Assembly (NCBI GenBank): GCA_030154185.1
Contig: JASKKK010000004.1
Coordinates: forward strand, 1 to 64,000
Origin: Desulfuromonadales bacterium
GTDB lineage: Bacteria; Desulfobacterota; Desulfuromonadia; Desulfuromonadales; Syntrophotaleaceae
Reading direction: 5' to 3'
DNA: 64,000 nt
This document shows, piece by piece, positions 1 to 64,000 of the stretch. The notes under the pieces are model-generated. The model saw only the letters and a list, made by a program, of their open reading frames with translations, was not told the origin of the DNA and ran no database searches. Numbering within the stretch: the stretch's first letter is position 1; each line of letters opens with the position of its first letter. The position numbers and the translations under genes are program-made.

Positions 1-99
1 CGTCGTTGCCGTCGTTGCCGTCGTTGCCGTCGTTGCCGTCGTTGCCGTCGTTGCCGTCGTTGCCGTCGTTGCCGTCGTTGCCGTCGTTGCCGTCGTTGC
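1..99. repeat. 9-bp tandem repeat, 11 copies, cut by window edge
   Basis: Eleven perfect, uninterrupted copies of the 9-mer CGTCGTTGC, ending at position 99 and running off the left edge, so the true copy number is larger. Because the period is a multiple of three, all six frames stay open; read on the minus strand one frame gives Asn-Asp-Gly repeats and on the plus strand one gives Ser-Leu-Pro. I see no start with a ribosome site leading into it from the right, so I treat it as an intergenic minisatellite or the tail of a repeat-rich gene outside the window. Confidence 0.95.
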
Positions 100-199
100 A
101 AATGCAGAGACTTTATTTTGTGCTCGGCCGTTGTCTTAAGCCATCTACGCCGGTTCGGAAGTTTGTGCACGATGTATTTCCGTTTAAAAAGGGGCCCTT

Positions 200-475
200 A
201 TGGACAAAAGGATCTGCAGCGAGATTTTTAAAACCACTTTGAAAAAATGGGGTGTAGAGGCGCAATACGACCAGACGATTGAAGAATGCGCTGAGTTGAT
301 CACCGCCCTTAAGCACCTAAAACGAGGCAGGATTACGGAAGAAGAGGTTGTCGAAGAATTAGCGGATGTCATTCTTATGGTCCACCAACTCACCTTTATG
401 TTGGGCGAGGATCGCGTCTGCAAGGCGATCGATAAAAAAATCTACAAATTGAAACAATTGTTGAAAATGCCCTGA
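200..475 (+). CDS. MazG-like nucleotide pyrophosphohydrolase family protein
   Basis: A 91-residue all-alpha protein. It carries the EExxE motif (EECAE, about residue 29) followed some 20 residues later by ExxD in EELADV, the metal-binding pattern of the MazG/dUTPase-like NTP pyrophosphatase superfamily, which hydrolyses nucleoside triphosphates to monophosphates. Length matches single-domain MazG-like proteins rather than the duplicated E. coli MazG. AAGGGG lies six bases before the ATG. Substrate cannot be told from sequence; house-cleaning of non-canonical nucleotides is the usual role. The 282 bases that follow, up to the next gene, show nothing I can name. Confidence 0.75.
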   Translation: MDKRICSEIFKTTLKKWGVEAQYDQTIEECAELITALKHLKRGRITEEEVVEELADVILMVHQLTFMLGEDRVCKAIDKKIYKLKQLLKMP

Positions 476-757
476 TTTCGGGTCTGTCTTCCTTTGCGGT
501 TTTTTGTTTACGAACCGTTTCACCTAACACTCCTTTTCTGAAACCAAATCATCGTTGCCCTGACATAGATCATGGCCTCCTGTCGTTTCCGGTTGCGCGG
601 TCCTAGGCGCATCTGAACAGATTGTTGGGACTCCCCTGAAAGTGTTGCCCGGTTTGTAAGTGTTTGGATCGCTCCAGGTTTTCTTGTCTTTTTGGCAGCC
701 TCCTGTTAATGTATTGAAATATTTGAAAATATCAGAATTTTTGATGGAGGGTGACGG

Positions 758-1288
758 ATGTTTATCGATTTGCTGCGCAAGCGTCGCAGTATCCGCAATT
801 TCGACCAACGCCCGGTTGAACCTGAAAAACTGGATATTCTGACAGAAGCTCTTCTGCGGTCGCCCGCCTCGAAAGGGCGTTACCCCTGGGAGTTTATCCT
901 TGTTACCGATCCCGATATTATCTCTCAACTGGCGGTGGCCAAACCCAAAGGAGGAGGCTTTTTGGAAAAAGCCCCCCTTTGCGTCGTTATTTGTGGCAAC
1001 CCCGGGATCAGCGATGTGTGGATTGAAGATTGTACCGTTGCCGCCACTATCGTTCAGCTTGCCGCAGAAGATCTTGGCTTGGGGAGCTGTTGGTGTCAGA
1101 TTCGTCGCCGGCAGCATGCTTCAGGGGTTTCATCAACAGCCGTTTTACGGCAACAATTGGGGCTTCCTGACTGCCTGGAGGTTGCATGCATTATAGGAAT
1201 AGGCTATCCCCTGGCCACCATAGCGCCCCGTTCCCGCACTTCCTTACCCTCTCGAAAAGTGCATAAGAATGTCTATCAGAAATCATGA
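758..1288 (+). CDS. Nitroreductase-family flavoprotein (first of tandem pair)
   Basis: A 176-residue FMN-dependent nitroreductase-fold protein. Family landmarks are the N-terminal RRSIRNF (phosphate-binding arginines), RSPASKGRYPWEF near residue 45, GLGSCW near residue 115 and the GIGYP turn near the C-terminus. GGAGGG sits six bases before the ATG at 758. Such enzymes reduce nitro groups, quinones or flavins with NAD(P)H; some act as dehydrogenases, so the substrate is open. It is clearly paralogous to the next gene in length and every landmark, but has diverged considerably, so the duplication is not recent. Confidence 0.85.
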   Translation: MFIDLLRKRRSIRNFDQRPVEPEKLDILTEALLRSPASKGRYPWEFILVTDPDIISQLAVAKPKGGGFLEKAPLCVVICGNPGISDVWIEDCTVAATIVQLAAEDLGLGSCWCQIRRRQHASGVSSTAVLRQQLGLPDCLEVACIIGIGYPLATIAPRSRTSLPSRKVHKNVYQKS

Positions 1289-1357
1289 GTACATTGCAAA
1301 GCCCGTTGCCGTAATGCCGAACACACCAAGGCGGTGTCCCCATAAAGGAGGATAAAA

Positions 1358-1888
1358 ATGTTACTTTCATTGTTAAAAAAACGACGCAGTATCCGCAAGT
1401 ATCAACCACGCCCCATCGAAAAAGAGAAAATCGATACTCTGATGGAATGCGTACTGCGTTCTCCATCCTCTCGGAACCTTAACCCATGGCAGTATATATT
1501 CGTCACCGATCCGGGATTACTTGCCAAGCTTGGAAAAAGCAAGGAACATGGCTCGGCGTTTCTGAAGGGAGCGGCATTGGCGGTAGTGATTCTTGGAGAC
1601 CCTGAACGGTGTGACGTCTGGATAGAGGATTGTTCCATCGCTGCAACAATTTTGCAGCTTGTCGCCGAGGAAATGGGGCTTGGAAGTTGCTGGGTTCAAA
1701 TCAGGTTGCGAAAGCATGGGAACAATCTTTCCGCCGAAGAATATATAAGGGATTTACTGCAGATTCCAGATAATCTTGTCGTCGCCTCGGTCATCGGCAT
1801 GGGGTATCCGGATGAAACCAAGTCGGGTCATAACCAGGAAACTTTGCAATATGACAAGATTTTCTTGAATTTCTTCGGACAGCGTTGA
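1358..1888 (+). CDS. Nitroreductase-family flavoprotein (second of tandem pair)
   Basis: A 176-residue paralogue of the preceding gene, same strand, 69 bases downstream. It shares RRSIRKY at the N-terminus, LRSPSSRNLNPWQ near residue 45, DVWIEDCSIAATI, GLGSCW and GMGYP. An AAAGGAGG Shine-Dalgarno (SD) sequence precedes the ATG, stronger than that of the first copy. The gap between the pair contains a small ACACC/GGTGT hairpin but no clear terminator, so the two are probably co-transcribed. The exact reaction is unknown; FMN binding is the only confident statement. Confidence 0.85.
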   Translation: MLLSLLKKRRSIRKYQPRPIEKEKIDTLMECVLRSPSSRNLNPWQYIFVTDPGLLAKLGKSKEHGSAFLKGAALAVVILGDPERCDVWIEDCSIAATILQLVAEEMGLGSCWVQIRLRKHGNNLSAEEYIRDLLQIPDNLVVASVIGMGYPDETKSGHNQETLQYDKIFLNFFGQR

Positions 1889-1976
1889 CGTTGTAAAAGA
1901 AATCGCCCCAGGCAGGACGGTTGTCGTGGGATTTGCGGGCGCGGCTTGCGAGCGCTTGCTTTTCAGGATGAAAGCT

Positions 1977-3362
1977 ATGGACGTTTTGACAATTCTTTTC
2001 GCTTTTAGCGGCGGGGCGATTCTGGGAGTACTGGGGGCGTGGGCCGTAAATCACCGCCGTTGTCTTGCAGATAAACGAATCTGGCAACAAGATTTTATGG
2101 CGGAAAGAGCCGTTCTTGAAGAGCGGGTGAATGCTCTCAATCGGCAGGTGACCCTTTTGCAGGAGCGTTTGCAAGAAGCCGATCTCGAGCGTAAAGATGC
2201 CTGCCGGGAACTGTCGTCGGTATCAGCAGAAAATGCGGTTTTGGAAACCCGGTTGCAGGAAGAACGGAAACAGACCGCAGAAAAACTTGCCTTGCTCAAC
2301 AGTGCAAAAGAGAAATTAGCCTTGGAATTCCAGAATCTTGCGCATCAGATTTTTGAAGATAAAAGTCGCAGATTCGCTGATCAAAACCGTGAAAATCTGG
2401 ACCAGCTGTTGAGCCCGTTTCGCCTTCAATTGAAAGATTTCGAAAAAAAAGTGGATGAAACTTATCAGAAAGAAGCGCGGGAACGTTTTTCTTTGCGGCA
2501 GGAGGTACTAAGACTGCAGGACCTGAACCAGCAGATCCAGACCGATGCCGTCAATCTTACCAGGGCGCTTAAAGGACACACCAAAACCCAAGGCATTTGG
2601 GGCGAGATGATTCTCGAGCGGGTTCTTGAGGAATCCGGTTTGCGCAAAGGGCGTGAATATGAAGTACAGGGGAGCTTTCGCGACGAACAGGGGAAGCAGT
2701 TTCGCCCCGATATTATTGTGCGGTTGCCGGAGAACAAGGATATAATCATTGATTCGAAGGTTTCCCTGACCGCTTATGAACGGTATGTGAATACCACGCA
2801 GGAGGATCAAAGAGGGGTGGCTTTACGTCAGCATCTGGGGTCTTTGCAGGCCCATATCAAGTCCCTGCAGAGCAAGCGCTATGAAAGCCTCCCCGGAATC
2901 AACAGCCTCGATTTCGTACTCATGTTCGTTCCGGTCGAGGGGGCTTTCATGCTGGCATTGGAGGAAGATGAGGGCCTGTTTCGCAAAGCTTTTGAACAAA
3001 ATGTCATGATTGTCTCGCCCTCCACTCTGCTGCTGACCTTACGAACCATACAGAATATCTGGCGTTATGAGTATCAGAATCGAAACGCTGTGGAAATCGC
3101 CCGCCAAGCCGGCAATCTCTATGATCATTTCGTCCGATTCGTCAATGATCTCGAAAAAATAGGGGAGCTTCTGGAACGGACACGTCAATCCTATGATCAA
3201 GCGTATAAACGGCTGGCCACCGGGCGTGGTAATCTGATCAGGCGCGCCGAAGGTCTGCGCGAACTGGGGATTCAGAACAGCAAGGTTTTGTCAACCGCTG
3301 TACAGGAAACTGCGCATATGGATCTTCAAGGTGACGCCGCTTCGCAAGACAATAGGTGTTGA
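1977..3362 (+). CDS. rmuC: DNA recombination protein RmuC homologue
   Basis: About 461 residues. An N-terminal membrane anchor (roughly residues 4-24, rich in Leu/Ile/Ala/Gly) is followed by a long coiled coil (about 30-190) and then the RmuC endonuclease-like core, with KGHTKTQGIWGEM, RPDIIVRLPE, IIDSKVSLTAYERY and FVPVEGAF as family signatures. RmuC limits inversions at short inverted repeats in E. coli and is predicted to be a nuclease. The open frame starts at 1926, but AGGA at 1965-1968 fits the ATG at 1977, giving the usual anchor directly at the N-terminus. Confidence 0.9.
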   Translation: MDVLTILFAFSGGAILGVLGAWAVNHRRCLADKRIWQQDFMAERAVLEERVNALNRQVTLLQERLQEADLERKDACRELSSVSAENAVLETRLQEERKQTAEKLALLNSAKEKLALEFQNLAHQIFEDKSRRFADQNRENLDQLLSPFRLQLKDFEKKVDETYQKEARERFSLRQEVLRLQDLNQQIQTDAVNLTRALKGHTKTQGIWGEMILERVLEESGLRKGREYEVQGSFRDEQGKQFRPDIIVRLPENKDIIIDSKVSLTAYERYVNTTQEDQRGVALRQHLGSLQAHIKSLQSKRYESLPGINSLDFVLMFVPVEGAFMLALEEDEGLFRKAFEQNVMIVSPSTLLLTLRTIQNIWRYEYQNRNAVEIARQAGNLYDHFVRFVNDLEKIGELLERTRQSYDQAYKRLATGRGNLIRRAEGLRELGIQNSKVLSTAVQETAHMDLQGDAASQDNRC

Positions 3363-3442
3363 TGCCTTTTTTAAAAAACATATATAAAACAATGAAATAG
3401 TACTTAAACCACAGAAATCGCATGAGCTATAAGGAGGCCAAT

Positions 3443-3838
3443 TTGAATAACAACACCCACAGTCTTCTCGTCGGATATCTTTTATGGATATTCGGTTTTA
3501 TAGGTGCCCATCGATTTTATTATGGCAAGCCTATCAGCGGTACCATCTACTTTTTTACGCTCGGTTTGCTTTTTATCGGCTGGATCGTTGACCTTTTCCT
3601 GATCCCCGGAATGGACAGACAGGCCGACGAACGGTTTACCGCCGGACGAATTGATTACAATATCGCATGGTTGCTGCTGGGTTTTCTTGGCGTGATCGGT
3701 ATTCATCGCTTCTATCTCGGGAAATGGGTTACGGGACTTGTTTACCTCCTGACCGGCGGCCTTCTGGGCGTTGGAATTCTCTACGATTTCTGGACCTTTA
3801 ACGATCAGGTTTCCGAAGTAAATCGGCTGGGAGTCTGA
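3443..3838 (+). CDS. TM2-domain membrane protein with two TM2 repeats
   Basis: About 131 residues holding two consecutive TM2 units. Each has a hydrophobic helix, a turn with (A/I)HRFYxGK, and a second helix: GAHRFYYGK near residue 25 and GIHRFYLGK near residue 92. The protein is therefore an even four-helix inner-membrane protein, whereas most TM2 proteins carry one unit. An ATG occurs at 3422, but AAGGAGG at 3431-3437 is five bases upstream of an in-frame TTG at 3443, so I place the start there. Function of TM2 proteins in bacteria is not established. Confidence 0.8.
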   Translation: MNNNTHSLLVGYLLWIFGFIGAHRFYYGKPISGTIYFFTLGLLFIGWIVDLFLIPGMDRQADERFTAGRIDYNIAWLLLGFLGVIGIHRFYLGKWVTGLVYLLTGGLLGVGILYDFWTFNDQVSEVNRLGV

Positions 3839-3841
3839 CCG

Positions 3842-4246
3842 ATGCAGCTTGCCAAGACGGATGAATGCTTTGTCTGCGGTGAACAAAATCGTGCGGGGAT
3901 ACGTGCGCCTTTTCGCTCAAACCTCGATCTTCTCTGTTCATTCTGCACGGTATCGCTGGAAGATCGTTTTCAGGGGTGGGGGCAAATCGTACATGGCGGC
4001 ATCCTCGCGGCCCTGCTCGATGAGGCTTGTATCTATGCGGCCAAGGGGCTAGGGGGAAAGGCCGTCACGGCCGAACTCAGGCTGCGATATTTTAAACCTG
4101 TACCTTGCGGTCATCGCATGACCCTGTTTGGTGAAGTTGTCGAGCAACGCAGACGTATTGTGCGCGCCCGTTCACGTGCGGTATTGGGGGGGGAGGTTTG
4201 CGTCGAGGCCGAAGCAAAGCTCTTTATCGATCCTGGTAGGGGGTAA
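3842..4246 (+). CDS. PaaI-like hotdog-fold acyl-CoA thioesterase
   Basis: 134 residues with the hotdog thioesterase signature HGGILAALLDEAC near residue 50, the catalytic Asp/Glu helix of the PaaI/YdiI-type superfamily. An N-terminal CFVCGEQN motif is common in the subgroup with a Cys pair. The gene begins three bases after the stop of the TM2 gene, with GGGAG inside that gene's end as ribosome site, so the two are probably co-transcribed. It converges on the polyferredoxin gene, 62 bases away. Substrate chain length cannot be predicted. Confidence 0.8.
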   Translation: MQLAKTDECFVCGEQNRAGIRAPFRSNLDLLCSFCTVSLEDRFQGWGQIVHGGILAALLDEACIYAAKGLGGKAVTAELRLRYFKPVPCGHRMTLFGEVVEQRRRIVRARSRAVLGGEVCVEAEAKLFIDPGRG

Positions 4247-4308
4247 ATATCGGAAGACCTCCGCCGTTTTGAATTGCCATTTTGGTAAGATATGATGCTC
4301 TGCCTGGC

Positions 4309-5892
4309 CTAATGGTATTCCGGATCGATATAGGAGCTTTCATTCAGGCCGAACGAAGTATGTCGGGATTCTCCTGCCGAGGTTACCAGAATCGCGCTTT
4401 TACCGGGGAGAGGGCACTTGTTTTCGCAAATTCCGCATCCGATACATAATGAATCGATCACATAAGGTTGCTTCACCTCTATGACCGTTCCTTGCTCGTT
4501 CTCGATTTTTTCAGAACGAAAGCGAATGGCTTTTTGGGGTGTGGGACAATGCTCCTCGCAGACGATGCATGGAATTCCTTTGGCGTAGGGCAGGCAGCGA
4601 TTGCGGTCGATAAATGCTCGACCGATCACTACCTTTTGTTTTTTCGAAGCCGGTAATCGTTCGATGGCGCCCGTTGGACAGACCTGTCCACACAAAGTAC
4701 ACTGGTATTCGCAATAACCGATGCGTGGAATGAGTCGAGGGGTAAACATACCTTCCACACCGGCTTCGGCAAAAGTCGGATGAAGGGCATTGCCTATGCA
4801 GACCTGCATGCATTCACCGCATCGTACGCATCGCCCTAGAAACTCCCCTTCGGGCCGAGCTCCAGGCGGTCGAAGCAGACGTGCTTCCGGATGACGTCTC
4901 AAAGGACGCACCGCAAAAAGAAACGGAACGGCAATGCCGGCCGCAATGGTACCGATAAGCGCCCTTCGGCTGAGCCCTTCGGAAGCAGCCGCAGATGCTC
5001 TCTTTGCGCGACCGAAATCGAAATGGTGGTTGGGGCATTGCTGCAGGCAGTCCAGGCACAGGATGCATCGTTCGTTTGAAACCCTCCCAAGATCATCGAT
5101 GGCGCCAGTGCGACATATTTCGCTGCATCCTCCGCAGGCACGACAACCCGGCTGTCGGTTTCGAATTCTCCAGGGCGCAAGACGCGCCGCCATGCCCAGC
5201 AACGCCCCAAGGGGGCATATGTTTCGACAGAAGAATCGCCGCTGAAACAACTCCATCAAAAACACCGTCAGCAGGATGATGGCAGCTGGAAGGGCCAGGG
5301 TGAAGATCTTTTGTTCAAAAGGGAGTATATGATCGCGCAAAATCCGGTACAAAGGCTCGGTTGCAAAGTTCAGCCATGGCGGGCCGTGCTGATAGGTGAG
5401 AGTGAAAAGTTGTTCGACGGCCATGCTGAAGGCGGGGTAAATTGACATGGTCAATCCCCGAACCAGGATCGCGAAAGGATCGAAATAACCGACTAACGGC
5501 AATCCGAAAAGGGCTCCGACAAATATGATAACCAGAAGTCCGTGACGGATTTTTGAAATCGGCCTGGGAATGTTATCTTTCCTGCTGCCGACAAGTGGGT
5601 TCGAGGCATCCAGCAAGGTACCCATGGGGCAAGCCCAACCGCAGAACCAGCGACCTGCGAGGAAACAGGACAACAGCAGGAACATGGAGGGGGCTATCAG
5701 AACAACAAAGCTACGGGCGGTCAGCGAAACACTTAAACCGATCAGTGGATCGATGCGAAAAAGCAGATTTATCGCGCCGGACAATTCGTCTTTCCCCTGG
5801 TAGTCGGTTTGTACGAACAAAACCAGGAACAGAACCAGGAACAACACCTGACTCAAACGTCGCCAGAAAGTCGGGGGGGGAGTTTTTCTCAT
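4309..5892 (-). CDS. Membrane polyferredoxin, fused NapH-like and NapG-like domains
   Basis: About 527 residues. The N-terminal half is NapH/CcoG-like: several membrane helices and two CxxxCP motifs (CGWACPMG near 85, CRNICPLG near 225). It is followed by two 4Fe-4S motifs (CRACGGCSEIC, CILCLDCLQQCP), a further hydrophobic stretch, and a NapG/MauM-like ferredoxin part with CVRCGECMQVC, CTLCGQVCP, CIVCEEHCP and CIGCGICENKCP. Six or more clusters are implied. It overlaps the DUF362 stop codon as ATGA (an ATG at 5898 is also possible), so translation is coupled. Likely role: electron transfer between the quinone pool or cytoplasm and an exported partner. Confidence 0.88.
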   Translation of the reverse strand: MRKTPPPTFWRRLSQVLFLVLFLVLFVQTDYQGKDELSGAINLLFRIDPLIGLSVSLTARSFVVLIAPSMFLLLSCFLAGRWFCGWACPMGTLLDASNPLVGSRKDNIPRPISKIRHGLLVIIFVGALFGLPLVGYFDPFAILVRGLTMSIYPAFSMAVEQLFTLTYQHGPPWLNFATEPLYRILRDHILPFEQKIFTLALPAAIILLTVFLMELFQRRFFCRNICPLGALLGMAARLAPWRIRNRQPGCRACGGCSEICRTGAIDDLGRVSNERCILCLDCLQQCPNHHFDFGRAKRASAAASEGLSRRALIGTIAAGIAVPFLFAVRPLRRHPEARLLRPPGARPEGEFLGRCVRCGECMQVCIGNALHPTFAEAGVEGMFTPRLIPRIGYCEYQCTLCGQVCPTGAIERLPASKKQKVVIGRAFIDRNRCLPYAKGIPCIVCEEHCPTPQKAIRFRSEKIENEQGTVIEVKQPYVIDSLCIGCGICENKCPLPGKSAILVTSAGESRHTSFGLNESSYIDPEYH

Positions 5893-6836
5893 GGCCATTC
5901 GATTCTGCTGATTCGGTCCATCTGCAGGGTTCCCAAGTTCATGGCAGCCGCAGATACGGTGGCGCCCACCTGATCCGGGGACTGGCCGAAGAGTTCCGTT
6001 GCGCAGGCATCCGCGGCCAACGGATCGGCGGACGCTATGACGGTGTTGTTTATCAGCACATCCTCCAGCCGGCCTCCCTGCGGACCATTGCGCAACAGCA
6101 TGCGCGTGGCATCGATGACTGTAAGGGTCGGACGGATAATGGTTGCCAGGTCGGCCAGGTTCTGATCGAGCTTGCGATGCAAGCGGCCCCGATTCCCGCC
6201 AAGAACTCCCATGTTATTCTTCAGCCCCAGGGACAGGCCGGCAAGCCCATGTTGTTTGGCCACCGGAACATTTATATAACAATCCGCTTCCAGGGCGTCT
6301 CGATATATCGTCCAGTTTTTCAAACTGCGTCCTTCAGGGATGTCTACCTGGACAAACTTTCTTCCATCGATATATTCGCATCGTATTGTGCTGCTGTTCA
6401 TTGCCTCGATAGCGGGCAGTATACCGCTGGTGTGGTAGCAACGACGCGCCTCATTGCAGGTGCGGTCAAATATCGTGACTTGATCGGCTCCCGCCTCGAC
6501 GGCCATTTCCGCCAATGTTCGTACCACCATCGGGTGGGTGGTTGCTCCCATCTCGGGAGGGCGGTCAAAAGAGATGTTCGGTTTGATGACGACGCGCATG
6601 CCGGGTCTGACAAATGCTTCCATGCCTCCGATAAGCGCAATTACTCGGCGTACAAGTTGCGGGTAGTTCGCACCTTTTCCGATACCGACCCTGGTCTGGA
6701 AGGGGGGTGTCGGTCGACCGACCGCTTCGGCGTGATCGATCCTGAACGGGAAGGGCCAATGTAGGATCAGAGAAAAGGAGAGAGACCATGCAGCCGCATC
6801 CCGCAGAAAACGTCGACGGTCCATATTGTGGTCCAT
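5889..6836 (-). CDS. Tat-exported DUF362 protein
   Basis: About 315 residues. The N-terminus has a twin-arginine signal (RRRFLRD, then a hydrophobic stretch near residues 12-30), so it is exported folded. The body is DUF362: VVIKPNISFDRPPEMGATTHP near residue 90, NVPVAKQHGLAGLSLGLKN near residue 200, and a C-terminal DPLAADACATELFG. GGAGA five bases before the ATG at 6836 argues against the longer frame beginning at 6857. It is the first gene of a two-gene operon with the polyferredoxin, a pairing I know from other anaerobes. The activity of DUF362 is unknown. Confidence 0.85.
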   Translation of the reverse strand: MDHNMDRRRFLRDAAAWSLSFSLILHWPFPFRIDHAEAVGRPTPPFQTRVGIGKGANYPQLVRRVIALIGGMEAFVRPGMRVVIKPNISFDRPPEMGATTHPMVVRTLAEMAVEAGADQVTIFDRTCNEARRCYHTSGILPAIEAMNSSTIRCEYIDGRKFVQVDIPEGRSLKNWTIYRDALEADCYINVPVAKQHGLAGLSLGLKNNMGVLGGNRGRLHRKLDQNLADLATIIRPTLTVIDATRMLLRNGPQGGRLEDVLINNTVIASADPLAADACATELFGQSPDQVGATVSAAAMNLGTLQMDRISRIEWP

Positions 6837-7048
6837 GCTGTCTCCTGCGCTGGACATGACATGTCCGCGTTTCCGGTTCGGTTTTCCTTAAGGTTAACAT
6901 ATCGATGGAACTTGCAAAGAGAAGTCAGCCGTATAACCGATAAGAAAAGGATTGCCAGAAATCAACAATCCTCATATTATAAAACCATGTTATGAAAAAG
7001 AGGATATCCTCTGCATCGTTAATAAATCATTCGATCCTTGCTGGCCCG

Positions 7049-7095
7049 AAGTCTTTGCAAGTATTTGTTGCAAAGACTTTTTGCTATTGTCTTTT
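7049..7095 (+). terminator. Hairpin in the leader of the ClC gene (terminator or attenuator candidate)
   Basis: A perfect 10-bp stem, AAGTCTTTGC (7049-7058) with GCAAAGACTT (7070-7079), loop of 11, followed by a T-rich tract ending 13 bases before the ATG at 7108. The same leader holds a weaker stem, AGGATTG/CAATCCT (6948-6972), and the 12-bp palindrome GAGGATATCCTC (7000-7011). No gene on the plus strand precedes it, so a terminator here would act on the leader itself. I looked for a fluoride-riboswitch pattern and did not see one. Confidence 0.45.
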
Positions 7096-7107
7096 CCCGG
7101 GAATGTT

Positions 7108-8919
7108 ATGTCTGATTTTCGCAGTAAACCTAAAACTCTTCATGGACTTGATGTGCGGACTGTTGGGCGTTTCATGCTCCTCAGCGCTCTGGTCGGCCTT
7201 GTGGCGGGCGCCGGAGCTCTGGCATTCTATTTCGCTACAGACGTGGCCACTGAATGGATCCTCTCGAAATGGGCAGGCCTCCACACTCCCGGCCACGGAA
7301 ATGCATTGGAGGTCGGCGGGTTTGTCGATACTTTGCGAATGCCGCATCGGTGGTTTCTTTTCTTGATTCCAGCGCTGGGAGGGCTGGTGTCCGGCTGGTT
7401 GGTTTTCGGTTTCGCACCGGAAGCGGAAGGGCACGGAACCGATGCGGCCATAGAGGCTTTTCATCAGAAAAAAGGTGAAATAAGGGCAAGGGTGCCCATC
7501 GTGAAAGCCATCGCTTCTGTTGCAACCATAAGCACCGGAGGTTCTGCGGGCAGGGAGGGGCCCATCGCACAGATCGGCGCCGGGTTCGGATCCTTTCTGG
7601 CCGATCGTCTGAGGCTTTCCGTCTCCGACCGTCGCATTTTACTGCTTGCGGGTATGGCCGGAGGTATCGGCGCCACTTTCAGGGCGCCCCTGGGTGGTGC
7701 ATTGTTTGCTGTGGAAGTGCTTTATCAGGATCCCGAATTCGAACACGAAGGACTCATACCCTGCATTATTTCCTCAATCGTTGCTTACTCGCTGTTCGGT
7801 GCGGTCACCGGTTGGAATCCCTTGCTTACGACTCCGGATTTCCGGTTTGAACATCCTGTTGAATTATTCTTTTATCTGATGCTGGGTATGGCCTGCGCAC
7901 TTCTGGGAACAGTATACGTGCGCACGTTCTATCAGGTGCGGGATCGTTTTGCCGCCTTAAAACTTCCGGCCTTTTTGAAGCCTGCCATCGGGGGGCTCAT
8001 TCTCGGGATCATGGCCATGTTCGTGCCGCAGGTTTTGGGGTCCGGATATGGTTGGGTACAGGCGGCTCTGTATGGGAAAATGGCTCTGTGGCTGATGATC
8101 CTGTTGGCTTTGGGAAAGATAGTAGCTACCAGTCTGACGATTTCATCCGGCGGATCCGGCGGCGTGTTTGCTCCCAGTCTGGTCATAGGCGCCATGCTGG
8201 GAGGCAGTTTCGGGGCCCTGGTGCATTTGTTTTTTCCTGAATTGCTTGCCGAGCCCCGATCCTGTGTGCTTATCGGTATGGCAGGTTTTTTTGCCGGGGT
8301 GGCGAATACGCCTATAGCAACGCTGATCATGGTCAGCGAATTAACGGGAAATTATGCCCTGCTCGCGCCACTGATGCTGGTTTGCGTCGTTGCCATGGTT
8401 TTTTTCCGTCGCAGTTCCATTTATGAGCAACAGGTCATCGGAAGGGTGGATTCACCGGCACATCTGGGAGACCTGGTCGTTAATGTTTTGGCCGGCATTT
8501 CCGTCGGTGATTTGGCTGAATTCGGCAGGCCCCCGACGCTGATTCCCGAAGACATGCCCCTGAATGAGATCATCGAACACATGTCGGGCAGCGAAACCAG
8601 CTATTTCCCGGTCGTCAACAGCGCTGGTGAGATGAGCGGCATCTTCTCCATCAACGATTTGCGCCGCATCCTTCACGAGGAGGTCCCGCCGGCCCTAATT
8701 CTGGCGAGAGACGTCGCCGTGTCTCAGGTCTTAACCACGACCCCCGAGGAATCGGTAACCCTGGTATTGCGTAAGTTCACGCGGCGCGGTATTGAGGAAA
8801 TCCCCGTGGTCGACTCTCAGCAGCCCGGCAAGGTGCTGTATATGTTGTCGCGGCGGGCCGTCTTGACTCGCTACGCCAGTGAGATGGAAAAGAAAAAGGG
8901 TGTTTTTGCCGAAACCTGA
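7108..8919 (+). CDS. ClC-family chloride channel/H+ antiporter with CBS pair
   Basis: About 603 residues. The ClC core has the three anion-path signatures: GSAGREGP near residue 150 (with the gating glutamate kept, which suggests exchange with protons rather than a pure channel), GSGGVFAPSLVIGAMLG near residue 352, and conserved C-terminal helices. A cytoplasmic CBS domain pair occupies about residues 460-595. The open frame extends up to 6952, but the added 52 residues are unlike ClC N-termini; the ATG at 7108 starts MSDFRSK. It ends 14 bases from the convergent acyl-CoA synthetase. Confidence 0.88.
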   Translation: MSDFRSKPKTLHGLDVRTVGRFMLLSALVGLVAGAGALAFYFATDVATEWILSKWAGLHTPGHGNALEVGGFVDTLRMPHRWFLFLIPALGGLVSGWLVFGFAPEAEGHGTDAAIEAFHQKKGEIRARVPIVKAIASVATISTGGSAGREGPIAQIGAGFGSFLADRLRLSVSDRRILLLAGMAGGIGATFRAPLGGALFAVEVLYQDPEFEHEGLIPCIISSIVAYSLFGAVTGWNPLLTTPDFRFEHPVELFFYLMLGMACALLGTVYVRTFYQVRDRFAALKLPAFLKPAIGGLILGIMAMFVPQVLGSGYGWVQAALYGKMALWLMILLALGKIVATSLTISSGGSGGVFAPSLVIGAMLGGSFGALVHLFFPELLAEPRSCVLIGMAGFFAGVANTPIATLIMVSELTGNYALLAPLMLVCVVAMVFFRRSSIYEQQVIGRVDSPAHLGDLVVNVLAGISVGDLAEFGRPPTLIPEDMPLNEIIEHMSGSETSYFPVVNSAGEMSGIFSINDLRRILHEEVPPALILARDVAVSQVLTTTPEESVTLVLRKFTRRGIEEIPVVDSQQPGKVLYMLSRRAVLTRYASEMEKKKGVFAET

Positions 8920-8933
8920 AAGGCCGGTGCGTA

Positions 8934-10805
8934 TCAGCCTCCGGCGGTGATGTCGGCTTCAACCACGTAGCGTTTGATTTTTCGGGTTGTTGTTTTGGGA
9001 AATTCGTCATCACGCAGGGTGAAACGCTTGACCCGTTTGTAATCAGCCAGACGCTTTCCGGCTTCCAGCACTTCGCGTCGGAGCAGGTTTTCCACATCTT
9101 TTTCGCTCAGAGGCTGAAGTTCATTCTCCTTCGCGTAATTATCCAGCGCCTCCTGGTCCGGATAGATGATAGCATGGACTTCCTCGGCCGTTGGTGAAAG
9201 CCGGTGTCCATAGACCATCACTTCCGCAATGAAGGGGCATTTGAGCAGTTCGTTTTCGACTTCTTCGGGGTAGACGTTCTTCCCGTTCGGGGTGACAATC
9301 AGGTTTTTCATGCGTCCACAGATGGATAAATAGCCGTCCTCATCCAGGCGTCCCAGGTCGCCGGTGTGATACCAGCCATCGATAATGGCTTCGGCCGTGG
9401 CTGTGGGGCGTTTGTAGTATCCCTGCATGACATTCGGGCCTTTGACCAGGATTTCTCCGACTCCTTCCTCATTGGCGTTGTCTATGCGCACCTCGACTCC
9501 GGGGATAACCTTTCCCACGGTTCCCGGCCTGCGTTTGTGAGGACTTTCCGCGGCAATAATCGGCGAAGTTTCCGTTATTCCGTAGCCTTGCAGTATGGTG
9601 AGTCCCAGGTTGGCCATGCCTCGAGCGATTTCGGGATCGAGGGCGGCGCCGCCGCTTACGAAAGTAATGTTTTTGCCGAGGGCTTTGCGCACCTTGGAGG
9701 CAACCAGGGGGCGGGTTAGGGGAACGGCGAAAAGCGTTCTGGAAAGGAACTTGTCCTCGATGCTGCGGCTCATGCGCCCCAGAAGTACCCGATACACAGC
9801 GGGCACGCCCATGACATAGGTCGGTTTTTCCTCGACCAGATTCTGTCCGACCTTTTTCAGAGATTCCGCAATGGATACGGTGCCGCACAACGACAGAGGA
9901 GCCAGGACGCCGGCCACCTGTTCGAATACGTGGTTGACGGGCAGGAAGGAAAGGGTATGCATGCTCTCCTCGACCTCCAGGTGGCGGACAGCTGCTTGAA
10001 TGTTGCTGACAATGTTGGCATGGCTGAGCATAGCGCCTTTGGCTCGCCCGGTGGTCCCCGAGGTGTAGAGGATGACGGCCGAGTCTTGAGGAGATCGGTT
10101 CGACGGCGGATCCATGCCTTCTACGGCGAATTGTTCGATGAAGTCCAGCTGCACACGGCGGAAAAAGGAACGTTTTGATTCCTCCGAGTCGTTGAATACG
10201 CTGGGCGCGGCGGAGGGGGGGCGACTGAAAGGGTGCGAGCCTTCAATCTGCTGGAGAAGTATTTTTTCCAGGCGACGCCCAAGGGTTTCGACATGTCTTC
10301 GCGCTTCACCCGGAATGCGGTACTGCTCGACGAGCCTGCGCCATTCATCGACGATTTCTCCCATGGCGTTTTTGACCTGGGGCAGCAGGGAAGGGCCGGT
10401 GTTTTCATCCAACAGGACGACTTTTTCGAGGGCGGGCAAATCTTCGCCAATCTCGAAGAGCAACTCCAGGTAAGCCCGTTCCGTCAATACCAGTCTGGCA
10501 CCGCAATCACCCAGAACATGCCGTAATTCCCCTGCCTTGAGTTCCTTATCGACCGGAACCACTATCCCTCCGCTTCGCATGATGGCGAGATAGGACTCTA
10601 TCCAGGCCGGTGAAGTAGATCCTATCAGGGCTACGCGGTCGCCCTTGCGCACGCCCCAGCGGCACAGACCACAGCTGATGCGCTCGACCTGGCTCCACAT
10701 TTGTCGATAGGTAATGGCCTGCCAGGATCCCGCAACCTTGTGGCGTATCGCGGTCTTGTCCGGCGATTTTTTTACGGATTTCTCGATCAGTTCATCTACG
10801 GTCAT
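8934..10805 (-). CDS. Long-chain fatty-acid-CoA ligase (AMP-forming)
   Basis: About 623 residues of the ANL adenylating superfamily. Signatures in order are YTSGTTGRAKGAML (P-loop, near residue 240), FLPVNHVFEQ, LQGYGITETSP (A5), YHTGDLGRLDEDGYL (A7) and NLIVTPNGKNVYPEEVE (A8 and linker), and a conserved lysine occurs near the end in KTTTRKIKR. It activates fatty acids to acyl-CoA with ATP. The open frame starts at 10991, but GGGAGGA lies ten bases before the ATG at 10805 (MTVDELIEK), which is where family members begin. The gene is divergent from lepA. The exact chain length is not predictable. Confidence 0.88.
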   Translation of the reverse strand: MTVDELIEKSVKKSPDKTAIRHKVAGSWQAITYRQMWSQVERISCGLCRWGVRKGDRVALIGSTSPAWIESYLAIMRSGGIVVPVDKELKAGELRHVLGDCGARLVLTERAYLELLFEIGEDLPALEKVVLLDENTGPSLLPQVKNAMGEIVDEWRRLVEQYRIPGEARRHVETLGRRLEKILLQQIEGSHPFSRPPSAAPSVFNDSEESKRSFFRRVQLDFIEQFAVEGMDPPSNRSPQDSAVILYTSGTTGRAKGAMLSHANIVSNIQAAVRHLEVEESMHTLSFLPVNHVFEQVAGVLAPLSLCGTVSIAESLKKVGQNLVEEKPTYVMGVPAVYRVLLGRMSRSIEDKFLSRTLFAVPLTRPLVASKVRKALGKNITFVSGGAALDPEIARGMANLGLTILQGYGITETSPIIAAESPHKRRPGTVGKVIPGVEVRIDNANEEGVGEILVKGPNVMQGYYKRPTATAEAIIDGWYHTGDLGRLDEDGYLSICGRMKNLIVTPNGKNVYPEEVENELLKCPFIAEVMVYGHRLSPTAEEVHAIIYPDQEALDNYAKENELQPLSEKDVENLLRREVLEAGKRLADYKRVKRFTLRDDEFPKTTTRKIKRYVVEADITAGG

Positions 10806-10991
10806 GAAAGAAATGTCCTCCCGCCTGGCGGATAGTGATGAACGAGGAATCGTATAAAAGGCCTCGTCCTGCGAATCTGCTTTTAAATGGGGAATGTTAG
10901 CCACCTCGCAGCGGAGAATCAATGTTAAAATCCCATGGAGGGAGCCCGTCCGTCGGGCGCTGGCGGCCATGGCGTTTCGTCGCCTTTTCAC

Positions 10992-11020
10992 TTTACAAAA
11001 TCAAGGGGTTCCTGTAAATT
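10992..11020 (+). promoter_or_regulatory. Sigma-70-like promoter for lepA-lepB
   Basis: TTTACA (10992-10997) and TAAATT (11015-11020) are separated by 17 bases, about 46 bases before the lepA start. A second -10-like TATAAA follows near 11041, so the exact start point is uncertain. Confidence 0.4.
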
Positions 11021-11066
11021 AATCCATTCGCAAATCTTATTATAAACCTTACGGAAAAAGAGGCTC

Positions 11067-12866
11067 ATGGACCGCAGCAGGATTCGTAACTTTTCCATTA
11101 TAGCCCATATCGATCATGGCAAGTCGACATTGGCGGATCGTCTTCTCGAGACGACCGGCGCTCTTACCGATCGCGAAAAAACCAATCAGTTTCTCGACAA
11201 GCTCGACCTGGAGAGAGAACGCGGTATCACCATCAAGGCTCAGGCTGTACGCTTGAAATACCGTGCCGATGACGGCAAGGACTATATCCTGAACCTTATC
11301 GATACGCCGGGGCATGTTGACTTCAGCTATGAGGTGAGTCGTTCGTTGGCCGCCTGCGAAGGCGGTCTGCTGGTGGTCGACGCCTCCCAGGGCGTGGAGG
11401 CTCAGACCCTGGCCAACGTTTACCTTGCCATCGACCAGAACCTCGAGGTTTTCCCGGTCCTCAACAAAATAGATCTGCCTGGAGCCGAACCGGCGCGCAT
11501 CAAGGACGAGATTGAAGAAATTATCGGGCTGGATGCTTCCGATGCCGTTGAGGCGAGCGCCAAGGAGGGCATCGGGATACACGAGATACTCGAAGCCATT
11601 GTTGCCAAGGTGCCGCCCCCTTCAGGCGATGCCGAGGCTCCTTTAAAGGCGTTGATTATCGATTCCTGGTACGATTCCTATCAAGGGGTTATCATGCTGG
11701 TCAGGATCGTTGAGGGAACCCTCAAGAAGGGGGAGAAGATCCACCTCATGGCCAGCGGCCGTAGTTATGAAGCGCTCAAGGTCGGAGCTTTCGCACCTCA
11801 TCCCGTCGAGATGTCCGAATTGGCAGCCGGGGAAGTCGGTTTTGTCATTGCCGGCATCAAAGTTCTGCAGGACGCCAAGGTCGGAGACACCATAACCCAT
11901 TTCCATTGCCCTGCGGAAAAGCCTTTGCCCGGTTTTCAGGAAGTCAAGCCGATGGTGTATTCCGGTCTGTACCCCATAGACAGCGGGGATTACGACGCCT
12001 TGCGGGATGCCATGGAGAAGCTGCGGCTGAACGATTCTTCGTTTTCATTCGAGCCCGAAAATTCTCTGGCTCTGGGATTCGGTTTTCGCTGCGGATTTCT
12101 CGGCCTGTTACACATGGAGATCGTTCAGGAACGTCTCGAGCGCGAATTCAACATGGAGTTGATCACCACCGCGCCGACGGTTCGCTACCGCGTTACGACC
12201 ACCAAGGGGGAAGAATTGATCGTCGACAGTGCCAACAAGCTGCCCGACGTGCAATATATCGATCAGATTTTCGAACCCTTCATTATTGCCTCCATACATG
12301 TCCCCAACGATTACGTTGGCGGCGTACTCGCCCTGTGCGAAGAGAAACGCGGTGTCCAGCGTGAAATCAAATATCTGACCTCCAACAGGGTCATGGTTGT
12401 CTATGAGCTGCCCCTGAACGAGATCGTGCTCGATTTTTACGACCGCCTCAAGACGGTGACTCGGGGCTACGCATCCCTCGATTACGATTTTCTCGATTAC
12501 CGGCCCAGCGACCTGGTTCGCCTGAATATCCTGGTCAACGGCGAAACCGTCGATGCTCTCTCTCTCATCGTCCATCGCGATAAATCGCAAATGCGCGGCA
12601 GGGAGCTGGTCGGGAAAATGAAGGAATTCATACCCCGGCAACAGTATGAGGTTGCCGTGCAGGCCGCCATAGGCAACAAGATCGTGGCACGTGCCAATGT
12701 CAAGGCATTGCGTAAGGACGTTACCGCCAAATGTTATGGTGGAGATATCTCCCGAAAACGCAAACTGCTCGAGAAGCAGAAGGAAGGTAAAAAACGCATG
12801 AAGCAGGTCGGCAATGTCGAGCTGCCGCAGGAAGCCTTCCTTGCCATCCTCAAAGTAAAGGAATAA
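11067..12866 (+). CDS. lepA: Elongation factor 4 (LepA), back-translocating GTPase
   Basis: 599 residues, full family length. G-domain motifs are AHIDHGKST (G1), RGITIKAQ (G2), DTPGH (G3) and NKIDLP (G4); the C-terminal domain ends with the basic tail [24 protein letters not shown] that defines LepA. The factor binds ribosomes and affects initiation and elongation under stress. The start is fixed by the invariant [18 protein letters not shown]-type N-terminus. It forms an operon with lepB four bases downstream, a very common pairing. Confidence 0.97.
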
Positions 12867-12870
12867 ATCC

Positions 12871-13530
12871 ATGTCCCCAAAAGGACCCAGCGACACAGCA
12901 CTCGGCAAAAAATCCGGAAAACCGTGGTACCGGGAATGGGGCGAGGCGATCGGTATCGCCTTGATTCTGGCCTTGATTATCAGAACCTTCCTGTTTCAAG
13001 CCTTTAAAATACCTTCCGGGTCGATGGAGGACACCCTGCTGATCGGGGATCATCTTCTTGTCAACAAGTTCATTTATGGCATTCAACTGCCCTGGTCGGA
13101 TGACAGATATCTCAGCCTGCGCGATCCTCAGCGCGGGGATGTGATAGTGTTTGAATTCCCGCTAGATGAGGATCTTCCCTTTTACAAACGCCGGGATTTC
13201 ATCAAACGTGTCATCGGAGTGCCGGGTGATGTTGTCGAGGTTCGCGACAAAACCGTCTATATCAATGGAGCTCCTCTCGTCCTTCCGCAGGAGGTTCACA
13301 AAGGCCCCGCTTATGCCGAGGATCCGAGACGTGACAACCTTGTCCCGGTAAAAGTTCCGCCGGATCGCTACTTTGTCATGGGAGATAATCGCGACCGCTC
13401 ATTCGACAGCCGGTTCTGGGGATTTGTCGACAAGTCGGAAATCAAGGGTTTGGCCTTTATCAAGTACTGGTCATGGGACCGGGAGGCACATTCCCCGCGC
13501 TGGAATCGCATCGGTCGCAGCATAGAATAA
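12871..13530 (+). CDS. lepB: Signal peptidase I
   Basis: 219 residues. One N-terminal membrane helix (about 26-44) is followed by the catalytic serine box PSGSMEDTL near residue 50, the lysine box KRVIGVPGD near residue 110 and MGDNRDRSFDSRFWG (box E) near 175. These are the Ser/Lys dyad motifs of bacterial leader peptidase, which cuts Sec and Tat signal peptides on the outer face of the inner membrane. Four bases after lepA, so translationally linked. The next promoter (pyr) begins 26 bases after its stop. Confidence 0.95.
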   Translation: MSPKGPSDTALGKKSGKPWYREWGEAIGIALILALIIRTFLFQAFKIPSGSMEDTLLIGDHLLVNKFIYGIQLPWSDDRYLSLRDPQRGDVIVFEFPLDEDLPFYKRRDFIKRVIGVPGDVVEVRDKTVYINGAPLVLPQEVHKGPAYAEDPRRDNLVPVKVPPDRYFVMGDNRDRSFDSRFWGFVDKSEIKGLAFIKYWSWDREAHSPRWNRIGRSIE

Positions 13531-13556
13531 AAACGCAGGGCGCAGGTAATTTTAAT

Positions 13557-13585
13557 TTGACAAGAGTGTGTGCTTTCTGTATCAT
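13557..13585 (+). promoter_or_regulatory. Sigma-70-type promoter of the pyr operon
   Basis: TTGACA (13557-13562) and TATCAT (13580-13585) with a 17-base spacer. Transcription would start near 13592, giving a leader of about 160 bases before pyrR that contains the PyrR motif and the attenuator hairpin. Confidence 0.75.
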
Positions 13586-13626
13586 TTTGCGGATTTAGCA
13601 ACTTCGGTCATGAGACCTTTTAAGTT

Positions 13627-13647
13627 AATCCGGAGAGGTTAGCAAGG
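13627..13647 (+). promoter_or_regulatory. PyrR RNA-binding motif (anti-antiterminator)
   Basis: AATCCGGAGAGGTTAGCAAGG matches the conserved PyrR-binding loop known from Bacillus pyr leaders (core UCCNGNGAGGYU...AAGG). Its GGAGAGG (13632-13638) can also pair with CTTCTCC (13697-13703) in the 5' side of the downstream terminator, so the motif itself would form the left half of an antiterminator. UMP-bound PyrR holding this loop would free the terminator. Motif is seen; the switch is inferred. Confidence 0.8.
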
Positions 13648-13663
13648 GTGATCATACGGTTAA

Positions 13664-14287
<624 letters not shown>

Positions 14288-14374
14288 AATTCGCTCAGAC
14301 TTTCTAAAGTTGTTTAAGTTTGAATATCCATGTTGTTGAAATGAAAGCCAACTTACGACGTCAGGAGATGCGGC

Positions 14375-15316
14375 ATGGCCTTTAATCACAAGCATATTCT
14401 TGGTATCGAGCAGATGTCCGCCGAGGATATAACCCTCATTTTGGATACTGCTGAGAGTTTCAAGGAAATCAGCCTGAGGTCTATCAAAAAGGTACCCACT
14501 TTACGGGGGAAGACCATCATCAACGTCTTTTTTGAAGCCAGCACCCGTACCCGCACATCTTTTGAAATTGCCGGCAAGAGGTTGTCGGCGGATACCGTTA
14601 ATATCAGTGCTTCGACTTCCGCCGTGGTCAAAGGCGAAACTCTTGAAGATACAGCCAAAAATCTCGAGGCCATGAAGCCGGATATCATCGTCATGCGTCA
14701 TTCCTGTTCCGGGGCGCCCCATTATCTTGCGGAGCGTTGCGACTTTTCCGTTGTCAATGCCGGCGATGGCGCTCACGAACATCCCAGCCAGGCCCTGCTC
14801 GATCTTCTGACCATGCGTCAACATAAAGGTCGCATTGAAGGTTTGACGGTTGCCATTATCGGTGACATTACCCACAGCCGGGTGGTCAGGTCCAACGTCT
14901 ATGCCCTTGGCAAACTTGGAGCTCAGGTCCGGCTGTGCGGTCCCGGAACCATGATTCCTCCCGGCATCGAGCGGCTCGGCGCTCAGGTTTTCAACTCCAT
15001 TGACGAGGCTGTCAGCGGGGCGGATGTCGTGATGATGCTGCGTATTCAGCAGGAACGGCAGGGCAAGACCATGCTGCCTTCACTACGGGAGTACTCCATG
15101 TTTTACGGACTCACTCCGGAAAGAATGAAACTGGCGAAAACCGATGCCCTCGTCATGCATCCGGGGCCCATGAACCGCGGTGTCGAAATCTCATCCGCGG
15201 TTGCTGATGGTCCGCAGAATGTCATTCTTGACCAGGTAGAGAATGGTGTAGCCGTTCGCATGGCGCTACTTTACCTGGTTTCCGGTGGAGACAAACTGGA
15301 AGATTCGGCCCAGTAA
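14375..15316 (+). CDS. pyrB: Aspartate carbamoyltransferase catalytic subunit
   Basis: 313 residues. It catalyses carbamoyl phosphate plus aspartate to carbamoyl aspartate, the committed pyrimidine step. Diagnostic motifs are [11 protein letters not shown] (carbamoyl-phosphate loop, near residue 52), [20 protein letters not shown] near 137 and [10 protein letters not shown] near 262. No pyrI regulatory subunit lies nearby, consistent with the PyrR-regulated type. CAGGAG precedes the ATG. The 87 bases after pyrR show no hairpin of note. Confidence 0.96.
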
Positions 15317-15342
15317 ACGTGCTTGCTCGATAAGGGGGAACA

Positions 15343-16617
15343 ATGAAAATTCTGATTACGAACGGGCGGGTTCTGGACCCGGCACACGGTATCGATGAAA
15401 AATTCGACGTCCTGATCGAGGACGGTCGCATCTCCGGCATGGCAGCCTCAATCGAGACAGCCGATGCGGAAAGGATAGATGCCGCAGGGTGCCTCGTTGT
15501 TCCCGGGCTCATCGACATTCACGTCCATCTGCGCGACCCGGGATTCGAATACAAGGAAGACATCGAAACGGGAACCCGCGCTGCTGCTGCCGGCGGTTTT
15601 ACCGCTGTTGCCTGTATGCCGAATACCGCACCGGTCAACGATAATAAAACGACGACACAGTACATTCTGCATAAAGCCTCTCAGGTTGGACACGCGAGGG
15701 TATATCCGGTGGGAGCTATAACCAAAGGGCTGAAGGGCGAATCCCTTGCGGAGTTGGGCGATATGAAAAACGCCGGGTGTGTGGCAGCCAGCGATGACGG
15801 ACATCCCGTTTCAAACGGCGAGATTATGCGACGGGCCCTGGAATATGCCAGATCTTTCGATCTGCCCCTCATCAGCCATGCCGAGGATCTCAGCCTGGTC
15901 GGCGACGGTGTCATGAATGACGGTTTTGTCGCTACCGAACTCGGTTTGCGCGGCATTCCGTGGGTTGCCGAAGTGGCGGCGGTGACGCGTGACGTCATGT
16001 TGGCCGAATATACCGGAGCGCGCCTGCATGTGGCCCATGTTTCGACACGCGGCGCCATTGAAATTATCCGTGCGGCCAGAGCAAGAGGTGCGCATGTCAC
16101 CGCTGAAACCGCACCGCATTATTTTACCCTGACGGAGGATGCGGTACGAGGTTATAACACCAATGCCAAGATGAATCCTCCTCTGCGCTCGAGCGATGAT
16201 CTGCAGGCTGTGCGTGAGGGCCTGGCCGATGGAACTCTGAATGTCATTGCTACGGATCATGCACCGCATCACTCCGATGAGAAAAATGTCGAGTTCAATC
16301 TGGCCCTGAACGGGATTATCGGTTTGGAAACGGCTCTGCCTCTGACCCTGCGCCTGGTTGAAGAGGGGGTTCTGTCTTTGACCGATGCCATAGCCTGCCT
16401 GACTACTGGTCCCGCCAAAGCCTTGAACCTGCCGGGAGGAACCCTGGAAGTCGGTCGGTCGGCCGATGTGACAATTATCGATCCGGATGCCAAGTGGACC
16501 ATGGATCCTCAATCCGGAAAGTCCCGCAGCAGCAACACTCCCTTTGGCGGATGGAACCTGAAGGGACGGGCCGTTTGCACGATGGTCGGGGGGCGGATTA
16601 CCCATCGGCTTTCGTGA
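15343..16617 (+). CDS. pyrC: Dihydroorotase (type I)
   Basis: 424 residues of the amidohydrolase superfamily. It cyclises carbamoyl aspartate to dihydroorotate. Metal ligands are visible in [10 protein letters not shown] near residue 60, SHAEDLS near 181, HVAHVST near 233, and ATDHAPHH near 305. Length and motifs fit the longer class I enzyme paired with PyrB rather than the E. coli class II type. AAGGGGG precedes the ATG. Together with pyrB and carAB it covers the first three steps of the pathway. Confidence 0.95.
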
Positions 16618-16733
16618 TATAATGACCTGAATCGAATGGGCGAGGCCGTGCATACCATTTTTCTTTCGTCGGGTCGGCCGGAAGATAAGGACCGGCAACG
16701 ACGCTATCGCGGATAGAAATCGCTTTTATATTC

Positions 16734-16761
16734 GGCGGCGCTCCCTCAAGGCAGCGCCGCC
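16734..16761 (+). other. GC-rich hairpin between pyrC and carA
   Basis: A perfect 9-bp stem, GGCGGCGCT (16734-16742) with AGCGCCGCC (16753-16761), loop of ten, within the 205-base gap. There is no T-run after it, so it is not a typical intrinsic terminator; it may protect the carAB part of the message or pause transcription. Nothing else is recognisable in the gap. Confidence 0.6.
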
Positions 16762-16822
16762 ACCTGCATAAAGATTCGAAAATATTTGATTGCATCCTAG
16801 AACTGCTAAGGAGTAAGGCCCC

Positions 16823-17950
16823 ATGAAAGCAATTTTAGCCCTGGCCGATGGCAGGGTTTTTATCGGCAAAGCATTCGGCGCCCGAGGGGAAGTAACTGGG
16901 GAGGTGGTTTTCAACACCAGTATGACCGGATATCAGGAAATTCTGACCGATCCTTCTTACTGCGGTGAAATCGTCACCATGACCTATCCCTTGATCGGCA
17001 ATTACGGAGTCAATCCCGAAGACGTTGAATCCGGCCGACCGCATCTGTCGGGGTTCATCGTCAAAGAGGCCTGTCCTTACCCCAGTAACTGGCGGAGCGC
17101 GACCACCCTTGATGAATATCTCAAGGATAACGGTATCGTCGGTATTCAGGGAATCGACACCCGTGCTTTGGTCCGTCACATACGCGACAAAGGCGCCCAG
17201 ACCGGCATTATTTCCTCCGTCGATCTCGATCCCGCGTCTCTGGTCGAAAAAGCACGGCAGGCTCCGCCTTTGGTGGGGCGGGACCTGGTGCAGGAAGTTA
17301 CCTGCAAGGAACCCTATCACTGGACCGAAGGGCCCTGGGTGCTGGGAGAAGGATATCAGCAGGCGGGCGAATCGCGTTATAAGGTCGTTGCCTACGACTT
17401 CGGCATCAAGCGCAATATCCTGCGCAACCTGGTGGCCATTGGCTGCGACGTGACCGTTGTCCCCGCCGCCACCCCGGCTGCCGATGTATTGGCCATGAAT
17501 CCCGATGGCGTCTTTCTCAGTAATGGCCCCGGAGACCCCGAGCCGATCACCTATGCGCAGGAAAGTATCCGTCAACTGCTGGGCAAGGTGCCCATCTTCG
17601 GTATCTGCCTCGGCCATCAGTTGCTGGCCCTGGCCCTGGGCGGCAAGACCTACAAGCTTAAATTCGGGCACCGTGGCGGCAATCAACCGGTTCAGCGTAA
17701 ATGCGGCAACCAGGTTGAAATAACTTCGCAAAACCACGGTTTTGCCGTAAACGGCGATTCGATTCAGGATGCCGCCGTGCTGACCCATATCAATTTGAAC
17801 GACAACACCATCGAAGGGCTTGAGCATTGCAAAGTGCCGGCGTTTTCAGTGCAGTACCATCCTGAAGCCTCTCCGGGACCTCACGATGCGCGCTACCTCT
17901 TCGACCGCTTCGCCGCTTTGATGGATAAACATCGTCAAAGCAAAGCCTGA
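16823..17950 (+). CDS. carA: Carbamoyl-phosphate synthase small (glutaminase) subunit
   Basis: 375 residues. An N-terminal CPSase small-chain domain is followed by a class-I glutamine amidotransferase with LSNGPGDP, the nucleophile motif [15 protein letters not shown] near residue 255 and the [12 protein letters not shown] triad end near 345. It delivers ammonia to CarB for carbamoyl phosphate used by PyrB and in arginine synthesis. TAAGGAG lies before the ATG. Gene order carA-carB, 79 bases apart, with a short GCCC/GGGC hairpin in the gap. Confidence 0.96.
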
Positions 17951-18029
17951 TGGGAGATTCTGCGCAGCATCGAATCATTGTCACTAATATTTCGCCCTGC
18001 GGGGCTTCAGGATCAGTGAAGGATAAAAC

Positions 18030-21000
18030 ATGCCTAAAAGAACGGATATCAAGAAAATTCTGATTATTGGAGCCGGGCCCATCATTATCGGCCAGGCCTG
18101 CGAATTCGACTATTCCGGCACCCAGGCCTGCAAGGCGCTCAAGGAGGAGGGGTACAAGGTCATCCTCTTGAACTCCAATCCGGCCACCATTATGACCGAC
18201 CCGGAAACGGCCGACCGGACCTACGTTGAACCGGTCACACCGGAAGTGCTGGAAAAAATCATCGAAAAAGAGCGCCCTGATGCGCTTTTGCCGACCCTTG
18301 GAGGCCAAACAGCCCTGAACACGGCTGTTTCCGTCGCCAAGAAAGGGGTGCTGGATCGCTATGGGGTGGAACTGATCGGTGCCAGCCTGCCGGCGATCGA
18401 AAAGGCCGAAGACCGCACAATGTTCAAAGAGGCCATGGCCAAAATCGGTGTCGGCGTGCCGCGTTCCGGGCTGGCGCACAGCTACGAAGAAGCCATGGAG
18501 ATTGTTGAACACGTCGGTTATCCCGCCATTATCCGGCCTTCCTTTACCCTGGGCGGCACCGGCGGAGGCATCGCCTATAACCGGGAAGAATACGAAGCCA
18601 TGGCCCTGGCCGGTCTCGATGCATCGCCTACCACTGAAATTCTGGTGGAAGAATCGATCATCGGCTGGAAGGAATTCGAACTCGAGGTTATGCGCGACAA
18701 GGCCGACAACGTCGTCATCATCTGCTCGATCGAAAACTTCGATGCGATGGGGGTACATACCGGAGACTCCATAACCGTCGCCCCTGCACAGACCCTGACG
18801 GACAAGGAATATCAGATCCTGCGCGATGCCTCGATCAGGATCATTCGCGAAATCGGTGTTGATACCGGCGGGTCCAATATCCAGTTCGCCATCAACCCTG
18901 CCGATGGTCGGCTGGCGGTTATCGAAATGAACCCGCGAGTTTCGCGTTCCTCGGCTCTGGCCTCCAAGGCTACCGGCTTCCCCATCGCCAAAATCGCCGC
19001 CAAATTATCCGTCGGTTTCACCCTTGATGAAATACCCAACGATATTACCAAAGAGACCTTCGCATCCTTCGAACCGACCATCGACTACGTGGTTACCAAA
19101 ATTCCGCGTTTCACCTTTGAAAAATTCCCTCAGGCCGATAGTACACTGACCACCCAGATGAAGTCTGTCGGCGAAGCCATGTCCATCGGTCGGACCTTCA
19201 AGGAAAGCCTGCAAAAAGGGTTGCGTTCCATGGAGATCGGCTCCCACGGTTTCGAAAGCCGGATTTATGCGTCGCCGGCAGAGTGGGGCAGTCCTCTCGA
19301 CGATGCGACTGCGGACCAGCTCAACACCAAGCTGCATGTCCCCAACTGGGAACGTATCTGGTACGTCGCCGATGCCTTCCGTGTTCGCATGGACATATCC
19401 GCCATCCACACCGCGACTGGCATCGATCCCTGGTTTCTTTTTCAGATCCAGCAGATCGTTGAAATGGAAGAACGCCTGATCAATTTGGCGGAACTGCCCA
19501 AGGATGCCGAAGAATGGCCCGAGTTGTTGCGCGAAGCCAAGCAGAACGGTTTTTCCGATCGACGGTTGGCGGAACTTCTGAGCATGAGCGAAGACGAATT
19601 GCGCAAGTTGCGTCTCGATTACGGCATTCGTCCCGTTTATAAGCGTGTCGATACCTGTGGCGCCGAGTTTGTCGCTCATACGCCTTATCTCTACTCGACT
19701 TACGAAACCGAATGCGAGGCCATGCCTACCGATCGCAAAAAGATCATGATCCTTGGTGGGGGGCCCAACCGCATCGGACAGGGAATCGAGTTCGATTACT
19801 GCTGTGTGCACGGAGTCATGGCATTAGCCGAAGACGGCTATGAAACCATTATGGTGAACTGCAACCCCGAAACGGTTTCCACTGATTACGACACTTCGGA
19901 CCGCCTCTATTTCGAGCCGCTGACTCTGGAAGATGTTCTCGAAATCGTCCATGTCGAAAATCCGGTAGGGGTTATCGTTCAGTTCGGCGGTCAAACCCCC
20001 TTGAAGCTTGCCGTGGCCTTGGAAGAGGCGGGGGTTCCGATCATCGGTACCACCCCTGACGCCATCGACCGGGCCGAAGACCGTGAGCGATTCCAGGCTC
20101 TGTTGTTCAAACTCAATCTGCTGCAGCCGGACAATGGACTGGCCCGGTCTTTCGATGAAGCGGAAAAAGTGGCCGAACGCATCGGATATCCCGTTGTAGT
20201 GCGTCCATCCTACGTCCTCGGCGGGCGGGCCATGGAAATCGTCTACCATATCGATGCATTGAGGAATTACATGCAGAATGCCGTTCAGGCCTCTCCCGAT
20301 CATCCGATTCTGATCGACAAGTTTCTCGAACATGCTATCGAGGTTGACGTGGATGCCCTTTGTGACGGTCAGCAGGTCGTTATCGGCGGCATCATGCAGC
20401 ATATCGAAGAAGCCGGCATTCACTCCGGCGATTCCGCCTGCGTTTTACCGCCTTTTTCTCTGAAGCAGGAGATTGTCGAGGAAATTCGCCGCCAAACCCG
20501 TGAGCTGGCATTGGAACTCGGAGTGGTCGGGTTGATGAATATCCAGTTCGCTGTCAAGAACGATACCATTTACCTGCTCGAGGTGAATCCTCGGGCCAGC
20601 CGCACTGTACCGTTCGTTTCCAAAGCAACGAACCGTCCTCTGGCCAAGCTGGCCGCCCGGGTGATGGCGGGCAAGAGCCTTGAAGATCTGAAAATCGGCG
20701 GCGAAATCGTTCCTTCCTACATTTCCGTCAAGGAAGCCGTCTTTCCGTTTGTTAAATTCCCCGGAGTCGATACGTTGCTTGGTCCCGAAATGAAATCGAC
20801 CGGTGAAGTCATGGGCATCGATTCCAACTTTTACCAGGCATTCGCAAAAGCTCAGCAGGCTGCCGGGGTGCGTCTGCCCGTCAAGGGGAAGGTCTTCATC
20901 AGTCTTAAAGATGATGATAAGGAAACTTTCCTCGAACCTGCACGGCGTCTCGTTGCCGGCGGGTTTACACTGGTCGCAACCCGCGGAACGGCTTCTTATC

Positions 21001-21284
21001 TGCAGGCCAATGGGTTGCCGGTAACCGCAATCAACAAAGTCAAGGAGGGGCGCCCGCATTGCGTCGATGCTCTGAAGAGCAAAGAGATCGATATGGTTTT
21101 CAATACCACTTTTGGTCCGCAATCGGTTGCCGATTCGTATTCGATTCGGCGAACCGCCCTGATGTATAACATTGCCTACTACACGACCCTTGAAGGTATC
21201 GTTGCAGCGGTCGATTCCGTTCTGGCCCTGGGACGAGAAAAACTTGACGTCATTCCTCTTCAAGAGTATTATGCAGGGCAATAG
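18030..21284 (+). CDS. carB: Carbamoyl-phosphate synthase large subunit
   Basis: 1084 residues, full length. Two ATP-grasp halves are visible: the first opens with [20 protein letters not shown], the second near residue 575 with [20 protein letters not shown]. Each ends in an E-x-N-P-R motif ([36 protein letters not shown]). The C-terminal methylglyoxal-synthase-like allosteric domain runs from about 945. It makes carbamoyl phosphate from bicarbonate, ammonia and two ATP. It is the last gene of the pyr operon and is followed by a terminator. Confidence 0.97.
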
Positions 21285-21381
21285 CCGCCGTGTTTCCGGC
21301 GGTATTCGAGTATCTGAGGTATGCGGTTTCCCGCTGAAAGCAAATTTTTTCAGTTGAAACGTGATCTATAGACGAACAAAC

Positions 21382-21410
21382 CGGGCGGGTTTTCCCGCCC
21401 GCTGATTTTT
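21382..21410 (+). terminator. Terminator of the pyr operon
   Basis: CGGGCGGG (21382-21389), loop TTTT, CCCGCCCG (21394-21401), then CTGATTTTT. A second, T-less hairpin (CCGCCG/CGGCGG) lies directly after the carB stop. It isolates the pyr operon from greA. Confidence 0.85.
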
Positions 21411-21433
21411 ACAGAAGAGGGTTAAATCGTAAC

Positions 21434-21907
21434 ATGTCCAGTATTCCAATGACCGAAGAAGGTTACCGCAGTCTCCAAGACGAATTAAAACGTCTGATCC
21501 GGGTGGAGCGTCCGAAGGTTGTTCAGGATATTGCCGAAGCTCGCAGCCATGGAGACCTTTCGGAAAACGCCGAATATGATGCCGCCAAGAATCGTCAGGG
21601 GTTTATCGAGGGGCGGATCAAGGAACTCAACGATAAAATTGCACGCGCCGAAGTTATCAAGCCCGGCTCCGTCAACACGGATAAAATCGTCTTTGGAGCC
21701 AGCGTCACTCTGTTTGACGTCGATACCGAGAACGAAGTAACCTATAAAATCGTCGGCGAAGATGAAGCCGATCTTAAAGTCGGAAAGATTTCTGTCACGT
21801 CACCTGTTGGCAGAGCCCTGATCGGCCATCGTCTCGATGAAGAGGTCCGTATCAAGGTCCCTTCCGGGGTGAAAATATATGAAGTGGTGAACATCCAATA
21901 CATGTGA
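21434..21907 (+). CDS. greA: Transcription elongation factor GreA
   Basis: 157 residues. The N-terminal coiled coil begins PMTEEGYRSLQDELKRL and contains SHGDLSENAEYDAAK, whose acidic tip inserts in the RNA polymerase secondary channel; the C-terminal FKBP-like domain ends SPVGRALIGHRLDEEVRIKVPSG. GreA stimulates cleavage of backtracked RNA. AGAGGG is about ten bases upstream of the ATG. It follows the pyr terminator, so its promoter should lie in the roughly 25 bases after it or be readthrough. Confidence 0.95.
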   Translation: MSSIPMTEEGYRSLQDELKRLIRVERPKVVQDIAEARSHGDLSENAEYDAAKNRQGFIEGRIKELNDKIARAEVIKPGSVNTDKIVFGASVTLFDVDTENEVTYKIVGEDEADLKVGKISVTSPVGRALIGHRLDEEVRIKVPSGVKIYEVVNIQYM

Positions 21908-21953
21908 GTGGGGCTTCTTCAATTTATCCCGTTACAAGGGAAAGGAACGATTA

Positions 21954-22157
21954 ATGAGCCAGAAAATTACCAAAGATATGAAGTTTAGTGAAATCCTTGA
22001 ATTCGGCCAGCCTGTCATTCAGGTTTTCAAGAAGTACAACATGGGCTGTCTGGGTTGTGCGGTCGCCAGATTCGAGACTCTTGAGCAGGGTGCCAATGCC
22101 CACGGTGTAAATGTCGACGAGCTGCTCAAGGATCTTAACGCCGCTTTGGAAAACTGA
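21954..22157 (+). CDS. DUF1858 redox-disulfide domain protein
   Basis: 67 residues consisting of one DUF1858 domain. The CLGC pair near residue 26 follows YNMG, as in proteins annotated as hybrid-cluster-protein-associated redox disulfide domains. AAAGGAACG lies upstream of the ATG. It ends 17 bases before recG, whose SD (AAGGAGG, 22159-22165) begins immediately after this stop, so the two are likely co-translated. The biochemical role is unknown; thiol redox or a small metal site is likely from the cysteines. Confidence 0.8.
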   Translation: MSQKITKDMKFSEILEFGQPVIQVFKKYNMGCLGCAVARFETLEQGANAHGVNVDELLKDLNAALEN

Positions 22158-22174
22158 TAAGGAGGGCAGGGGGC

Positions 22175-24328
22175 ATGTCCCTTAAGCCCACCTATGAACA
22201 AAAGCATAAACTCCTTGCCACTCCCCTGGAGTCCATCCGGGGAGTTGGCCCCCGCCTCGTGGAAAAGTTCGCAAAAATGGGGCTATCGACGGTTGAACAT
22301 GCCCTTTTCACCCTGCCTTTTCGTTACGAAGACCGCCGTCGTCTTACCCGCATCTCGCAATTAACACCAGACACCAGAGATATCTTTTTCGGATCGGTGC
22401 TTGCCGCCGGAGAAAAAACCACCTCGCGTTCTCATCGGAAGCTGTACGAAGTTATTGTCGGTGATGGCAGTGGCACTGTCAGTCTCAAGTGGTTTCATTA
22501 TCGAAAACCCTGGATTGAAAAACAGTATCCTGTCGGCCGGCGGGGGGTCTTTTACGGCGAAATAAAGCGTTTCGGCTCGATACTCGAAATTCACCATCCG
22601 GATGTGGAGTTTCTCAGTCAGGGGCAATCACCCGAGGCCCTGTTGCAATCGGACCCTCTCAATTTCGGGCGTATTCTTCCCGTTTATCCCCTGACCGAAG
22701 GGTTGACGCAAAAAAAGGCCCGCAAGATCTGGAAGGAGATTGTGGACCGTTTTGCCGGTCTGGCGGAATCTCCGATTCCCGAGGAGATTCGCCGGCGCCA
22801 ACGTCTGCTGCCGCTATCCGATGCCTTGCGCCAAGTCCATTTTCCGCATTCCGATTCCTCATTAAAAAAATTGGAAGAGAGAAGGGACGCCGCCAGAAGA
22901 ACCCTGGTGTTTGACGAATTCTTTTATCTTGAACTCGGTATGGCCCTGAAACGGCGGGGTATTTTGCTCGAACAAGGTCACGCTTTTCGCGTGGAGCACT
23001 TATATACCAAGCCTTTGGCCAGGATGCTTCCGTTCAGGCTGACCGAGGCGCAGCGCAGAGTGCTTGGCGAGATCAAAAAGGATATGATGGCACCGCATCC
23101 GATGAATCGTCTTCTTCAAGGAGATGTCGGCAGCGGCAAGACGGTTGTGGCGCTTATGGCAGCTTTGGTAGCCATCGAAAATAATACCCAGGTTGCCGTG
23201 GTTGCTCCTACGGAAATCTTGGCGGAGCAACATTTTTTTCAATTTCAAGGTTGGATGAAAGCTTTGGGATTGCATGTGGTTTTTTTGTCGGGAGCTACAT
23301 CAGCGGCAGAACGACGGGATATTCTGGAACAACTCCAAACAGGCCATGCCCATATGGTTGTGGGAACGCATGCCGTTCTTCAGAAGGATGTCCATTTTGC
23401 CAATCTCGGCCTGGGAATTATCGACGAACAACACAGGTTCGGCGTTTTACAAAGGGGATGTCTGCGTAAAAAGGGGAAGCATCCCGATCTCTTGGTCATG
23501 ACGGCAACTCCGATTCCCCGCACTCTTGCCTTGACCGTATACGGTGATCTCTCCTTGTCGGTCATCGATCAGCTGCCACCAGGCAGGAGCCCGGTGGTCA
23601 CCAAGGTCCTTCTGGAGGGTCAACGTCGCAAGGCCTTCGAAGAGATTTCCAGAGAATTAAACGAAGGCCGTCAGGCCTATATTGTCTATCCCCTGGTTGA
23701 AGAGACGGAAAAAAGCGACTTGCTTGCAGCTACCGAAGGGGCTGAATATCTAAGCGCGAAGATTTTTCCCGACAAGACTATCGGAGTGCTCCATGGCAAG
23801 ATGCGCACCGATGAAAAGGAAACGATCATGCGTTCTTTCAAGTCGGGGAATTTGGATGTCCTTGTTTCGACAACCGTCATTGAGGTCGGTATCGATGTGC
23901 CGAACGCCACGGTAATGATGATAGAACATGCCGAGCGATTCGGTCTTGCGCAATTGCATCAGCTGCGCGGACGGGTCGGACGTGGCGCTTGTCAAAGTTA
24001 TTGCCTGATGATCAGATCCCGCAGGTGCAGCGAAGACGGACTCCGAAGACTTGAAGTTATGGCTTCAACGACGGACGGTTTCAAAATTGCCGAAGCGGAT
24101 TTGGAAATTAGAGGGCCCGGAGAATTCCTCGGCACCCGACAGGCCGGGGTGCCGGACTTTCGAGTTGCCAATCTTCTGAGCGACGGTCGTGTTCTCGAAC
24201 AGGCACGGCAAGAAGCTTTTTCCATTGCCGAAGACCCTGCATTTTTGACCGCTGACCGGTACGGAGAGCTTCGCCAGGCCTTAAAAGACCGGTGGGGTGA
24301 CCGTCTCGAGTTGGCAAGCCTCGGGTGA
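22175..24328 (+). CDS. recG: ATP-dependent DNA helicase RecG
   Basis: 717 residues. An N-terminal wedge/OB region (DGSGTVSLKWFHYRKPWI near 100) precedes the SF2 helicase core: Walker A GDVGSGKT near 313, motif II as DEQH (IIDEQHRFG near 415), motif III TATPIPRT, and LRGRVGRG near 598. It unwinds branched DNA and remodels stalled forks. AAGGAGG nine bases before the ATG fixes the start. It is the last housekeeping gene before the accessory region. Confidence 0.95.
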   Translation: MSLKPTYEQKHKLLATPLESIRGVGPRLVEKFAKMGLSTVEHALFTLPFRYEDRRRLTRISQLTPDTRDIFFGSVLAAGEKTTSRSHRKLYEVIVGDGSGTVSLKWFHYRKPWIEKQYPVGRRGVFYGEIKRFGSILEIHHPDVEFLSQGQSPEALLQSDPLNFGRILPVYPLTEGLTQKKARKIWKEIVDRFAGLAESPIPEEIRRRQRLLPLSDALRQVHFPHSDSSLKKLEERRDAARRTLVFDEFFYLELGMALKRRGILLEQGHAFRVEHLYTKPLARMLPFRLTEAQRRVLGEIKKDMMAPHPMNRLLQGDVGSGKTVVALMAALVAIENNTQVAVVAPTEILAEQHFFQFQGWMKALGLHVVFLSGATSAAERRDILEQLQTGHAHMVVGTHAVLQKDVHFANLGLGIIDEQHRFGVLQRGCLRKKGKHPDLLVMTATPIPRTLALTVYGDLSLSVIDQLPPGRSPVVTKVLLEGQRRKAFEEISRELNEGRQAYIVYPLVEETEKSDLLAATEGAEYLSAKIFPDKTIGVLHGKMRTDEKETIMRSFKSGNLDVLVSTTVIEVGIDVPNATVMMIEHAERFGLAQLHQLRGRVGRGACQSYCLMIRSRRCSEDGLRRLEVMASTTDGFKIAEADLEIRGPGEFLGTRQAGVPDFRVANLLSDGRVLEQARQEAFSIAEDPAFLTADRYGELRQALKDRWGDRLELASLG

Positions 24329-24358
24329 TGTATTCCAGGCGATGGTTGCGAATCTTTA

Positions 24359-24386
24359 GGTTTACATAATATATATTATCCGACTC
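24359..24386 (-). other. dif-like XerC/XerD recombination site
   Basis: Read on the minus strand, the 28 bases divide into an XerC-type arm GAGTCGGATAA, a 6-base centre TATATA, and an XerD-type arm TTATGTAAACC. Against the proteobacterial dif consensus as I recall it (arms RNTKCGCATAA and TTATGTTAAAT around TGTATA) 22 of 28 positions agree, including all inner arm bases. It lies 31 bases downstream of recG and 31 bases upstream of a phage-type replication module. It could be an attachment site of an integrated element, or the chromosomal dif itself. Confidence 0.6.
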
Positions 24387-24400
24387 AACGGGTAATCTTG

Positions 24401-24430
24401 CCTGGGGAGGTCTTCTATGACTTCCCCAGG
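24401..24430 (+). promoter_or_regulatory. Hairpin enclosing the ribosome site and start codon of the 72-aa gene
   Basis: CCTGGGGAGGTC (24401-24412) pairs with GACTTCCCCAGG (24419-24430) through 12 positions, one a G-U pair, with loop TTCTAT. The stem contains the SD GGGGAGG (24405-24410) and the ATG (24417-24419) straddles loop and stem, so translation would be repressed when folded. In a rolling-circle element the same hairpin could instead be the replication origin. Confidence 0.6.
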
Positions 24431-24635
24431 TCAACGCGTCCATGCTGAGGCTACCGCCCGTCTCGATCGGCTGCAATTCTACGTTGACAGCCTGACCAAT
24501 ATCGAGCGTTCCAAGCTCGCCGCTCGCTATCTCCGCAAAGTCCCCGAAAAATACCGCCGCTATCTGCTGCGTAAGCTGACCATTGCACAGCTGGCCTTCT
24601 GTGAAGTCTTTTCGCGGGAGGTGAACGGATGGTAG
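24417..24635 (+). CDS. 72-aa small protein of the Rep module
   Basis: A 72-residue, mainly helical basic protein I do not recognise. It has a likely coiled stretch around RLDRLQFYVDSLTNIERSK and a basic patch KVPEKYRRYLLRK. The SD GGGGAGG is six bases upstream of the ATG but lies in a hairpin. It overlaps the Rep gene by seven bases, so the two are translationally coupled, and a decayed copy exists at 31378-31570. Position suggests a replication accessory or control protein; that is inference only. Confidence 0.6.
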   Translation: MTSPGQRVHAEATARLDRLQFYVDSLTNIERSKLAARYLRKVPEKYRRYLLRKLTIAQLAFCEVFSREVNGW

Positions 24636-25657
24636 CCCCCACCTCTGCACGGCTCCAAGATCCCGGTCCAGAGCAACGGAGGCAGGACGAGTCTTCGCCC
24701 TTGCGAGAGCGAGTCCACGCCGACGATGTGACGGGATCGGCGTTTGTCGATCCCGAGCGAAGCGCTTTTGGCGCGGAGCGATCACCGCTTGTTTCTTCTC
24801 CCATATCTCAAAAACCCCTTCCGGAAACCATCGAACTTTACCAGCAGACCATTAGAGTCAAGCGAATCTTTTATGGTCGGATCCCTGTCGCTCCTAATCG
24901 TAAAGACACGGAACTGCAGGGCTTTTCCGATAAGTCCCGAGGCCGACTCCGGTTCGTTGCTGCTAATGCGGGTCATCATCTGATCAGTCAGTTTTGCCTG
25001 ACCTATCACAACCTGTGGCCCATCGATGGCCGGGAGTTCAAGCGACAAACCAATCTGTTCTTAACTCGTGTGCGGCAACACTTCAAGGGGGTTCGGTATC
25101 TGTGGGTTGGGGAGTTTCAGAGGCGTGGTTGCCCTCACCTGCATTTTTATTCTTCCATTCCAGTAACCCCTGAAAATCACGAATTCCTTGCTCGTACCTG
25201 GCACTCGATTGCCGATCCCAATAGCACCGACCACCTGATCTGGCACCGCCACCCGAGCACCTTCATTCCGTGGGAAATGTTCACCGGTTCCTATCTCTGC
25301 AAGTACCTCGACAAGCAACACCAGAAGGCCATTCCCGAGGGCTTCCGGTCCTTTGGCCGCTGGTGGGGTAACAGTCGGGGGTTGGTCGACAAACCGAAGA
25401 TTACGACTCCCGAAGAGATCGACAACGAATTTTCCTATGAAATCATAGACCATGAAACCGGCGAGATCCTCGAAGAGTTCAAAGCTTCCGTCTGGATTCT
25501 GCGCCAGATCGGACGTTATCACGAGCATAAGAACCGCCGGTCATGGTTCCGGAAGACCTCCAGAACCACAAGCGCTCTGACCGGTGCGCCCATATTCCGG
25601 CAGTTGCTGGACTATCTACGGAAGCAACCGCCATTACCTCAGCCCGTCCCATTTTGA
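24629..25657 (+). CDS. HUH-family rolling-circle replication initiator (inovirus-like Rep)
   Basis: 342 residues. The core has WVGEFQRRGCPHLHFY near residue 165, containing the His-hydrophobic-His (HLH) metal motif of HUH endonucleases, and YLCKYLDKQ near 225 with the Tyr-x3-Tyr/Lys catalytic arrangement seen in filamentous-phage and satellite Rep proteins. These nick one strand at the origin and stay attached through the tyrosine. The first 70 or so residues are low-complexity and charged. GGGAGG lies seven bases before the ATG. It is flanked by two small genes and a dif-like site, which fits an Xer-integrated phage or satellite. Assigned from motifs, without a database search. Confidence 0.7.
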   Translation: MVAPTSARLQDPGPEQRRQDESSPLRERVHADDVTGSAFVDPERSAFGAERSPLVSSPISQKPLPETIELYQQTIRVKRIFYGRIPVAPNRKDTELQGFSDKSRGRLRFVAANAGHHLISQFCLTYHNLWPIDGREFKRQTNLFLTRVRQHFKGVRYLWVGEFQRRGCPHLHFYSSIPVTPENHEFLARTWHSIADPNSTDHLIWHRHPSTFIPWEMFTGSYLCKYLDKQHQKAIPEGFRSFGRWWGNSRGLVDKPKITTPEEIDNEFSYEIIDHETGEILEEFKASVWILRQIGRYHEHKNRRSWFRKTSRTTSALTGAPIFRQLLDYLRKQPPLPQPVPF

Positions 25658-25675
25658 CCAGCAAAGGAGAATCCC

Positions 25676-25855
25676 ATGCCGAATGTCATCGAATCGATTA
25701 TCAACATTGCCGACCATCCGGACAACTTCTACCGTGTCCAGATTGCTCAGTACCGGAAAGGAAACGATGAAGACGCCGATATCATCAAGGAATTCGACCT
25801 TGCCCGCAACGATACCACCGGTCTCCTTCTCACGATTCGCAGCCTTAACCGATAA
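25676..25855 (+). CDS. 59-aa small protein downstream of Rep
   Basis: A 59-residue protein beginning MPNVIESIINIADHP and ending LLLTIRSLNR. AAAGGAGA lies six bases upstream of the ATG, a better ribosome site than those of most genes here, and the stop is three bases before a terminator hairpin. Moderately acidic centre (GNDEDADIIKEFD). No family recognised. Being 18 bases after Rep and inside the same terminator, it is the third gene of the module; filamentous elements often carry a single-strand-binding or control protein at this place, but nothing in the sequence proves that. Confidence 0.6.
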   Translation: MPNVIESIINIADHPDNFYRVQIAQYRKGNDEDADIIKEFDLARNDTTGLLLTIRSLNR

Positions 25856-25858
25856 CGA

Positions 25859-25885
25859 GGACGGTACAAGTAATACCGTCCTTTT
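25859..25885 (+). terminator. Terminator of the Rep module
   Basis: GGACGGTA (25859-25866) pairs with TACCGTCC (25874-25881), loop of seven, followed by TTTT. It closes the three-gene operon directly after the 59-aa gene. Confidence 0.75.
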
Positions 25886-26368
25886 ATGCCATTTTTGGCA
25901 GTTGCTGCATGGTAGCAATCCACTGAAAGAGTAGCGAGTACCCCACGCTGCCGGGGTTGGGGTTTGACCTTGAAAGTTCACAGAGGGACCGGGTTTTGAC
26001 CCTCTTTCTTGCTGTCTGCAACGTGCCCAAGTGGGGGCCGATATTTAACTCCAGTTTTGGCCTGTTTTTGTTATGGGGAGCTTGCGGGGGGCATTTTCGA
26101 TTTTGACAATCGACTTATTCAGACCAGGAATATCGAAGACAGCGTCCGATGTGTTGTTCCGTGCCAGGCTTTGAAAAGGAAAAGGCTCCCACATACTTGA
26201 GGAGCCTTTCCTTTTTAGATTTTCAACAAAGGTTTCCGTTGTTGGGGCTCTTTTGTTTTTATAGAGCTAAATCGTCATTGACAGAATCTGAGTTATACCC
26301 ACTCGATTTCGTGTACCGTTGGGTCTGTCTTGACGATATCGATAAGACTGACGCTATCTTATGGTATG
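25886..26368. other. Gene-poor stretch with hairpins and possible IS21-type terminal sequence
   Basis: No convincing gene on either strand. A hairpin AGAGGG/CCCTCT (25982-26005) is followed by TTCTT. Between about 26024 and 26115 the bases GTGGGGGCCGATATTTAA and GGGGGGCATTTTCGATTTTGACA resemble the repeated transposase-binding ends of IS21-family elements as I remember them; no istA or istB is present. The stretch lies between the Rep module and the oxidoreductase and may be element debris. Confidence 0.35.
26178..26216. terminator. Strong terminator hairpin (possibly bidirectional)
   Basis: AAAGGCTCC (26181-26189) pairs with GGAGCCTTT (26201-26209), loop of eleven, extended outward by GGA/TCC with a bulge. 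T-run at 26212-26216 on the plus strand and an A-rich tract on the left that would serve as T-run on the minus strand, so it could also end the oxidoreductase transcript coming from the right. Confidence 0.7.
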
Positions 26369-27466
26369 TCATTCCGATTCAAAGTTGAGCACGCAGAGAT
26401 TACCGGCCGGATTGGGACGGAAGCACCCATTGCAAGAGGTGCAGCGGGCCGGTCGGCAATCGCCATCCTGCCAGCGCTTTACAAGCTGCGGTTCGGCCAG
26501 CAGCGGTCGCGCCATGGAGAAGTAATCGATTGGCGTAGTTTTCAGCAGATTTTTAATCACCTCGATCGAGCGCAGGCCGCCCACCAGCAGAATCGGTACG
26601 TCAAGTTCATCGGCGAGTTGCGCGGCATGTTCGGCGTTGTATGCTTCCTTTTCGGGAGCGTCGATGCGCATACGACAGGGGCCGAGTTTTCCGGAGGCAA
26701 AGGTGCCACAACTGACTTCGATGGCATCGATGCCGCTGGCAGCCAGTTCTCGACAGAGGTAGCGACAATCCTCAAAGGTAGCGCCCTTTTCGATATAGTC
26801 TTCCGCGTTAAGTTTGATCAACACCGGGTAATCTGCGCCCACCCGGCTGCGAACTTCGTTGAAAATTTCCAGGATAATGCGCGCACGATTCTCGATTGAA
26901 CCGCCGTATTCGTCGGTGCGGCGATTGTAGTAGGGGCACAGGAACTGGTTGAGCAGGTAGCCATGAGCACTGTGAAGCTGGATGCCGTCGAAACCAGCCG
27001 CCTTGGCCCGGGTAGCGGCCTCGCCATAGGCTTTGACCAGGGTTTGAATATTTTCCTGGGACATCTCATGGGGAACCACCTTGAAGGCCAGGTCGGCGAC
27101 CTCAGACGGTCCCCAGATGTTCCGATCTTCGGTCCGATAATTGGTTTGCGAACCGCCGTAGGCGAGCTGCATGACGATGCGGCTGCCATGACTATGCACC
27201 ATCTCGGTCAGTGGGCGGTAATCTTCGATGAAACTGTCGTCGTAGATGCCCATCATGCCAGGGTTGGGCTGTTCCTCGGCCAAGGGAAATGCGTAGCCCG
27301 TGATGATAAGACCGACTCCCCCACATGCCAATCCCTCGTAGAGCTTGAACAGCGACTCAGTCATGTGGCCAGACTGGTCGGCCATGTTTTCCCAGGTTGC
27401 ACTGCGGATCAGGCGGTTCTTGAGGGTCATGGAATTAATCTTTGTTTCGTCGAATAGGGTGCGCAT
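26369..27466 (-). CDS. Old-yellow-enzyme family NADH:flavin oxidoreductase
   Basis: About 365 residues, single TIM-barrel OYE domain. Visible are the N-terminal KNRLIRSATWEN, the active-site region GFDGIQLHSAHGYLLNQFLCPYYNRRTDEYGG near residue 165 (His pair for substrate, YGG turn), and VGGLRS near 305. The C-terminal tail CTSCNGCFRPNPAGNLC keeps four cysteines like the 4Fe-4S segment of 2,4-dienoyl-CoA reductase relatives but lacks their extra domains. AAGGGAGAG precedes the ATG at 27466. Probable ene reductase of unknown substrate; divergent from the HxlR gene that probably controls it. Confidence 0.85.
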   Translation of the reverse strand: MRTLFDETKINSMTLKNRLIRSATWENMADQSGHMTESLFKLYEGLACGGVGLIITGYAFPLAEEQPNPGMMGIYDDSFIEDYRPLTEMVHSHGSRIVMQLAYGGSQTNYRTEDRNIWGPSEVADLAFKVVPHEMSQENIQTLVKAYGEAATRAKAAGFDGIQLHSAHGYLLNQFLCPYYNRRTDEYGGSIENRARIILEIFNEVRSRVGADYPVLIKLNAEDYIEKGATFEDCRYLCRELAASGIDAIEVSCGTFASGKLGPCRMRIDAPEKEAYNAEHAAQLADELDVPILLVGGLRSIEVIKNLLKTTPIDYFSMARPLLAEPQLVKRWQDGDCRPARCTSCNGCFRPNPAGNLCVLNFESE

Positions 27467-27576
27467 AATATCTCTCCCTTGCAATAGATGCTTTTGAGGT
27501 AATTGGGCAGGTTCTTAGGTTGTTCCGCCCGTCCTTTTTTGCTATGATCACATGTACGAATATTTAAGGCAATAAC

Positions 27577-27607
27577 GCACCTTTTCGGTACGTAGGCACC
27601 TTTTAGG
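27577..27607. promoter_or_regulatory. Direct-repeat operator candidate between oxidoreductase and HxlR gene
   Basis: GCACCTTTTCGG (27577-27588) and GCACCTTTTAGG (27596-27607) are direct repeats 19 bp apart, close to two helical turns, in the divergent intergenic region. This is a plausible binding site for the HxlR-family protein; function is inferred from position. Confidence 0.45.
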
Positions 27608-27656
27608 AACTATTGAAGGAAAAAGAATGATACAAAGGAATCTTGAGGAGAAAAAA

Positions 27657-27980
27657 ATGCTGGTCTTTCGCGATCAGGAATACAAGTGCGGTATCGATTT
27701 GACCCTGGCAGTGATTGGCGGTAAGTGGAAGGCGGCTATTCTTTACCATCTCGCGCAGCAGACCATGCGTTTTTCGGAACTGCAGCGTCAGTTCCCCGAC
27801 ATCACTCGCAAGATGTTGACTCAGCAGTTGCGCGAGCTGGAACGGGACGGGCTGGTTCATCGCGAGGTCTATCCCCAGGTACCGCCAAAAGTGGAGTACT
27901 GGCTCACCGACAAGGGGCGGAGCATCAAGCCCATCCTCGATCTTATGTGCGAATGGGGGGCAGAGCATACAGAGGGGTGA
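27657..27980 (+). CDS. HxlR-family winged-helix regulator
   Basis: About 107 residues. It has the family signature [22 protein letters not shown] at residues 10-31, a recognition-helix region [24 protein letters not shown] and the wing [17 protein letters not shown]. HxlR proteins bind as dimers to divergent promoters and answer to reactive electrophiles or aldehydes. GAGGAG six bases before the ATG at 27657 supports that start; an in-frame ATG at 27627 with AAGGA also exists. It is divergent from the oxidoreductase, with direct repeats between them. Confidence 0.85.
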
Positions 27981-28021
27981 GTTTGATGTCTTGCAAACTA
28001 CGAGTTCCAAAATACAGAAAC

Positions 28022-28048
28022 CCCGTCTGGTTCGCCAGGCGGGATTTT
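28022..28048 (+). terminator. Terminator after HxlR gene
   Basis: CCCGTCTGG (28022-28030) pairs with CCAGGCGGG (28035-28043), one G-U pair, closed by a stable TTCG tetraloop and followed by ATTTTCT. Confidence 0.8.
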
Positions 28049-28123
28049 CTCGTAATGCAGGGGGCATAATAAATTGATTATTAAGCCTCATCTGCTCCCT
28101 GAAAGCAACGTGGAGCAATATAT

Positions 28124-28312
28124 TGGACACTCCTGAGGTATAAAAAAATCACACTTCAGGAGGATCTCATGAGCAGCAAACGTTACACCGAAGAGTTCAA
28201 GATCGAAGCCGTCAAGCAAGTCACGGAATGCGGCTATTCCGCTTCCGAAGTGGCTCGGCGTTTGGGCGTGGTGAATGCCCACAGCCTTTACGCCTGGATC
28301 AAAGAGTGTCTA
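28124..28312 (+). mobile_element. IS3-family remnant, about 189 bp, with both outer ends
   Basis: Left end TGGACACTCCTGA (28124-28136) is the typical IS3-type terminus and the right end GAGTGTCTA (28304-28312) is close to its complement GAGTGTCCA. Between them is only the start of orfA; orfB and most of orfA are missing, as in an internal deletion derivative. No clear target duplication is visible. Confidence 0.6.
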
Positions 28313-28348
28313 ACAAACCGGGGTCGATTCAGTTTTCTCGCAATGTAG
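28169..28348 (+). pseudogene. Truncated IS3-family transposase OrfA
   Basis: MSSKRYTEEFKIEAVKQ begins a typical IS3 OrfA helix-turn-helix (Tnp-1 type), with AEV-like spacing ASEVARRLGV and HSLYAWIK. After residue 44 the frame leaves the family at the IS right end and runs through 15 unrelated residues to TAG at 28346. CAGGAGG is upstream of the ATG. Only the DNA-binding half remains and there is no catalytic OrfB, so it is inactive. Confidence 0.75.
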
Positions 28349-28625
28349 GGATTACGAAATACCAACGACTATAGAACTTTGTCATTTGCAACAAGTCAGT
28401 AAAACTCATTGGACAATTGCTTCCTTGACGAAGTATGCGTCATTGGATAGATTCCAAGACACCTTAAATTTCGGCTTTATCCACCACATAAAATTGTATT
28501 GGATTGCGAGGATAAGGTCAGTTTTTTCCTGGGCTCATCGTCCGGACAATTTTTTTTCGCTTGCTATGAACCCCCTTTTTTCGTGGATTGATTCCTTAAT
28601 TTTAGGAGTTTAGAGGAGGCTGTCG

Positions 28626-31217
28626 GTGGCCGATAAACAGAGCCTAACTATGCAGTCCATAAAATTGCCCGGCATTTATGCACTTTTGGGTTTCTTATGG
28701 ATTCTTTTTTCCGACAAACTCATCATATTAATTACTCATGATGTCGATAGCCTGGTTCATATCCAGACCTACAAAGGGTGGTTTTTTATTATTGCAACAG
28801 CCATTCTGCTCTATCTGCTTCTTCGGCGGACCTTAATTGCCCGGCAGTACATAGAAATTTCTCTGAGAAATAGCGAGAAACACCTTTCGGCAACTCTGAG
28901 TTCCATTGGTGACGGCGTTATCAGTGCCGACATTCACTGCAGGATCGTCAGTATCAACCGCGCGGCAAAAAACCTTACCGGCTGGAACTGCAGTGACGCC
29001 CTGGGGAGGAGCGTCCAAGGAATTTTTCCCATAATAAACGCCCAAACCCGAAAAGAGGTCGAAAATCCCGTGGAGCTTTGCCTTCGAGAGGACAGGGCTA
29101 TGGAGCTTGCCAACCACACCCTCCTTATTACCCGGGATGGCACAGAGCGTCATATCGCAGGAAGTTGTTCACCTATTCATGATACGGCCGGGAAGATCAT
29201 TGGAACGGTGCTTGTTTTTCGCGATGAGACCAAGGAATATCGTTACCGCCAGCAACTCGACGAGGAAAGGGAGCGTCTGGCTAATGTGGTTTGGGGGACG
29301 GGTGTTGGCACATGGGAGTGGAATGTCCAGACCGGCGAGACCCGTTTTAACGAACGCTGGGCGGAGATAATCGGGCATTCGCTGGAAGGCCTCTTCCCCG
29401 TTAGCATCAAGACATGGGAGAAGTTTTTACACCCCGAGGACCAAAAGTCATCAATGGAGGCATTGGAACAACATTATCAGGGCGAAACCGAATATTATGA
29501 GTGTGAATGCCGCATGCGCCACCAAGCCGGTCATTGGGTTTGGATTTTGGATCGTGGCAAGGTAGTTTCATGGACTAAAGACGGTAAACCGCTTTGGATG
29601 GCAGGGATTCATCTGGACATCACCGATCGAAAACGGGAAGAAACGATTCGGCGTTTAAGCGATGAGCGTCTTGAGAGTATTTTTCGTGTAGCGCCGATCG
29701 GCATCGGGATGGTACGGGAAAGAGTAATCTGTGAGGTTAATCAGCGTTTTTGTGAAATGATAGGGTATTCCGCTGAGGAACTCATTGGCAAAAGCGCACG
29801 CATACTTTACCCCACTCAAAAAGATTATGATGTTGCCGGCGAGACAAAGTATGCCCAGATAGAAAGTTTTGGTACAGGGGTCGTTGAAACTCGCCTTTTA
29901 AGAAAAGACGGCAGTTTTATTGACATACAGCTTTCTTCCGCAGCCTTGAATCCAAACGATTTTTCCCAAGGAGTCACCTTTACCGCGCTGGATATCACTC
30001 AGCAGAAAAAAGACCAAGATAAAATCGCATATTTGGCTCATCATGACCAGTTGACCGGGTTGGCAAACCGTTTCCTGTTTGCCGAACATTTTGAACTTGC
30101 TGCCGGGCATGCACTGCGAACCAAAACCAAATTGGCCTTGTGCGTGCTTGATTTGGACAGCTTCAAGGCTATAAATGATTCCCATGGACATCCTCAGGGA
30201 GATCAATTGCTATGCGAGGTTGCAAAGCGCCTAAAAAACGCCGTCCGGTCCAGCGATACCGTGTGCCGTATCGGGGGTGATGAATTTCTCATTCTGTTCA
30301 CTGATCTTCCGAAAAGTGATGCCGTTACCGCCCTGATCCAAAACATTCAGGATTGTTTCGAACCCCGTTTCAACGTTGAAGGTGTGCCCCATTTGATTAG
30401 TGCCAGCATGGGAGTAGCGATTTTCCCAGAAGACGGTAATCAATTTTCCATCCTTTTCGAACATGCTGATTCCGCAATGTATTATGCCAAGGAATCCGGG
30501 CGCAACAGAGCCCAGTTTTTTCGCCGGGAAATAAGTGAGCGCATACAGCATCACTTGACTGTAGAGAAAGAACTGCGTCAGGCACTGCTTAGCGATCAAC
30601 TGGAATTATACTACCAGCCTATCGTCCAATTACCCGCCCAGCGTATGGTGGGAATGGAGGCACTGGTACGTTGGCGGCATCCACAGAAAGGGTTGCTAGG
30701 GCCCGACTATTTCATTGCTGTGGCAGAAGAATCAAATCTCATTGTTGTTCTCGGAGAGTGGGTTCTCAAAACCGCCTGTCGGGATATAGCGGCTTGGCGC
30801 AAAATGGGCCTACCGCCTCTGCCCGTCTCAGTCAATATCTCTGCCAACCACCTTTTCGAAGAGGATTTCGCCGCTCTCATCGGGCAAATTATTGCGGACA
30901 ACAACCTGTCTCCACAGCAACTTGAATTGGAAGTAACGGAAAACATTTTCCTTGAGAGTTCCGATACAGTGGAAAATGCAATGAAGAGTCTCAAGGATAT
31001 TGGCGTCGGTTTAAGTCTGGATGATTTTGGCACCGGATATTCCAGCCTCAGCTACCTTAAACGATTCCGGATTGAGAAGCTAAAAATTGACCGCTCATTC
31101 ATGGAGCATGTTTGTCATGTTCAGCAAGATGCCGTACTGGTAAGGACTATCATTCGTATGGCCAAGAGCTTGGGAATGCAGGTGGTTTCTGAAGGTGTAG
31201 AGACAAACAGTCATTGA
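28626..31217 (+). CDS. Membrane PAS-GGDEF-EAL cyclic-di-GMP protein, C-terminus frameshifted
   Basis: 863 residues from a GTG start (AGAGGAGG seven bases upstream). Two membrane helices (about 15-36 and 48-66) are followed by three PAS domains (about 80-200, 220-335, 345-455), GGDEF with an intact CRIGGDEF near 550 and the inhibitory RxxD (RSSD) five residues before it, then EAL with MEALVRW near 677, ELEVTENIF, DDFGTGYSSL, KLKIDRS and SEGVET. Both catalytic sites look intact up to there. The frame then stops early, and the missing tail, with the conserved QGF motif, continues in another frame to 31366. One lost base near 31212-31216 explains this. Confidence 0.85.
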   Translation: MADKQSLTMQSIKLPGIYALLGFLWILFSDKLIILITHDVDSLVHIQTYKGWFFIIATAILLYLLLRRTLIARQYIEISLRNSEKHLSATLSSIGDGVISADIHCRIVSINRAAKNLTGWNCSDALGRSVQGIFPIINAQTRKEVENPVELCLREDRAMELANHTLLITRDGTERHIAGSCSPIHDTAGKIIGTVLVFRDETKEYRYRQQLDEERERLANVVWGTGVGTWEWNVQTGETRFNERWAEIIGHSLEGLFPVSIKTWEKFLHPEDQKSSMEALEQHYQGETEYYECECRMRHQAGHWVWILDRGKVVSWTKDGKPLWMAGIHLDITDRKREETIRRLSDERLESIFRVAPIGIGMVRERVICEVNQRFCEMIGYSAEELIGKSARILYPTQKDYDVAGETKYAQIESFGTGVVETRLLRKDGSFIDIQLSSAALNPNDFSQGVTFTALDITQQKKDQDKIAYLAHHDQLTGLANRFLFAEHFELAAGHALRTKTKLALCVLDLDSFKAINDSHGHPQGDQLLCEVAKRLKNAVRSSDTVCRIGGDEFLILFTDLPKSDAVTALIQNIQDCFEPRFNVEGVPHLISASMGVAIFPEDGNQFSILFEHADSAMYYAKESGRNRAQFFRREISERIQHHLTVEKELRQALLSDQLELYYQPIVQLPAQRMVGMEALVRWRHPQKGLLGPDYFIAVAEESNLIVVLGEWVLKTACRDIAAWRKMGLPPLPVSVNISANHLFEEDFAALIGQIIADNNLSPQQLELEVTENIFLESSDTVENAMKSLKDIGVGLSLDDFGTGYSSLSYLKRFRIEKLKIDRSFMEHVCHVQQDAVLVRTIIRMAKSLGMQVVSEGVETNSH

Positions 31218-31366
31218 AATTCCTGGTTGATGAAGGATGTGAGCTGGCCCAAGGGTTTTTCTTCAGTAAACCCTTGCCGCTTGACGCTATTCAAGAGATG
31301 CTGAACCGGCCTGAGGTGTGCGGATTAGACTATTCCAAGACAAATTTCAGGCCTAGGTCCTCCTAG
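31217..31366 (+). pseudogene. Detached C-terminal tail of the EAL domain
   Basis: In the next frame the expected continuation reads KFLVDEGCELAQGFFFSKPL and runs to TAG at 31364-31366. It supplies the last helix and the AQGFF motif of EAL domains. No slippery heptamer is visible at the junction, so a deletion or a sequencing error is likelier than programmed frameshifting. Confidence 0.75.
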
Positions 31367-31377
31367 CTCTTATTACT

Positions 31378-31570
31378 CATGCTGAGGCTACCGCCCGTCT
31401 CGATCGGCTGCAATTCTACGTTGATAGCCTGACCAATATAGAGCGTTCCAAGCTCGCCGCTCGCTTTCTCCTCAAATTCCCCGAAAAATACCGCCGCTAA
31501 CTGCTGCGTAAGTTGACCATTGCAGAACTGGACTTCTGTGAAGTCTTTTTGCGGGAGATGAACGGATGGT
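31378..31570 (+). repeat. Decayed second copy of the 72-aa Rep-module gene
   Basis: These 193 bases align without gaps to 24441-24633; I count 12 differences. The copy begins inside the gene (no ATG, no leader hairpin) and has a TAT-to-TAA change at 31498-31500, so it is not functional. Similarity stops where Rep would begin. No dif-like site is seen beside it. It marks a second insertion or one end of a rearranged element. Confidence 0.9.
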
Positions 31571-31617
31571 GAGTCACCTTTCCCTTCTCGATATAACGAT
31601 TAGATTCTCTGAGGGCT

Positions 31618-31869
31618 TTAGGTGAACTGCAATGCTCCTAAGAAATTGGCGGGAGAGCGACAGGAAAATGTGTCAGGAGCACTCCGAGAGGCCATTTCTC
31701 CAGGCCGGACTTTGACATTGCGCCATGACTCCCCTTCCCTGCCGGGATTCATCCACGTGTCCTGCCAGATCTTTACCCATGGATTGTCGGGATCGACCAG
31801 GCTAAGATTCCGGAATTTCTTTCCCTGATAGGATCGGGAACTCTCGGTGCAGTCAATTTTACGGCCCAC
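31618..31869 (-). CDS. Short open frame of unknown nature
   Basis: 83 residues from a GTG, beginning GRKIDCTESSRSYQGKKF and with DNPWVKIWQDTW in the middle. No ribosome site of note and no family recognised. It follows the truncated protease gene on the same strand and lies in debris beside the decayed repeat, so it may be the fragment of an older gene. Included because it covers most of a 300-base interval with nothing else. Confidence 0.2.
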   Translation of the reverse strand: MGRKIDCTESSRSYQGKKFRNLSLVDPDNPWVKIWQDTWMNPGREGESWRNVKVRPGEMASRSAPDTFSCRSPANFLGALQFT

Positions 31870-31908
31870 GGTCTTATCCGAAGGAGCCGTTATACGTTAT
31901 AGGATTTA

Positions 31909-32682
31909 TCAGGGTTCGCTTTCCAGCTCTTTCCAGGTTGAGAAAGCCTCGATAATATCCGAAAGAGTAAGCGTTCCCACCAATTTGTGTCCGTCGACCA
32001 CCAACAGGCGATTAATCCCCGTTTTGTTCATGTGATTCAGAGCTTGAAGCACTCCGGTTTCCCGTTTGATGACAGATTTTTCCGGACAGGATTGCAGAAG
32101 TTCACCGGCGCGGTGTTCAGCACGCATTTTATCGGGGATTCTCTTGATCTGAGCGAGGGTGATGCAGCCGACCAGTCGACCATTTTCGATTACCGGCAGG
32201 ATCTTGCCTTTCTGGCGCGGCAGGTGCTCTGAAACCACTTCTTCCAGTGAAAGGTGGGGAGAAATTGCATCCGTCTCAATATTCATGAGGCTGTCAACGC
32301 GCTTTTCCGAAAAGGCCGCTTGAAGCAACAGCCGACCATAGGAATTTTTCGCTGCGGCCTTCAGAAACAGGCCGATGAGGAAATACCACATGCCTCCCAG
32401 CAGGTTGCCCCCAAAGGCATTTAAGATACCGAAAAGTATCAGAAGAACCCCGAAGCCGGAACCAATCCGGGTGGCCAGGCGGGTAGCATGGCGCAGATCT
32501 CCCTTCCAGCGCCAGATGACCGAACGTAAAATGCGCCCGCCATCCAGAGGGAAAGCGGGTAACAGATTAAAAACGGCGAGCAATAGATTGATGAACGCCA
32601 GGTAACCTGTAATCCCGTTGGCCAGATCGGGCCAGGCGAATTTTCTTCCCCAGAACCACGTTAAATATCCGGCACAGGCCCG
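31909..32682 (-). pseudogene. Site-2 protease (M50) with CBS pair, 5' half missing
   Basis: The frame is open from 32682 and reads TWFWGRKFAWPDLANG, then INLLLAVFNLLPAFPLDGGR, the second metal motif (LDG) of M50 proteases, membrane helices, and a CBS domain pair (about 100-220 of the remaining part). The first half with the HExxH zinc motif is absent: a TGA at 32683-32685 and then the end of the GH65 gene. A TTG at 32583 could start a short product, which could not be a protease. A deletion or rearrangement at about 32683 is inferred. Confidence 0.75.
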
Positions 32683-32693
32683 TCATACATGCC

Positions 32694-35102
32694 CTACAGA
32701 GTGCATTCGTACTTCTCCCCGCCACACAGTTCCACCGCCCTCCGATTCCCGAAACCGACTCGGATCGGTTCTACTCCGCATGCGGTGCAGACCAGTTTCA
32801 GTCGCTTATGGTCAAGAGAAATCTCCACAGCCTGCCCGCGATAACGCAGTTTCAGCCGCAGGCGGGATATTTCCCTGGGCAGTTGAGGATTGAAGCGCAG
32901 TTCGTCTTCCCTGGTTTCGATACCGACAAAACAACGCTGTACCAGGTCGATGCTGCCCGCCATGGCGCCGAGGTGAATGCCTTCCGGGGTAGTTCCGCCC
33001 TGAATGTCGGTGTAATCGGCATGCAGCACCTGGCTGAAAAGTTTCCAGGCCCCTTCGCGGTCCGAACGGGACAGTACCCAGGCATGCACCACCTGGCTCA
33101 GTGTGGATCCGTGCGAGGTGCGCATCAGATAATAGCTAATGTTTTTGGGAATGGTTTCATATTCGAAGGTGTAGCCCAGACGATGGAACAGTTGCCGCAA
33201 CTCATCGGCCGAGAAGAGGTAGAAAAGCATCAGCACGTCCGCCTGTTTTGAACATTTGTAACGATTGGGCGTATCGTTCTCTGCTTCGAGAATCCGGTCA
33301 AGGCGCATGACCTCGCCGTATCGGCGACGATATTTTTTCCAGTCCAGTTCCTTCAGGTCGGCATATCCCTCGAACTGGCTTATGATGCCGTCGTTATGAA
33401 AGATCAGGCGCATTTTGCGGCTGATATCGTCCCAGCGTTCGATTTCCCGTTTTTCCAGCCCCAGGCACTCCTGTAGTTTCTGTCGTCTCTCTTCCGGCAG
33501 GATATCGAGGACTCTGCGGGCACAGATCAGGATCCACACAACCATCACATTGGTATACGCATTATTGTTCAGCCCCGGTTGGTCGGCATCAGGGTAGGCA
33601 TCGTGATACTCGTCCGGCCCCATGACTCCGCGAATTTCATAACGATCCAAATCCTCATTCCAGGTCGCGATGCTGGCCCAGAAGCGGGCAATTTCCAGCA
33701 GCATCTCGGCACCGTAGAAGAGGAGGAATTCCATGTCGCCGGTTATCTGATAATACTGCCAGATATTGTAGGCGATGGCGGCGTTGACATGTCGCTGAAG
33801 ACGGGAGTTGTCGGGAATCCAGCGGCCCGAAGCAGGGTTGTAATGAATTTTCTGACTCTCTTCACGTCCGCTGCTGCCACTTTGCCAGGGATACATGGCG
33901 CCGGCAAACCCCTCATCGCGGGCGGCATTCCGCGCTTCGTCGAGGCGCCGGTAGCGATAACGCAGCAGGGTCCGCGTAATCTCAGGCATGCGCAGGTTGA
34001 GCAGGGGGAAAATAAACACCTCATCCCAGAAGATATGGCCCCTGTATGCTTCTCCGTGCCATCCTCGAGAGGGGACTCCGACATCGAGTTCAATAGTGTT
34101 CAGCGATACGCTCTGCAACAGATGGAAGATGTGGAGACGGAGCAATGTGCGGTCCTGCTCCAAATCCTTGGAACCGTCGAAATCGATCTCCACGTCGAAA
34201 CGATCCCAGAGGTGTTCCCAGGCACGTCGATGTCCCGCAAGCAGGTCGGAAAAGCCTTCGGCACGGGTGATCTCCTTGCTGGCGGCCAATCCGCATTCGG
34301 AGATGGCTTCGTCGCGAGAAGTGAACAGGGACACGATTTTTTCCACGGTCAGGGGACGACCGGCCTCCACCTGCACCGAGAGGTACTCTCCTATGAAGGA
34401 TGGCTCCCGAATCGTCTCGCGGTTAACGCATAGTTCCCGGTCGTCGCGGAACAGACGGGTGCGGGCGGCCAGGGCCACTCGCATTTCGGACTGATTGGTC
34501 TGAACCTTGAGAAAGAGGGTTTCCTCGTCGATCCGCTTGACTTCGAGGGGGGCCAGATGATGATTGCTGAGTCCCCGATATCGTTCCACCCCGTCGTTGA
34601 CAACCTTTCCGTCGAGGGCCGAACGAATATTGAAAGTCCCCGACCAGTTTTCCGCTTCGAGGACAGTCTCCAGTCCCGCCAGGTGTCGGCGGGACTGATG
34701 CACGAAGGAGCGCTGGGCGACCCGGGTGATTCGACCCTGATCGTCCCGATAACGGATATGCCGCTTGAGAATCCCGTGCCGAAGGTCCATCTCCTGCCGG
34801 AAATCGAGCACCTCGACCTGGTGCAGGTCGAACCACTCGCTTCCCTCGTGGCGAAAAGTCAGGGGCAGCCAGTTGGGCAAATTGACCAGATCTTCGTTTT
34901 CGATGATCCGGCCGTGAACATCGGATTCGAGCCGATTATAGCCACCTGCCAGATAGGTCCCGGGATAATGAACCTCGTCGGCCGCCGCTTCAGGCGCCGC
35001 GCCGCGGGTGCAGAAATAGCCGTTGCCCAGGGTGCACAGCGCTTCACGCAGTTTTTGTGCAGGAGGATCAAAGGATTCGTAAAGCAGGGACCAGCCTGTC
35101 AT
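32694..35102 (-). CDS. GH65 glycoside phosphorylase/hydrolase (trehalose-type)
   Basis: About 802 residues. GH65 order is an N-terminal beta-sandwich (LGNGYFCTRGAAPEA near 22), linker, the (alpha/alpha)6 barrel with FWDEVFIFPLL near 352 and the catalytic acid region GVMGPDEYHD near 480, then SKQADVLML near 600 and TSHGSTLS near 640. The family phosphorolyses alpha-glucobioses (trehalose, maltose, kojibiose) to beta-glucose 1-phosphate; some members hydrolyse. The start overlaps the upstream stop as ATGA with AAAGGAT before it. Coupling to a beta-phosphoglucomutase/trehalose-phosphatase gene argues for trehalose as substrate. Confidence 0.88.
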   Translation of the reverse strand: MTGWSLLYESFDPPAQKLREALCTLGNGYFCTRGAAPEAAADEVHYPGTYLAGGYNRLESDVHGRIIENEDLVNLPNWLPLTFRHEGSEWFDLHQVEVLDFRQEMDLRHGILKRHIRYRDDQGRITRVAQRSFVHQSRRHLAGLETVLEAENWSGTFNIRSALDGKVVNDGVERYRGLSNHHLAPLEVKRIDEETLFLKVQTNQSEMRVALAARTRLFRDDRELCVNRETIREPSFIGEYLSVQVEAGRPLTVEKIVSLFTSRDEAISECGLAASKEITRAEGFSDLLAGHRRAWEHLWDRFDVEIDFDGSKDLEQDRTLLRLHIFHLLQSVSLNTIELDVGVPSRGWHGEAYRGHIFWDEVFIFPLLNLRMPEITRTLLRYRYRRLDEARNAARDEGFAGAMYPWQSGSSGREESQKIHYNPASGRWIPDNSRLQRHVNAAIAYNIWQYYQITGDMEFLLFYGAEMLLEIARFWASIATWNEDLDRYEIRGVMGPDEYHDAYPDADQPGLNNNAYTNVMVVWILICARRVLDILPEERRQKLQECLGLEKREIERWDDISRKMRLIFHNDGIISQFEGYADLKELDWKKYRRRYGEVMRLDRILEAENDTPNRYKCSKQADVLMLFYLFSADELRQLFHRLGYTFEYETIPKNISYYLMRTSHGSTLSQVVHAWVLSRSDREGAWKLFSQVLHADYTDIQGGTTPEGIHLGAMAGSIDLVQRCFVGIETREDELRFNPQLPREISRLRLKLRYRGQAVEISLDHKRLKLVCTACGVEPIRVGFGNRRAVELCGGEKYECTL

Positions 35103-36670
35103 GATGATCCTTTCGTGAGAAGTTGAGCCAGCGAGTGCAGGAACAGACGGACTTCTTCGGTATTTTCGACGGCATACCGGGCCATGGTGAGACGGTTTTC
35201 GTCTCTGACCAGAATGCCGATGCCCTTTTCCCGCAGTTCGCGGAAGGCGTCTTCGTCGGTCAGATCGTCGCCGATGTAGAAAGGCAGCACCTTTTTCCCG
35301 TCCAGGCCAAGTTGCATGAGGATCCAGGCGACGGCCCTGCCCTTGTCCCAATCGATATCCGGTCTCAGTTCGAAAATCTTTTTGCCCCCCGTCTTGCGCA
35401 AATCTTCATGGTCGGTCAGTACGTCGTCGACAGCGGTCTCGATTTCCGGAACCTTGGCCTCGTTCACCCGTCGAAAATGGACGGCGATGGCGAAATGCTT
35501 GCGTTCCACCTGGCAGCCGGAGATTGTTTCGAGACGCTTCCGTAGCGATTCTTCTGCCCGGTCAAGAGAGGGGAGAAAGGCACGGCCCTGCTGATATTCC
35601 ATGCGACCTTCTGGTCCGGAGATGTCGAAACCGTGGCTGCCGGCATAAAGGATGCCGTCGATAGCCACAAGGTCTTGTACGTCCGCGAGATCCCGGCCGC
35701 TGATAATCGCCAGAGTGCATTTTCCGGCCAGTTCGCGCAACGCCTGGCGCATTTCCTCTGACAGCCTGGCCAGCTCCGGTCTTTCCACGATTGGGGTCAA
35801 AGTGCCGTCGTAGTCGAGAAAGACCACGACCTGCCTGTCCTGAATACATTTGCCGATATCTTCAATATCTTCCAGGGCCGACGGCAGGTCGTCGGTGATT
35901 ATTTTTTCGATCGCTTCTTCCATGCTCAGCTCCTTCAGATCGGCTACGACAATATCGGCAAAGCGGGCGAGCCGGGCGGCCTGATCGGCCCGGTCGATGC
36001 CGATCACAAGACCGAAGTCCCCCCGGCGACCGGCTTCCACCCCGGCCAGGGCATCTTCCACAACTACCGTCCGACCAGGAGAAACGCCCAACCTGCGCAC
36101 CGCTTCACGGAAAATATCCGGCTCCGGCTTACCCGGAATCGCCAGTCTCTCAGCATCGATACCGTCCACCCTAACGTCGAAAAGGTTGGCAACTCCGGCC
36201 GCCTCGAGTACTTCCCGGCAATTTTTGCTGGCGGAGATCACTCCGGTCGCGATACCGGCCTTTCTGAGTTTGCGAATAAATATAACCGTACTTTCATAAC
36301 ACTCGGCACCCCTTTCAGAAAGCATTTGCTGGAATCGTCGGTTTTTTCGATTGCCCAGGCCACAAACTGTTTCCTTGTCAGGAGGGTCATCAGGTTCCCC
36401 CGGAGGGATTTCGATGTTTCGGGATGCAAGAAAATCCCGCACCCCGTCATAGCGGGGCTTACCATCGACGTAGCGAGTATAGTCATGTTCAATGGAAAAG
36501 GGTTCGAAATGGTCGCTGGAGCGTTCTGCATACTCCTTGAGGAAATCGTCGAACATCTCCTTCCAGGCCGCGGCATGAACTTTCGCGGTGCGGGTCACGA
36601 CCCCGTCCATATCGAAGATGACCGCGTCGAAAAGGGTAAGAGATAAATGTCTATTGGCGGGCGTAGTCAT
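35099..36670 (-). CDS. Fusion: beta-phosphoglucomutase-like HAD + trehalose-6-phosphatase
   Basis: 523 residues. The first half (about 10-255) is a HAD-IA hydrolase of the beta-phosphoglucomutase type: FDMDGVVT with both aspartates, GVISASKN, KPEPDIF and VVEDALAGVEAG. The second half (about 275-515) is OtsB-like: FLDYDGTLTPI, IISGRD, GSHGFD, a DKGRAV lysine motif and GDDLTDEDAF. Thus one chain should convert beta-glucose 1-phosphate to glucose 6-phosphate and also dephosphorylate trehalose 6-phosphate. The stop overlaps the GH65 start, so both proteins are made together. No clear SD precedes the ATG. Confidence 0.88.
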   Translation of the reverse strand: MTTPANRHLSLTLFDAVIFDMDGVVTRTAKVHAAAWKEMFDDFLKEYAERSSDHFEPFSIEHDYTRYVDGKPRYDGVRDFLASRNIEIPPGEPDDPPDKETVCGLGNRKNRRFQQMLSERGAECYESTVIFIRKLRKAGIATGVISASKNCREVLEAAGVANLFDVRVDGIDAERLAIPGKPEPDIFREAVRRLGVSPGRTVVVEDALAGVEAGRRGDFGLVIGIDRADQAARLARFADIVVADLKELSMEEAIEKIITDDLPSALEDIEDIGKCIQDRQVVVFLDYDGTLTPIVERPELARLSEEMRQALRELAGKCTLAIISGRDLADVQDLVAIDGILYAGSHGFDISGPEGRMEYQQGRAFLPSLDRAEESLRKRLETISGCQVERKHFAIAVHFRRVNEAKVPEIETAVDDVLTDHEDLRKTGGKKIFELRPDIDWDKGRAVAWILMQLGLDGKKVLPFYIGDDLTDEDAFRELREKGIGILVRDENRLTMARYAVENTEEVRLFLHSLAQLLTKGSS

Positions 36671-36728
36671 TTTTAAAGCATAACGTTTTTAGGGCAAGAT
36701 GCCATGCCTCCGAGCCATATCTGCAAGA

Positions 36729-37316
36729 TCAGCATGCCACCCATATTTTTGCCAGAGACCGACCTAGGTTGCGTGCATTCTCAAATGCAAGAGAACGGAG
36801 GCCTTCTGATGAGTCTTCTAAAGGGTGCAGTGTTTTGACGAGGTTGAATCCGCCTTTGGAGAATTTCATAGTGATAAAATCAGATCCTAGCGCGTCCAAC
36901 TGAGCTCTGCAGCGTCCGTCACTTTTTACTGTCGGAGATATGAGAATCATGAAGCGATCCTCTCTCCAAGCACATGTCTTTCCTTGACGGCTACGAAAAA
37001 CGAGAAATCCTTCGATGCGTTTAATAAGACTTTTAAATTTAATGCTCGGGTTTTCCGGACAGTCTTCCAGGGCGATAATTAGAATATCGGAGGCGAAGAC
37101 GAATCGTCCAACCCGCTGGGCATCGTCTTCCGGCAAGACACATTCACCGTGGGGATCGCAGCGGAAACATTCTTTGCAGGACTCTATGTCCAGATCCCGG
37201 ATATTGATCCATTCGATTGCGTGAGAAACGGATATGCCGTCATAAATGCATTTCAGCAATGCCATTTCATCACAATCTTCATTCAAGCAATCGCTCAGAA
37301 TCACTGCCCTCATCAT
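36729..37316 (-). CDS. Iron-sulfur flavoprotein-like NAD(P)H-dependent oxidoreductase
   Basis: 195 residues with a flavodoxin-like pattern. ESCKECFRCDPHGECVLPEDD near residue 47 matches the compact cysteine motif (CxxCxxC...C) of Isf-type flavoproteins and related FMN reductases, followed by the ASDILIIALEDC strand. The C-terminal half is less conserved than I expect for the family, and the first-strand FMN loop is poor, so cofactor binding is uncertain. AGGAG lies four bases before the ATG. Monocistronic, between the trehalose genes and a sparse stretch. Confidence 0.55.
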   Translation of the reverse strand: MMRAVILSDCLNEDCDEMALLKCIYDGISVSHAIEWINIRDLDIESCKECFRCDPHGECVLPEDDAQRVGRFVFASDILIIALEDCPENPSIKFKSLIKRIEGFLVFRSRQGKTCAWREDRFMILISPTVKSDGRCRAQLDALGSDFITMKFSKGGFNLVKTLHPLEDSSEGLRSLAFENARNLGRSLAKIWVAC

Positions 37317-37714
37317 TCGTCTCCTGGTTGTAATTGTAAGGAAGGTTTATGAGATAGAGCTCTCTAGCTTTGCATCGTTCTTTAAATAATGTAAATACTC
37401 TCATTTTTTGGGCAGTTTTCGATCGCTGACGGAGGGAAAATCACCATTTATCGTAGCCCCCCATGTTCCATGGCCGAAATTCTTAAATGGATTATCAACT
37501 CATTATTATTTATTGAGCTATTTTACCTTGTTTCAGAAAATTTTCGAACATGAGGTTCAAAAAAATGACATGTGGAAGGATCTACATAGAGAGGACAGAA
37601 TGAGTCACACGATCTAAGTGTTAAATTCAGGCAGGTGATATCATTTCGGCAGACGGAAGGCTCCGGATTGGTGCAAAAAAATGAGCAAACCTCTTCGTTG
37701 TTGCAAGTCAGTTT
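37317..37714. other. Non-coding stretch, nothing identified
   Basis: About 400 AT-rich bases between the flavoprotein gene and a small basic ORF. Short open frames exist but none has a ribosome site or recognisable product, and I find no repeats or clear terminator. Confidence 0.5.
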
Positions 37715-37897
37715 TTAAGCTTTACGATCATGTTTGGAAGCAGGCAAGGCCTTCGGATCAAAACCGCGAACGACGACCTTTGAGTGTCGACTGTTTTTGT
37801 TTCCGATCAGTCTTATTTTCTGAAAAACCCTCACCCAAAAAGATTTTTTATGCGGCACCGGAGGTTTTCGGAATGGAATAACCTTGCATTTTCCCAT
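37715..37897 (-). CDS. Small basic protein, unknown
   Basis: 60 residues beginning MGKCKVIPFRKPPVPHKK and strongly basic to the end (SKHDRKA). AGGGAGA lies five bases before the ATG at 37897, which is the main reason for calling it; the longer frame from 37993 has no such site. No signal peptide, no cysteine pair beyond a single Cys. It sits alone beside the tRNA gene. It might be a nucleic-acid-binding protein, but a chance frame is also possible. Confidence 0.4.
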   Translation of the reverse strand: MGKCKVIPFRKPPVPHKKSFWVRVFQKIRLIGNKNSRHSKVVVRGFDPKALPASKHDRKA

Positions 37898-38012
37898 ATT
37901 TGTCTCCCTTCGGAAATCAGCAGTTATCACTTTGGCGGGAAACGCTTTCCTAATAAATATAATGCAAACAGATATAATGGCAAGCCCGTTCACTTTAGCG
38001 ATCGTCGGATAT

Positions 38013-38048
38013 AAAAAAGGAGCCGCAATAACAATTGCGGCTCCTTTG
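38013..38048 (-). terminator. Terminator of tRNA-Pro
   Basis: On the minus strand an 11-bp perfect stem, AGGAGCCGCAA with TTGCGGCTCCT (arms at 38018-38028 and 38035-38045), a six-base loop, then a T-run (38013-38017). It lies directly after the CCA end of the tRNA. Confidence 0.9.
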
Positions 38049-38050
38049 CG

Positions 38051-38128
<78 letters not shown>

Positions 38129-38145
38129 TCGATCAACGAGTGCGG

Positions 38146-38174
38146 ATTATGCTGCATCCGCCAGGAATTGTCAA
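38146..38174 (-). promoter_or_regulatory. Promoter of tRNA-Pro
   Basis: On the minus strand, perfect TTGACA (38169-38174) and CATAAT (38146-38151) with a 17-base spacer, placed so that transcription starts about 10 bases before the tRNA 5' end. Confidence 0.8.
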
Positions 38175-38249
38175 GGGAAAATTACCCATTGTTTGAACGA
38201 AAAATGAATCCAAAAATCAAAGGAGTTCAGGGTCTTATACCTCACCCTT

Positions 38250-38681
38250 CTACAAATTGTAGACACTCTCTCCAGGCAGTATTTTTATACCCTTGTCACG
38301 CAGCGTCTTGACGGCTCCATCGACATTATCGAAGCGGAAGATAATCACGGCGTTGTCGCCCAAACGCTCAACGAAGGCATAAAGGTATTCCACGGTTATC
38401 CCGGCCGCATCGAGTTCCTGAAGGATGTCGGCCAAACCTGCAGGACGATCGGGCACCTCGACAGCAACGACATCGGTCTTGGAAACGGTAAAATCGTGTT
38501 CGGCGAGTACCTGCTTGGCCAGATCGTTTTTATCAACGATCAAACGCAACACACCGAAGTCCGAGGTGTCGGCCAAGGAAAGAGCACGGATGTTGACCCC
38601 CGCATCTCCCAGCACTTTGGTCGCTTCGGCAAGTCGACCGGGGATATTTTCAATAAAGATGGAAATCTGCTGAACCTTCAT
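38250..38681 (-). CDS. Tandem ACT-domain protein
   Basis: About 143 residues with two ACT domains: the first begins QQISIFIENIPGRLAEATKVLGDAGVNIRAL and the second VVAVEVPDRPAGLADILQELDAAGITVEYLYAF. ACT domains bind amino acids, and this stand-alone type regularly accompanies ior/paaK genes. AGGAGAGG precedes the ATG at 38681, so the longer frame to 38780 is rejected. It is the last gene of iorA-iorB-paaK-ACT and probably senses an aromatic or branched-chain amino acid; the ligand is inference. Confidence 0.85.
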   Translation of the reverse strand: MKVQQISIFIENIPGRLAEATKVLGDAGVNIRALSLADTSDFGVLRLIVDKNDLAKQVLAEHDFTVSKTDVVAVEVPDRPAGLADILQELDAAGITVEYLYAFVERLGDNAVIIFRFDNVDGAVKTLRDKGIKILPGESVYNL

Positions 38682-38712
38682 GCGCAACCTCTCCTGTTTC
38701 AGGTGTGCGGTG

Positions 38713-40014
38713 CTATTTGGAACGGTTATCGATGACCCTCTTTGCTTTACCTTCGGACCGGGTAATGGTTTTGGGTTCAACCAGTCGGACTTTGCAGGTG
38801 ATGCCGAGAAGCTCCTTGATCTCCTTTCGAATTCTAGCGGCCAGATCCTGCAACGGTTTTATGGCATCGGAGAAAATACCCTCATTCACTTCGACTTGAA
38901 CTTCGAGGGTGTCCAGATTCTCTTCCCGATCGACTATCAGCTGATAGTGGGGTTCCACACCCTCAATGCTCATCAAAACGCTTTCGATCTGCGACGGGAA
39001 AACATTTACCCCGCGAATGATGAGCATGTCGTCACTCCGGCCGCTCATGCGTTCCAGCCGACGATGGGTGCGCCCGCACCGGCAGGGCTCAACGATCAAA
39101 CGTGTGATATCCCGGGTTCGATAGCGGATCATGGGGATGCCTTCCTTGGTGATGGTGGTGATTACCAGTTCCCCCTGCTCTCCCGGAGGTAAAACCTCTC
39201 CTGTATCCGGATTGATGATTTCGGCAATGAAATGATCCTCCCAGATATGCAGCCCGTGTTGTTCTTCAATACATTCGATTGCGACCCCGGGGCCCAGAAT
39301 TTCGGACAGGCCGTAGATATCGATAGCCTTGATATTGAGTTTTTCTTCGATTTCTCCCCGGATCGATTCGCTCCAGGGCTCGGCGCCAAGGATCCCGACC
39401 CGCAACGGGAAGCTCTTTATATCGATATCTTGTTCAGCCGCAATTTCAGCAAGGTAGAGACTGTAGGACGGGGTGCAGGTCAGGACCGTTGAACCGAAAT
39501 CCTGCATAATCATGATCTGCTTTTTGCTGTTCCCCCCGGACATGGGGATGACTGCCGCACCGAGTTTCTCGGCACCGTAGTGGGCTCCCAACCCTCCGGT
39601 AAAAAGACCGTAGCCGTAGGCATTGTGAATGACGTCACCCCGTCCGACTCCTGCCGCCCCGAAAGAGCGAGCCATTAATTCGGACCAGATTTCGATATCG
39701 CGCCTGGTATAGCCGACGACCGTCGGTTTGCCGGTGGTACCGGACGATGCGTGAATACGTACGATGCGTTCCAGCGGGACCGCAAAAAGACCATACGGGT
39801 AGTTATCACGCATGTCCTGCTTCAATGTAAACGGTATTCGTTGTAAATCGGCCAGTGTTTTTATTTGGTCCGGCGTCGTACCGGCCTTTTGAAAGGCCTG
39901 ACGATAAAAGGGTACGGTGGCATAGACACGTTCCAGCGTATGTTGCAATCTCTTGAGTTGCAAAGATTCAAGTGCTTCACGCGGCAGGGTTTCGAACTCT
40001 TCGTTCCAGAGCAT
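38713..40014 (-). CDS. paaK: Phenylacetate-CoA ligase family protein
   Basis: About 433 residues, ANL superfamily. Visible are the P-loop [16 protein letters not shown] near residue 93, the [12 protein letters not shown] motif (A5) near 240, YRTRDITR (A7) near 305 and [20 protein letters not shown] (A8) near 330. It forms aryl-acetyl-CoA from aryl acetate, CoA and ATP, or works in reverse direction within the cluster. AAAGGAGGG lies six bases before the ATG at 40014. Next to iorAB, its substrate is likely phenylacetate or indoleacetate. Confidence 0.9.
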
Positions 40015-40030
40015 GGGAACGGCCCTCCTT

Positions 40031-40624
40031 TCAGCTTTTGACCGGAGCGGCCTTGCGTCCGAGATCGAAGGCCTTGAGATTTGTTTCGAGAAAACGCTCC
40101 GGCACCATGCGACGCAAGGTGTCGTGCCATAAGTCCGCACCTACGGGCAGAGCTCCGGATATCGCACCTAACAACGCAACATTGACGGTCCTGGGATTAC
40201 CAGCCTGGGACGCTAGTCGCGTGCCGTCCACAACAAGCGTATCCGAAAAAGCCGAACGGATCTTTTCCTTGATGTTTTCGGGATATTGTTCCTTACCCAA
40301 AGTCACTGGCGGCGGAAGAATTTTCAGGTCATTCGCCACAACCTGACCTCCCTTGCGAAGCAACGACAGATGCCGATAGGTTTCCAACAATTCGAAGCCG
40401 AGCAGAATATCTCCTTCACCGTCCGGAATGATGGAAGAATAGACCTTGGTTCCGAAACGAATGTGCGATATGACACTGCCTCCACGTTGTGCCATACCAT
40501 GGATCTCGTTTTTTTTGACATCGAAACCGGCCAGCATCAAAACTTCGGAAAGGACTTCGCTGGCAAGGAGAATGCCCTGGCCACCTACGCCGGAAATAAG
40601 AATATTGGTTACTTTATCCTTCAT
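40031..40624 (-). CDS. iorB: Indolepyruvate:ferredoxin oxidoreductase beta subunit
   Basis: About 197 residues, the gamma-domain type of 2-oxoacid:ferredoxin oxidoreductases: [18 protein letters not shown] at residue 8, [17 protein letters not shown] near 43 and [16 protein letters not shown] near 143. It overlaps the end of iorA by 11 bases and is therefore co-translated. With IorA it oxidatively decarboxylates aryl pyruvates to aryl-acetyl-CoA, passing electrons to ferredoxin; the reaction is reversible at low potential. Confidence 0.93.
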
Positions 40625-42380
40625 GGCGACCTCCAATGGCATCGAATTGACACATCTGCGGGCAGAGTCCGCAACCGCAGCATAACAAGGGATTGATGAC
40701 CGCTTTTCCTCTTTCGCCGGCTTCGGGTTGCCATTCGATAGCGGGACAACCGAGCTGGAGACAGGCTTTGCAGCCGGTGCATTTATTCGGGTCGACGGCC
40801 AGCGGCGCCTTTTTTTTGACTGGATCGTGCTTGACAAGCATGCAGGGACGCCGGGCAATGACCACCGAAACTGCCGGGCGATCCATTTCCGTCCTGATTA
40901 CTTCGCGGGTATGCGCGATATCGTAAGGGTCGACCACGGTGATGTTCTCGACTCCGACACTGCGGCAAAGGGCTTCGAGATCGATCTGATAAGTTTCATC
41001 GCCTGCCAGGGTATAACCTGACCCGGGATTTTCCTGGCGGCCGGTCATGGCGGTGGTGCGGTTGTCGAGGATCAAGACCGTTGCATGGGACTTGTTATAG
41101 ACCATGTCCATAAGTCCGTTGATGCCGGTATGCAGAAACGTCGAGTCTCCTATCACCGCGACTACTCGCCGTGCCTCTTGCGGATCGAGAACCTTGGTCA
41201 TTCCTGTTGCGTTGCCGATACTTGCCCCCATACAAATGCAGGTATCCATGGCCGAAAGAGGTTCCATGAATCCCAGGGTATAACATCCGATATCCCCGGT
41301 AACAAAGGCCTTGAGGCGGTTCAGAGTAAGAAAAACGCTGCGATGGGGACAGCCGGGGCACATGTTCGGCGGCCGGTTGGGCAAAGTATCCTGCGGCACA
41401 TAGAAAGAATCATTCGTTTCACCGGTAAGGGCCCTTTTTAAGCGGGCCGGGGTAAGCTCGCCGCAGATGGGCAATATGTCCTTGCCATGTACGGCAATCC
41501 CCATGGCCCGAACCTGTTCCTCGATAAAAGGGTCCAATTCTTCGATGACGTAAAGTGTATCGTAACGACTTGCAAAATCCCGGATCATCTGCTTGGGCAG
41601 AGGATAGACCATGCCCAGTTTGAGAATGTCGGCATCCGGCAGCACCTCCTTGGCGTACAGATAAGATACGCCGCTGGTTATGACGCCGATTTTGCCTTGT
41701 CCCACTTCTATTCGATTAAAGGGTTGCTGACAGACCCACTCTTCCATTTTTCGCAGCCGTTCCTCGACGACAACATGGCGCTTGCGAGCGTTCCCGGGCA
41801 ACATCACAAATTTGGCCGGATTTTTTTCCACCGCCTTAGTCGGTTGTGACGGGACCGGCTGGCCAAGTTCTACAACCGATTTCGAATGCGATATGCGGGT
41901 TGTGGATCGCAGGAAAACGGGTGTGTCGAAAAGCTCGCTGACTTCCAGACTCAGGCGCGTAAAATCGAGAGCTTCCTGACTGTCCGAAGGTTCGAACATA
42001 GGCATTTTCGCGAACTTGGCATAGTTCCGGTTATCCTGTTCATTTTGTGAGGAATGCAACTCAGGATCATCGGCCGTCACCAGTACCAGCCCCCCTCTAA
42101 CTCCCGTATATGACAGAGTGAAAAGGGGGTCTGCTGCGACATTGACCCCGACGTGCTTCATGGCCACAAGAGCCCGCCCGCCGCCGAATGAGGCGCCGAT
42201 GCCGACTTCCAGCGCGACTTTTTCATTAGGAGACCAGGAGGCATCAACCGAAGGATATCGGGTAATGTTTTCAAGGATTTCCGTGCTTGGAGTACCCGGA
42301 TAAGCGGAAGCAACCTTGACGCCCGCCTCAAAGGCTCCGCGCGCGATTGCTTCGTTTCCTGATAACATGCAGCGTTTCAT
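40614..42380 (-). CDS. iorA: Indolepyruvate:ferredoxin oxidoreductase alpha subunit
   Basis: About 588 residues. The N-terminal 2-oxoacid domain opens MLSGNEAIARGAFEAGV with YPGTPSTEI; the TPP domain has CPGCPHRS near 345, GDIGCYTLG and GDSTFLHTGINGL near 423; the C-terminus is a ferredoxin domain with CTGCKACLQLGCP and CCGCGLCPQMC near 540-580. AAAGGAC precedes the ATG at 42380. A terminator lies 41 bases upstream, so the cluster's own promoter must be very close to the gene or the terminator leaks. Confidence 0.95.
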   Translation of the reverse strand: MKRCMLSGNEAIARGAFEAGVKVASAYPGTPSTEILENITRYPSVDASWSPNEKVALEVGIGASFGGGRALVAMKHVGVNVAADPLFTLSYTGVRGGLVLVTADDPELHSSQNEQDNRNYAKFAKMPMFEPSDSQEALDFTRLSLEVSELFDTPVFLRSTTRISHSKSVVELGQPVPSQPTKAVEKNPAKFVMLPGNARKRHVVVEERLRKMEEWVCQQPFNRIEVGQGKIGVITSGVSYLYAKEVLPDADILKLGMVYPLPKQMIRDFASRYDTLYVIEELDPFIEEQVRAMGIAVHGKDILPICGELTPARLKRALTGETNDSFYVPQDTLPNRPPNMCPGCPHRSVFLTLNRLKAFVTGDIGCYTLGFMEPLSAMDTCICMGASIGNATGMTKVLDPQEARRVVAVIGDSTFLHTGINGLMDMVYNKSHATVLILDNRTTAMTGRQENPGSGYTLAGDETYQIDLEALCRSVGVENITVVDPYDIAHTREVIRTEMDRPAVSVVIARRPCMLVKHDPVKKKAPLAVDPNKCTGCKACLQLGCPAIEWQPEAGERGKAVINPLLCCGCGLCPQMCQFDAIGGRHEG

Positions 42381-42420
42381 GTTGCGTCCTTTTCTGTATG
42401 GTTGGCAAGGTGCTACCAAG

Positions 42421-42449
42421 AAAAAAATACCGTTTTATAAATAACGGTA
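42421..42449 (-). terminator. Terminator after the nptA-ppx operon
   Basis: On the minus strand TACCGTT (42443-42449) pairs with AACGGTA (42428-42434), loop of eight, followed by a run of seven T (42421-42427). It stands about 100 bases after the phosphatase gene and 41 bases before iorA. Confidence 0.7.
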
Positions 42450-42549
42450 GCGAATATAATGAACCCTGGAGATATTGTCAATCGCCGCAGGAGTCAGCCG
42501 ACCACCGACGCTCAGATATCCGTGCTGGTGTGCGGGACGTCGATGAAAA

Positions 42550-43467
42550 TCATGAATTGGCGGCCATATCCAACAACAGCCCCTCCAGAAGTCCAAAATC
42601 GCTGACCTTCATATTTTTTTTATCGAAGTGCTTTAAAATGCCGAGAACAATGCGAAGCCCCGGGATAATAAGATCTCCCCTGCCCTTTTCCACGCCGGGC
42701 AATTCCTCTCTCTGGTCGCTGGAAAGAGGGGCCAGCCGCTGTGATAGGATACGCAGTTCGCTTTCGTTTAAAACCTGGTTATTGACAAGCAGCCCGTCAT
42801 AAACAGTCATCTCCATTTTCATCGCAGCAAGGGTCGTTACGGTCCCGGCTGTTCCGACCAGGACGGTTTTTAAATGTAAGGCCGTGTCGAGTGTGCCTGC
42901 CTGCTTCATGTCTTCGGCCACAGCATCGAGAGTGCTGAAAATGCGTTTGTGTTGTTGTGATTCCTGGGGATGCTTTTCGCACAGCTCTACAACACCCAGC
43001 GGATAACTTTTCTGAAACAGCACTTTTTCTTTTTCACATAAAATAAATTCCGTGCTGCCTCCCCCGATGTCGAACATCAGACAGCGCTCCGGAGTCGGAT
43101 CAAGGGCAGCATACATACCGGCGCGACTCAAACGTGCCTCTTCCATCCCATCGATAATATGCAATCGAAGCCCGGTATGCTCGTTTACCAGGGCGATAAA
43201 CTCGTCGGCGTTGGGTGCACGGCGCAATGCTTCGGTGCCGACCACGCGCACCTTCTCTACCTCTGCCTTTTCGATGATTGCGGCCAGGTCCTGAAGAGCA
43301 GCAAGGGCATTATTCATGCTGTTACGGGAAAGTCCTCGACGAGGATGGAAATTTCCGGCCAGGCGGGTGACATGCCGGACATAGCGAATCGGCATGACGG
43401 CATCGTGGCAGACCTGCCCGATAACAAGCCGGATAGTGTTAGAACCGACATCGATGGCAGCATGCAT
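42550..43467 (-). CDS. Ppx/GppA-family exopolyphosphatase
   Basis: 305 residues of the ASKHA fold. N-terminal AAIDVGSNTIRLVIG (phosphate 1), GTEALRRAPNADEF, FDIGGGSTEFIL near 118 (phosphate 2) and GTAGTVTTLAAMKM near 205 are the family motifs. Such enzymes cut polyphosphate or convert pppGpp to ppGpp. The C-terminal HD domain of longer Ppx proteins is absent. It starts directly after the stop of the Na/Pi cotransporter gene, linking phosphate uptake and polyphosphate turnover. Confidence 0.9.
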   Translation of the reverse strand: MHAAIDVGSNTIRLVIGQVCHDAVMPIRYVRHVTRLAGNFHPRRGLSRNSMNNALAALQDLAAIIEKAEVEKVRVVGTEALRRAPNADEFIALVNEHTGLRLHIIDGMEEARLSRAGMYAALDPTPERCLMFDIGGGSTEFILCEKEKVLFQKSYPLGVVELCEKHPQESQQHKRIFSTLDAVAEDMKQAGTLDTALHLKTVLVGTAGTVTTLAAMKMEMTVYDGLLVNNQVLNESELRILSQRLAPLSSDQREELPGVEKGRGDLIIPGLRIVLGILKHFDKKNMKVSDFGLLEGLLLDMAANS

Positions 43468-45156
43468 TTATTTTTCTCCGACGACAGCCTTGCTGACATT
43501 GAAAGCATGACTGCCGATTTTGGAAAAGCTGTGCAACATATCGATGTAGATCAGTCCCTGCTGCACCGAACATTCTCCGGTATTCAGTCGGGAAATATGG
43601 TTGTTTTTCAACGTTTCCTCAAGTTCATCCACCACACCGACCATATAACTCGATTTGGATTTGATGCTGGTATCGCTTCGGTCCAGAGCATCCACAATAA
43701 AAGCCAGGAAATCCCTCGTCTTAAGTGCCAGCTCTTCAATTTCCTGAGTAGCGACACCGGATAAGGCCTGTTTGAGGTCTCGAAGGCGGCTGGAAAGTTT
43801 CCACAGATTTTCGCAATGATCTCCAACCCGTTCGAGATCATTAACGATATGCATCATGGAAGCGACATCCCGGGACATATCCTGAGTGATGGATTTTTGA
43901 GAAAGGTTGACGAGGAAATCGGTTATTTCCTTTTGCAGCAGATCGACGATTTCTTCTTTTTTTTCCAGATCGGGAAGACGTTTCAAACTGCCATCACGGA
44001 AAAAATCCATCGTTTCATCCAACATTTCGAGAGTAAGATGGGCCATTCGTCGAGTTTCGGATCGCGCCTGCCCCAAAGCAATAGGCGGTGTATTCAGTAC
44101 GCGATTGTCGATATATTTGAGATGAAATTCCATAAATTCGTCCTTCCCGGGAAGCAACAGACAGACGAATTTTGCCAACAGGCCAATAAAGGGCAGGAAG
44201 ATCAAAGTATTGACGATGTTGAACAGACTGTGGGCATTGGCGATATGCCAGGAGATGTTCGGCTGGTCACCTATTGCGGCGCCGAAACTGGAGGCCTCGC
44301 CGGCCGTGTGAATGATAAAATTCGGATCCCCTGGGGTCAGGGCATCGACCGCGGTCAAAAAATACGGAAAAGTCGAGATAACGAGAACAACACCGATGGA
44401 ATTGAAAAGCAGGTGAGCCAATGCCGTACGCCGGGCCGCGAGATTGGTACCTATGGCTGCAAGATTGGCCGTTATGGTCGTTCCGATGTTTTCGCCAAGG
44501 ATCAGAGCAACGCTGACATCGAAGCTCAGTAGGCCGCTGCTGGCAAGCGCCATGGTTATTCCGATGGTGGCGCTGCTGCTCTGAACGGCGATGGTCAACA
44601 AAGCCCCCAAAGCGATAGCCAGAACGTAACTGTCTCCGACCATAAGGAAAAAGTTTTGAAAGGCCTCACTTCCCTTCAGTGGGTCAAAGGCTCCCTTCAT
44701 CGTAGCCAGTCCGAAAAACAGGATACCGAAGCCCAACAGAATTTCACCGCTGTAAATCCATTTTTTACTGCGGGAAAAAAGTTTAAGCCCGGTACCGATT
44801 CCGATTGCAGGCAAGGCAAATTGGGTGATTTTAAGAGCAAGAAGCTGGGCGGTAATCGTCGTCCCGATATTGGCGCCGAGAACGACGCCTATAGCCTGTA
44901 TCAATGTCATCAGGCCTGCATTCACGAAGCCGATAACCATGACGGTCGTGGCGCTGGACGATTGAATAATGGCGGTAACGGCCAGTCCGACAAAGGTACC
45001 TATCAACCGATTATTGGTCAGAGCTGCAAGAATCTTCCGCATGCGTTCGCCGGCGATTTTCTGCAGTCCTTCCGACATAATTTTCATGCCGAACAAAAAC
45101 AGGCCAAGGCCGCCGATCAAGCCGAAAATGGTGGCCTGATTAAAGAAATCCAGCAT
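43468..45156 (-). CDS. Na+/phosphate cotransporter with PhoU-like domain
   Basis: 562 residues. Two inverted Na/Pi cotransporter repeats with the QSSSATT(V/I) signatures (IQSSSATTVMVIGF near 65 and VQSSSATIGITMAL near 190) and about eight membrane helices, followed by a cytoplasmic PhoU-like helical domain from about 350. It imports phosphate with sodium; the PhoU part is regulatory. GAGGAG lies upstream of the ATG and a good promoter 60 bases further up. First gene of a two-gene operon with Ppx/GppA. Confidence 0.92.
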   Translation of the reverse strand: MLDFFNQATIFGLIGGLGLFLFGMKIMSEGLQKIAGERMRKILAALTNNRLIGTFVGLAVTAIIQSSSATTVMVIGFVNAGLMTLIQAIGVVLGANIGTTITAQLLALKITQFALPAIGIGTGLKLFSRSKKWIYSGEILLGFGILFFGLATMKGAFDPLKGSEAFQNFFLMVGDSYVLAIALGALLTIAVQSSSATIGITMALASSGLLSFDVSVALILGENIGTTITANLAAIGTNLAARRTALAHLLFNSIGVVLVISTFPYFLTAVDALTPGDPNFIIHTAGEASSFGAAIGDQPNISWHIANAHSLFNIVNTLIFLPFIGLLAKFVCLLLPGKDEFMEFHLKYIDNRVLNTPPIALGQARSETRRMAHLTLEMLDETMDFFRDGSLKRLPDLEKKEEIVDLLQKEITDFLVNLSQKSITQDMSRDVASMMHIVNDLERVGDHCENLWKLSSRLRDLKQALSGVATQEIEELALKTRDFLAFIVDALDRSDTSIKSKSSYMVGVVDELEETLKNNHISRLNTGECSVQQGLIYIDMLHSFSKIGSHAFNVSKAVVGEK

Positions 45157-45213
45157 GGATTGGATTCTCCTCTGATGGAACGTAAATGGTATAAAATCAC
45201 ATAAACCGCCGGC

Positions 45214-45242
45214 ACTATACCCGAAGCATCCGGTTTTTTCAA
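45214..45242 (-). promoter_or_regulatory. Promoter of the Na/Pi cotransporter operon
   Basis: On the minus strand TTGAAA (45237-45242) and TATAGT (45214-45219) with a 17-base spacer, about 58 bases before the start codon. No Pho-box-like repeat was recognised. Confidence 0.6.
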
Positions 45243-45314
45243 GAAAGAGCCGGCGATATTAGTTTGGGAATATATTATTCGACTTGAGAAAGGGGATATG
45301 GGGTGAACCGCGGT

Positions 45315-45929
45315 TTATAGTTGATGAATCCAACTGGTATCGCCGGCCCCCTGGCGCAGCACTTCGATCTTGTCGTCGATAAGACTGATCACTGTGGAAG
45401 CCTCACCTTGAATGATACCGCCATCGACGACCATATCGATCTGTTTACCCAGTTGCTCTTCGATCAGGGACGGGTCGTAGCAGGGGTTTTGGCCGGATAG
45501 ATTGGCGCTGGTGGTTACAAGGGGATGACCCAATTCGCGCACGATGGCCAGTGCAATAGGGTTGGAAGGAATGCGGATACCGACGGTTTTCTGTTTGGTG
45601 ACAAGCAGGTCGGGGACGATGCGGGTTGCATCGAGGATGAACGTATAAGGCCCGGGCAGGTAGCGTTTCATGATCTTGAATGCAAAATTACTGACCTGCG
45701 CGTAGTTGGCTACGTCGGACAGATCGGCACAGATAAATGAAAATGGCTTTCGCTCGGTGCGCTCTTTGATCTGATAGATCCTTTTGATGCCTTTACGATT
45801 GAAAATATCGCAGCCGAGACCGTAGATGGTATCGGTAGGATAAGCGACAATCCCCCCCTGCTTGATGCATTCGACAACGCGATTGATAAGGCGCTTTTGA
45901 GGAGTTTCGGCATTTATGGTGAGTAGCAT
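45315..45929 (-). CDS. L-threonylcarbamoyladenylate synthase (Sua5/YrdC family)
   Basis: 204 residues, single YrdC domain: GGIVAYPTDTIYGLGCD near 29, KERTERKPFSFICADL (KxR site) near 55 and PLVTTSANLSG near 137. It makes threonylcarbamoyl-AMP for the t6A37 modification of ANN-decoding tRNAs. The extra Sua5 domain is lacking, so it is the short TsaC-like form. AAAAGGAG precedes the ATG. It is the last gene of the long minus-strand cluster; an AACCGCGGTT palindrome follows its stop but no clear terminator. Confidence 0.9.
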   Translation of the reverse strand: MLLTINAETPQKRLINRVVECIKQGGIVAYPTDTIYGLGCDIFNRKGIKRIYQIKERTERKPFSFICADLSDVANYAQVSNFAFKIMKRYLPGPYTFILDATRIVPDLLVTKQKTVGIRIPSNPIALAIVRELGHPLVTTSANLSGQNPCYDPSLIEEQLGKQIDMVVDGGIIQGEASTVISLIDDKIEVLRQGAGDTSWIHQL

Positions 45930-45956
45930 GACGGCTCCTTTTCCCTGGTGATCCAG

Positions 45957-46400
45957 TTAAAAACCGGTATGTCCAAAACCACCGTCGTTGCGTTCGGTGG
46001 CGTCCAATTGCTCGACCTGTTCAAGAATCGCCTTTTGTACGGGGGCAATGACCAACTGGGCTATACGATCTCCGGCCGTCACAATGAAATCCTCATTACC
46101 GTGGTTGATGATGATGATTCCCAATTCGCCGCGATAGTCGGAGTCTATGGTGCCCGGAGTATTCACCAGTGTTACACCACGATGAATCGCGAGCCCGGAA
46201 CGCGGTCTTACCTGCCCTTCATAACCGACCGGAATGGCAATTGCGATACCTGTCGGAACGATAGCCCGACAACCGGGTTTTACGATCATTTCCTCATCCG
46301 GGCAGGCGAAAAGATCCATCCCTGCTGCATGTTGACTCATATAAGCCGGCAGAACGGCTTCGGAACGTAATCTCTTAACTTTAATTGTAATGTTTTTCAT
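45957..46400 (-). CDS. dut: dUTP diphosphatase
   Basis: 147 residues, trimeric dUTPase type. All five motifs are present: AAGMDLFA, PRSGLAIHRG, NTPGTIDSDYRGE, GDRIAQLV and the C-terminal arm ERNDGGFGHTGF. It hydrolyses dUTP to dUMP. No SD is seen on the coding strand before the ATG (the AAGGAGG here lies on the opposite strand), yet the N-terminus matches the family, so translation may depend on the preceding gene 43 bases upstream. Confidence 0.95.
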   Translation of the reverse strand: MKNITIKVKRLRSEAVLPAYMSQHAAGMDLFACPDEEMIVKPGCRAIVPTGIAIAIPVGYEGQVRPRSGLAIHRGVTLVNTPGTIDSDYRGELGIIIINHGNEDFIVTAGDRIAQLVIAPVQKAILEQVEQLDATERNDGGFGHTGF

Positions 46401-46443
46401 AGGAATGCAAGGGAAAGGAGGTTATTCCTTAAATTTCGAAAAA

Positions 46444-47703
46444 TCAGCCGAGCGTCAGATCGACCGAGGGAAAGCCTTCTCCGGAAATCGGTCCGACCAG
46501 TTGCAGATTGAGTTTATCGTCGTTCCAATATTCCTTTGTCAGATTTAATAAGTCTGCACCGGTAACCTTTTGGAGTTTTCTGACAATATCATCGGGCGAT
46601 TGAACATAGCCAAAGTAAATTTCGTTTTTGGCAAGACGGGTCATCCGATTATCCGTACTTTCAAGGGAGAGCATAAACCGTCCTTTGAGAAGTTCCTTGG
46701 CCGCCCGCAACTCATCCGGATCGGGTTCATGGTGCTGAAATCGCGACAGTTCCCTTAGAACGATGTTGATAGCGTGCTGCACCTCACCCGACGAGGTGCC
46801 GGCATATACCACCAATGCTCCGGCATCGGAATGGGAAGTCAGATAACTATAAACGGAATAAGCCATGCCCCGCTCTTCCCGAAGGGTCTGAAACAATCTG
46901 GAACTCATACTGCCGCCGAGCATAGTGTTCAATAAATTTCCTGCGAAACGCTGATCTTGGCGCTGGTCCGGTGCCGGCAACCCGAGACAGAAATGAACCT
47001 GTTCAATATCTTTATGATTTGTTTCGATGGCGAAATGAGGATCGGGAGGATTGCTTATTCGGTTATGGAAACAGGCGGGATGCTGACTGAAGAGACCGGC
47101 AACCTGGTCGACCAGGTCTTCGTGTTCTACATCTCCGGCAACGCATACAATAAGATTCCTGCCACCGTAATGCCGTTCAAGGTAGTCTAACAATTGCCGG
47201 CGCTCAAGATTCTGAACCGTCTGAACCGAACCGACGATGGGTTTACCCAACGGATGACCCTGCCAGAATGAACGCATAAACATCTCGTGAATGCACTCTT
47301 CCGGCGAATCTTCAAGCATATGAATCTCTTGAAGGATAACTCGCCGCTCCTTTTCCAACTCATCGAGGTCCATGATGGAATTCAGCAGAATGTCGGACAG
47401 CAGATCGACCGCGAGGGGCAGATGCCGTCCTGCCACCTTAGCGTAATAACAGCTGAATTCACTGCTGGTAAAAGCGTTGAGCGCCCCGCCCACCGAGTCG
47501 ATTTCCCTGGCGATGGACGGGGCGCTGCGACGAACTGTTCCTTTAAACAGCATGTGTTCCAGAAAATGGGACACACCGCTCTGTTCAAAAGATTCATGGC
47601 GAGATCCGCATTCGACCCAAAGACCGATGGTGGCCGAATAGGCTCCGGGCACACGTTCGGTGAGAACGCGGATGCCATTATACAAAACAGTCTTTTGTAC
47701 CAT
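46444..47703 (-). CDS. M16-family zinc peptidase
   Basis: 419 residues. The inverted zinc motif HFLEHMLFKG (HxxEH) is near residue 46 with the third ligand glutamate about 75 residues later (ILQEIHMLEDSPEE). The C-terminal M16 repeat includes the GGSMSSRLFQTLREERG loop near 288. Such peptidases of the mitochondrial-processing type commonly follow pnp in bacteria (the YmxG position). It begins 12 bases after pnp. The cellular substrate is not known. Confidence 0.9.
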   Translation of the reverse strand: MVQKTVLYNGIRVLTERVPGAYSATIGLWVECGSRHESFEQSGVSHFLEHMLFKGTVRRSAPSIAREIDSVGGALNAFTSSEFSCYYAKVAGRHLPLAVDLLSDILLNSIMDLDELEKERRVILQEIHMLEDSPEECIHEMFMRSFWQGHPLGKPIVGSVQTVQNLERRQLLDYLERHYGGRNLIVCVAGDVEHEDLVDQVAGLFSQHPACFHNRISNPPDPHFAIETNHKDIEQVHFCLGLPAPDQRQDQRFAGNLLNTMLGGSMSSRLFQTLREERGMAYSVYSYLTSHSDAGALVVYAGTSSGEVQHAINIVLRELSRFQHHEPDPDELRAAKELLKGRFMLSLESTDNRMTRLAKNEIYFGYVQSPDDIVRKLQKVTGADLLNLTKEYWNDDKLNLQLVGPISGEGFPSVDLTLG

Positions 47704-47715
47704 AATGAACCGGGA

Positions 47716-49815
47716 CTAATCTTCTTCGGAAAGAGTTTGTCCAAGCGCTTCCTTGCGGGACAATTTGATCTTGCCCTGCCGGTCGATATCGAGGCATTTA
47801 ACCAGGACCTTATCCCCTTCCTTCAGAATGTCGGTTACTTTCTTGACACGTTCCTTGGCCAACTCGGAAATGTGGACCAGGCCTTCGGTGCCAGGAAAAA
47901 TTTCGACGAAGGCACCGAATTCCATGATTTTTTTTACGGTAGCCATATACAGCTTGCCGACTTCGGCTTCCTGGGTAAGGTTGCGTATCATTTTGATTGC
48001 TGCTTTGCAGGCGTCTCCGTCGGACGAGGCGATATTGATGCGCCCGTCGTCTTCGATATCGATGGCACAACCGGTCGCTTCAATGATGCCGCGGACGTTT
48101 TTGCCGCCGGGACCGATAACGGTCCGGACCTGATCCGGTTTAACCTGAATCGTGGTAATACGCGGTGCATAAGGCGACAGATCATTGCGAGGCTCACCGA
48201 TCGCTTCCGCCATTTTTCCGAGAATATGGATACGTCCTTCCCTGGCCTGCTCAAGGGCCTGGGCCATTATTTCCTTGCTGACACCGCTGATCTTGATATC
48301 CATCTGCAAAGCGGTGATTCCATCCTTGGTACCGGTAACCTTGAAGTCCATGTCGCCGAGATGGTCTTCGTCGCCAAGAATATCCGAAAGGACGACGACA
48401 TCATCGCCTTCTTTGATAAGGCCCATGGCTATGCCGGCTACGGCTTCACTGACAGGCACACCTGCATCCATCAAGGCAAGGGAAGCGCCGCAGACGCTGG
48501 CCATAGACGAAGATCCGTTAGACTCGAGAATATCGGACACAACCCGCAGAGTATAGGGGAAGTTATCATGTTCAGGAAGGACTTGAGCGATGGAGCGCTC
48601 GGCGAGCATGCCATGACCGATTTCACGCCGACCGGGGAACAGCCGCATACTGGTCTCTCCGACACAAAACGGCGGAAAGTTATAGTGCAACATGAACTTT
48701 TTAAATTCGAGCGACTGCACGTTATCCATGCGCTGTTCATCTTTGGAGGTCCCGAGCGCCGCGGCAACCAGCGCTTGAGTTTCGCCACGGGTGAACAGGG
48801 CACTGCCATGAGCCCGGGGCAAAAGGCCGATTTCGCAGCTGATGGGGCGGATGGTTTCTTTGTCGCGACCATCTATTCGCACTTTGTCGCGAACGACCAT
48901 CTGTCGCACGAGTCGTTTTTGCAGGTCTCCGAAAACCTCGCTGATATTTTCCTGCTGGTCTTCGAATTGATCAGCCAGAGAATCGAGGACATCTGCCTTA
49001 ATTTCGGCAATAGCCGTATAACGTTCCTGCTTGGCTCGAATCTGGACAGCCTTTGCCAACCTTTCTTCGGCCAGTTCCGCTACCTTGGCAGCGATGGCGG
49101 GATCAATTTCCGGAACGGAAAACTCCCGTTTTTCCTTACCTGCCGCTTCGACCAGTGAAAGCTGAACGTCGAGCAGGGGCTGCATGGCTTCATGCGCGAA
49201 AAACAAAGCATCGAGCATTTCCTGTTCGCTGACGAAACGACATTCCCCTTCCACCATAAGGATGGCATCGCGGCTTCCGGCTACGATGATATCCATATCG
49301 CTGTTATCGCGCTGGTCCATGGTGGGATTGGCGACCAGATCGCCGTCGACCCGACCCACGCGTACGGCGGCCACGGGACCGTCGAAAGGGATGTCGGATA
49401 CTGCAAGAGCGGCAGATGCGCCGATCATGGCGAGGGTGTCGGGATCGTTCTGTTCGTCCACCGAGACGACCGTCGGCATGATCTGGGTTTCGAACATATA
49501 GCCTTTGGGGAAAAGCGGGCGCAGCGGACGGTCGATAAGGCGGCAGACCAGAGTTTCACGTTCGGTGGCACCGCGTTCCCGGCGAAAAAAGGACCCGGGT
49601 ATCTTGCCCCCGGCGTAGAACTTTTCCTGGTAGTTGACGGTTAGAGGAAAAAAGCTCTGACCCTCGCGCATCTGTTTGGCGCTGACGGCGGTGCAGAGTA
49701 CTTTTGTGCCGCCGTAGGTGACGACTACGGCGCCGTCAGCCTGGCGCGCCATTTTACCTGTTTCGAGGGTAAGGGTTTGCCCGTTAAACTGACATTCGGA
49801 TTTTTGATAAGCCAA
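47716..49815 (-). CDS. pnp: Polyribonucleotide nucleotidyltransferase, TTG start
   Basis: About 699 residues. Two RNase PH domains (about 1-215 and 300-535; GDRDxE-like [13 protein letters not shown] near 385, [12 protein letters not shown] near 432), KH domain with [11 protein letters not shown] near 560 and an S1 domain to the end. It degrades RNA 3' to 5' by phosphorolysis. The family N-terminus AYQKSE is preceded by TTG at 49815 with AAAAGGAG six bases before it; the ATG at 49866 would add 17 unrelated residues. The leader has a strong hairpin. Confidence 0.95.
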
Positions 49816-49904
49816 ATTAAACTCCTTTTCTTGTGTGGTGTACAACAAAATATGAAAACACCGCACAGTTTTTACTCTTAAAACGGCTAAAGGAGACTGG
49901 CCTG

Positions 49905-49943
49905 AGAGAACGGCCGCTCAAAATCACGGACCGGCCGTTCTCT
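49905..49943 (-). promoter_or_regulatory. Hairpin in the rpsO-pnp intergenic leader
   Basis: A perfect 12-bp stem AGAGAACGGCCG (49905-49916) with CGGCCGTTCTCT (49932-49943), loop of 15. It lies between rpsO and pnp, the place where E. coli has the RNase III-cleaved stem used in pnp autoregulation. It lacks a T-run. Confidence 0.75.
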
Positions 49944-49967
49944 CCGGACAACCTCCATCAGCATACA

Positions 49968-50016
49968 AATAAAACTCAGGCAGCAGGCCTCCCGACCAAG
50001 CGGGAAGCGTGCTGCC
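49968..50016 (-). terminator. Terminator after rpsO
   Basis: A 16-position stem (49979-49994 with 50001-50016, two mismatches), six-base loop, then AGTTTTATTT on the minus strand. It starts five bases after the rpsO stop, so pnp is reached by readthrough or by a promoter within the following 100 bases. Confidence 0.8.
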
Positions 50017-50021
50017 CTATA

Positions 50022-50288
50022 CTACCTGCGGATACCGAGGCTTTTTATGATTGTACGGTAACGTTCGACGTCATTACTTTTGAGATAATCAAGAAGACGT
50101 CTCCGCTGTCCGACAATCTTCAGCAAACCGCGACGGGAGTGATGATCTTTCTTGTGGGTTCTGAAATGCTCGGTCAGATAGTTGATGCGTTCCGACAGCA
50201 GAGCAATCTGCACTTCGGGGGACCCAGTATCACCCTCATGACGTTTATACTGATCGATGAGTTCCTGCTTTTTTTCAGTGGCCAGCAC
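50022..50288 (-). CDS. rpsO: Ribosomal protein S15, GTG start
   Basis: 88 residues, typical length. [46 protein letters not shown] and [11 protein letters not shown] are the S15 landmarks. The family N-terminus begins at a GTG (50288) with AAAGGAGG six bases upstream; the ATG at 50318 would add ten residues. S15 binds 16S rRNA helix 22 and often represses its own translation. Gene order truB-rpsO-pnp is conserved across bacteria. Confidence 0.97.
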
Positions 50289-50388
50289 CTTGCCACCTCC
50301 TTTCCTGTTTAAATTCAACCTAAATGGTTATTATAACGATACAAAGCGTAAACTAAATAACACAGTTGGATGCCGCTGTAAAGCGCTA

Positions 50389-51309
50389 TTAAAAACCTCC
50401 GGCATCATTAAAAACTCTCAAAAGTTCGAAATCCCCGCGAGCTTCGCGCTCTCGCGATGGCGCGTATCGAGCCAGCGCCAAAGGGCCCTTGTTGCTGACG
50501 AGCAATGCCAGAGTCCCCTCTTCGAGGGTGACTTTTTCAGTAACCATATCAAGCGTAGGTGGAATCCCGTATCGCAGTTTTTGAATACCCTCTTCGCAAA
50601 CACCCACGGCAGGATAATCTCTCAATGCCTCTCCTATGGATAAAAGGAACCTGTGGCGTTCTTCCGAAGAGGCTTTTTCAATATCTTCCAGACTGACCGC
50701 CTCTTTTTCGGTGAAAGGCGCGCTTTGTATGCGTCGCAGGGCGGTCAGGTGTGCTCCACATCCCAATTTGAGCCCGATATCGTGACAAAGTGTTCTGACA
50801 TAGGTTCCTTTGGAACAGGTCACCTCAAAGGTAATTTCAGGTGGAGCGACCGATACCGTATGCAGGTCGAAAATCGTTACGGGTCGGGTTTTTCTCGCAA
50901 CCTCTATACCTTGTCTGGCAAGTTTGTATAATGGCACACCGTCCTTTTTCAGGGCCGAGTACATGGGCGGCATCTGCTCATAAGAGCCGATCATGGCCAT
51001 GCAGGCCGCGTAAATTTCTTCCTTCTTCAAATGATCGGTTTCATGTTCAGCGAGCACGACACCTTCGGAATCCTGGGTGTCGGTAATTTTACCAAGAATC
51101 AGGCTGGCACGATAGACCTTATTCTCCTCCATGAGGTACTGCAGGATGCGGGTGGCCTGGCCGAGGGCCACCACCAGCACACCGGTTGCAAGCGGATCCA
51201 AGGTCCCGGCATGACCGACCTTACGCAATCCGAAAAGACGTCGTACCCGCCCAACTACCGCATGGGAAGTCATCCCCTGAGGCTTATCGACAATCAGAAT
51301 ACCATTCAT
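50389..51309 (-). CDS. truB: tRNA pseudouridine(55) synthase
   Basis: 306 residues. [15 protein letters not shown] opens the protein, the catalytic aspartate is in GHAGTLDPLATGVLVVALG near residue 38, followed by YRASLILGKITDTQD and GTYVRTLCHDIG near 178. A C-terminal PUA-like tail is present. It makes pseudouridine 55 in the T-loop of tRNAs. The start overlaps the nrnA stop as ATGA. Confidence 0.96.
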   Translation of the reverse strand: MNGILIVDKPQGMTSHAVVGRVRRLFGLRKVGHAGTLDPLATGVLVVALGQATRILQYLMEENKVYRASLILGKITDTQDSEGVVLAEHETDHLKKEEIYAACMAMIGSYEQMPPMYSALKKDGVPLYKLARQGIEVARKTRPVTIFDLHTVSVAPPEITFEVTCSKGTYVRTLCHDIGLKLGCGAHLTALRRIQSAPFTEKEAVSLEDIEKASSEERHRFLLSIGEALRDYPAVGVCEEGIQKLRYGIPPTLDMVTEKVTLEEGTLALLVSNKGPLALARYAPSREREARGDFELLRVFNDAGGF

Positions 51310-52271
51310 TCGGCAAAAGGGAGCAATTCGTTGAGGCGTTTCAAAACGTGCTGGCGCACCTGGCCCATTTCCCCGGACACGGTCGCCCCGGCAGCGTTAT
51401 GATGTCCGCCGCCTCCGAGTTCCCGCGCCAGAGAACCGACATCGACCTTACCTTTGGATCGAAAACTGACTTTAAATACCCCGCTCCCCTCCTGCCTGAA
51501 AAACAGGGCGACTTCGACACCGCGAATGGAACGTGGGTAATTGATCAGTCCGTCAGTATCCTCCGGTCCGGCTCCTGCGGCCGACATCATGTCTGCAGTA
51601 ACAAAGACAGCACCGAAACGACCGCAAGGTGAGATGGTGAGTGTCTCAAGGGCGCTTGAGAGTAACTTTATCTGGGCGATGGGCCTGCTTTCGTAGAGGT
51701 TGCCAGCAACATGCCAGGGAGATACTCCTGCCTGGACAAGGGATGAGGCTATGCGAAAGGCTTCCGGATTGGCGTTGGAATAACGAAAAGAGCCCGTATC
51801 CGAAAGAATTGCGGTATAAAGGCATAGAGCCAGGTCTTTTGAAATCGATTGCCCGGAACGCTCGACTATACGATAGACAAGAGCACCGGTTGCACACGCC
51901 TGTTCATCGACATAGTTAACACAGCCGAACGGGTCGGAGTAAGGGTGGTGATCTATATTGACCAGTTTGGCGCAGTGACTGCGTAAAACCTCGCCGGCGC
52001 GCGACAGATTCCCGGAGTCGAGCACAAAGCATACATCGAATGTACCGAGTTTGCCGGGATCGCTGACCAACTGTGCCGCACCAGGCAGGAAAGCCAGTTC
52101 ATCGGGAATACCATCCACATTGAAGGCAACAACCTTTTTACCTATCTGATCCAGAAAGCAGGTCAGTCCCAGAGTGGATGCTATGGCATCGCCATCCGGA
52201 TGAGCATGTGATGCCACCAGAAAACTATGATTTCTACCGATCAGATCGAGGATTGCATCAATCTCAATCAT
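51306..52271 (-). CDS. nrnA: DHH/DHHA1 phosphoesterase, NrnA-type
   Basis: About 321 residues. DHH-family motifs are [13 protein letters not shown] near 25, [22 protein letters not shown] near 104 and the DHHA1 ending [17 protein letters not shown] near 285. NrnA degrades nano-RNA and hydrolyses pAp. The ATG at 52271 overlaps the rbfA stop by eight bases; an in-frame ATG at 52289 exists but would lie deeper in rbfA. It sits in the usual place between rbfA and truB. Confidence 0.92.
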
Positions 52272-52623
52272 TGTCGTGACGATCCTCATTCAATTGGCGC
52301 AACAGGCTTTCGATGCGGTTACCGTATTCCAGGGACGTATCAAACTTGAAAACCAGGTCGGGCATGTAACGCATGCGCAAACGCCGGCCGAGTTCCCTGC
52401 GAAAGTAAGGTACCGCACTGTCGAGGCCTTTTTGCGTATCGGCACGTTCCTTTTCATCACCGTAAACCGTGTAATAAACGCGAGCAAGGTGCATGTCGGA
52501 TGTAACCTTGACTGAGGTGATCGTAACGAATCCGACCCGCGGATCCTTTAATCCCTTGAGCAACAATGCCGAGATTTCCTTATGAAGTTGTTCGCCAACG
52601 CGATGGGGTCTTGGATGATCCAA
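52264..52623 (-). CDS. rbfA: Ribosome-binding factor A
   Basis: 119 residues, one KH-like domain: [46 protein letters not shown] and [23 protein letters not shown]. RbfA helps 30S maturation by acting on the 16S 5' end in the cold. It overlaps nrnA and starts 13 bases after the DUF503 gene. Confidence 0.95.
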
Positions 52624-52636
52624 TGTATGTTACCTG

Positions 52637-52924
52637 TCAATAATGTATAAGTTCGATCTCCTGGCTGCATATCTCGGCCGAACCCGTACGCTCCAGTTCT
52701 TTCAGAACTCTTTGCAGAACACGGTCGGCTGAGGCTTCGTCTTTTTCAACGACGGCAAATCCAAAGGAGGCTTTCTGCCACAGATCATGATGATCGGTCT
52801 CGGCGCAACTTACGGGGAGACGCGCACGGCATCTCCCCAACAGACTTTTCACCACTGCCCGTTTTGCCTTGAGGCTTTGGCTCCCATGGATAAAAAGTTC
52901 GATTTGAAGTACTCCGACAACCAT
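52637..52924 (-). CDS. DUF503 (YlxP-like) protein
   Basis: About 95 residues: VVGVLQIELFIHGSQSLKAKRAVVKSL followed by WQKASFGFAVV and a C-terminal VLKELERTGSAEI. DUF503 proteins regularly lie between infB and rbfA and are thought to assist ribosome biogenesis, but the mechanism is unknown. The ATG at 52924 begins MVVGVL; a TTG six bases upstream is also open. 18 bases after infB. Confidence 0.88.
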   Translation of the reverse strand: MVVGVLQIELFIHGSQSLKAKRAVVKSLLGRCRARLPVSCAETDHHDLWQKASFGFAVVEKDEASADRVLQRVLKELERTGSAEICSQEIELIHY

Positions 52925-52942
52925 GACCAAGCCAGGTCTCTG

Positions 52943-55765
52943 TTACAGGGTAGTCTTAACCTCTTCCATTTCGAAGACTTCGATAATGTCGCCGATCTTG
53001 ATATCGTTGTAGTTCTCAAGGCTCAGGCCACACTCGTATCCACTCTGTACTTCCTTGACATCGTCTTTAAACCGCTTCAAGGATGCAAGTTTGCCTTCCC
53101 AGACAACGACGTGATCGCGAATCAAGCGCACATTGGCATTGCGGACAACCTTGCCGTCGGTGACATAACACCCGGCGATGGTACCGACCTTGGATACATG
53201 GAAGGTTTCGCGCACCTCGACCTTGCCGAGCTCTTTTTCTCTCAAGGTGGGAGCCAGAAGACCTTCCATGGCATCCCGAATATCATTAACGGCATCGTAG
53301 ATGACGTTGTAGAAGCGGATATCAACACCCTCGGTTTCGGCAAGGGATGCCGCCTTCGCTTCGGTTCGCACATTGAAGCCCAGAATAATGGCATCGGATG
53401 CGGAAGCAAGGGAAACATCACTTTCATTTATGCCGCCCACAGCGGTATGAATGACGACAAGGCGACAGGCATCGGTCGAAAGCTTGACCAGTGAATCCCG
53501 TACAGCCTCCACGGATCCCTGCACGTCAGCTTTGATAATGACCTTGAGTTCCTGCATCTCGCCCTCCTGCAGCCGGGCGTAGAGTTGATCAAGAGAGATC
53601 TTGCTGGTCGAGGCCAGTTCCTGCTCACGCACTTTCCGTTGCCTGTGGCTGGCCACTTCCTTGGCATCTTTTTCCGATTCCACCGCATGGAAGGAATCGC
53701 CGGCTACGGGAGTTCCGGAAAGACCGGTAACCTCGACGGGACAAGAAGGCCCGGCTTCTTCCAGAAGCTCGCCCCTATCGTTCGTCATGGTACGGACTTT
53801 GCCATAATGCAAACCGGAAACGACGGGATCGCCAACATGCAAGGTACCCTCTTCTACGAGAACGGTTGCAACGGGACCACGTCCGCGATCAAGCCGCGCC
53901 TCAACGATGGCACCTTTGGCGCGCTTGTTAGGATTGGCTTTAAGGTCGAGTACTTCGGCTTGCAACAACACCATCTCAAGCAACTCGTCGAGCTTCGTCC
54001 CGTTCTTGGCCGAGACTTCGACAAATATGGTATCACCGCCCCAATCTTCCGGTACCAGCTCAAATTCCGTCAGTTCCTGTTTGACGCGCTCCGGATTGGC
54101 GTTGGGCTTATCCATCTTATTCACCGCAACCACAATCGGCACACCGGCAGCCTTTGAGTGACTGATCGCCTCTTTGGTCTGCGGCATGACGCCATCGTCT
54201 GCAGCCACAACGAGAATGACGATGTCGGTTACCTTGGCTCCGCGGGCGCGCATGGAAGTGAACGCTTCATGGCCCGGAGTATCGAGAAAGGTAATTTTCT
54301 TGTCGCCGACATTGACGTCGTAAGCACCGATATGCTGGGTGATGCCACCGGCTTCGCCGCCGGTCACGTTGGTTGCGCGTATGGCATCGAGCAGACTCGT
54401 TTTACCATGGTCGACGTGACCCATGATGGTCACGACAGGCGGACGGGGCTCAGCGTCTTCATCGACTTCACCTTCTTCTGCGGGGCTTGTGTCGGTTAGC
54501 AGATGCTCTTCGTCAAAAGCGACATTCTCGACCTCGTAGTTGAATTCCGATGCCAGTATGGCAGCCGTTTCATAGTCGAGAGGGTGATTGATGGTAACCA
54601 TCTGTCCCTGACGCATGAGTTCGGTAATCAGGTCCTTGCTCTTAACCCCCATGCGTTTGGCCAGTTCACCGACGGTAATAACATCGCTGATGCGGATAAT
54701 ACGCTTGATGGCTTTGGAAACGGTGACCTCGGTTTTTTTCTGGGGCTTCTGGCTTTTTTTCCCGCGTCGCATGCGGCGATCATCCCGATCGGGCTCGTAG
54801 ACTTCCCTACGGCCGCGACGCCCCTTGCCGCCATCCCTGAAGTTACGATCTTTATCGTATTTGCCTTTGTTTTTGCGAGCTTTCTTTCCGCCGCGCCCTT
54901 CCTTTTCGGGGGCCGGTCCACCGTCGAAGGGAACGGCCATTTGCGGATGGGGCTCTTTGCCGCGCGGCGCGGCACCATTTGAGGGCCGAGCCCCCTTGGG
55001 GCGCTCCGCACGTCCTTTGTCGCCCTTTCCTCGTTCGGGGCGTTCCTGGCGTTTGGCCGGGGTGGACAAGGTAGACAGTTCAACGCGGCCCAGAATCTTG
55101 GCACGATTGGCGGTAGCTTTTTCCACTTTAGGTTTTTCCTCGCTTGCAGAAACTTCGGCTGTTTCCGGCTGCCCCTCTGTTCGTTCGGCCGCTTCACGGG
55201 TTTCGGCCTCAGCTACCTTGGATTCTTTTTCCGGAGCTGCAGCGGGTTGTTTATCTTCAACTGGCTCTTTATCGGCAACCGGCGCAGGCTGTGCTTTGCT
55301 TTCCCGGTCCTCTACATCCGACTTTTGAGGAGCCTCTTTCTTTTTCGTCTCGACGACCTTTTCCTTCTGTGCAGGAAGAGCGGACTCTTCCTCTGAAGCA
55401 GGTTTTGCGGCAACGGTTTTTTCTGGTTTTTCAGTAGTTTCCTCAGCGGGGGGCTGTTCGGCAGGAGCTTTTTCAACGGCAACAGCATCCTCAGAAGCTT
55501 CCTCCTTGGCGGCCGCCGGGGGAGCAGCCTTTTTCGCCTGGGGCACTTCTTTACGACGCCGACGGATGACTCCGGCGGTTATACGCCGCTCCTCGACACG
55601 CTCCTCTTTGACGGGTGAACCTTCAAACTTCTCGACCTCTTCTTCAGTCAGGACACTCATGTGGCTCTTGACGTCGATACCCGCTTCGTGAAGTTTTTCC
55701 AGTAACACCTTGTTATCGAGACCCATCTTTTGTGCTAATTCGTATACTCTTATTTTTTTACCCAT
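52943..55765 (-). CDS. infB: Translation initiation factor IF-2
   Basis: 940 residues. An N-terminal IF2_N domain ([25 protein letters not shown]) is followed by a long low-complexity charged linker rich in Glu, Lys, Ala and Pro (about 60-340), a second IF2_N domain ([23 protein letters not shown] near 366), and the GTPase core with GHVDHGKTS near 449, DTPGHEAF and NKMDKP, then domains II-IV. It places initiator tRNA on the 30S subunit. Its ATG shares a base with the previous stop (TAATG). Confidence 0.97.
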
Positions 55766-56397
55766 TAAAGCTCCCCCGAAAATTTATCCAACCGTTCCAA
55801 TTCTTTTGCAATGGCAGCGGTCAGCGGACCATTCTTTAACATAACCACGCCACGTTCGGATTTTCCAAGCAACCGGCCGAGTTGCTCTTTTGTGAAAAGA
55901 ACAGTACATGGCACATTGTTGCAACTTGCGGCTTTTTCAACCTTTTCAGCGATAGCTGAGGAAAGGTCGTCAGCCCGCACAAGTAATCCGACTTCTTTGG
56001 CAGCCTGGAGTTCGCTCAGAACCTGACGGGTTCCGGAGATCACCTGCCCGGCTTTGCGAGACATGCCCAGCAAGTTCAGAACCTTACCGCGGATCTGATC
56101 ATATAACGCACGCCACATTTTTTCTACTGAAGGCTCCTTGCCGCCTCTAAGAGACCGCGAAAGCTGCTTTCGCTTGACGGCCAGTTCAAGACATGAGCGA
56201 TTCAGACAGGTATAGACCCCTCTTCCAGGCAGTTTTCGTCTATAATCGACAACGACCTCATCTTGCGGGCTCAGAACATACCTTACCAAAAGGTCTTGGT
56301 CAAGGGACTTCCTGCACCCCGCACAGGTACGCCGAGGACCGGATCTTACACCACCGGCCGAGTCAGACCGATGGGTCTTCGGACGATCCTTCCTCAT
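55765..56397 (-). CDS. YlxR (DUF448) and L7Ae/YlxQ fusion protein
   Basis: 210 residues. The first half is YlxR, with [20 protein letters not shown] near residue 22 and GRGVYTC near 53, a zinc-ribbon-like RNA-binding domain. The second half (about 105-200) is an L7Ae-type domain: [32 protein letters not shown] and the [13 protein letters not shown] segment. In many Firmicutes these are the two separate genes ylxR and ylxQ between nusA and infB; here they are one. It overlaps the nusA 3' end by 35 bases. Confidence 0.88.
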
Positions 56398-57583
56398 TTG
56401 CCTCCGTTGCCTCCTTCAATTCTTCGGAAACACTTTCAGGAGCTGCTTCTGCATCAGCGGCTTCAATGTCGGACAACTCTTCTGAAGGCATTTCGTCAGC
56501 CGGTGTTTCTCTTAATTCGTCTGTTTCTTCCTGGACGTCCTTGGCGGCTTCCGCGGCCCGGGTTTCACTCTTGATATCGATATTCCAGCCTGTCAACCTG
56601 GCCGCGAGTCGCACATTCTGCCCTTTTTTTCCGATAGCCAGAGACAACTGGTCATCCGGCACAATTACCTCGAGAGCCTGTTCTTCGTTGTCGAGATATA
56701 TTCTTGTCACCTCTGCCGGAGCGAGAGCGGCACAGACGAAACGGCCCACATCGGGCGACCAGGGGACAATATCGATCTTTTCTCCCCGCAGTTCGGAAAC
56801 CACATTCTGCACCCGGGACCCACGCATGCCGACGCAAGCTCCAACGGGATCGACATCGGGGTCATAAGAGGCCACGGCAATTTTAGTGCGGCTGCCGGCT
56901 TCTCGCGCAACAGCTTTGATCTCGACGATTCCTTCAGATATCTCCGGAACTTCAAACTGGAACAGCGCGGAAACCAGACCGGCATGGGTTCGCGACAGAA
57001 TAATCTGCGGCCCCTTGGTCGACAGCTTGACATCCGAAATGAGAACCCGCGCACGGTCACCCTGGCGGTAGTTCTCTCGGGGCACCTGCTCGCGATGAGG
57101 CAACAACCCTTCTGCAAGGCCAAGATCGATAATCAGATCGCCACGCTCGTAGCGGCGCACGATGCCGTTGACGAGTTCGCCTACACGGTCCTTGAATTCA
57201 TTGTAGACCTTTTCGCGTTCGGCCTCCCGAACCTTTTGAATGATAACCTGCTTTGCAGTCTGCGCGGCTATCCGGCTGAAATTCCCACTCTCTATTTTCA
57301 TGCCGAGGGAGTCGCCGATCTCGACTTCTTCGTCGATTTCGCGGGCCTCTTCCAGATCGATCTCTTTGTAGGAGTCAACCACTTCATCGACCACGGTGAC
57401 GAACTCAAAAAGTTCAACCTCTCCCAACTCGTCATTAAAATGTGCTTCCAGGTCGCGCGTATTGCGATATTTTTTGTTTGCCGCGGAAAGCACGGCTGAC
57501 TCCAGGGCCTCGACCAGAATTCCCCGATCGATACCCTTTTCCTTTACGACCTGCTCGATGATATGGTTAAGATTTACCAACAT
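56363..57583 (-). CDS. nusA: Transcription termination/antitermination factor NusA
   Basis: About 406 residues. Order is the N-terminal RNA polymerase-binding domain (to about 125), S1 domain (VNGIVRRYERGDLIIDLG near 135), KH1 and KH2 (GACVGMRGSRVQNVVSELRGEKIDIV near 235; LSLAIGKKGQNVRLAARLTGWNIDI near 310), and an acidic tail. The alpha-CTD-binding AR repeats of E. coli NusA are replaced by a short Glu/Ala-rich tail. GAGGGGG lies seven bases before the ATG at 57583; the longer frame to 57712 is rejected. Confidence 0.95.
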   Translation of the reverse strand: MLVNLNHIIEQVVKEKGIDRGILVEALESAVLSAANKKYRNTRDLEAHFNDELGEVELFEFVTVVDEVVDSYKEIDLEEAREIDEEVEIGDSLGMKIESGNFSRIAAQTAKQVIIQKVREAEREKVYNEFKDRVGELVNGIVRRYERGDLIIDLGLAEGLLPHREQVPRENYRQGDRARVLISDVKLSTKGPQIILSRTHAGLVSALFQFEVPEISEGIVEIKAVAREAGSRTKIAVASYDPDVDPVGACVGMRGSRVQNVVSELRGEKIDIVPWSPDVGRFVCAALAPAEVTRIYLDNEEQALEVIVPDDQLSLAIGKKGQNVRLAARLTGWNIDIKSETRAAEAAKDVQEETDELRETPADEMPSEELSDIEAADAEAAPESVSEELKEATEANEEGSSEDPSV

Positions 57584-57671
57584 CCGAATCCCCCTCGATG
57601 TTTTTTTATTCGGTTTTTCAATAATATGTAAAAGTTGCGCCCCTATTAAGCAAAACGCAACCGGGTTTGAA

Positions 57672-58160
57672 TCAGAACTCGATTTCCAGATTGGCCTTTT
57701 CGATATCTTCAAGCGGCACTTCGACCCGGAAACCGTTTTTTTCCTTAAGTTCGATCAAAACCTTTCCATCACAAAGACCTTCGAGCGTTCCCACAAAGGT
57801 CTTGCGTCCACGACCCTTGCCGTCGATATCGATGGCAACCCGACTCTTAATTTTTGCCAAGCGTCCGACAAAGCGCTCATAATCAGCTGCCTTGGTTAAA
57901 GGCCGATCGAGTCCCGGAGATGAAACTTCCAGATTGTATGCCGTTTCAATCGGGTCTTCGACTTCCAAAAGAACACTGATTTCGCGACTGACCTCGACAC
58001 AGGTGTCGAGCGTTACTCCGCCCGGTTCATCGATATACAGGCGCAGCACACAACCATGAGATTCTCTTTTATATTCAATGTCAACGAGTTCGCAACCCTT
58101 TTCCTCAAGAACCGGAAGAACAAGAGCGCGGACCTTGTCCAGTACAGTTTGTTGCGTCAT
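57672..58160 (-). CDS. rimP: Ribosome maturation factor RimP
   Basis: About 162 residues: VLPVLEEKGCELVDIEYKRE, VLRLYIDEPGGVTLDTCVEVSREISVLLEVEDPI and the YNLEVSSPGLDRPLTKAADYERF signature near 90. It binds the 30S precursor and starts the rimP-nusA-infB operon. MTQQTVLDK at 58160 is the family-like start, with GAAAG upstream; the frame to 58211 runs through a terminator-like hairpin and is rejected. Confidence 0.95.
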   Translation of the reverse strand: MTQQTVLDKVRALVLPVLEEKGCELVDIEYKRESHGCVLRLYIDEPGGVTLDTCVEVSREISVLLEVEDPIETAYNLEVSSPGLDRPLTKAADYERFVGRLAKIKSRVAIDIDGKGRGRKTFVGTLEGLCDGKVLIELKEKNGFRVEVPLEDIEKANLEIEF

Positions 58161-58187
58161 GCGATCAAAACTTTCTTTGCCCGAAAT

Positions 58188-58215
58188 AAAAAAAGTGAGC
58201 ATGAAGCCCACTTTT
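58188..58215 (-). terminator. Terminator or leader hairpin before rimP
   Basis: On the minus strand AAAAGTG (58209-58215) pairs with CACTTTT (58191-58197), with an inner GC/GC extension across one mismatch, followed by T residues to 58188. It lies about 95 bases after rlmD and 28 before rimP, so it ends the rlmD transcript or attenuates the rimP operon. Confidence 0.6.
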
Positions 58216-58307
58216 CCGTAGTGAACGTATTTGATAGCCCACTGTTACCACGAAGTATTGAATAATGCAAGAAAAAAATAATTTTCCGCAGTTCGCGACC
58301 TGGCCCG

Positions 58308-59615
58308 TCACTCTCTTTTCAGCATGGTGATGCTTTCCGTATGATGGGTATGCGGAAACAGGTCGAAAGGACGCGACCAGACAGGCTGATAGCCGTTGTT
58401 TACCAATGGTTGTAAATCGCGCACCAGCGTGGGAGGATCGCAGGATATATACAGTAATCTGCCGGGACGAACCGACACGAGTTCTCGGGCAACATCGTAA
58501 GCACCGCTGCGGGGAGGGTCGAGAATGACCAAATCGACGGGCTCGTTTTGACTATAAATGGTCGCGGCCCCATAGGATTCCCTGGTGAAAAATCTGACGT
58601 TATCCATACCGTTGAGTCGGGCATTGAGCCGAGCCATTTCAATACTCTGCTGATAGGCCTCCACGCCGATGACTTCCTGTGCCAGGCGGGCGACAGGCAG
58701 GCTGAAATTCCCCATACCGCAAAACAGATCCAGAACCCTTGTCGGAGGATCGGATACCAACGCCCTGATCACCTCCTGAACCATGGCTCGATTCTGAGCG
58801 AGATTGATCTGGGCGAAACCGCCAGGTCCGTATCCGAGACGCAATCTTGGCGTATCCACTTCAATGATCAGCTCGAGGGAGCCGCAAACATGCCGCAGAC
58901 TGTTTTTGCGCCCTGTCTGCACAAACACCGCCATATCGCTCGATGCGGCCAGGGCCTTAAGGTGATCCACGAATCGCTCGACATCCTGCGCCAGACAATG
59001 CACCACGCAGCGCACCCGTTCCTGATCATCGACAGCCAGATCTATCTGCGGCACGGTGCCGGCCCAGCGGGTATTCCCGATCCAGGAACGCAATTGCTCC
59101 TTTGCCTGGTTCAGCGATGGATGGATTACCGGGCAATGTTCTACCGGTATGACATAATGACTGCCACGCCGGTAAAAGCCGACCTGAAATCCTTCCGGCG
59201 TATTCAGGCACTTGAACTGAACTCTGCTGCGATAGCCCCACTCCTTCGCCGAGGGTACCATCGGCCGAATCCCGGCAGGGTCCATGCCGACTTTGCGAAC
59301 CAGAAAATCTTGAAATATCCGCTCTTTCCAGGCGCACTGATCCTCATAAGACAAATGCTGCCACTGGCACCCACCGCACTGTCCGAATACCGGACATACC
59401 GCCGGTCTGCGATATTCCGAAGGAGCAATCAACCGCTCCGCCCTGGCCTCCACATAGCGTTTTTTCTGGCGGACGACCCGGCATTGTACGCGATCCCCGG
59501 GGGCAGTATAAGGCACAAACACCACCTTGCCCTTATAATGACCGAGACCGTTACCACCATAGGCAAGGGATTCGATAAGAAGATTGTCTATTGATCCAGG
59601 CTTGGTATCCATCAT
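58308..59615 (-). CDS. 23S rRNA (uracil-C5)-methyltransferase, RlmD/RumA type
   Basis: About 435 residues. An N-terminal TRAM domain (IESLAYGGNGLGHYKGKVVFVPYTAPGDRV), a four-cysteine Fe-S motif (CPVFGQCGGCQW near 76), then a Rossmann methyltransferase with VLDLFCGMGNFSLP near 282, ILDPPRSGA near 365 and the nucleophile in YISCDPPTLVRDL near 393. It methylates C5 of a uridine in rRNA or tRNA. The ATG at 59615 overlaps the upstream stop as ATGA. RlmD versus another family member is a best guess. Confidence 0.9.
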   Translation of the reverse strand: MMDTKPGSIDNLLIESLAYGGNGLGHYKGKVVFVPYTAPGDRVQCRVVRQKKRYVEARAERLIAPSEYRRPAVCPVFGQCGGCQWQHLSYEDQCAWKERIFQDFLVRKVGMDPAGIRPMVPSAKEWGYRSRVQFKCLNTPEGFQVGFYRRGSHYVIPVEHCPVIHPSLNQAKEQLRSWIGNTRWAGTVPQIDLAVDDQERVRCVVHCLAQDVERFVDHLKALAASSDMAVFVQTGRKNSLRHVCGSLELIIEVDTPRLRLGYGPGGFAQINLAQNRAMVQEVIRALVSDPPTRVLDLFCGMGNFSLPVARLAQEVIGVEAYQQSIEMARLNARLNGMDNVRFFTRESYGAATIYSQNEPVDLVILDPPRSGAYDVARELVSVRPGRLLYISCDPPTLVRDLQPLVNNGYQPVWSRPFDLFPHTHHTESITMLKRE

Positions 59616-60346
59616 CGGTCTTTTCGCTGGCGATTCAGCCAATCGAGACGGCTCCACAATCCTCTGAGAATACGGACATCCCGATCGTTCAGGCCGGCGC
59701 GTCCGAATATCCTGCGAAAACTGCGTAAAATATGATCCGGATTTTGAGGGTCGAGAAAACCGATATCGGTCAAAGTACCTCGCATGTGCTGGAACATGCC
59801 CTCAAGTACTTCGACGGAGGAAGCTTTTTTGCCATCGGCAGTTTTGCCGCGAGAGACCGCGCGAGCTTTGGCCGTTTCATACAGACATATAGAAACGGAC
59901 TGAGCCAGATTCATGGACGGACAGGCCTCTTCGGTCGGTATGGTAACGAAACGTTGACAGAAATCAAGTTCCGCGGTGGCAAGCCCCTTATCTTCCCTTC
60001 CGAAAACCCATGCCACTTTTCCCTGTTCGGTCAGGGGAGCGAATTCTTTCGCGGCGTCATCGGGATGCAGAAAATCCTCACGGTATTTTCCAAAACGCCT
60101 GGTTGTCCCAAGCGCCAATACGCAATCGCCAAGCGCAGAGCGCAAATCATTATAAATACGAGCGTTTTCGAGAATTCCTGAGGCCTTAACCGCCATGCGT
60201 CGGGCATCGTCGCTCAGATGATCCGCAACGGGATTGACCAAGCGCAGATCGGAAAAACCGAAATTCATCATGGCACGGCAGACAGAGCCTATGTTAAGCG
60301 GTCCCTGCGGTTCAACAAGAACCACACTTATCCGATCGGAGTTCAT
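59612..60346 (-). CDS. TrmH-family (SPOUT) RNA 2'-O-methyltransferase, TrmJ-like
   Basis: 244 residues: VVLVEPQGPLNIGSVCRAMMNFGF, LALGTTRRFGKYR, WVFGREDKGLATAEL near 113 (motif 2) and PTEEACPSMNLAQSVSICLYE near 135 (motif 3, knotted SAM site). The C-terminal extension of TrmJ follows. TrmJ methylates position 32 of tRNAs. It overlaps rlmD by four bases. Exact target is inferred. Confidence 0.88.
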   Translation of the reverse strand: MNSDRISVVLVEPQGPLNIGSVCRAMMNFGFSDLRLVNPVADHLSDDARRMAVKASGILENARIYNDLRSALGDCVLALGTTRRFGKYREDFLHPDDAAKEFAPLTEQGKVAWVFGREDKGLATAELDFCQRFVTIPTEEACPSMNLAQSVSICLYETAKARAVSRGKTADGKKASSVEVLEGMFQHMRGTLTDIGFLDPQNPDHILRSFRRIFGRAGLNDRDVRILRGLWSRLDWLNRQRKDR

Positions 60347-60402
60347 TGCTGTTAATTCATCCTTTAAAATTTTCTAGCCGGGGCATCCATGGATAAGTCG
60401 GG

Positions 60403-61119
60403 CTAGCCTAATTCATCCATGAAAAACTGCGCCAGGGTCACACCGGCGATGGCCGCCGTTTCGGTGCGAAGAATTCGGGAACCAAGGGTTACCGGGATGA
60501 TTCCGGCCCCGGAGACCCGCTGGATTTCAGATGGTTCGAACCCTCCTTCGGGACCGATGATGAGTGCGACACTGGAGACCGGCAAATCGTTAAGAGCATC
60601 GCGCAACCGGCAGGATGTATCCCCTTCATAAAGCATCAAAGCCCTGTCCCAGCGGCGGGCCTCGTCAAGCACGTCCGTAAAATTCATAACGGGCGCCAGT
60701 TCAGGTATGTCCGGCCTACGACATTGTTTGGCTGCACGCAAAACGATATCCGGCCACCGATGGGATTTTCGCTGTCTGGCATCCCTTTCTTCCAGAGTGG
60801 TGGAGCGCAGCGAGACAAAGGGGACTATGCGCCAGACGCCCAACTCCACACTCTTTTGCAATACCAGCTCGAAGCGTTCTTTATCCGGCAAAGCCTGATA
60901 CAGTACAAGAGGAACTGCAGCGAGGTTCTTCGAACCCAACTTCCGAAACGGGACCACCCGCTCGTCGTTTACAAGCCGCGCACGATAAGCGCCATCCCTA
61001 TTATCGACAATCGTCAGGATGGTGCCGGGACGGGCACTCCAAAAGGACAAGGCCCTGACCGCATCCGGCGGCAGGGCCATTTCCGTTTCGAGCAGAGCAG
61101 GTCTATCCAGTCGAATGAT
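60403..61119 (-). CDS. rsmE: 16S rRNA m3U1498 methyltransferase RsmE, unusual start
   Basis: About 238 residues if it begins where the family does. N-terminal PUA-like domain, then SPOUT core with KSVELGVWRIVPFVSLRSTTL near 95, LIIGPEGGFEPSEI near 185 and LGSRILRTETAAIAGV near 212. AAGGGAGG (61130-61137) sits after the holC stop, but no ATG, GTG or TTG follows at working distance; in-frame ATC at 61119 and ATT at 61116 are the only candidates there. An ATG exists at 61260 and would make 47 extra residues inside holC. Coordinates follow the SD; the start is unsure. Confidence 0.85.
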   Translation of the reverse strand: MIRLDRPALLETEMALPPDAVRALSFWSARPGTILTIVDNRDGAYRARLVNDERVVPFRKLGSKNLAAVPLVLYQALPDKERFELVLQKSVELGVWRIVPFVSLRSTTLEERDARQRKSHRWPDIVLRAAKQCRRPDIPELAPVMNFTDVLDEARRWDRALMLYEGDTSCRLRDALNDLPVSSVALIIGPEGGFEPSEIQRVSGAGIIPVTLGSRILRTETAAIAGVTLAQFFMDELG

Positions 61120-61138
61120 GCTCTGAAGACCTCCCTTG

Positions 61139-61555
61139 TTAACGCATGGCAACCTCAAGGCCGGCCTCCCGAAAGTCGACGAACCGTTTGCGTGCGGCAA
61201 CAAGCAGATTCGGGTCGTAAGCTTCTGCAAAATCGATAGCCAGTGGAAACTGCCGCACAAATTCCAGAGAGCATGGTCTGCCCATGATCAAGACCTCGGC
61301 GCCATTGGGGTTGCGTTCTTCTACCTCGATAATGACCGGTTCGTCAAGGCATTCTACCGCGCCGTTGTCGTAGACATGGGGAATGAAAGACCCTTTTTTC
61401 CAGGTCCACATGAACCGATCGAGGGTAACACCCTGGTTATCGTCACAAACCAGGATCAAAACACGCCTACCTTGCGAAAAAAAATGGTTTGCCAGTTCGC
61501 ACAGGTGTTTGGCCTTTTCAGGACGTTTGATTTTAACAAACTCGACCCGCGTCAT
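61139..61555 (-). CDS. holC: DNA polymerase III chi subunit
   Basis: 138 residues: VEFVKIKRPEKAKHLCELANHF, VLILVCDDNQGVTLDRFMWTW near 33, FIPHVYD near 57 and a C-terminal EAYDPNLLVAARKRF. Chi links the clamp loader to single-strand-binding protein at the replication fork. It is placed between korC and rsmE with 51 bases on the upstream side and none of note in between. Confidence 0.85.
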   Translation of the reverse strand: MTRVEFVKIKRPEKAKHLCELANHFFSQGRRVLILVCDDNQGVTLDRFMWTWKKGSFIPHVYDNGAVECLDEPVIIEVEERNPNGAEVLIMGRPCSLEFVRQFPLAIDFAEAYDPNLLVAARKRFVDFREAGLEVAMR

Positions 61556-61606
61556 GACGGCAAGGCCTTTTTGTTTTTACGCAAAGGTTTGTAGCACATG
61601 GGGACA

Positions 61607-62152
61607 CTAAGCATTGACGGCGAAGGCGGCGCCTCGATCGAGAGCCTGCATGTTGGCAGGAATGAATCGTTTGTTGCGTTCCGGCAGGATGCTGTCAAGG
61701 CCGGATTTTAAACTCTCAAGGCTGACCACACCGGTACGTCCGGCATAGGCGCCAAGCATAATCATGTTGACCAACCGTGCGTTACCAGCTTCGGCGGCAA
61801 GGTCGTTGGCGGGGATGCGGATCATCTCAACATCGGACCGATCCCGTGGCACCTGATCGACAAGGGAGGAATTATAGACACAAAGCCCGCCTTTGGCGAT
61901 GCGTTCGAAATACTTATCTATGGCGAGTTGATTAAAAAGCAGCGCAGATGCGGGTCGTCCGATAACGGGCGAGCCGATTTCCTCTTCGGAAACGATAACG
62001 GTACAGGTTGCCGCTCCACCGCGTTTTTCAGGACCGTAAGCAGGAAAATAGGTGGCATTTTTGTTTTCCAGGATGGCGGCACAGGCCAACAGATTGCCAA
62101 TGAGCAAGATCCCCTGCCCGCCATATCCGGCCATAAAAACATTATCGCTCAT
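61607..62152 (-). CDS. korC: 2-oxoacid:ferredoxin oxidoreductase gamma subunit (KorC-like)
   Basis: About 181 residues: VFMAGYGGQGILLIGNLLACAA near the start, YGPEKRGGAATCTVIVSEEEIGSPVI near 40 and NARLVNMIMLGAYAG near 120. This is the gamma domain that binds part of CoA/ferredoxin in 2-oxoglutarate or branched-chain 2-oxoacid ferredoxin oxidoreductases. The ATG at 62152 starts MSDNVFMAG; a TTG at 62173 overlaps the korB stop and is an alternative. Last gene of korA-korB-korC. Confidence 0.88.
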   Translation of the reverse strand: MSDNVFMAGYGGQGILLIGNLLACAAILENKNATYFPAYGPEKRGGAATCTVIVSEEEIGSPVIGRPASALLFNQLAIDKYFERIAKGGLCVYNSSLVDQVPRDRSDVEMIRIPANDLAAEAGNARLVNMIMLGAYAGRTGVVSLESLKSGLDSILPERNKRFIPANMQALDRGAAFAVNA

Positions 62153-62169
62153 TATATCCAGTCCGTTTC

Positions 62170-62952
62170 TCAAACAGTTTTAAAAACGTTACTTTCCCCG
62201 TCGGCTGTTACGTCCTTATAAACACCCAAGGGGAAAAAATCCATCATTTCTTTCTCGACACGCGCATTCGCGTCGATGGCCGACATGCCCCAATTGGTAG
62301 GACAGGCACCGAGCACTTCGACAAAAGCGAATCCCTGCTTTTTTTTCTGCATTTCAAAAGCTTTGAGAATGGTGCGCCCTGCCTCGATGGCGCGCTTCGG
62401 AGTGTCGACTGCGACCCGGGCCGAAAATCCTGTTCCACCGAGCATGGCAAGCAACTCGGCCATTCGTATTGGATGCCCCTCTGTCGTAACATCGCGCCCA
62501 TAGGGCGAGGTCGTTGTAACCTGGCCAGGCAAGGTGGTCGGTGCCATCTGTCCGCCGGTCATGCCATAGGTGGTGTTGTTGAGGAAAATGACGGTTATGA
62601 GTTCGCCGCGATTGGCCGCATGAATGATCTCGGCGGTACCGATGGCGGCAAGATCGCCATCCCCCTGATACGTAAAAACCACGCTGTCCGGATGGACGTG
62701 CTTTACACCGGTAGCAACGGCGGGTGCGCGACCGTGCGGTGCCTCGACAACGTCTATATCAAAATAGTCGTACAACAAGACACTGCACCCGACAGAACCG
62801 ATCCCAATGGTCTGTTGCTGCGCACCAAGCTGGTCGATTGCTTCGGCAACCAGGCGATGCACGGTACCATGATGGCAGCCGGCACAATAATGAGTGGGCA
62901 CCTCTTTCAATGCCGAAGGTCGTTGAAAAACCGTCTGAACGTTGGAAGCCAT
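62170..62952 (-). CDS. korB: 2-oxoacid:ferredoxin oxidoreductase beta subunit (KorB-like)
   Basis: 260 residues. HYCAGCHHG near residue 21 (4Fe-4S/TPP region), GIGSVGCSVLLYDYF, the TPP motif YQGDGDLAAIGTAEIIHAANRGE near 95 ending with LNNTTYGMTGGQ. It oxidatively decarboxylates 2-oxoglutarate or branched-chain 2-oxoacids to acyl-CoA with ferredoxin, and can fix CO2 in reverse. Two bases after korA. Substrate assignment to 2-oxoglutarate is by cluster type only. Confidence 0.9.
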   Translation of the reverse strand: MASNVQTVFQRPSALKEVPTHYCAGCHHGTVHRLVAEAIDQLGAQQQTIGIGSVGCSVLLYDYFDIDVVEAPHGRAPAVATGVKHVHPDSVVFTYQGDGDLAAIGTAEIIHAANRGELITVIFLNNTTYGMTGGQMAPTTLPGQVTTTSPYGRDVTTEGHPIRMAELLAMLGGTGFSARVAVDTPKRAIEAGRTILKAFEMQKKKQGFAFVEVLGACPTNWGMSAIDANARVEKEMMDFFPLGVYKDVTADGESNVFKTV

Positions 62953-62954
62953 GA

Positions 62955-64000
62955 TCAGTCCTTATAATGTTTACAGATCTGTTCAAAGATTTCTTCGGGA
63001 TTCGGTAACGATCCGGTTCCGCCGGGTCGCCCGTAGAATCGCACATCGGCACCGGGAGCGGAGGACAAACGTACATCTTCCACCATCTGCCCATTATTCA
63101 ACTCGACACAAAGTACCTTGGGGGTGCGCTCGGTGGCCTTACGATAAATTTCGGCCGGAAAGGGGTACACCGTGACAGGACGAATCAGACCAACCTTTAA
63201 ACCTTCCCGACGCGCCATGGCGATAGCGGTTTTGACGATACGAGCGCCGCCTCCGAAGGCGGTCAAAATCAATTCGGCATCGTCCAGACCGGTGGCCTCA
63301 TACCGAACTTCGTTTTCCCGCAGTCGAGCATACTTTGCGTGCAGATGCCAATTATGTGCTTCCAGTTCACCATCGCCGAGATATAAGGATTTGACGGCAT
63401 TGCCTTTGGCTCGACCATGTTTGCCGGTGACCGCCCAATCCTTGCGGGGCAAATCTTCGGGGGCCTGATAGGGATGCGGCATCAGCGCTTCTTTCATCTG
63501 TCCCAACATGGCGTCACCCAAGACCAGCGCGGGCATGCGGTAGCGATCGGCAAGATCAAAAGCAAGCATGGTGAGATCATATAACTCCTGGACCGAATGA
63601 GGAGCCAGAACGACGAGATGGTAGCCGCCATGCCCTGCCCCTTTTACCGCCTGGAAATAATCGGCCTGTGAAACATCGATGCCGCCGAGACCTGGGCCGG
63701 GACGTTGAATATTGACAATAACGGCGGGCACTTCGGAACCGGCCATGAAAGAAATGCCTTCAGCCTTAAGAGATATGCCGGGACCGGATGAAGAGGTCAT
63801 GACACGTCCACCCGCAGCCCCTGCGCCTAATACCATATTAATGGCGGCCACTTCACTCTCGGCCTGGATAAAACATCCCCCGACACGCGGCATTTCCCGC
63901 GACATGTATTCGGGAATATCGTTTTGGGGGGTAATGGGATAGCCGAAGTAATAACGGCACCCGGCCTCGATGGCTCCCATGGCAACCGCTTCGTTGCCTT
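62955..64000 (-). CDS. korA: 2-oxoacid:ferredoxin oxidoreductase alpha subunit (KorA-like), partial
   Basis: The frame runs off the right edge: before the internal ATG at 63980 it continues upstream as GNEAVAMGAIEAGC, so the first few residues lie outside. Visible are CRYYFGYPITPQNDIPEYMS near the start, TSSSGPGISLKAEGISFMAGSEVP, NIQRPGPGLGG and the C-terminal LIRPVTVYPFPAE. It carries the 2-oxoacid binding domain. A korD ferredoxin gene would be expected just beyond the window. Confidence 0.9.
   Translation of the reverse strand, partial: GNEAVAMGAIEAGCRYYFGYPITPQNDIPEYMSREMPRVGGCFIQAESEVAAINMVLGAGAAGGRVMTSSSGPGISLKAEGISFMAGSEVPAVIVNIQRPGPGLGGIDVSQADYFQAVKGAGHGGYHLVVLAPHSVQELYDLTMLAFDLADRYRMPALVLGDAMLGQMKEALMPHPYQAPEDLPRKDWAVTGKHGRAKGNAVKSLYLGDGELEAHNWHLHAKYARLRENEVRYEATGLDDAELILTAFGGGARIVKTAIAMARREGLKVGLIRPVTVYPFPAEIYRKATERTPKVLCVELNNGQMVEDVRLSSAPGADVRFYGRPGGTGSLPNPEEIFEQICKHYKD

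Follow-up and report, generated by a model that had tools for sequence, protein, structure and literature searches.

A selfish element of about 1.5 kb, with its own replication gene and without an integrase, appears from its sequence to sit beside the chromosomal dif site in the window (the whole stretch of 64,000 nucleotides analysed here). Such elements seem to insert repeatedly at dif, most likely via host XerC/XerD, a dependence deduced from the anatomy of the sites. We consider it highly probable that an Xer-exploiting element has integrated on the XerC side of the chromosomal dif in the window. The comparative data are best read as a TLC-like, Xer-exploiting (IMEX) family of satellites in Desulfuromonadia, which would have two undescribed hallmark proteins. 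A preliminary description of this DNA had proposed a Xer-exploiting satellite or its remnant; this was borne out by a Rep family integrated at dif and by half-site duplications in relatives.

The dif site (GGTTTACATAATATATATTATCCGACTC) occupies positions 24359-24386, and the conserved left neighbour recG (22175-24328, plus strand; Pfam RecG_wedge and RecG_dom3_C) ends 30 bp ahead of it. On the plus strand the site reads XerD arm GGTTTACATAA (24359-24369), centre TATATA (24370-24375), and XerC arm TTATCCGACTC (24376-24386). The site is oriented on the minus strand, where GAGTCGGATAA-TATATA-TTATGTAAACC gives XerC arm, 6-bp centre, and XerD arm. The dif of Geobacter sulfurreducens was given by Carnoy and Roten as ACGTCCCATAAGATATATTATGTAAAGT (PMC2731167). 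The window dif was identical to it at 21 of 28 positions by hand count. It also agreed at 20 of 28 positions, again by hand count, with the sequence that we take to be E. coli dif; the initial estimate against a consensus had been 22 of 28.

The site stands out from chance: the core ATAAN6TTATGTAAA occurred once without mismatch in the 2.9-Mb, 118-contig assembly. When up to two mismatches were allowed, the whole assembly gave 28 matches vs. 30 for the reversed pattern, the control for chance matches. The preliminary description had called for a search for a second dif-like site in the genome, and no other good match was found in the 2.9-Mb assembly. A degenerate form of the site turned up in 69 of the 98 relatives, almost without exception as a single copy. 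Most fetched loci had the gene order carB-greA-recG-dif, the recG stop codon being 28-53 bp ahead of dif. Cumulative GC skew, calculated for the window only, peaked at 31.3 kb, ~7 kb from dif. KOPS sites (GGGNAGGG), few in number, were mostly convergent on dif (left, 4 plus and 0 minus; right, 1 plus and 5 minus). KOPS and skew position give modest support to a chromosomal dif. The assembly encodes XerD (above the curated cut-off) and a second, XerC-like recombinase. Because 24359-24386 is the lone good match in the genome, lies near the skew switch among convergent KOPS, and is recG-adjacent across the order, we regard it as the chromosomal dif of the bacterium, with a predicted recombination function. 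The preliminary description had offered this identity as one option, and the single copy per genome, order-wide recG adjacency, nearby skew switch and KOPS polarity bear it out. The same site would double as the functional junction (attL) of the element.

The three-gene unit (24417-25855, plus strand) consists of ORF-A (24417-24635, 72 aa), an HUH rolling-circle replication initiator, Rep (24629-25657, 342 aa), and a third and last ORF of 59 aa (25676-25855). A terminator-like hairpin with a T-run (GGACGGTA...TACCGTCCTTTT, read directly) closes the unit at 25859-25885 on the same strand. The gap between dif and the ORF-A start at 24417 is 30 bp, close to the 31 bases first described. The 59-aa ORF gave no significant family match; it holds the position of an RHH/CopG-like gene of relatives and has no similarity to that gene. 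A hairpin at 24401-24430 (plus strand; folding z = -3.6) has the ORF-A start codon in its loop or edge and the Shine-Dalgarno sequence in its 5′ arm. In relatives a hairpin directly after dif precedes both ORF-A and the unrelated ORF-B genes at the same position, with folding z-scores of -2.4 to -5.1 across seven sequences. It may control translation or serve as the Rep origin; both are candidate roles.

The middle gene had been read as an HUH endonuclease, and the profile search confirmed this. Rep carries the HUH motif PHLHF (residues 169-173) and the catalytic motif YLCKY (222-226), and matched Pfam PF23343 REP_ORF2-G2P (5.8e-12; 46.2 bits vs. a cut-off of 27.8). PHROG 3419 (rolling-circle initiation) was matched by 9/9 members of the Rep family. 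Both His residues of PHLHF and the Y, C, K and Y of YLCKY were invariant in nine Rep homologues. Y1_Tnp (PF01797), the REP-associated/IS200-type HUH transposase family, was absent from the Pfam matches of Rep; a match to REP-associated transposases had been named in advance as evidence against the proposal. The AlphaFold model of Rep was only fair (pLDDT 68). The top PDB matches to it were weak and for the most part HUH nucleases (AAV Rep, parvovirus NS1, Helitron, pMV158 RepB), and they would lend weak support to the HUH identity.

As first described, the unit contained no integrase, coat or Zot-type genes, and the Zot family had no match anywhere in the assembly, which is ~90% complete. No relatives of Rep were found among deposited phages, plasmids or IMG/VR viral contigs. 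Of the Inoviridae traits, the G2P-type rolling-circle initiator was present (PF23343, PHROG 3419); the ORFs seen in both-junction relatives included neither a pI/Zot assembly ATPase nor coat proteins. The term "inovirus-like" in the preliminary description thus held for the Rep family (G2P/ORF2) and failed for the rest, no morphogenesis gene having been found. On its gene content, we would not file the element as an inovirus.

Of 277 genomes in the class, 13 had a Rep homologue; among about 395 sampled across the phylum, 2 others gave weak matches. Named carriers in the same order are Desulfuromonas sp. CSMB_57, Malonomonas rubra SZUA-375, and Desulfuromonadales GWC2_61_20. Each of the eight complete chromosomal Rep homologues (G000, G045, G073, G122, G126, G025, G054 and G171) lay within 0.8 kb of dif, in genomes of about 3-5 Mb. 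Rep lay on the XerC (right) side of dif in the window, G045, G073, G122 and G126, and, inverted, on the XerD (left) side in G025, G054 and G171. A location at dif without an integrase of its own, one IMEX trait, was seen in the window and seven other Rep-bearing lineages.

In six other Rep-bearing lineages the element was bounded by a full dif and an exact half-site repeat (14-25 bp), 2.2-3.6 kb apart. In the right-side elements, an exact repeat of the centre and XerC arm lay 2.4-2.7 kb past the full dif, as in TLCphi: G045 (18 bp, TATATCTTATCCGACGTT, 2406 bp from dif), G073 (15 bp, 2552 bp), and G122 (19 bp, 2707 bp). No half-site was found for G126. In the left-side elements, the XerD arm and centre were repeated: G025 (22-25 bp, at -2228), G054 (21-25 bp, at -2325), and G171 (14 bp exact, 18/21 over the site, at -3563). 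G057, a Rep-less left-side case, had a 16-bp repeat of XerD arm and centre 1621 bp from dif. The second IMEX trait, a modified dif, was thus seen in G045, G073, G122, G025, G054, G171 and the Rep-less elements described below, and was not found for the window copy. At fetched dif loci without an intact Rep, no repeats of at least 11 bp were found within 7-9 kb, except in G057 and G079, both of which carry relics. The elements of G045, G073 and G122, for which both junctions are present, contained only 3-4 small genes.

Decay and stacking were visible in several lineages. G031, a sister of G045, retains ORF-A and the initial part of rep, after which the same RNA-binding-protein gene resumes; G045 has its half-site at that junction. 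The G031 locus is, by this comparison, a probable deletion relic of a G045-type element. Older decayed copies lay beyond a half-site in G073, G013 and G079, G122 had a second ORF-B copy, and tandem relic copies followed the half-site in G073 and G122. In G079 (L028), a half-site with a Rep/ORF-B relic, in dif orientation, lay 7.3 kb from dif, a spacing close to that of a decayed ORF-A copy in the window. A history of Xer insertions at a dif that is restored each time would leave such tandem, decayed and half-site-bounded copies; here we infer the enzymology.

Two carriers had additional features. In G171 (L142:8985-12571), the Rep/ORF-B element lies at a Geobacter-type dif and includes an FRG-domain gene (10726-11439) that matches the PADLOC candidate defence family PDC-S15; it is possibly cargo between Rep and the distal att. 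In G006 (Desulfuromonas sp. CSMB_57; L021, the same contig as NZ_JAFCIY020000080.1), a Rep of 57% identity is encoded on a 6-kb contig that has a 67-bp terminal repeat and also encodes a resolvase and, by eye, a further replication-like protein. This contig is probably a plasmid that uses the same Rep family.

For the window copy, a search by pattern and by score, for either type of half-site, revealed no recognisable distal att. The best candidate, at 45269 (15/19), was rejected: its score was within chance, and the implied 21-kb element would contain a tRNA gene. A decayed second copy of ORF-A was found at 31378-31570 (plus strand), with 94% DNA identity, an in-frame TAA, no start codon, and substitutions spread across all codon positions. 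No dif half-site preceded this copy, which was rejected as an att-bounded second element and kept only as a decayed duplicate. The window arrangement resembles G073 and G079 in having relic copies farther out from dif; the window junction itself is unreadable. The replication unit of the window copy thus looks intact, and its distal att would have been lost or have diverged. Because of the lack of a recognisable distal att and the decayed ORF-A duplicate, it is probably immobile by excision, either locked in or a remnant.

The region separating the element from the decayed ORF-A copy contains an Old-yellow-enzyme gene divergent from an HxlR regulator (26369-27980) and, by eye, an IS3-type orfA fragment (28169-28348). 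A PAS-GGDEF-EAL gene (28626-31370) directly before the decayed copy looks frameshifted near 31217.

The first gene of the elements is either ORF-A (72 aa) or ORF-B (~140 aa). Neither matched a database family. Homology between the two was unsupported (hhalign profile comparison, probability 2.6%). ORF-A gave a four-helix AF2 model (pLDDT 93) with no match in a fold search. Its homologues, 58-78% identical, were present in about 12 other genomes and adjoined dif wherever the contig permitted a check. In G002, G003, G005, G006, G007 and G031, ORF-A stands solo at dif without Rep, and the downstream DNA differs between genomes. In total, seven relatives retain ORF-A or ORF-B by itself at dif, and such a solo gene may now be a host gene and not part of an element. 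dN/dS between solo ORF-A copies was mostly 0.15-0.25, pointing to selection that likely continues on them.

ORF-B was found in 46 of the 277 genomes of class Desulfuromonadia, representing 26 of the 82 genera. Among 30 ORF-B loci fetched by protein alone, 28 had a dif or half-site (17/24 or better) within 1.5 kb; the reversed-sequence control gave 1/30, at threshold 18/24. Several of these loci (G141, G162, G164, G166, G198, G202, G250 and G272) were Rep-less elements of 1.3-1.8 kb, bounded by a dif or half-site at one end and a centre-plus-XerC half-site at the other. Most contained an RHH-like gene and ORF-B, the latter usually in a form of ~160-180 aa. Such elements, at loci L168, L169, L170, L172, L174, L176, L179 and L180, lie in other families of the class. 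Judged by these elements, Rep is apparently optional and ORF-B the common gene; this suggests a role for ORF-B in Xer recombination or its control. More speculatively, ORF-A/ORF-B would be an element regulator or an Xer-modulating factor. A V. cholerae IMEX encodes a XerD-activating factor, XafT (PMC9765430). It is a tentative idea, which we think less probable than not by a clear measure, that ORF-A and ORF-B are dif-dedicated families with an XafT-like role, licensing Xer recombination for small elements, and that some hosts keep them alone as a dif-linked gene. With an RHH regulator they would then suffice for mobility, given the existence of Rep-less elements of 1.3-1.8 kb.

In the proposed cycle, the HUH Rep would drive rolling-circle replication of the element as a small circle. 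As in TLCphi, the attP of the element would combine an XerC arm and centre that match dif with a degenerate XerD side, and host XerC/XerD would recombine attP with dif. This recombination would restore the full dif on the recG side and leave a centre-plus-XerC half-site at the far end, the arrangement present in relatives. Later insertions at the restored dif would push older copies outwards, Rep decaying first and then the rest, in keeping with the tandem relics.

The unit could instead be a resident, non-mobile chromosomal module kept at dif for the benefit of the host, e.g., to help dimer resolution. Solo ORF-A at dif in six genomes, its dN/dS values, and the missing distal att of the window copy are consistent with this. 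However, Rep-bearing copies have half-site duplications, lie on either side of dif, occur in tandem and decayed forms, and are sporadic within the class (13/277), and the solo ORF-A copies are followed by unrelated DNA or, in G031, by a rep fragment, as deletion relics would be. We therefore consider a resident module unlikely. An equally improbable origin is a full inovirus prophage stripped of its coat and assembly genes. In its favour, Rep is a member of the G2P/ORF2 family, and inoviruses integrate at dif elsewhere in bacteria (PMC2731167, PMC4246890); however, the absence of Rep relatives from IMG/VR viral contigs and deposited phages, the 3-4 small genes of the both-junction elements, and the lack of Zot in this assembly argue against it.

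A chance neighbourhood of dif and an unrelated Rep or transposase-type HUH gene might be considered for the window copy by itself, which has no second junction. This is contradicted by the comparative data, i.e., the position of 8/8 complete chromosomal Rep homologues at dif, the dif or half-site in 28/30 ORF-B loci vs. 1/30 controls, and the lack of a match between Rep and any transposase-type HUH family; we give it hardly any credence. An integrated Xer-exploiting element is the preferred reading.

The closest counterpart of these elements appears to be TLCphi, a Vibrio cholerae satellite at dif that has a replication module and neither morphogenesis genes nor an integrase, and whose attP keeps the XerC arm and centre with a degenerate XerD side (PMC4246890). 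The elements share with it the dif location, an autonomous replication gene, the lack of morphogenesis genes and integrase, and, in right-side relatives, an att that keeps the XerC arm and centre; the window copy offers no distal site for this comparison. Satellites of the TLCphi type are carried in the virions of a helper phage; the assembly here had no Zot match. They differ in size (about 1.5-2.7 kb), in a Rep without relatives among deposited phages, and in their accessory genes (ORF-A/ORF-B, RHH), and some relatives keep the XerD arm instead or have no Rep. CTXphi, VGJphi, UPphi and other dif-integrated inoviruses likewise use the host dif and a rolling-circle Rep; however, the coat, adsorption and Zot/pI assembly proteins that these phages encode are absent from the elements here. 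Dif-integrated gokushovirus prophages also place a small replication gene of ssDNA-phage type at dif, and encode a major capsid protein, whereas none was seen here. CTXphi-type elements are also found in arrays (PMC4246890). Legionella LME-1 and the gonococcal genomic island, also IMEX, leave an intact dif and a modified one (PMC9765430). Relatives of the window element show the same intact/modified pair. LME-1 uses a single XerL recombinase. Both LME-1 and the gonococcal genomic island are much larger and have other gene content.

Most of what is known of Xer-exploiting elements comes from vibrios and a few other pathogens. No reports of such elements in Desulfuromonadales or Geobacter were found in the open-access literature, and these are provisionally the first for class Desulfuromonadia; the novelty is provisional because open-access literature coverage was incomplete. 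Here a whole class of environmental bacteria carries very small Xer-exploiting elements, down to 1.3 kb, with one or two recognisable genes. The same recG-dif locus is hit recurrently, and insertion, tandem stacking and stages of decay are all visible. ORF-A and ORF-B provide protein markers for finding further elements. Together, these loci form a natural series for asking what minimum is needed to use XerCD, whether a single dif arm suffices, and how a dimer-resolution site tolerates repeated insertion.
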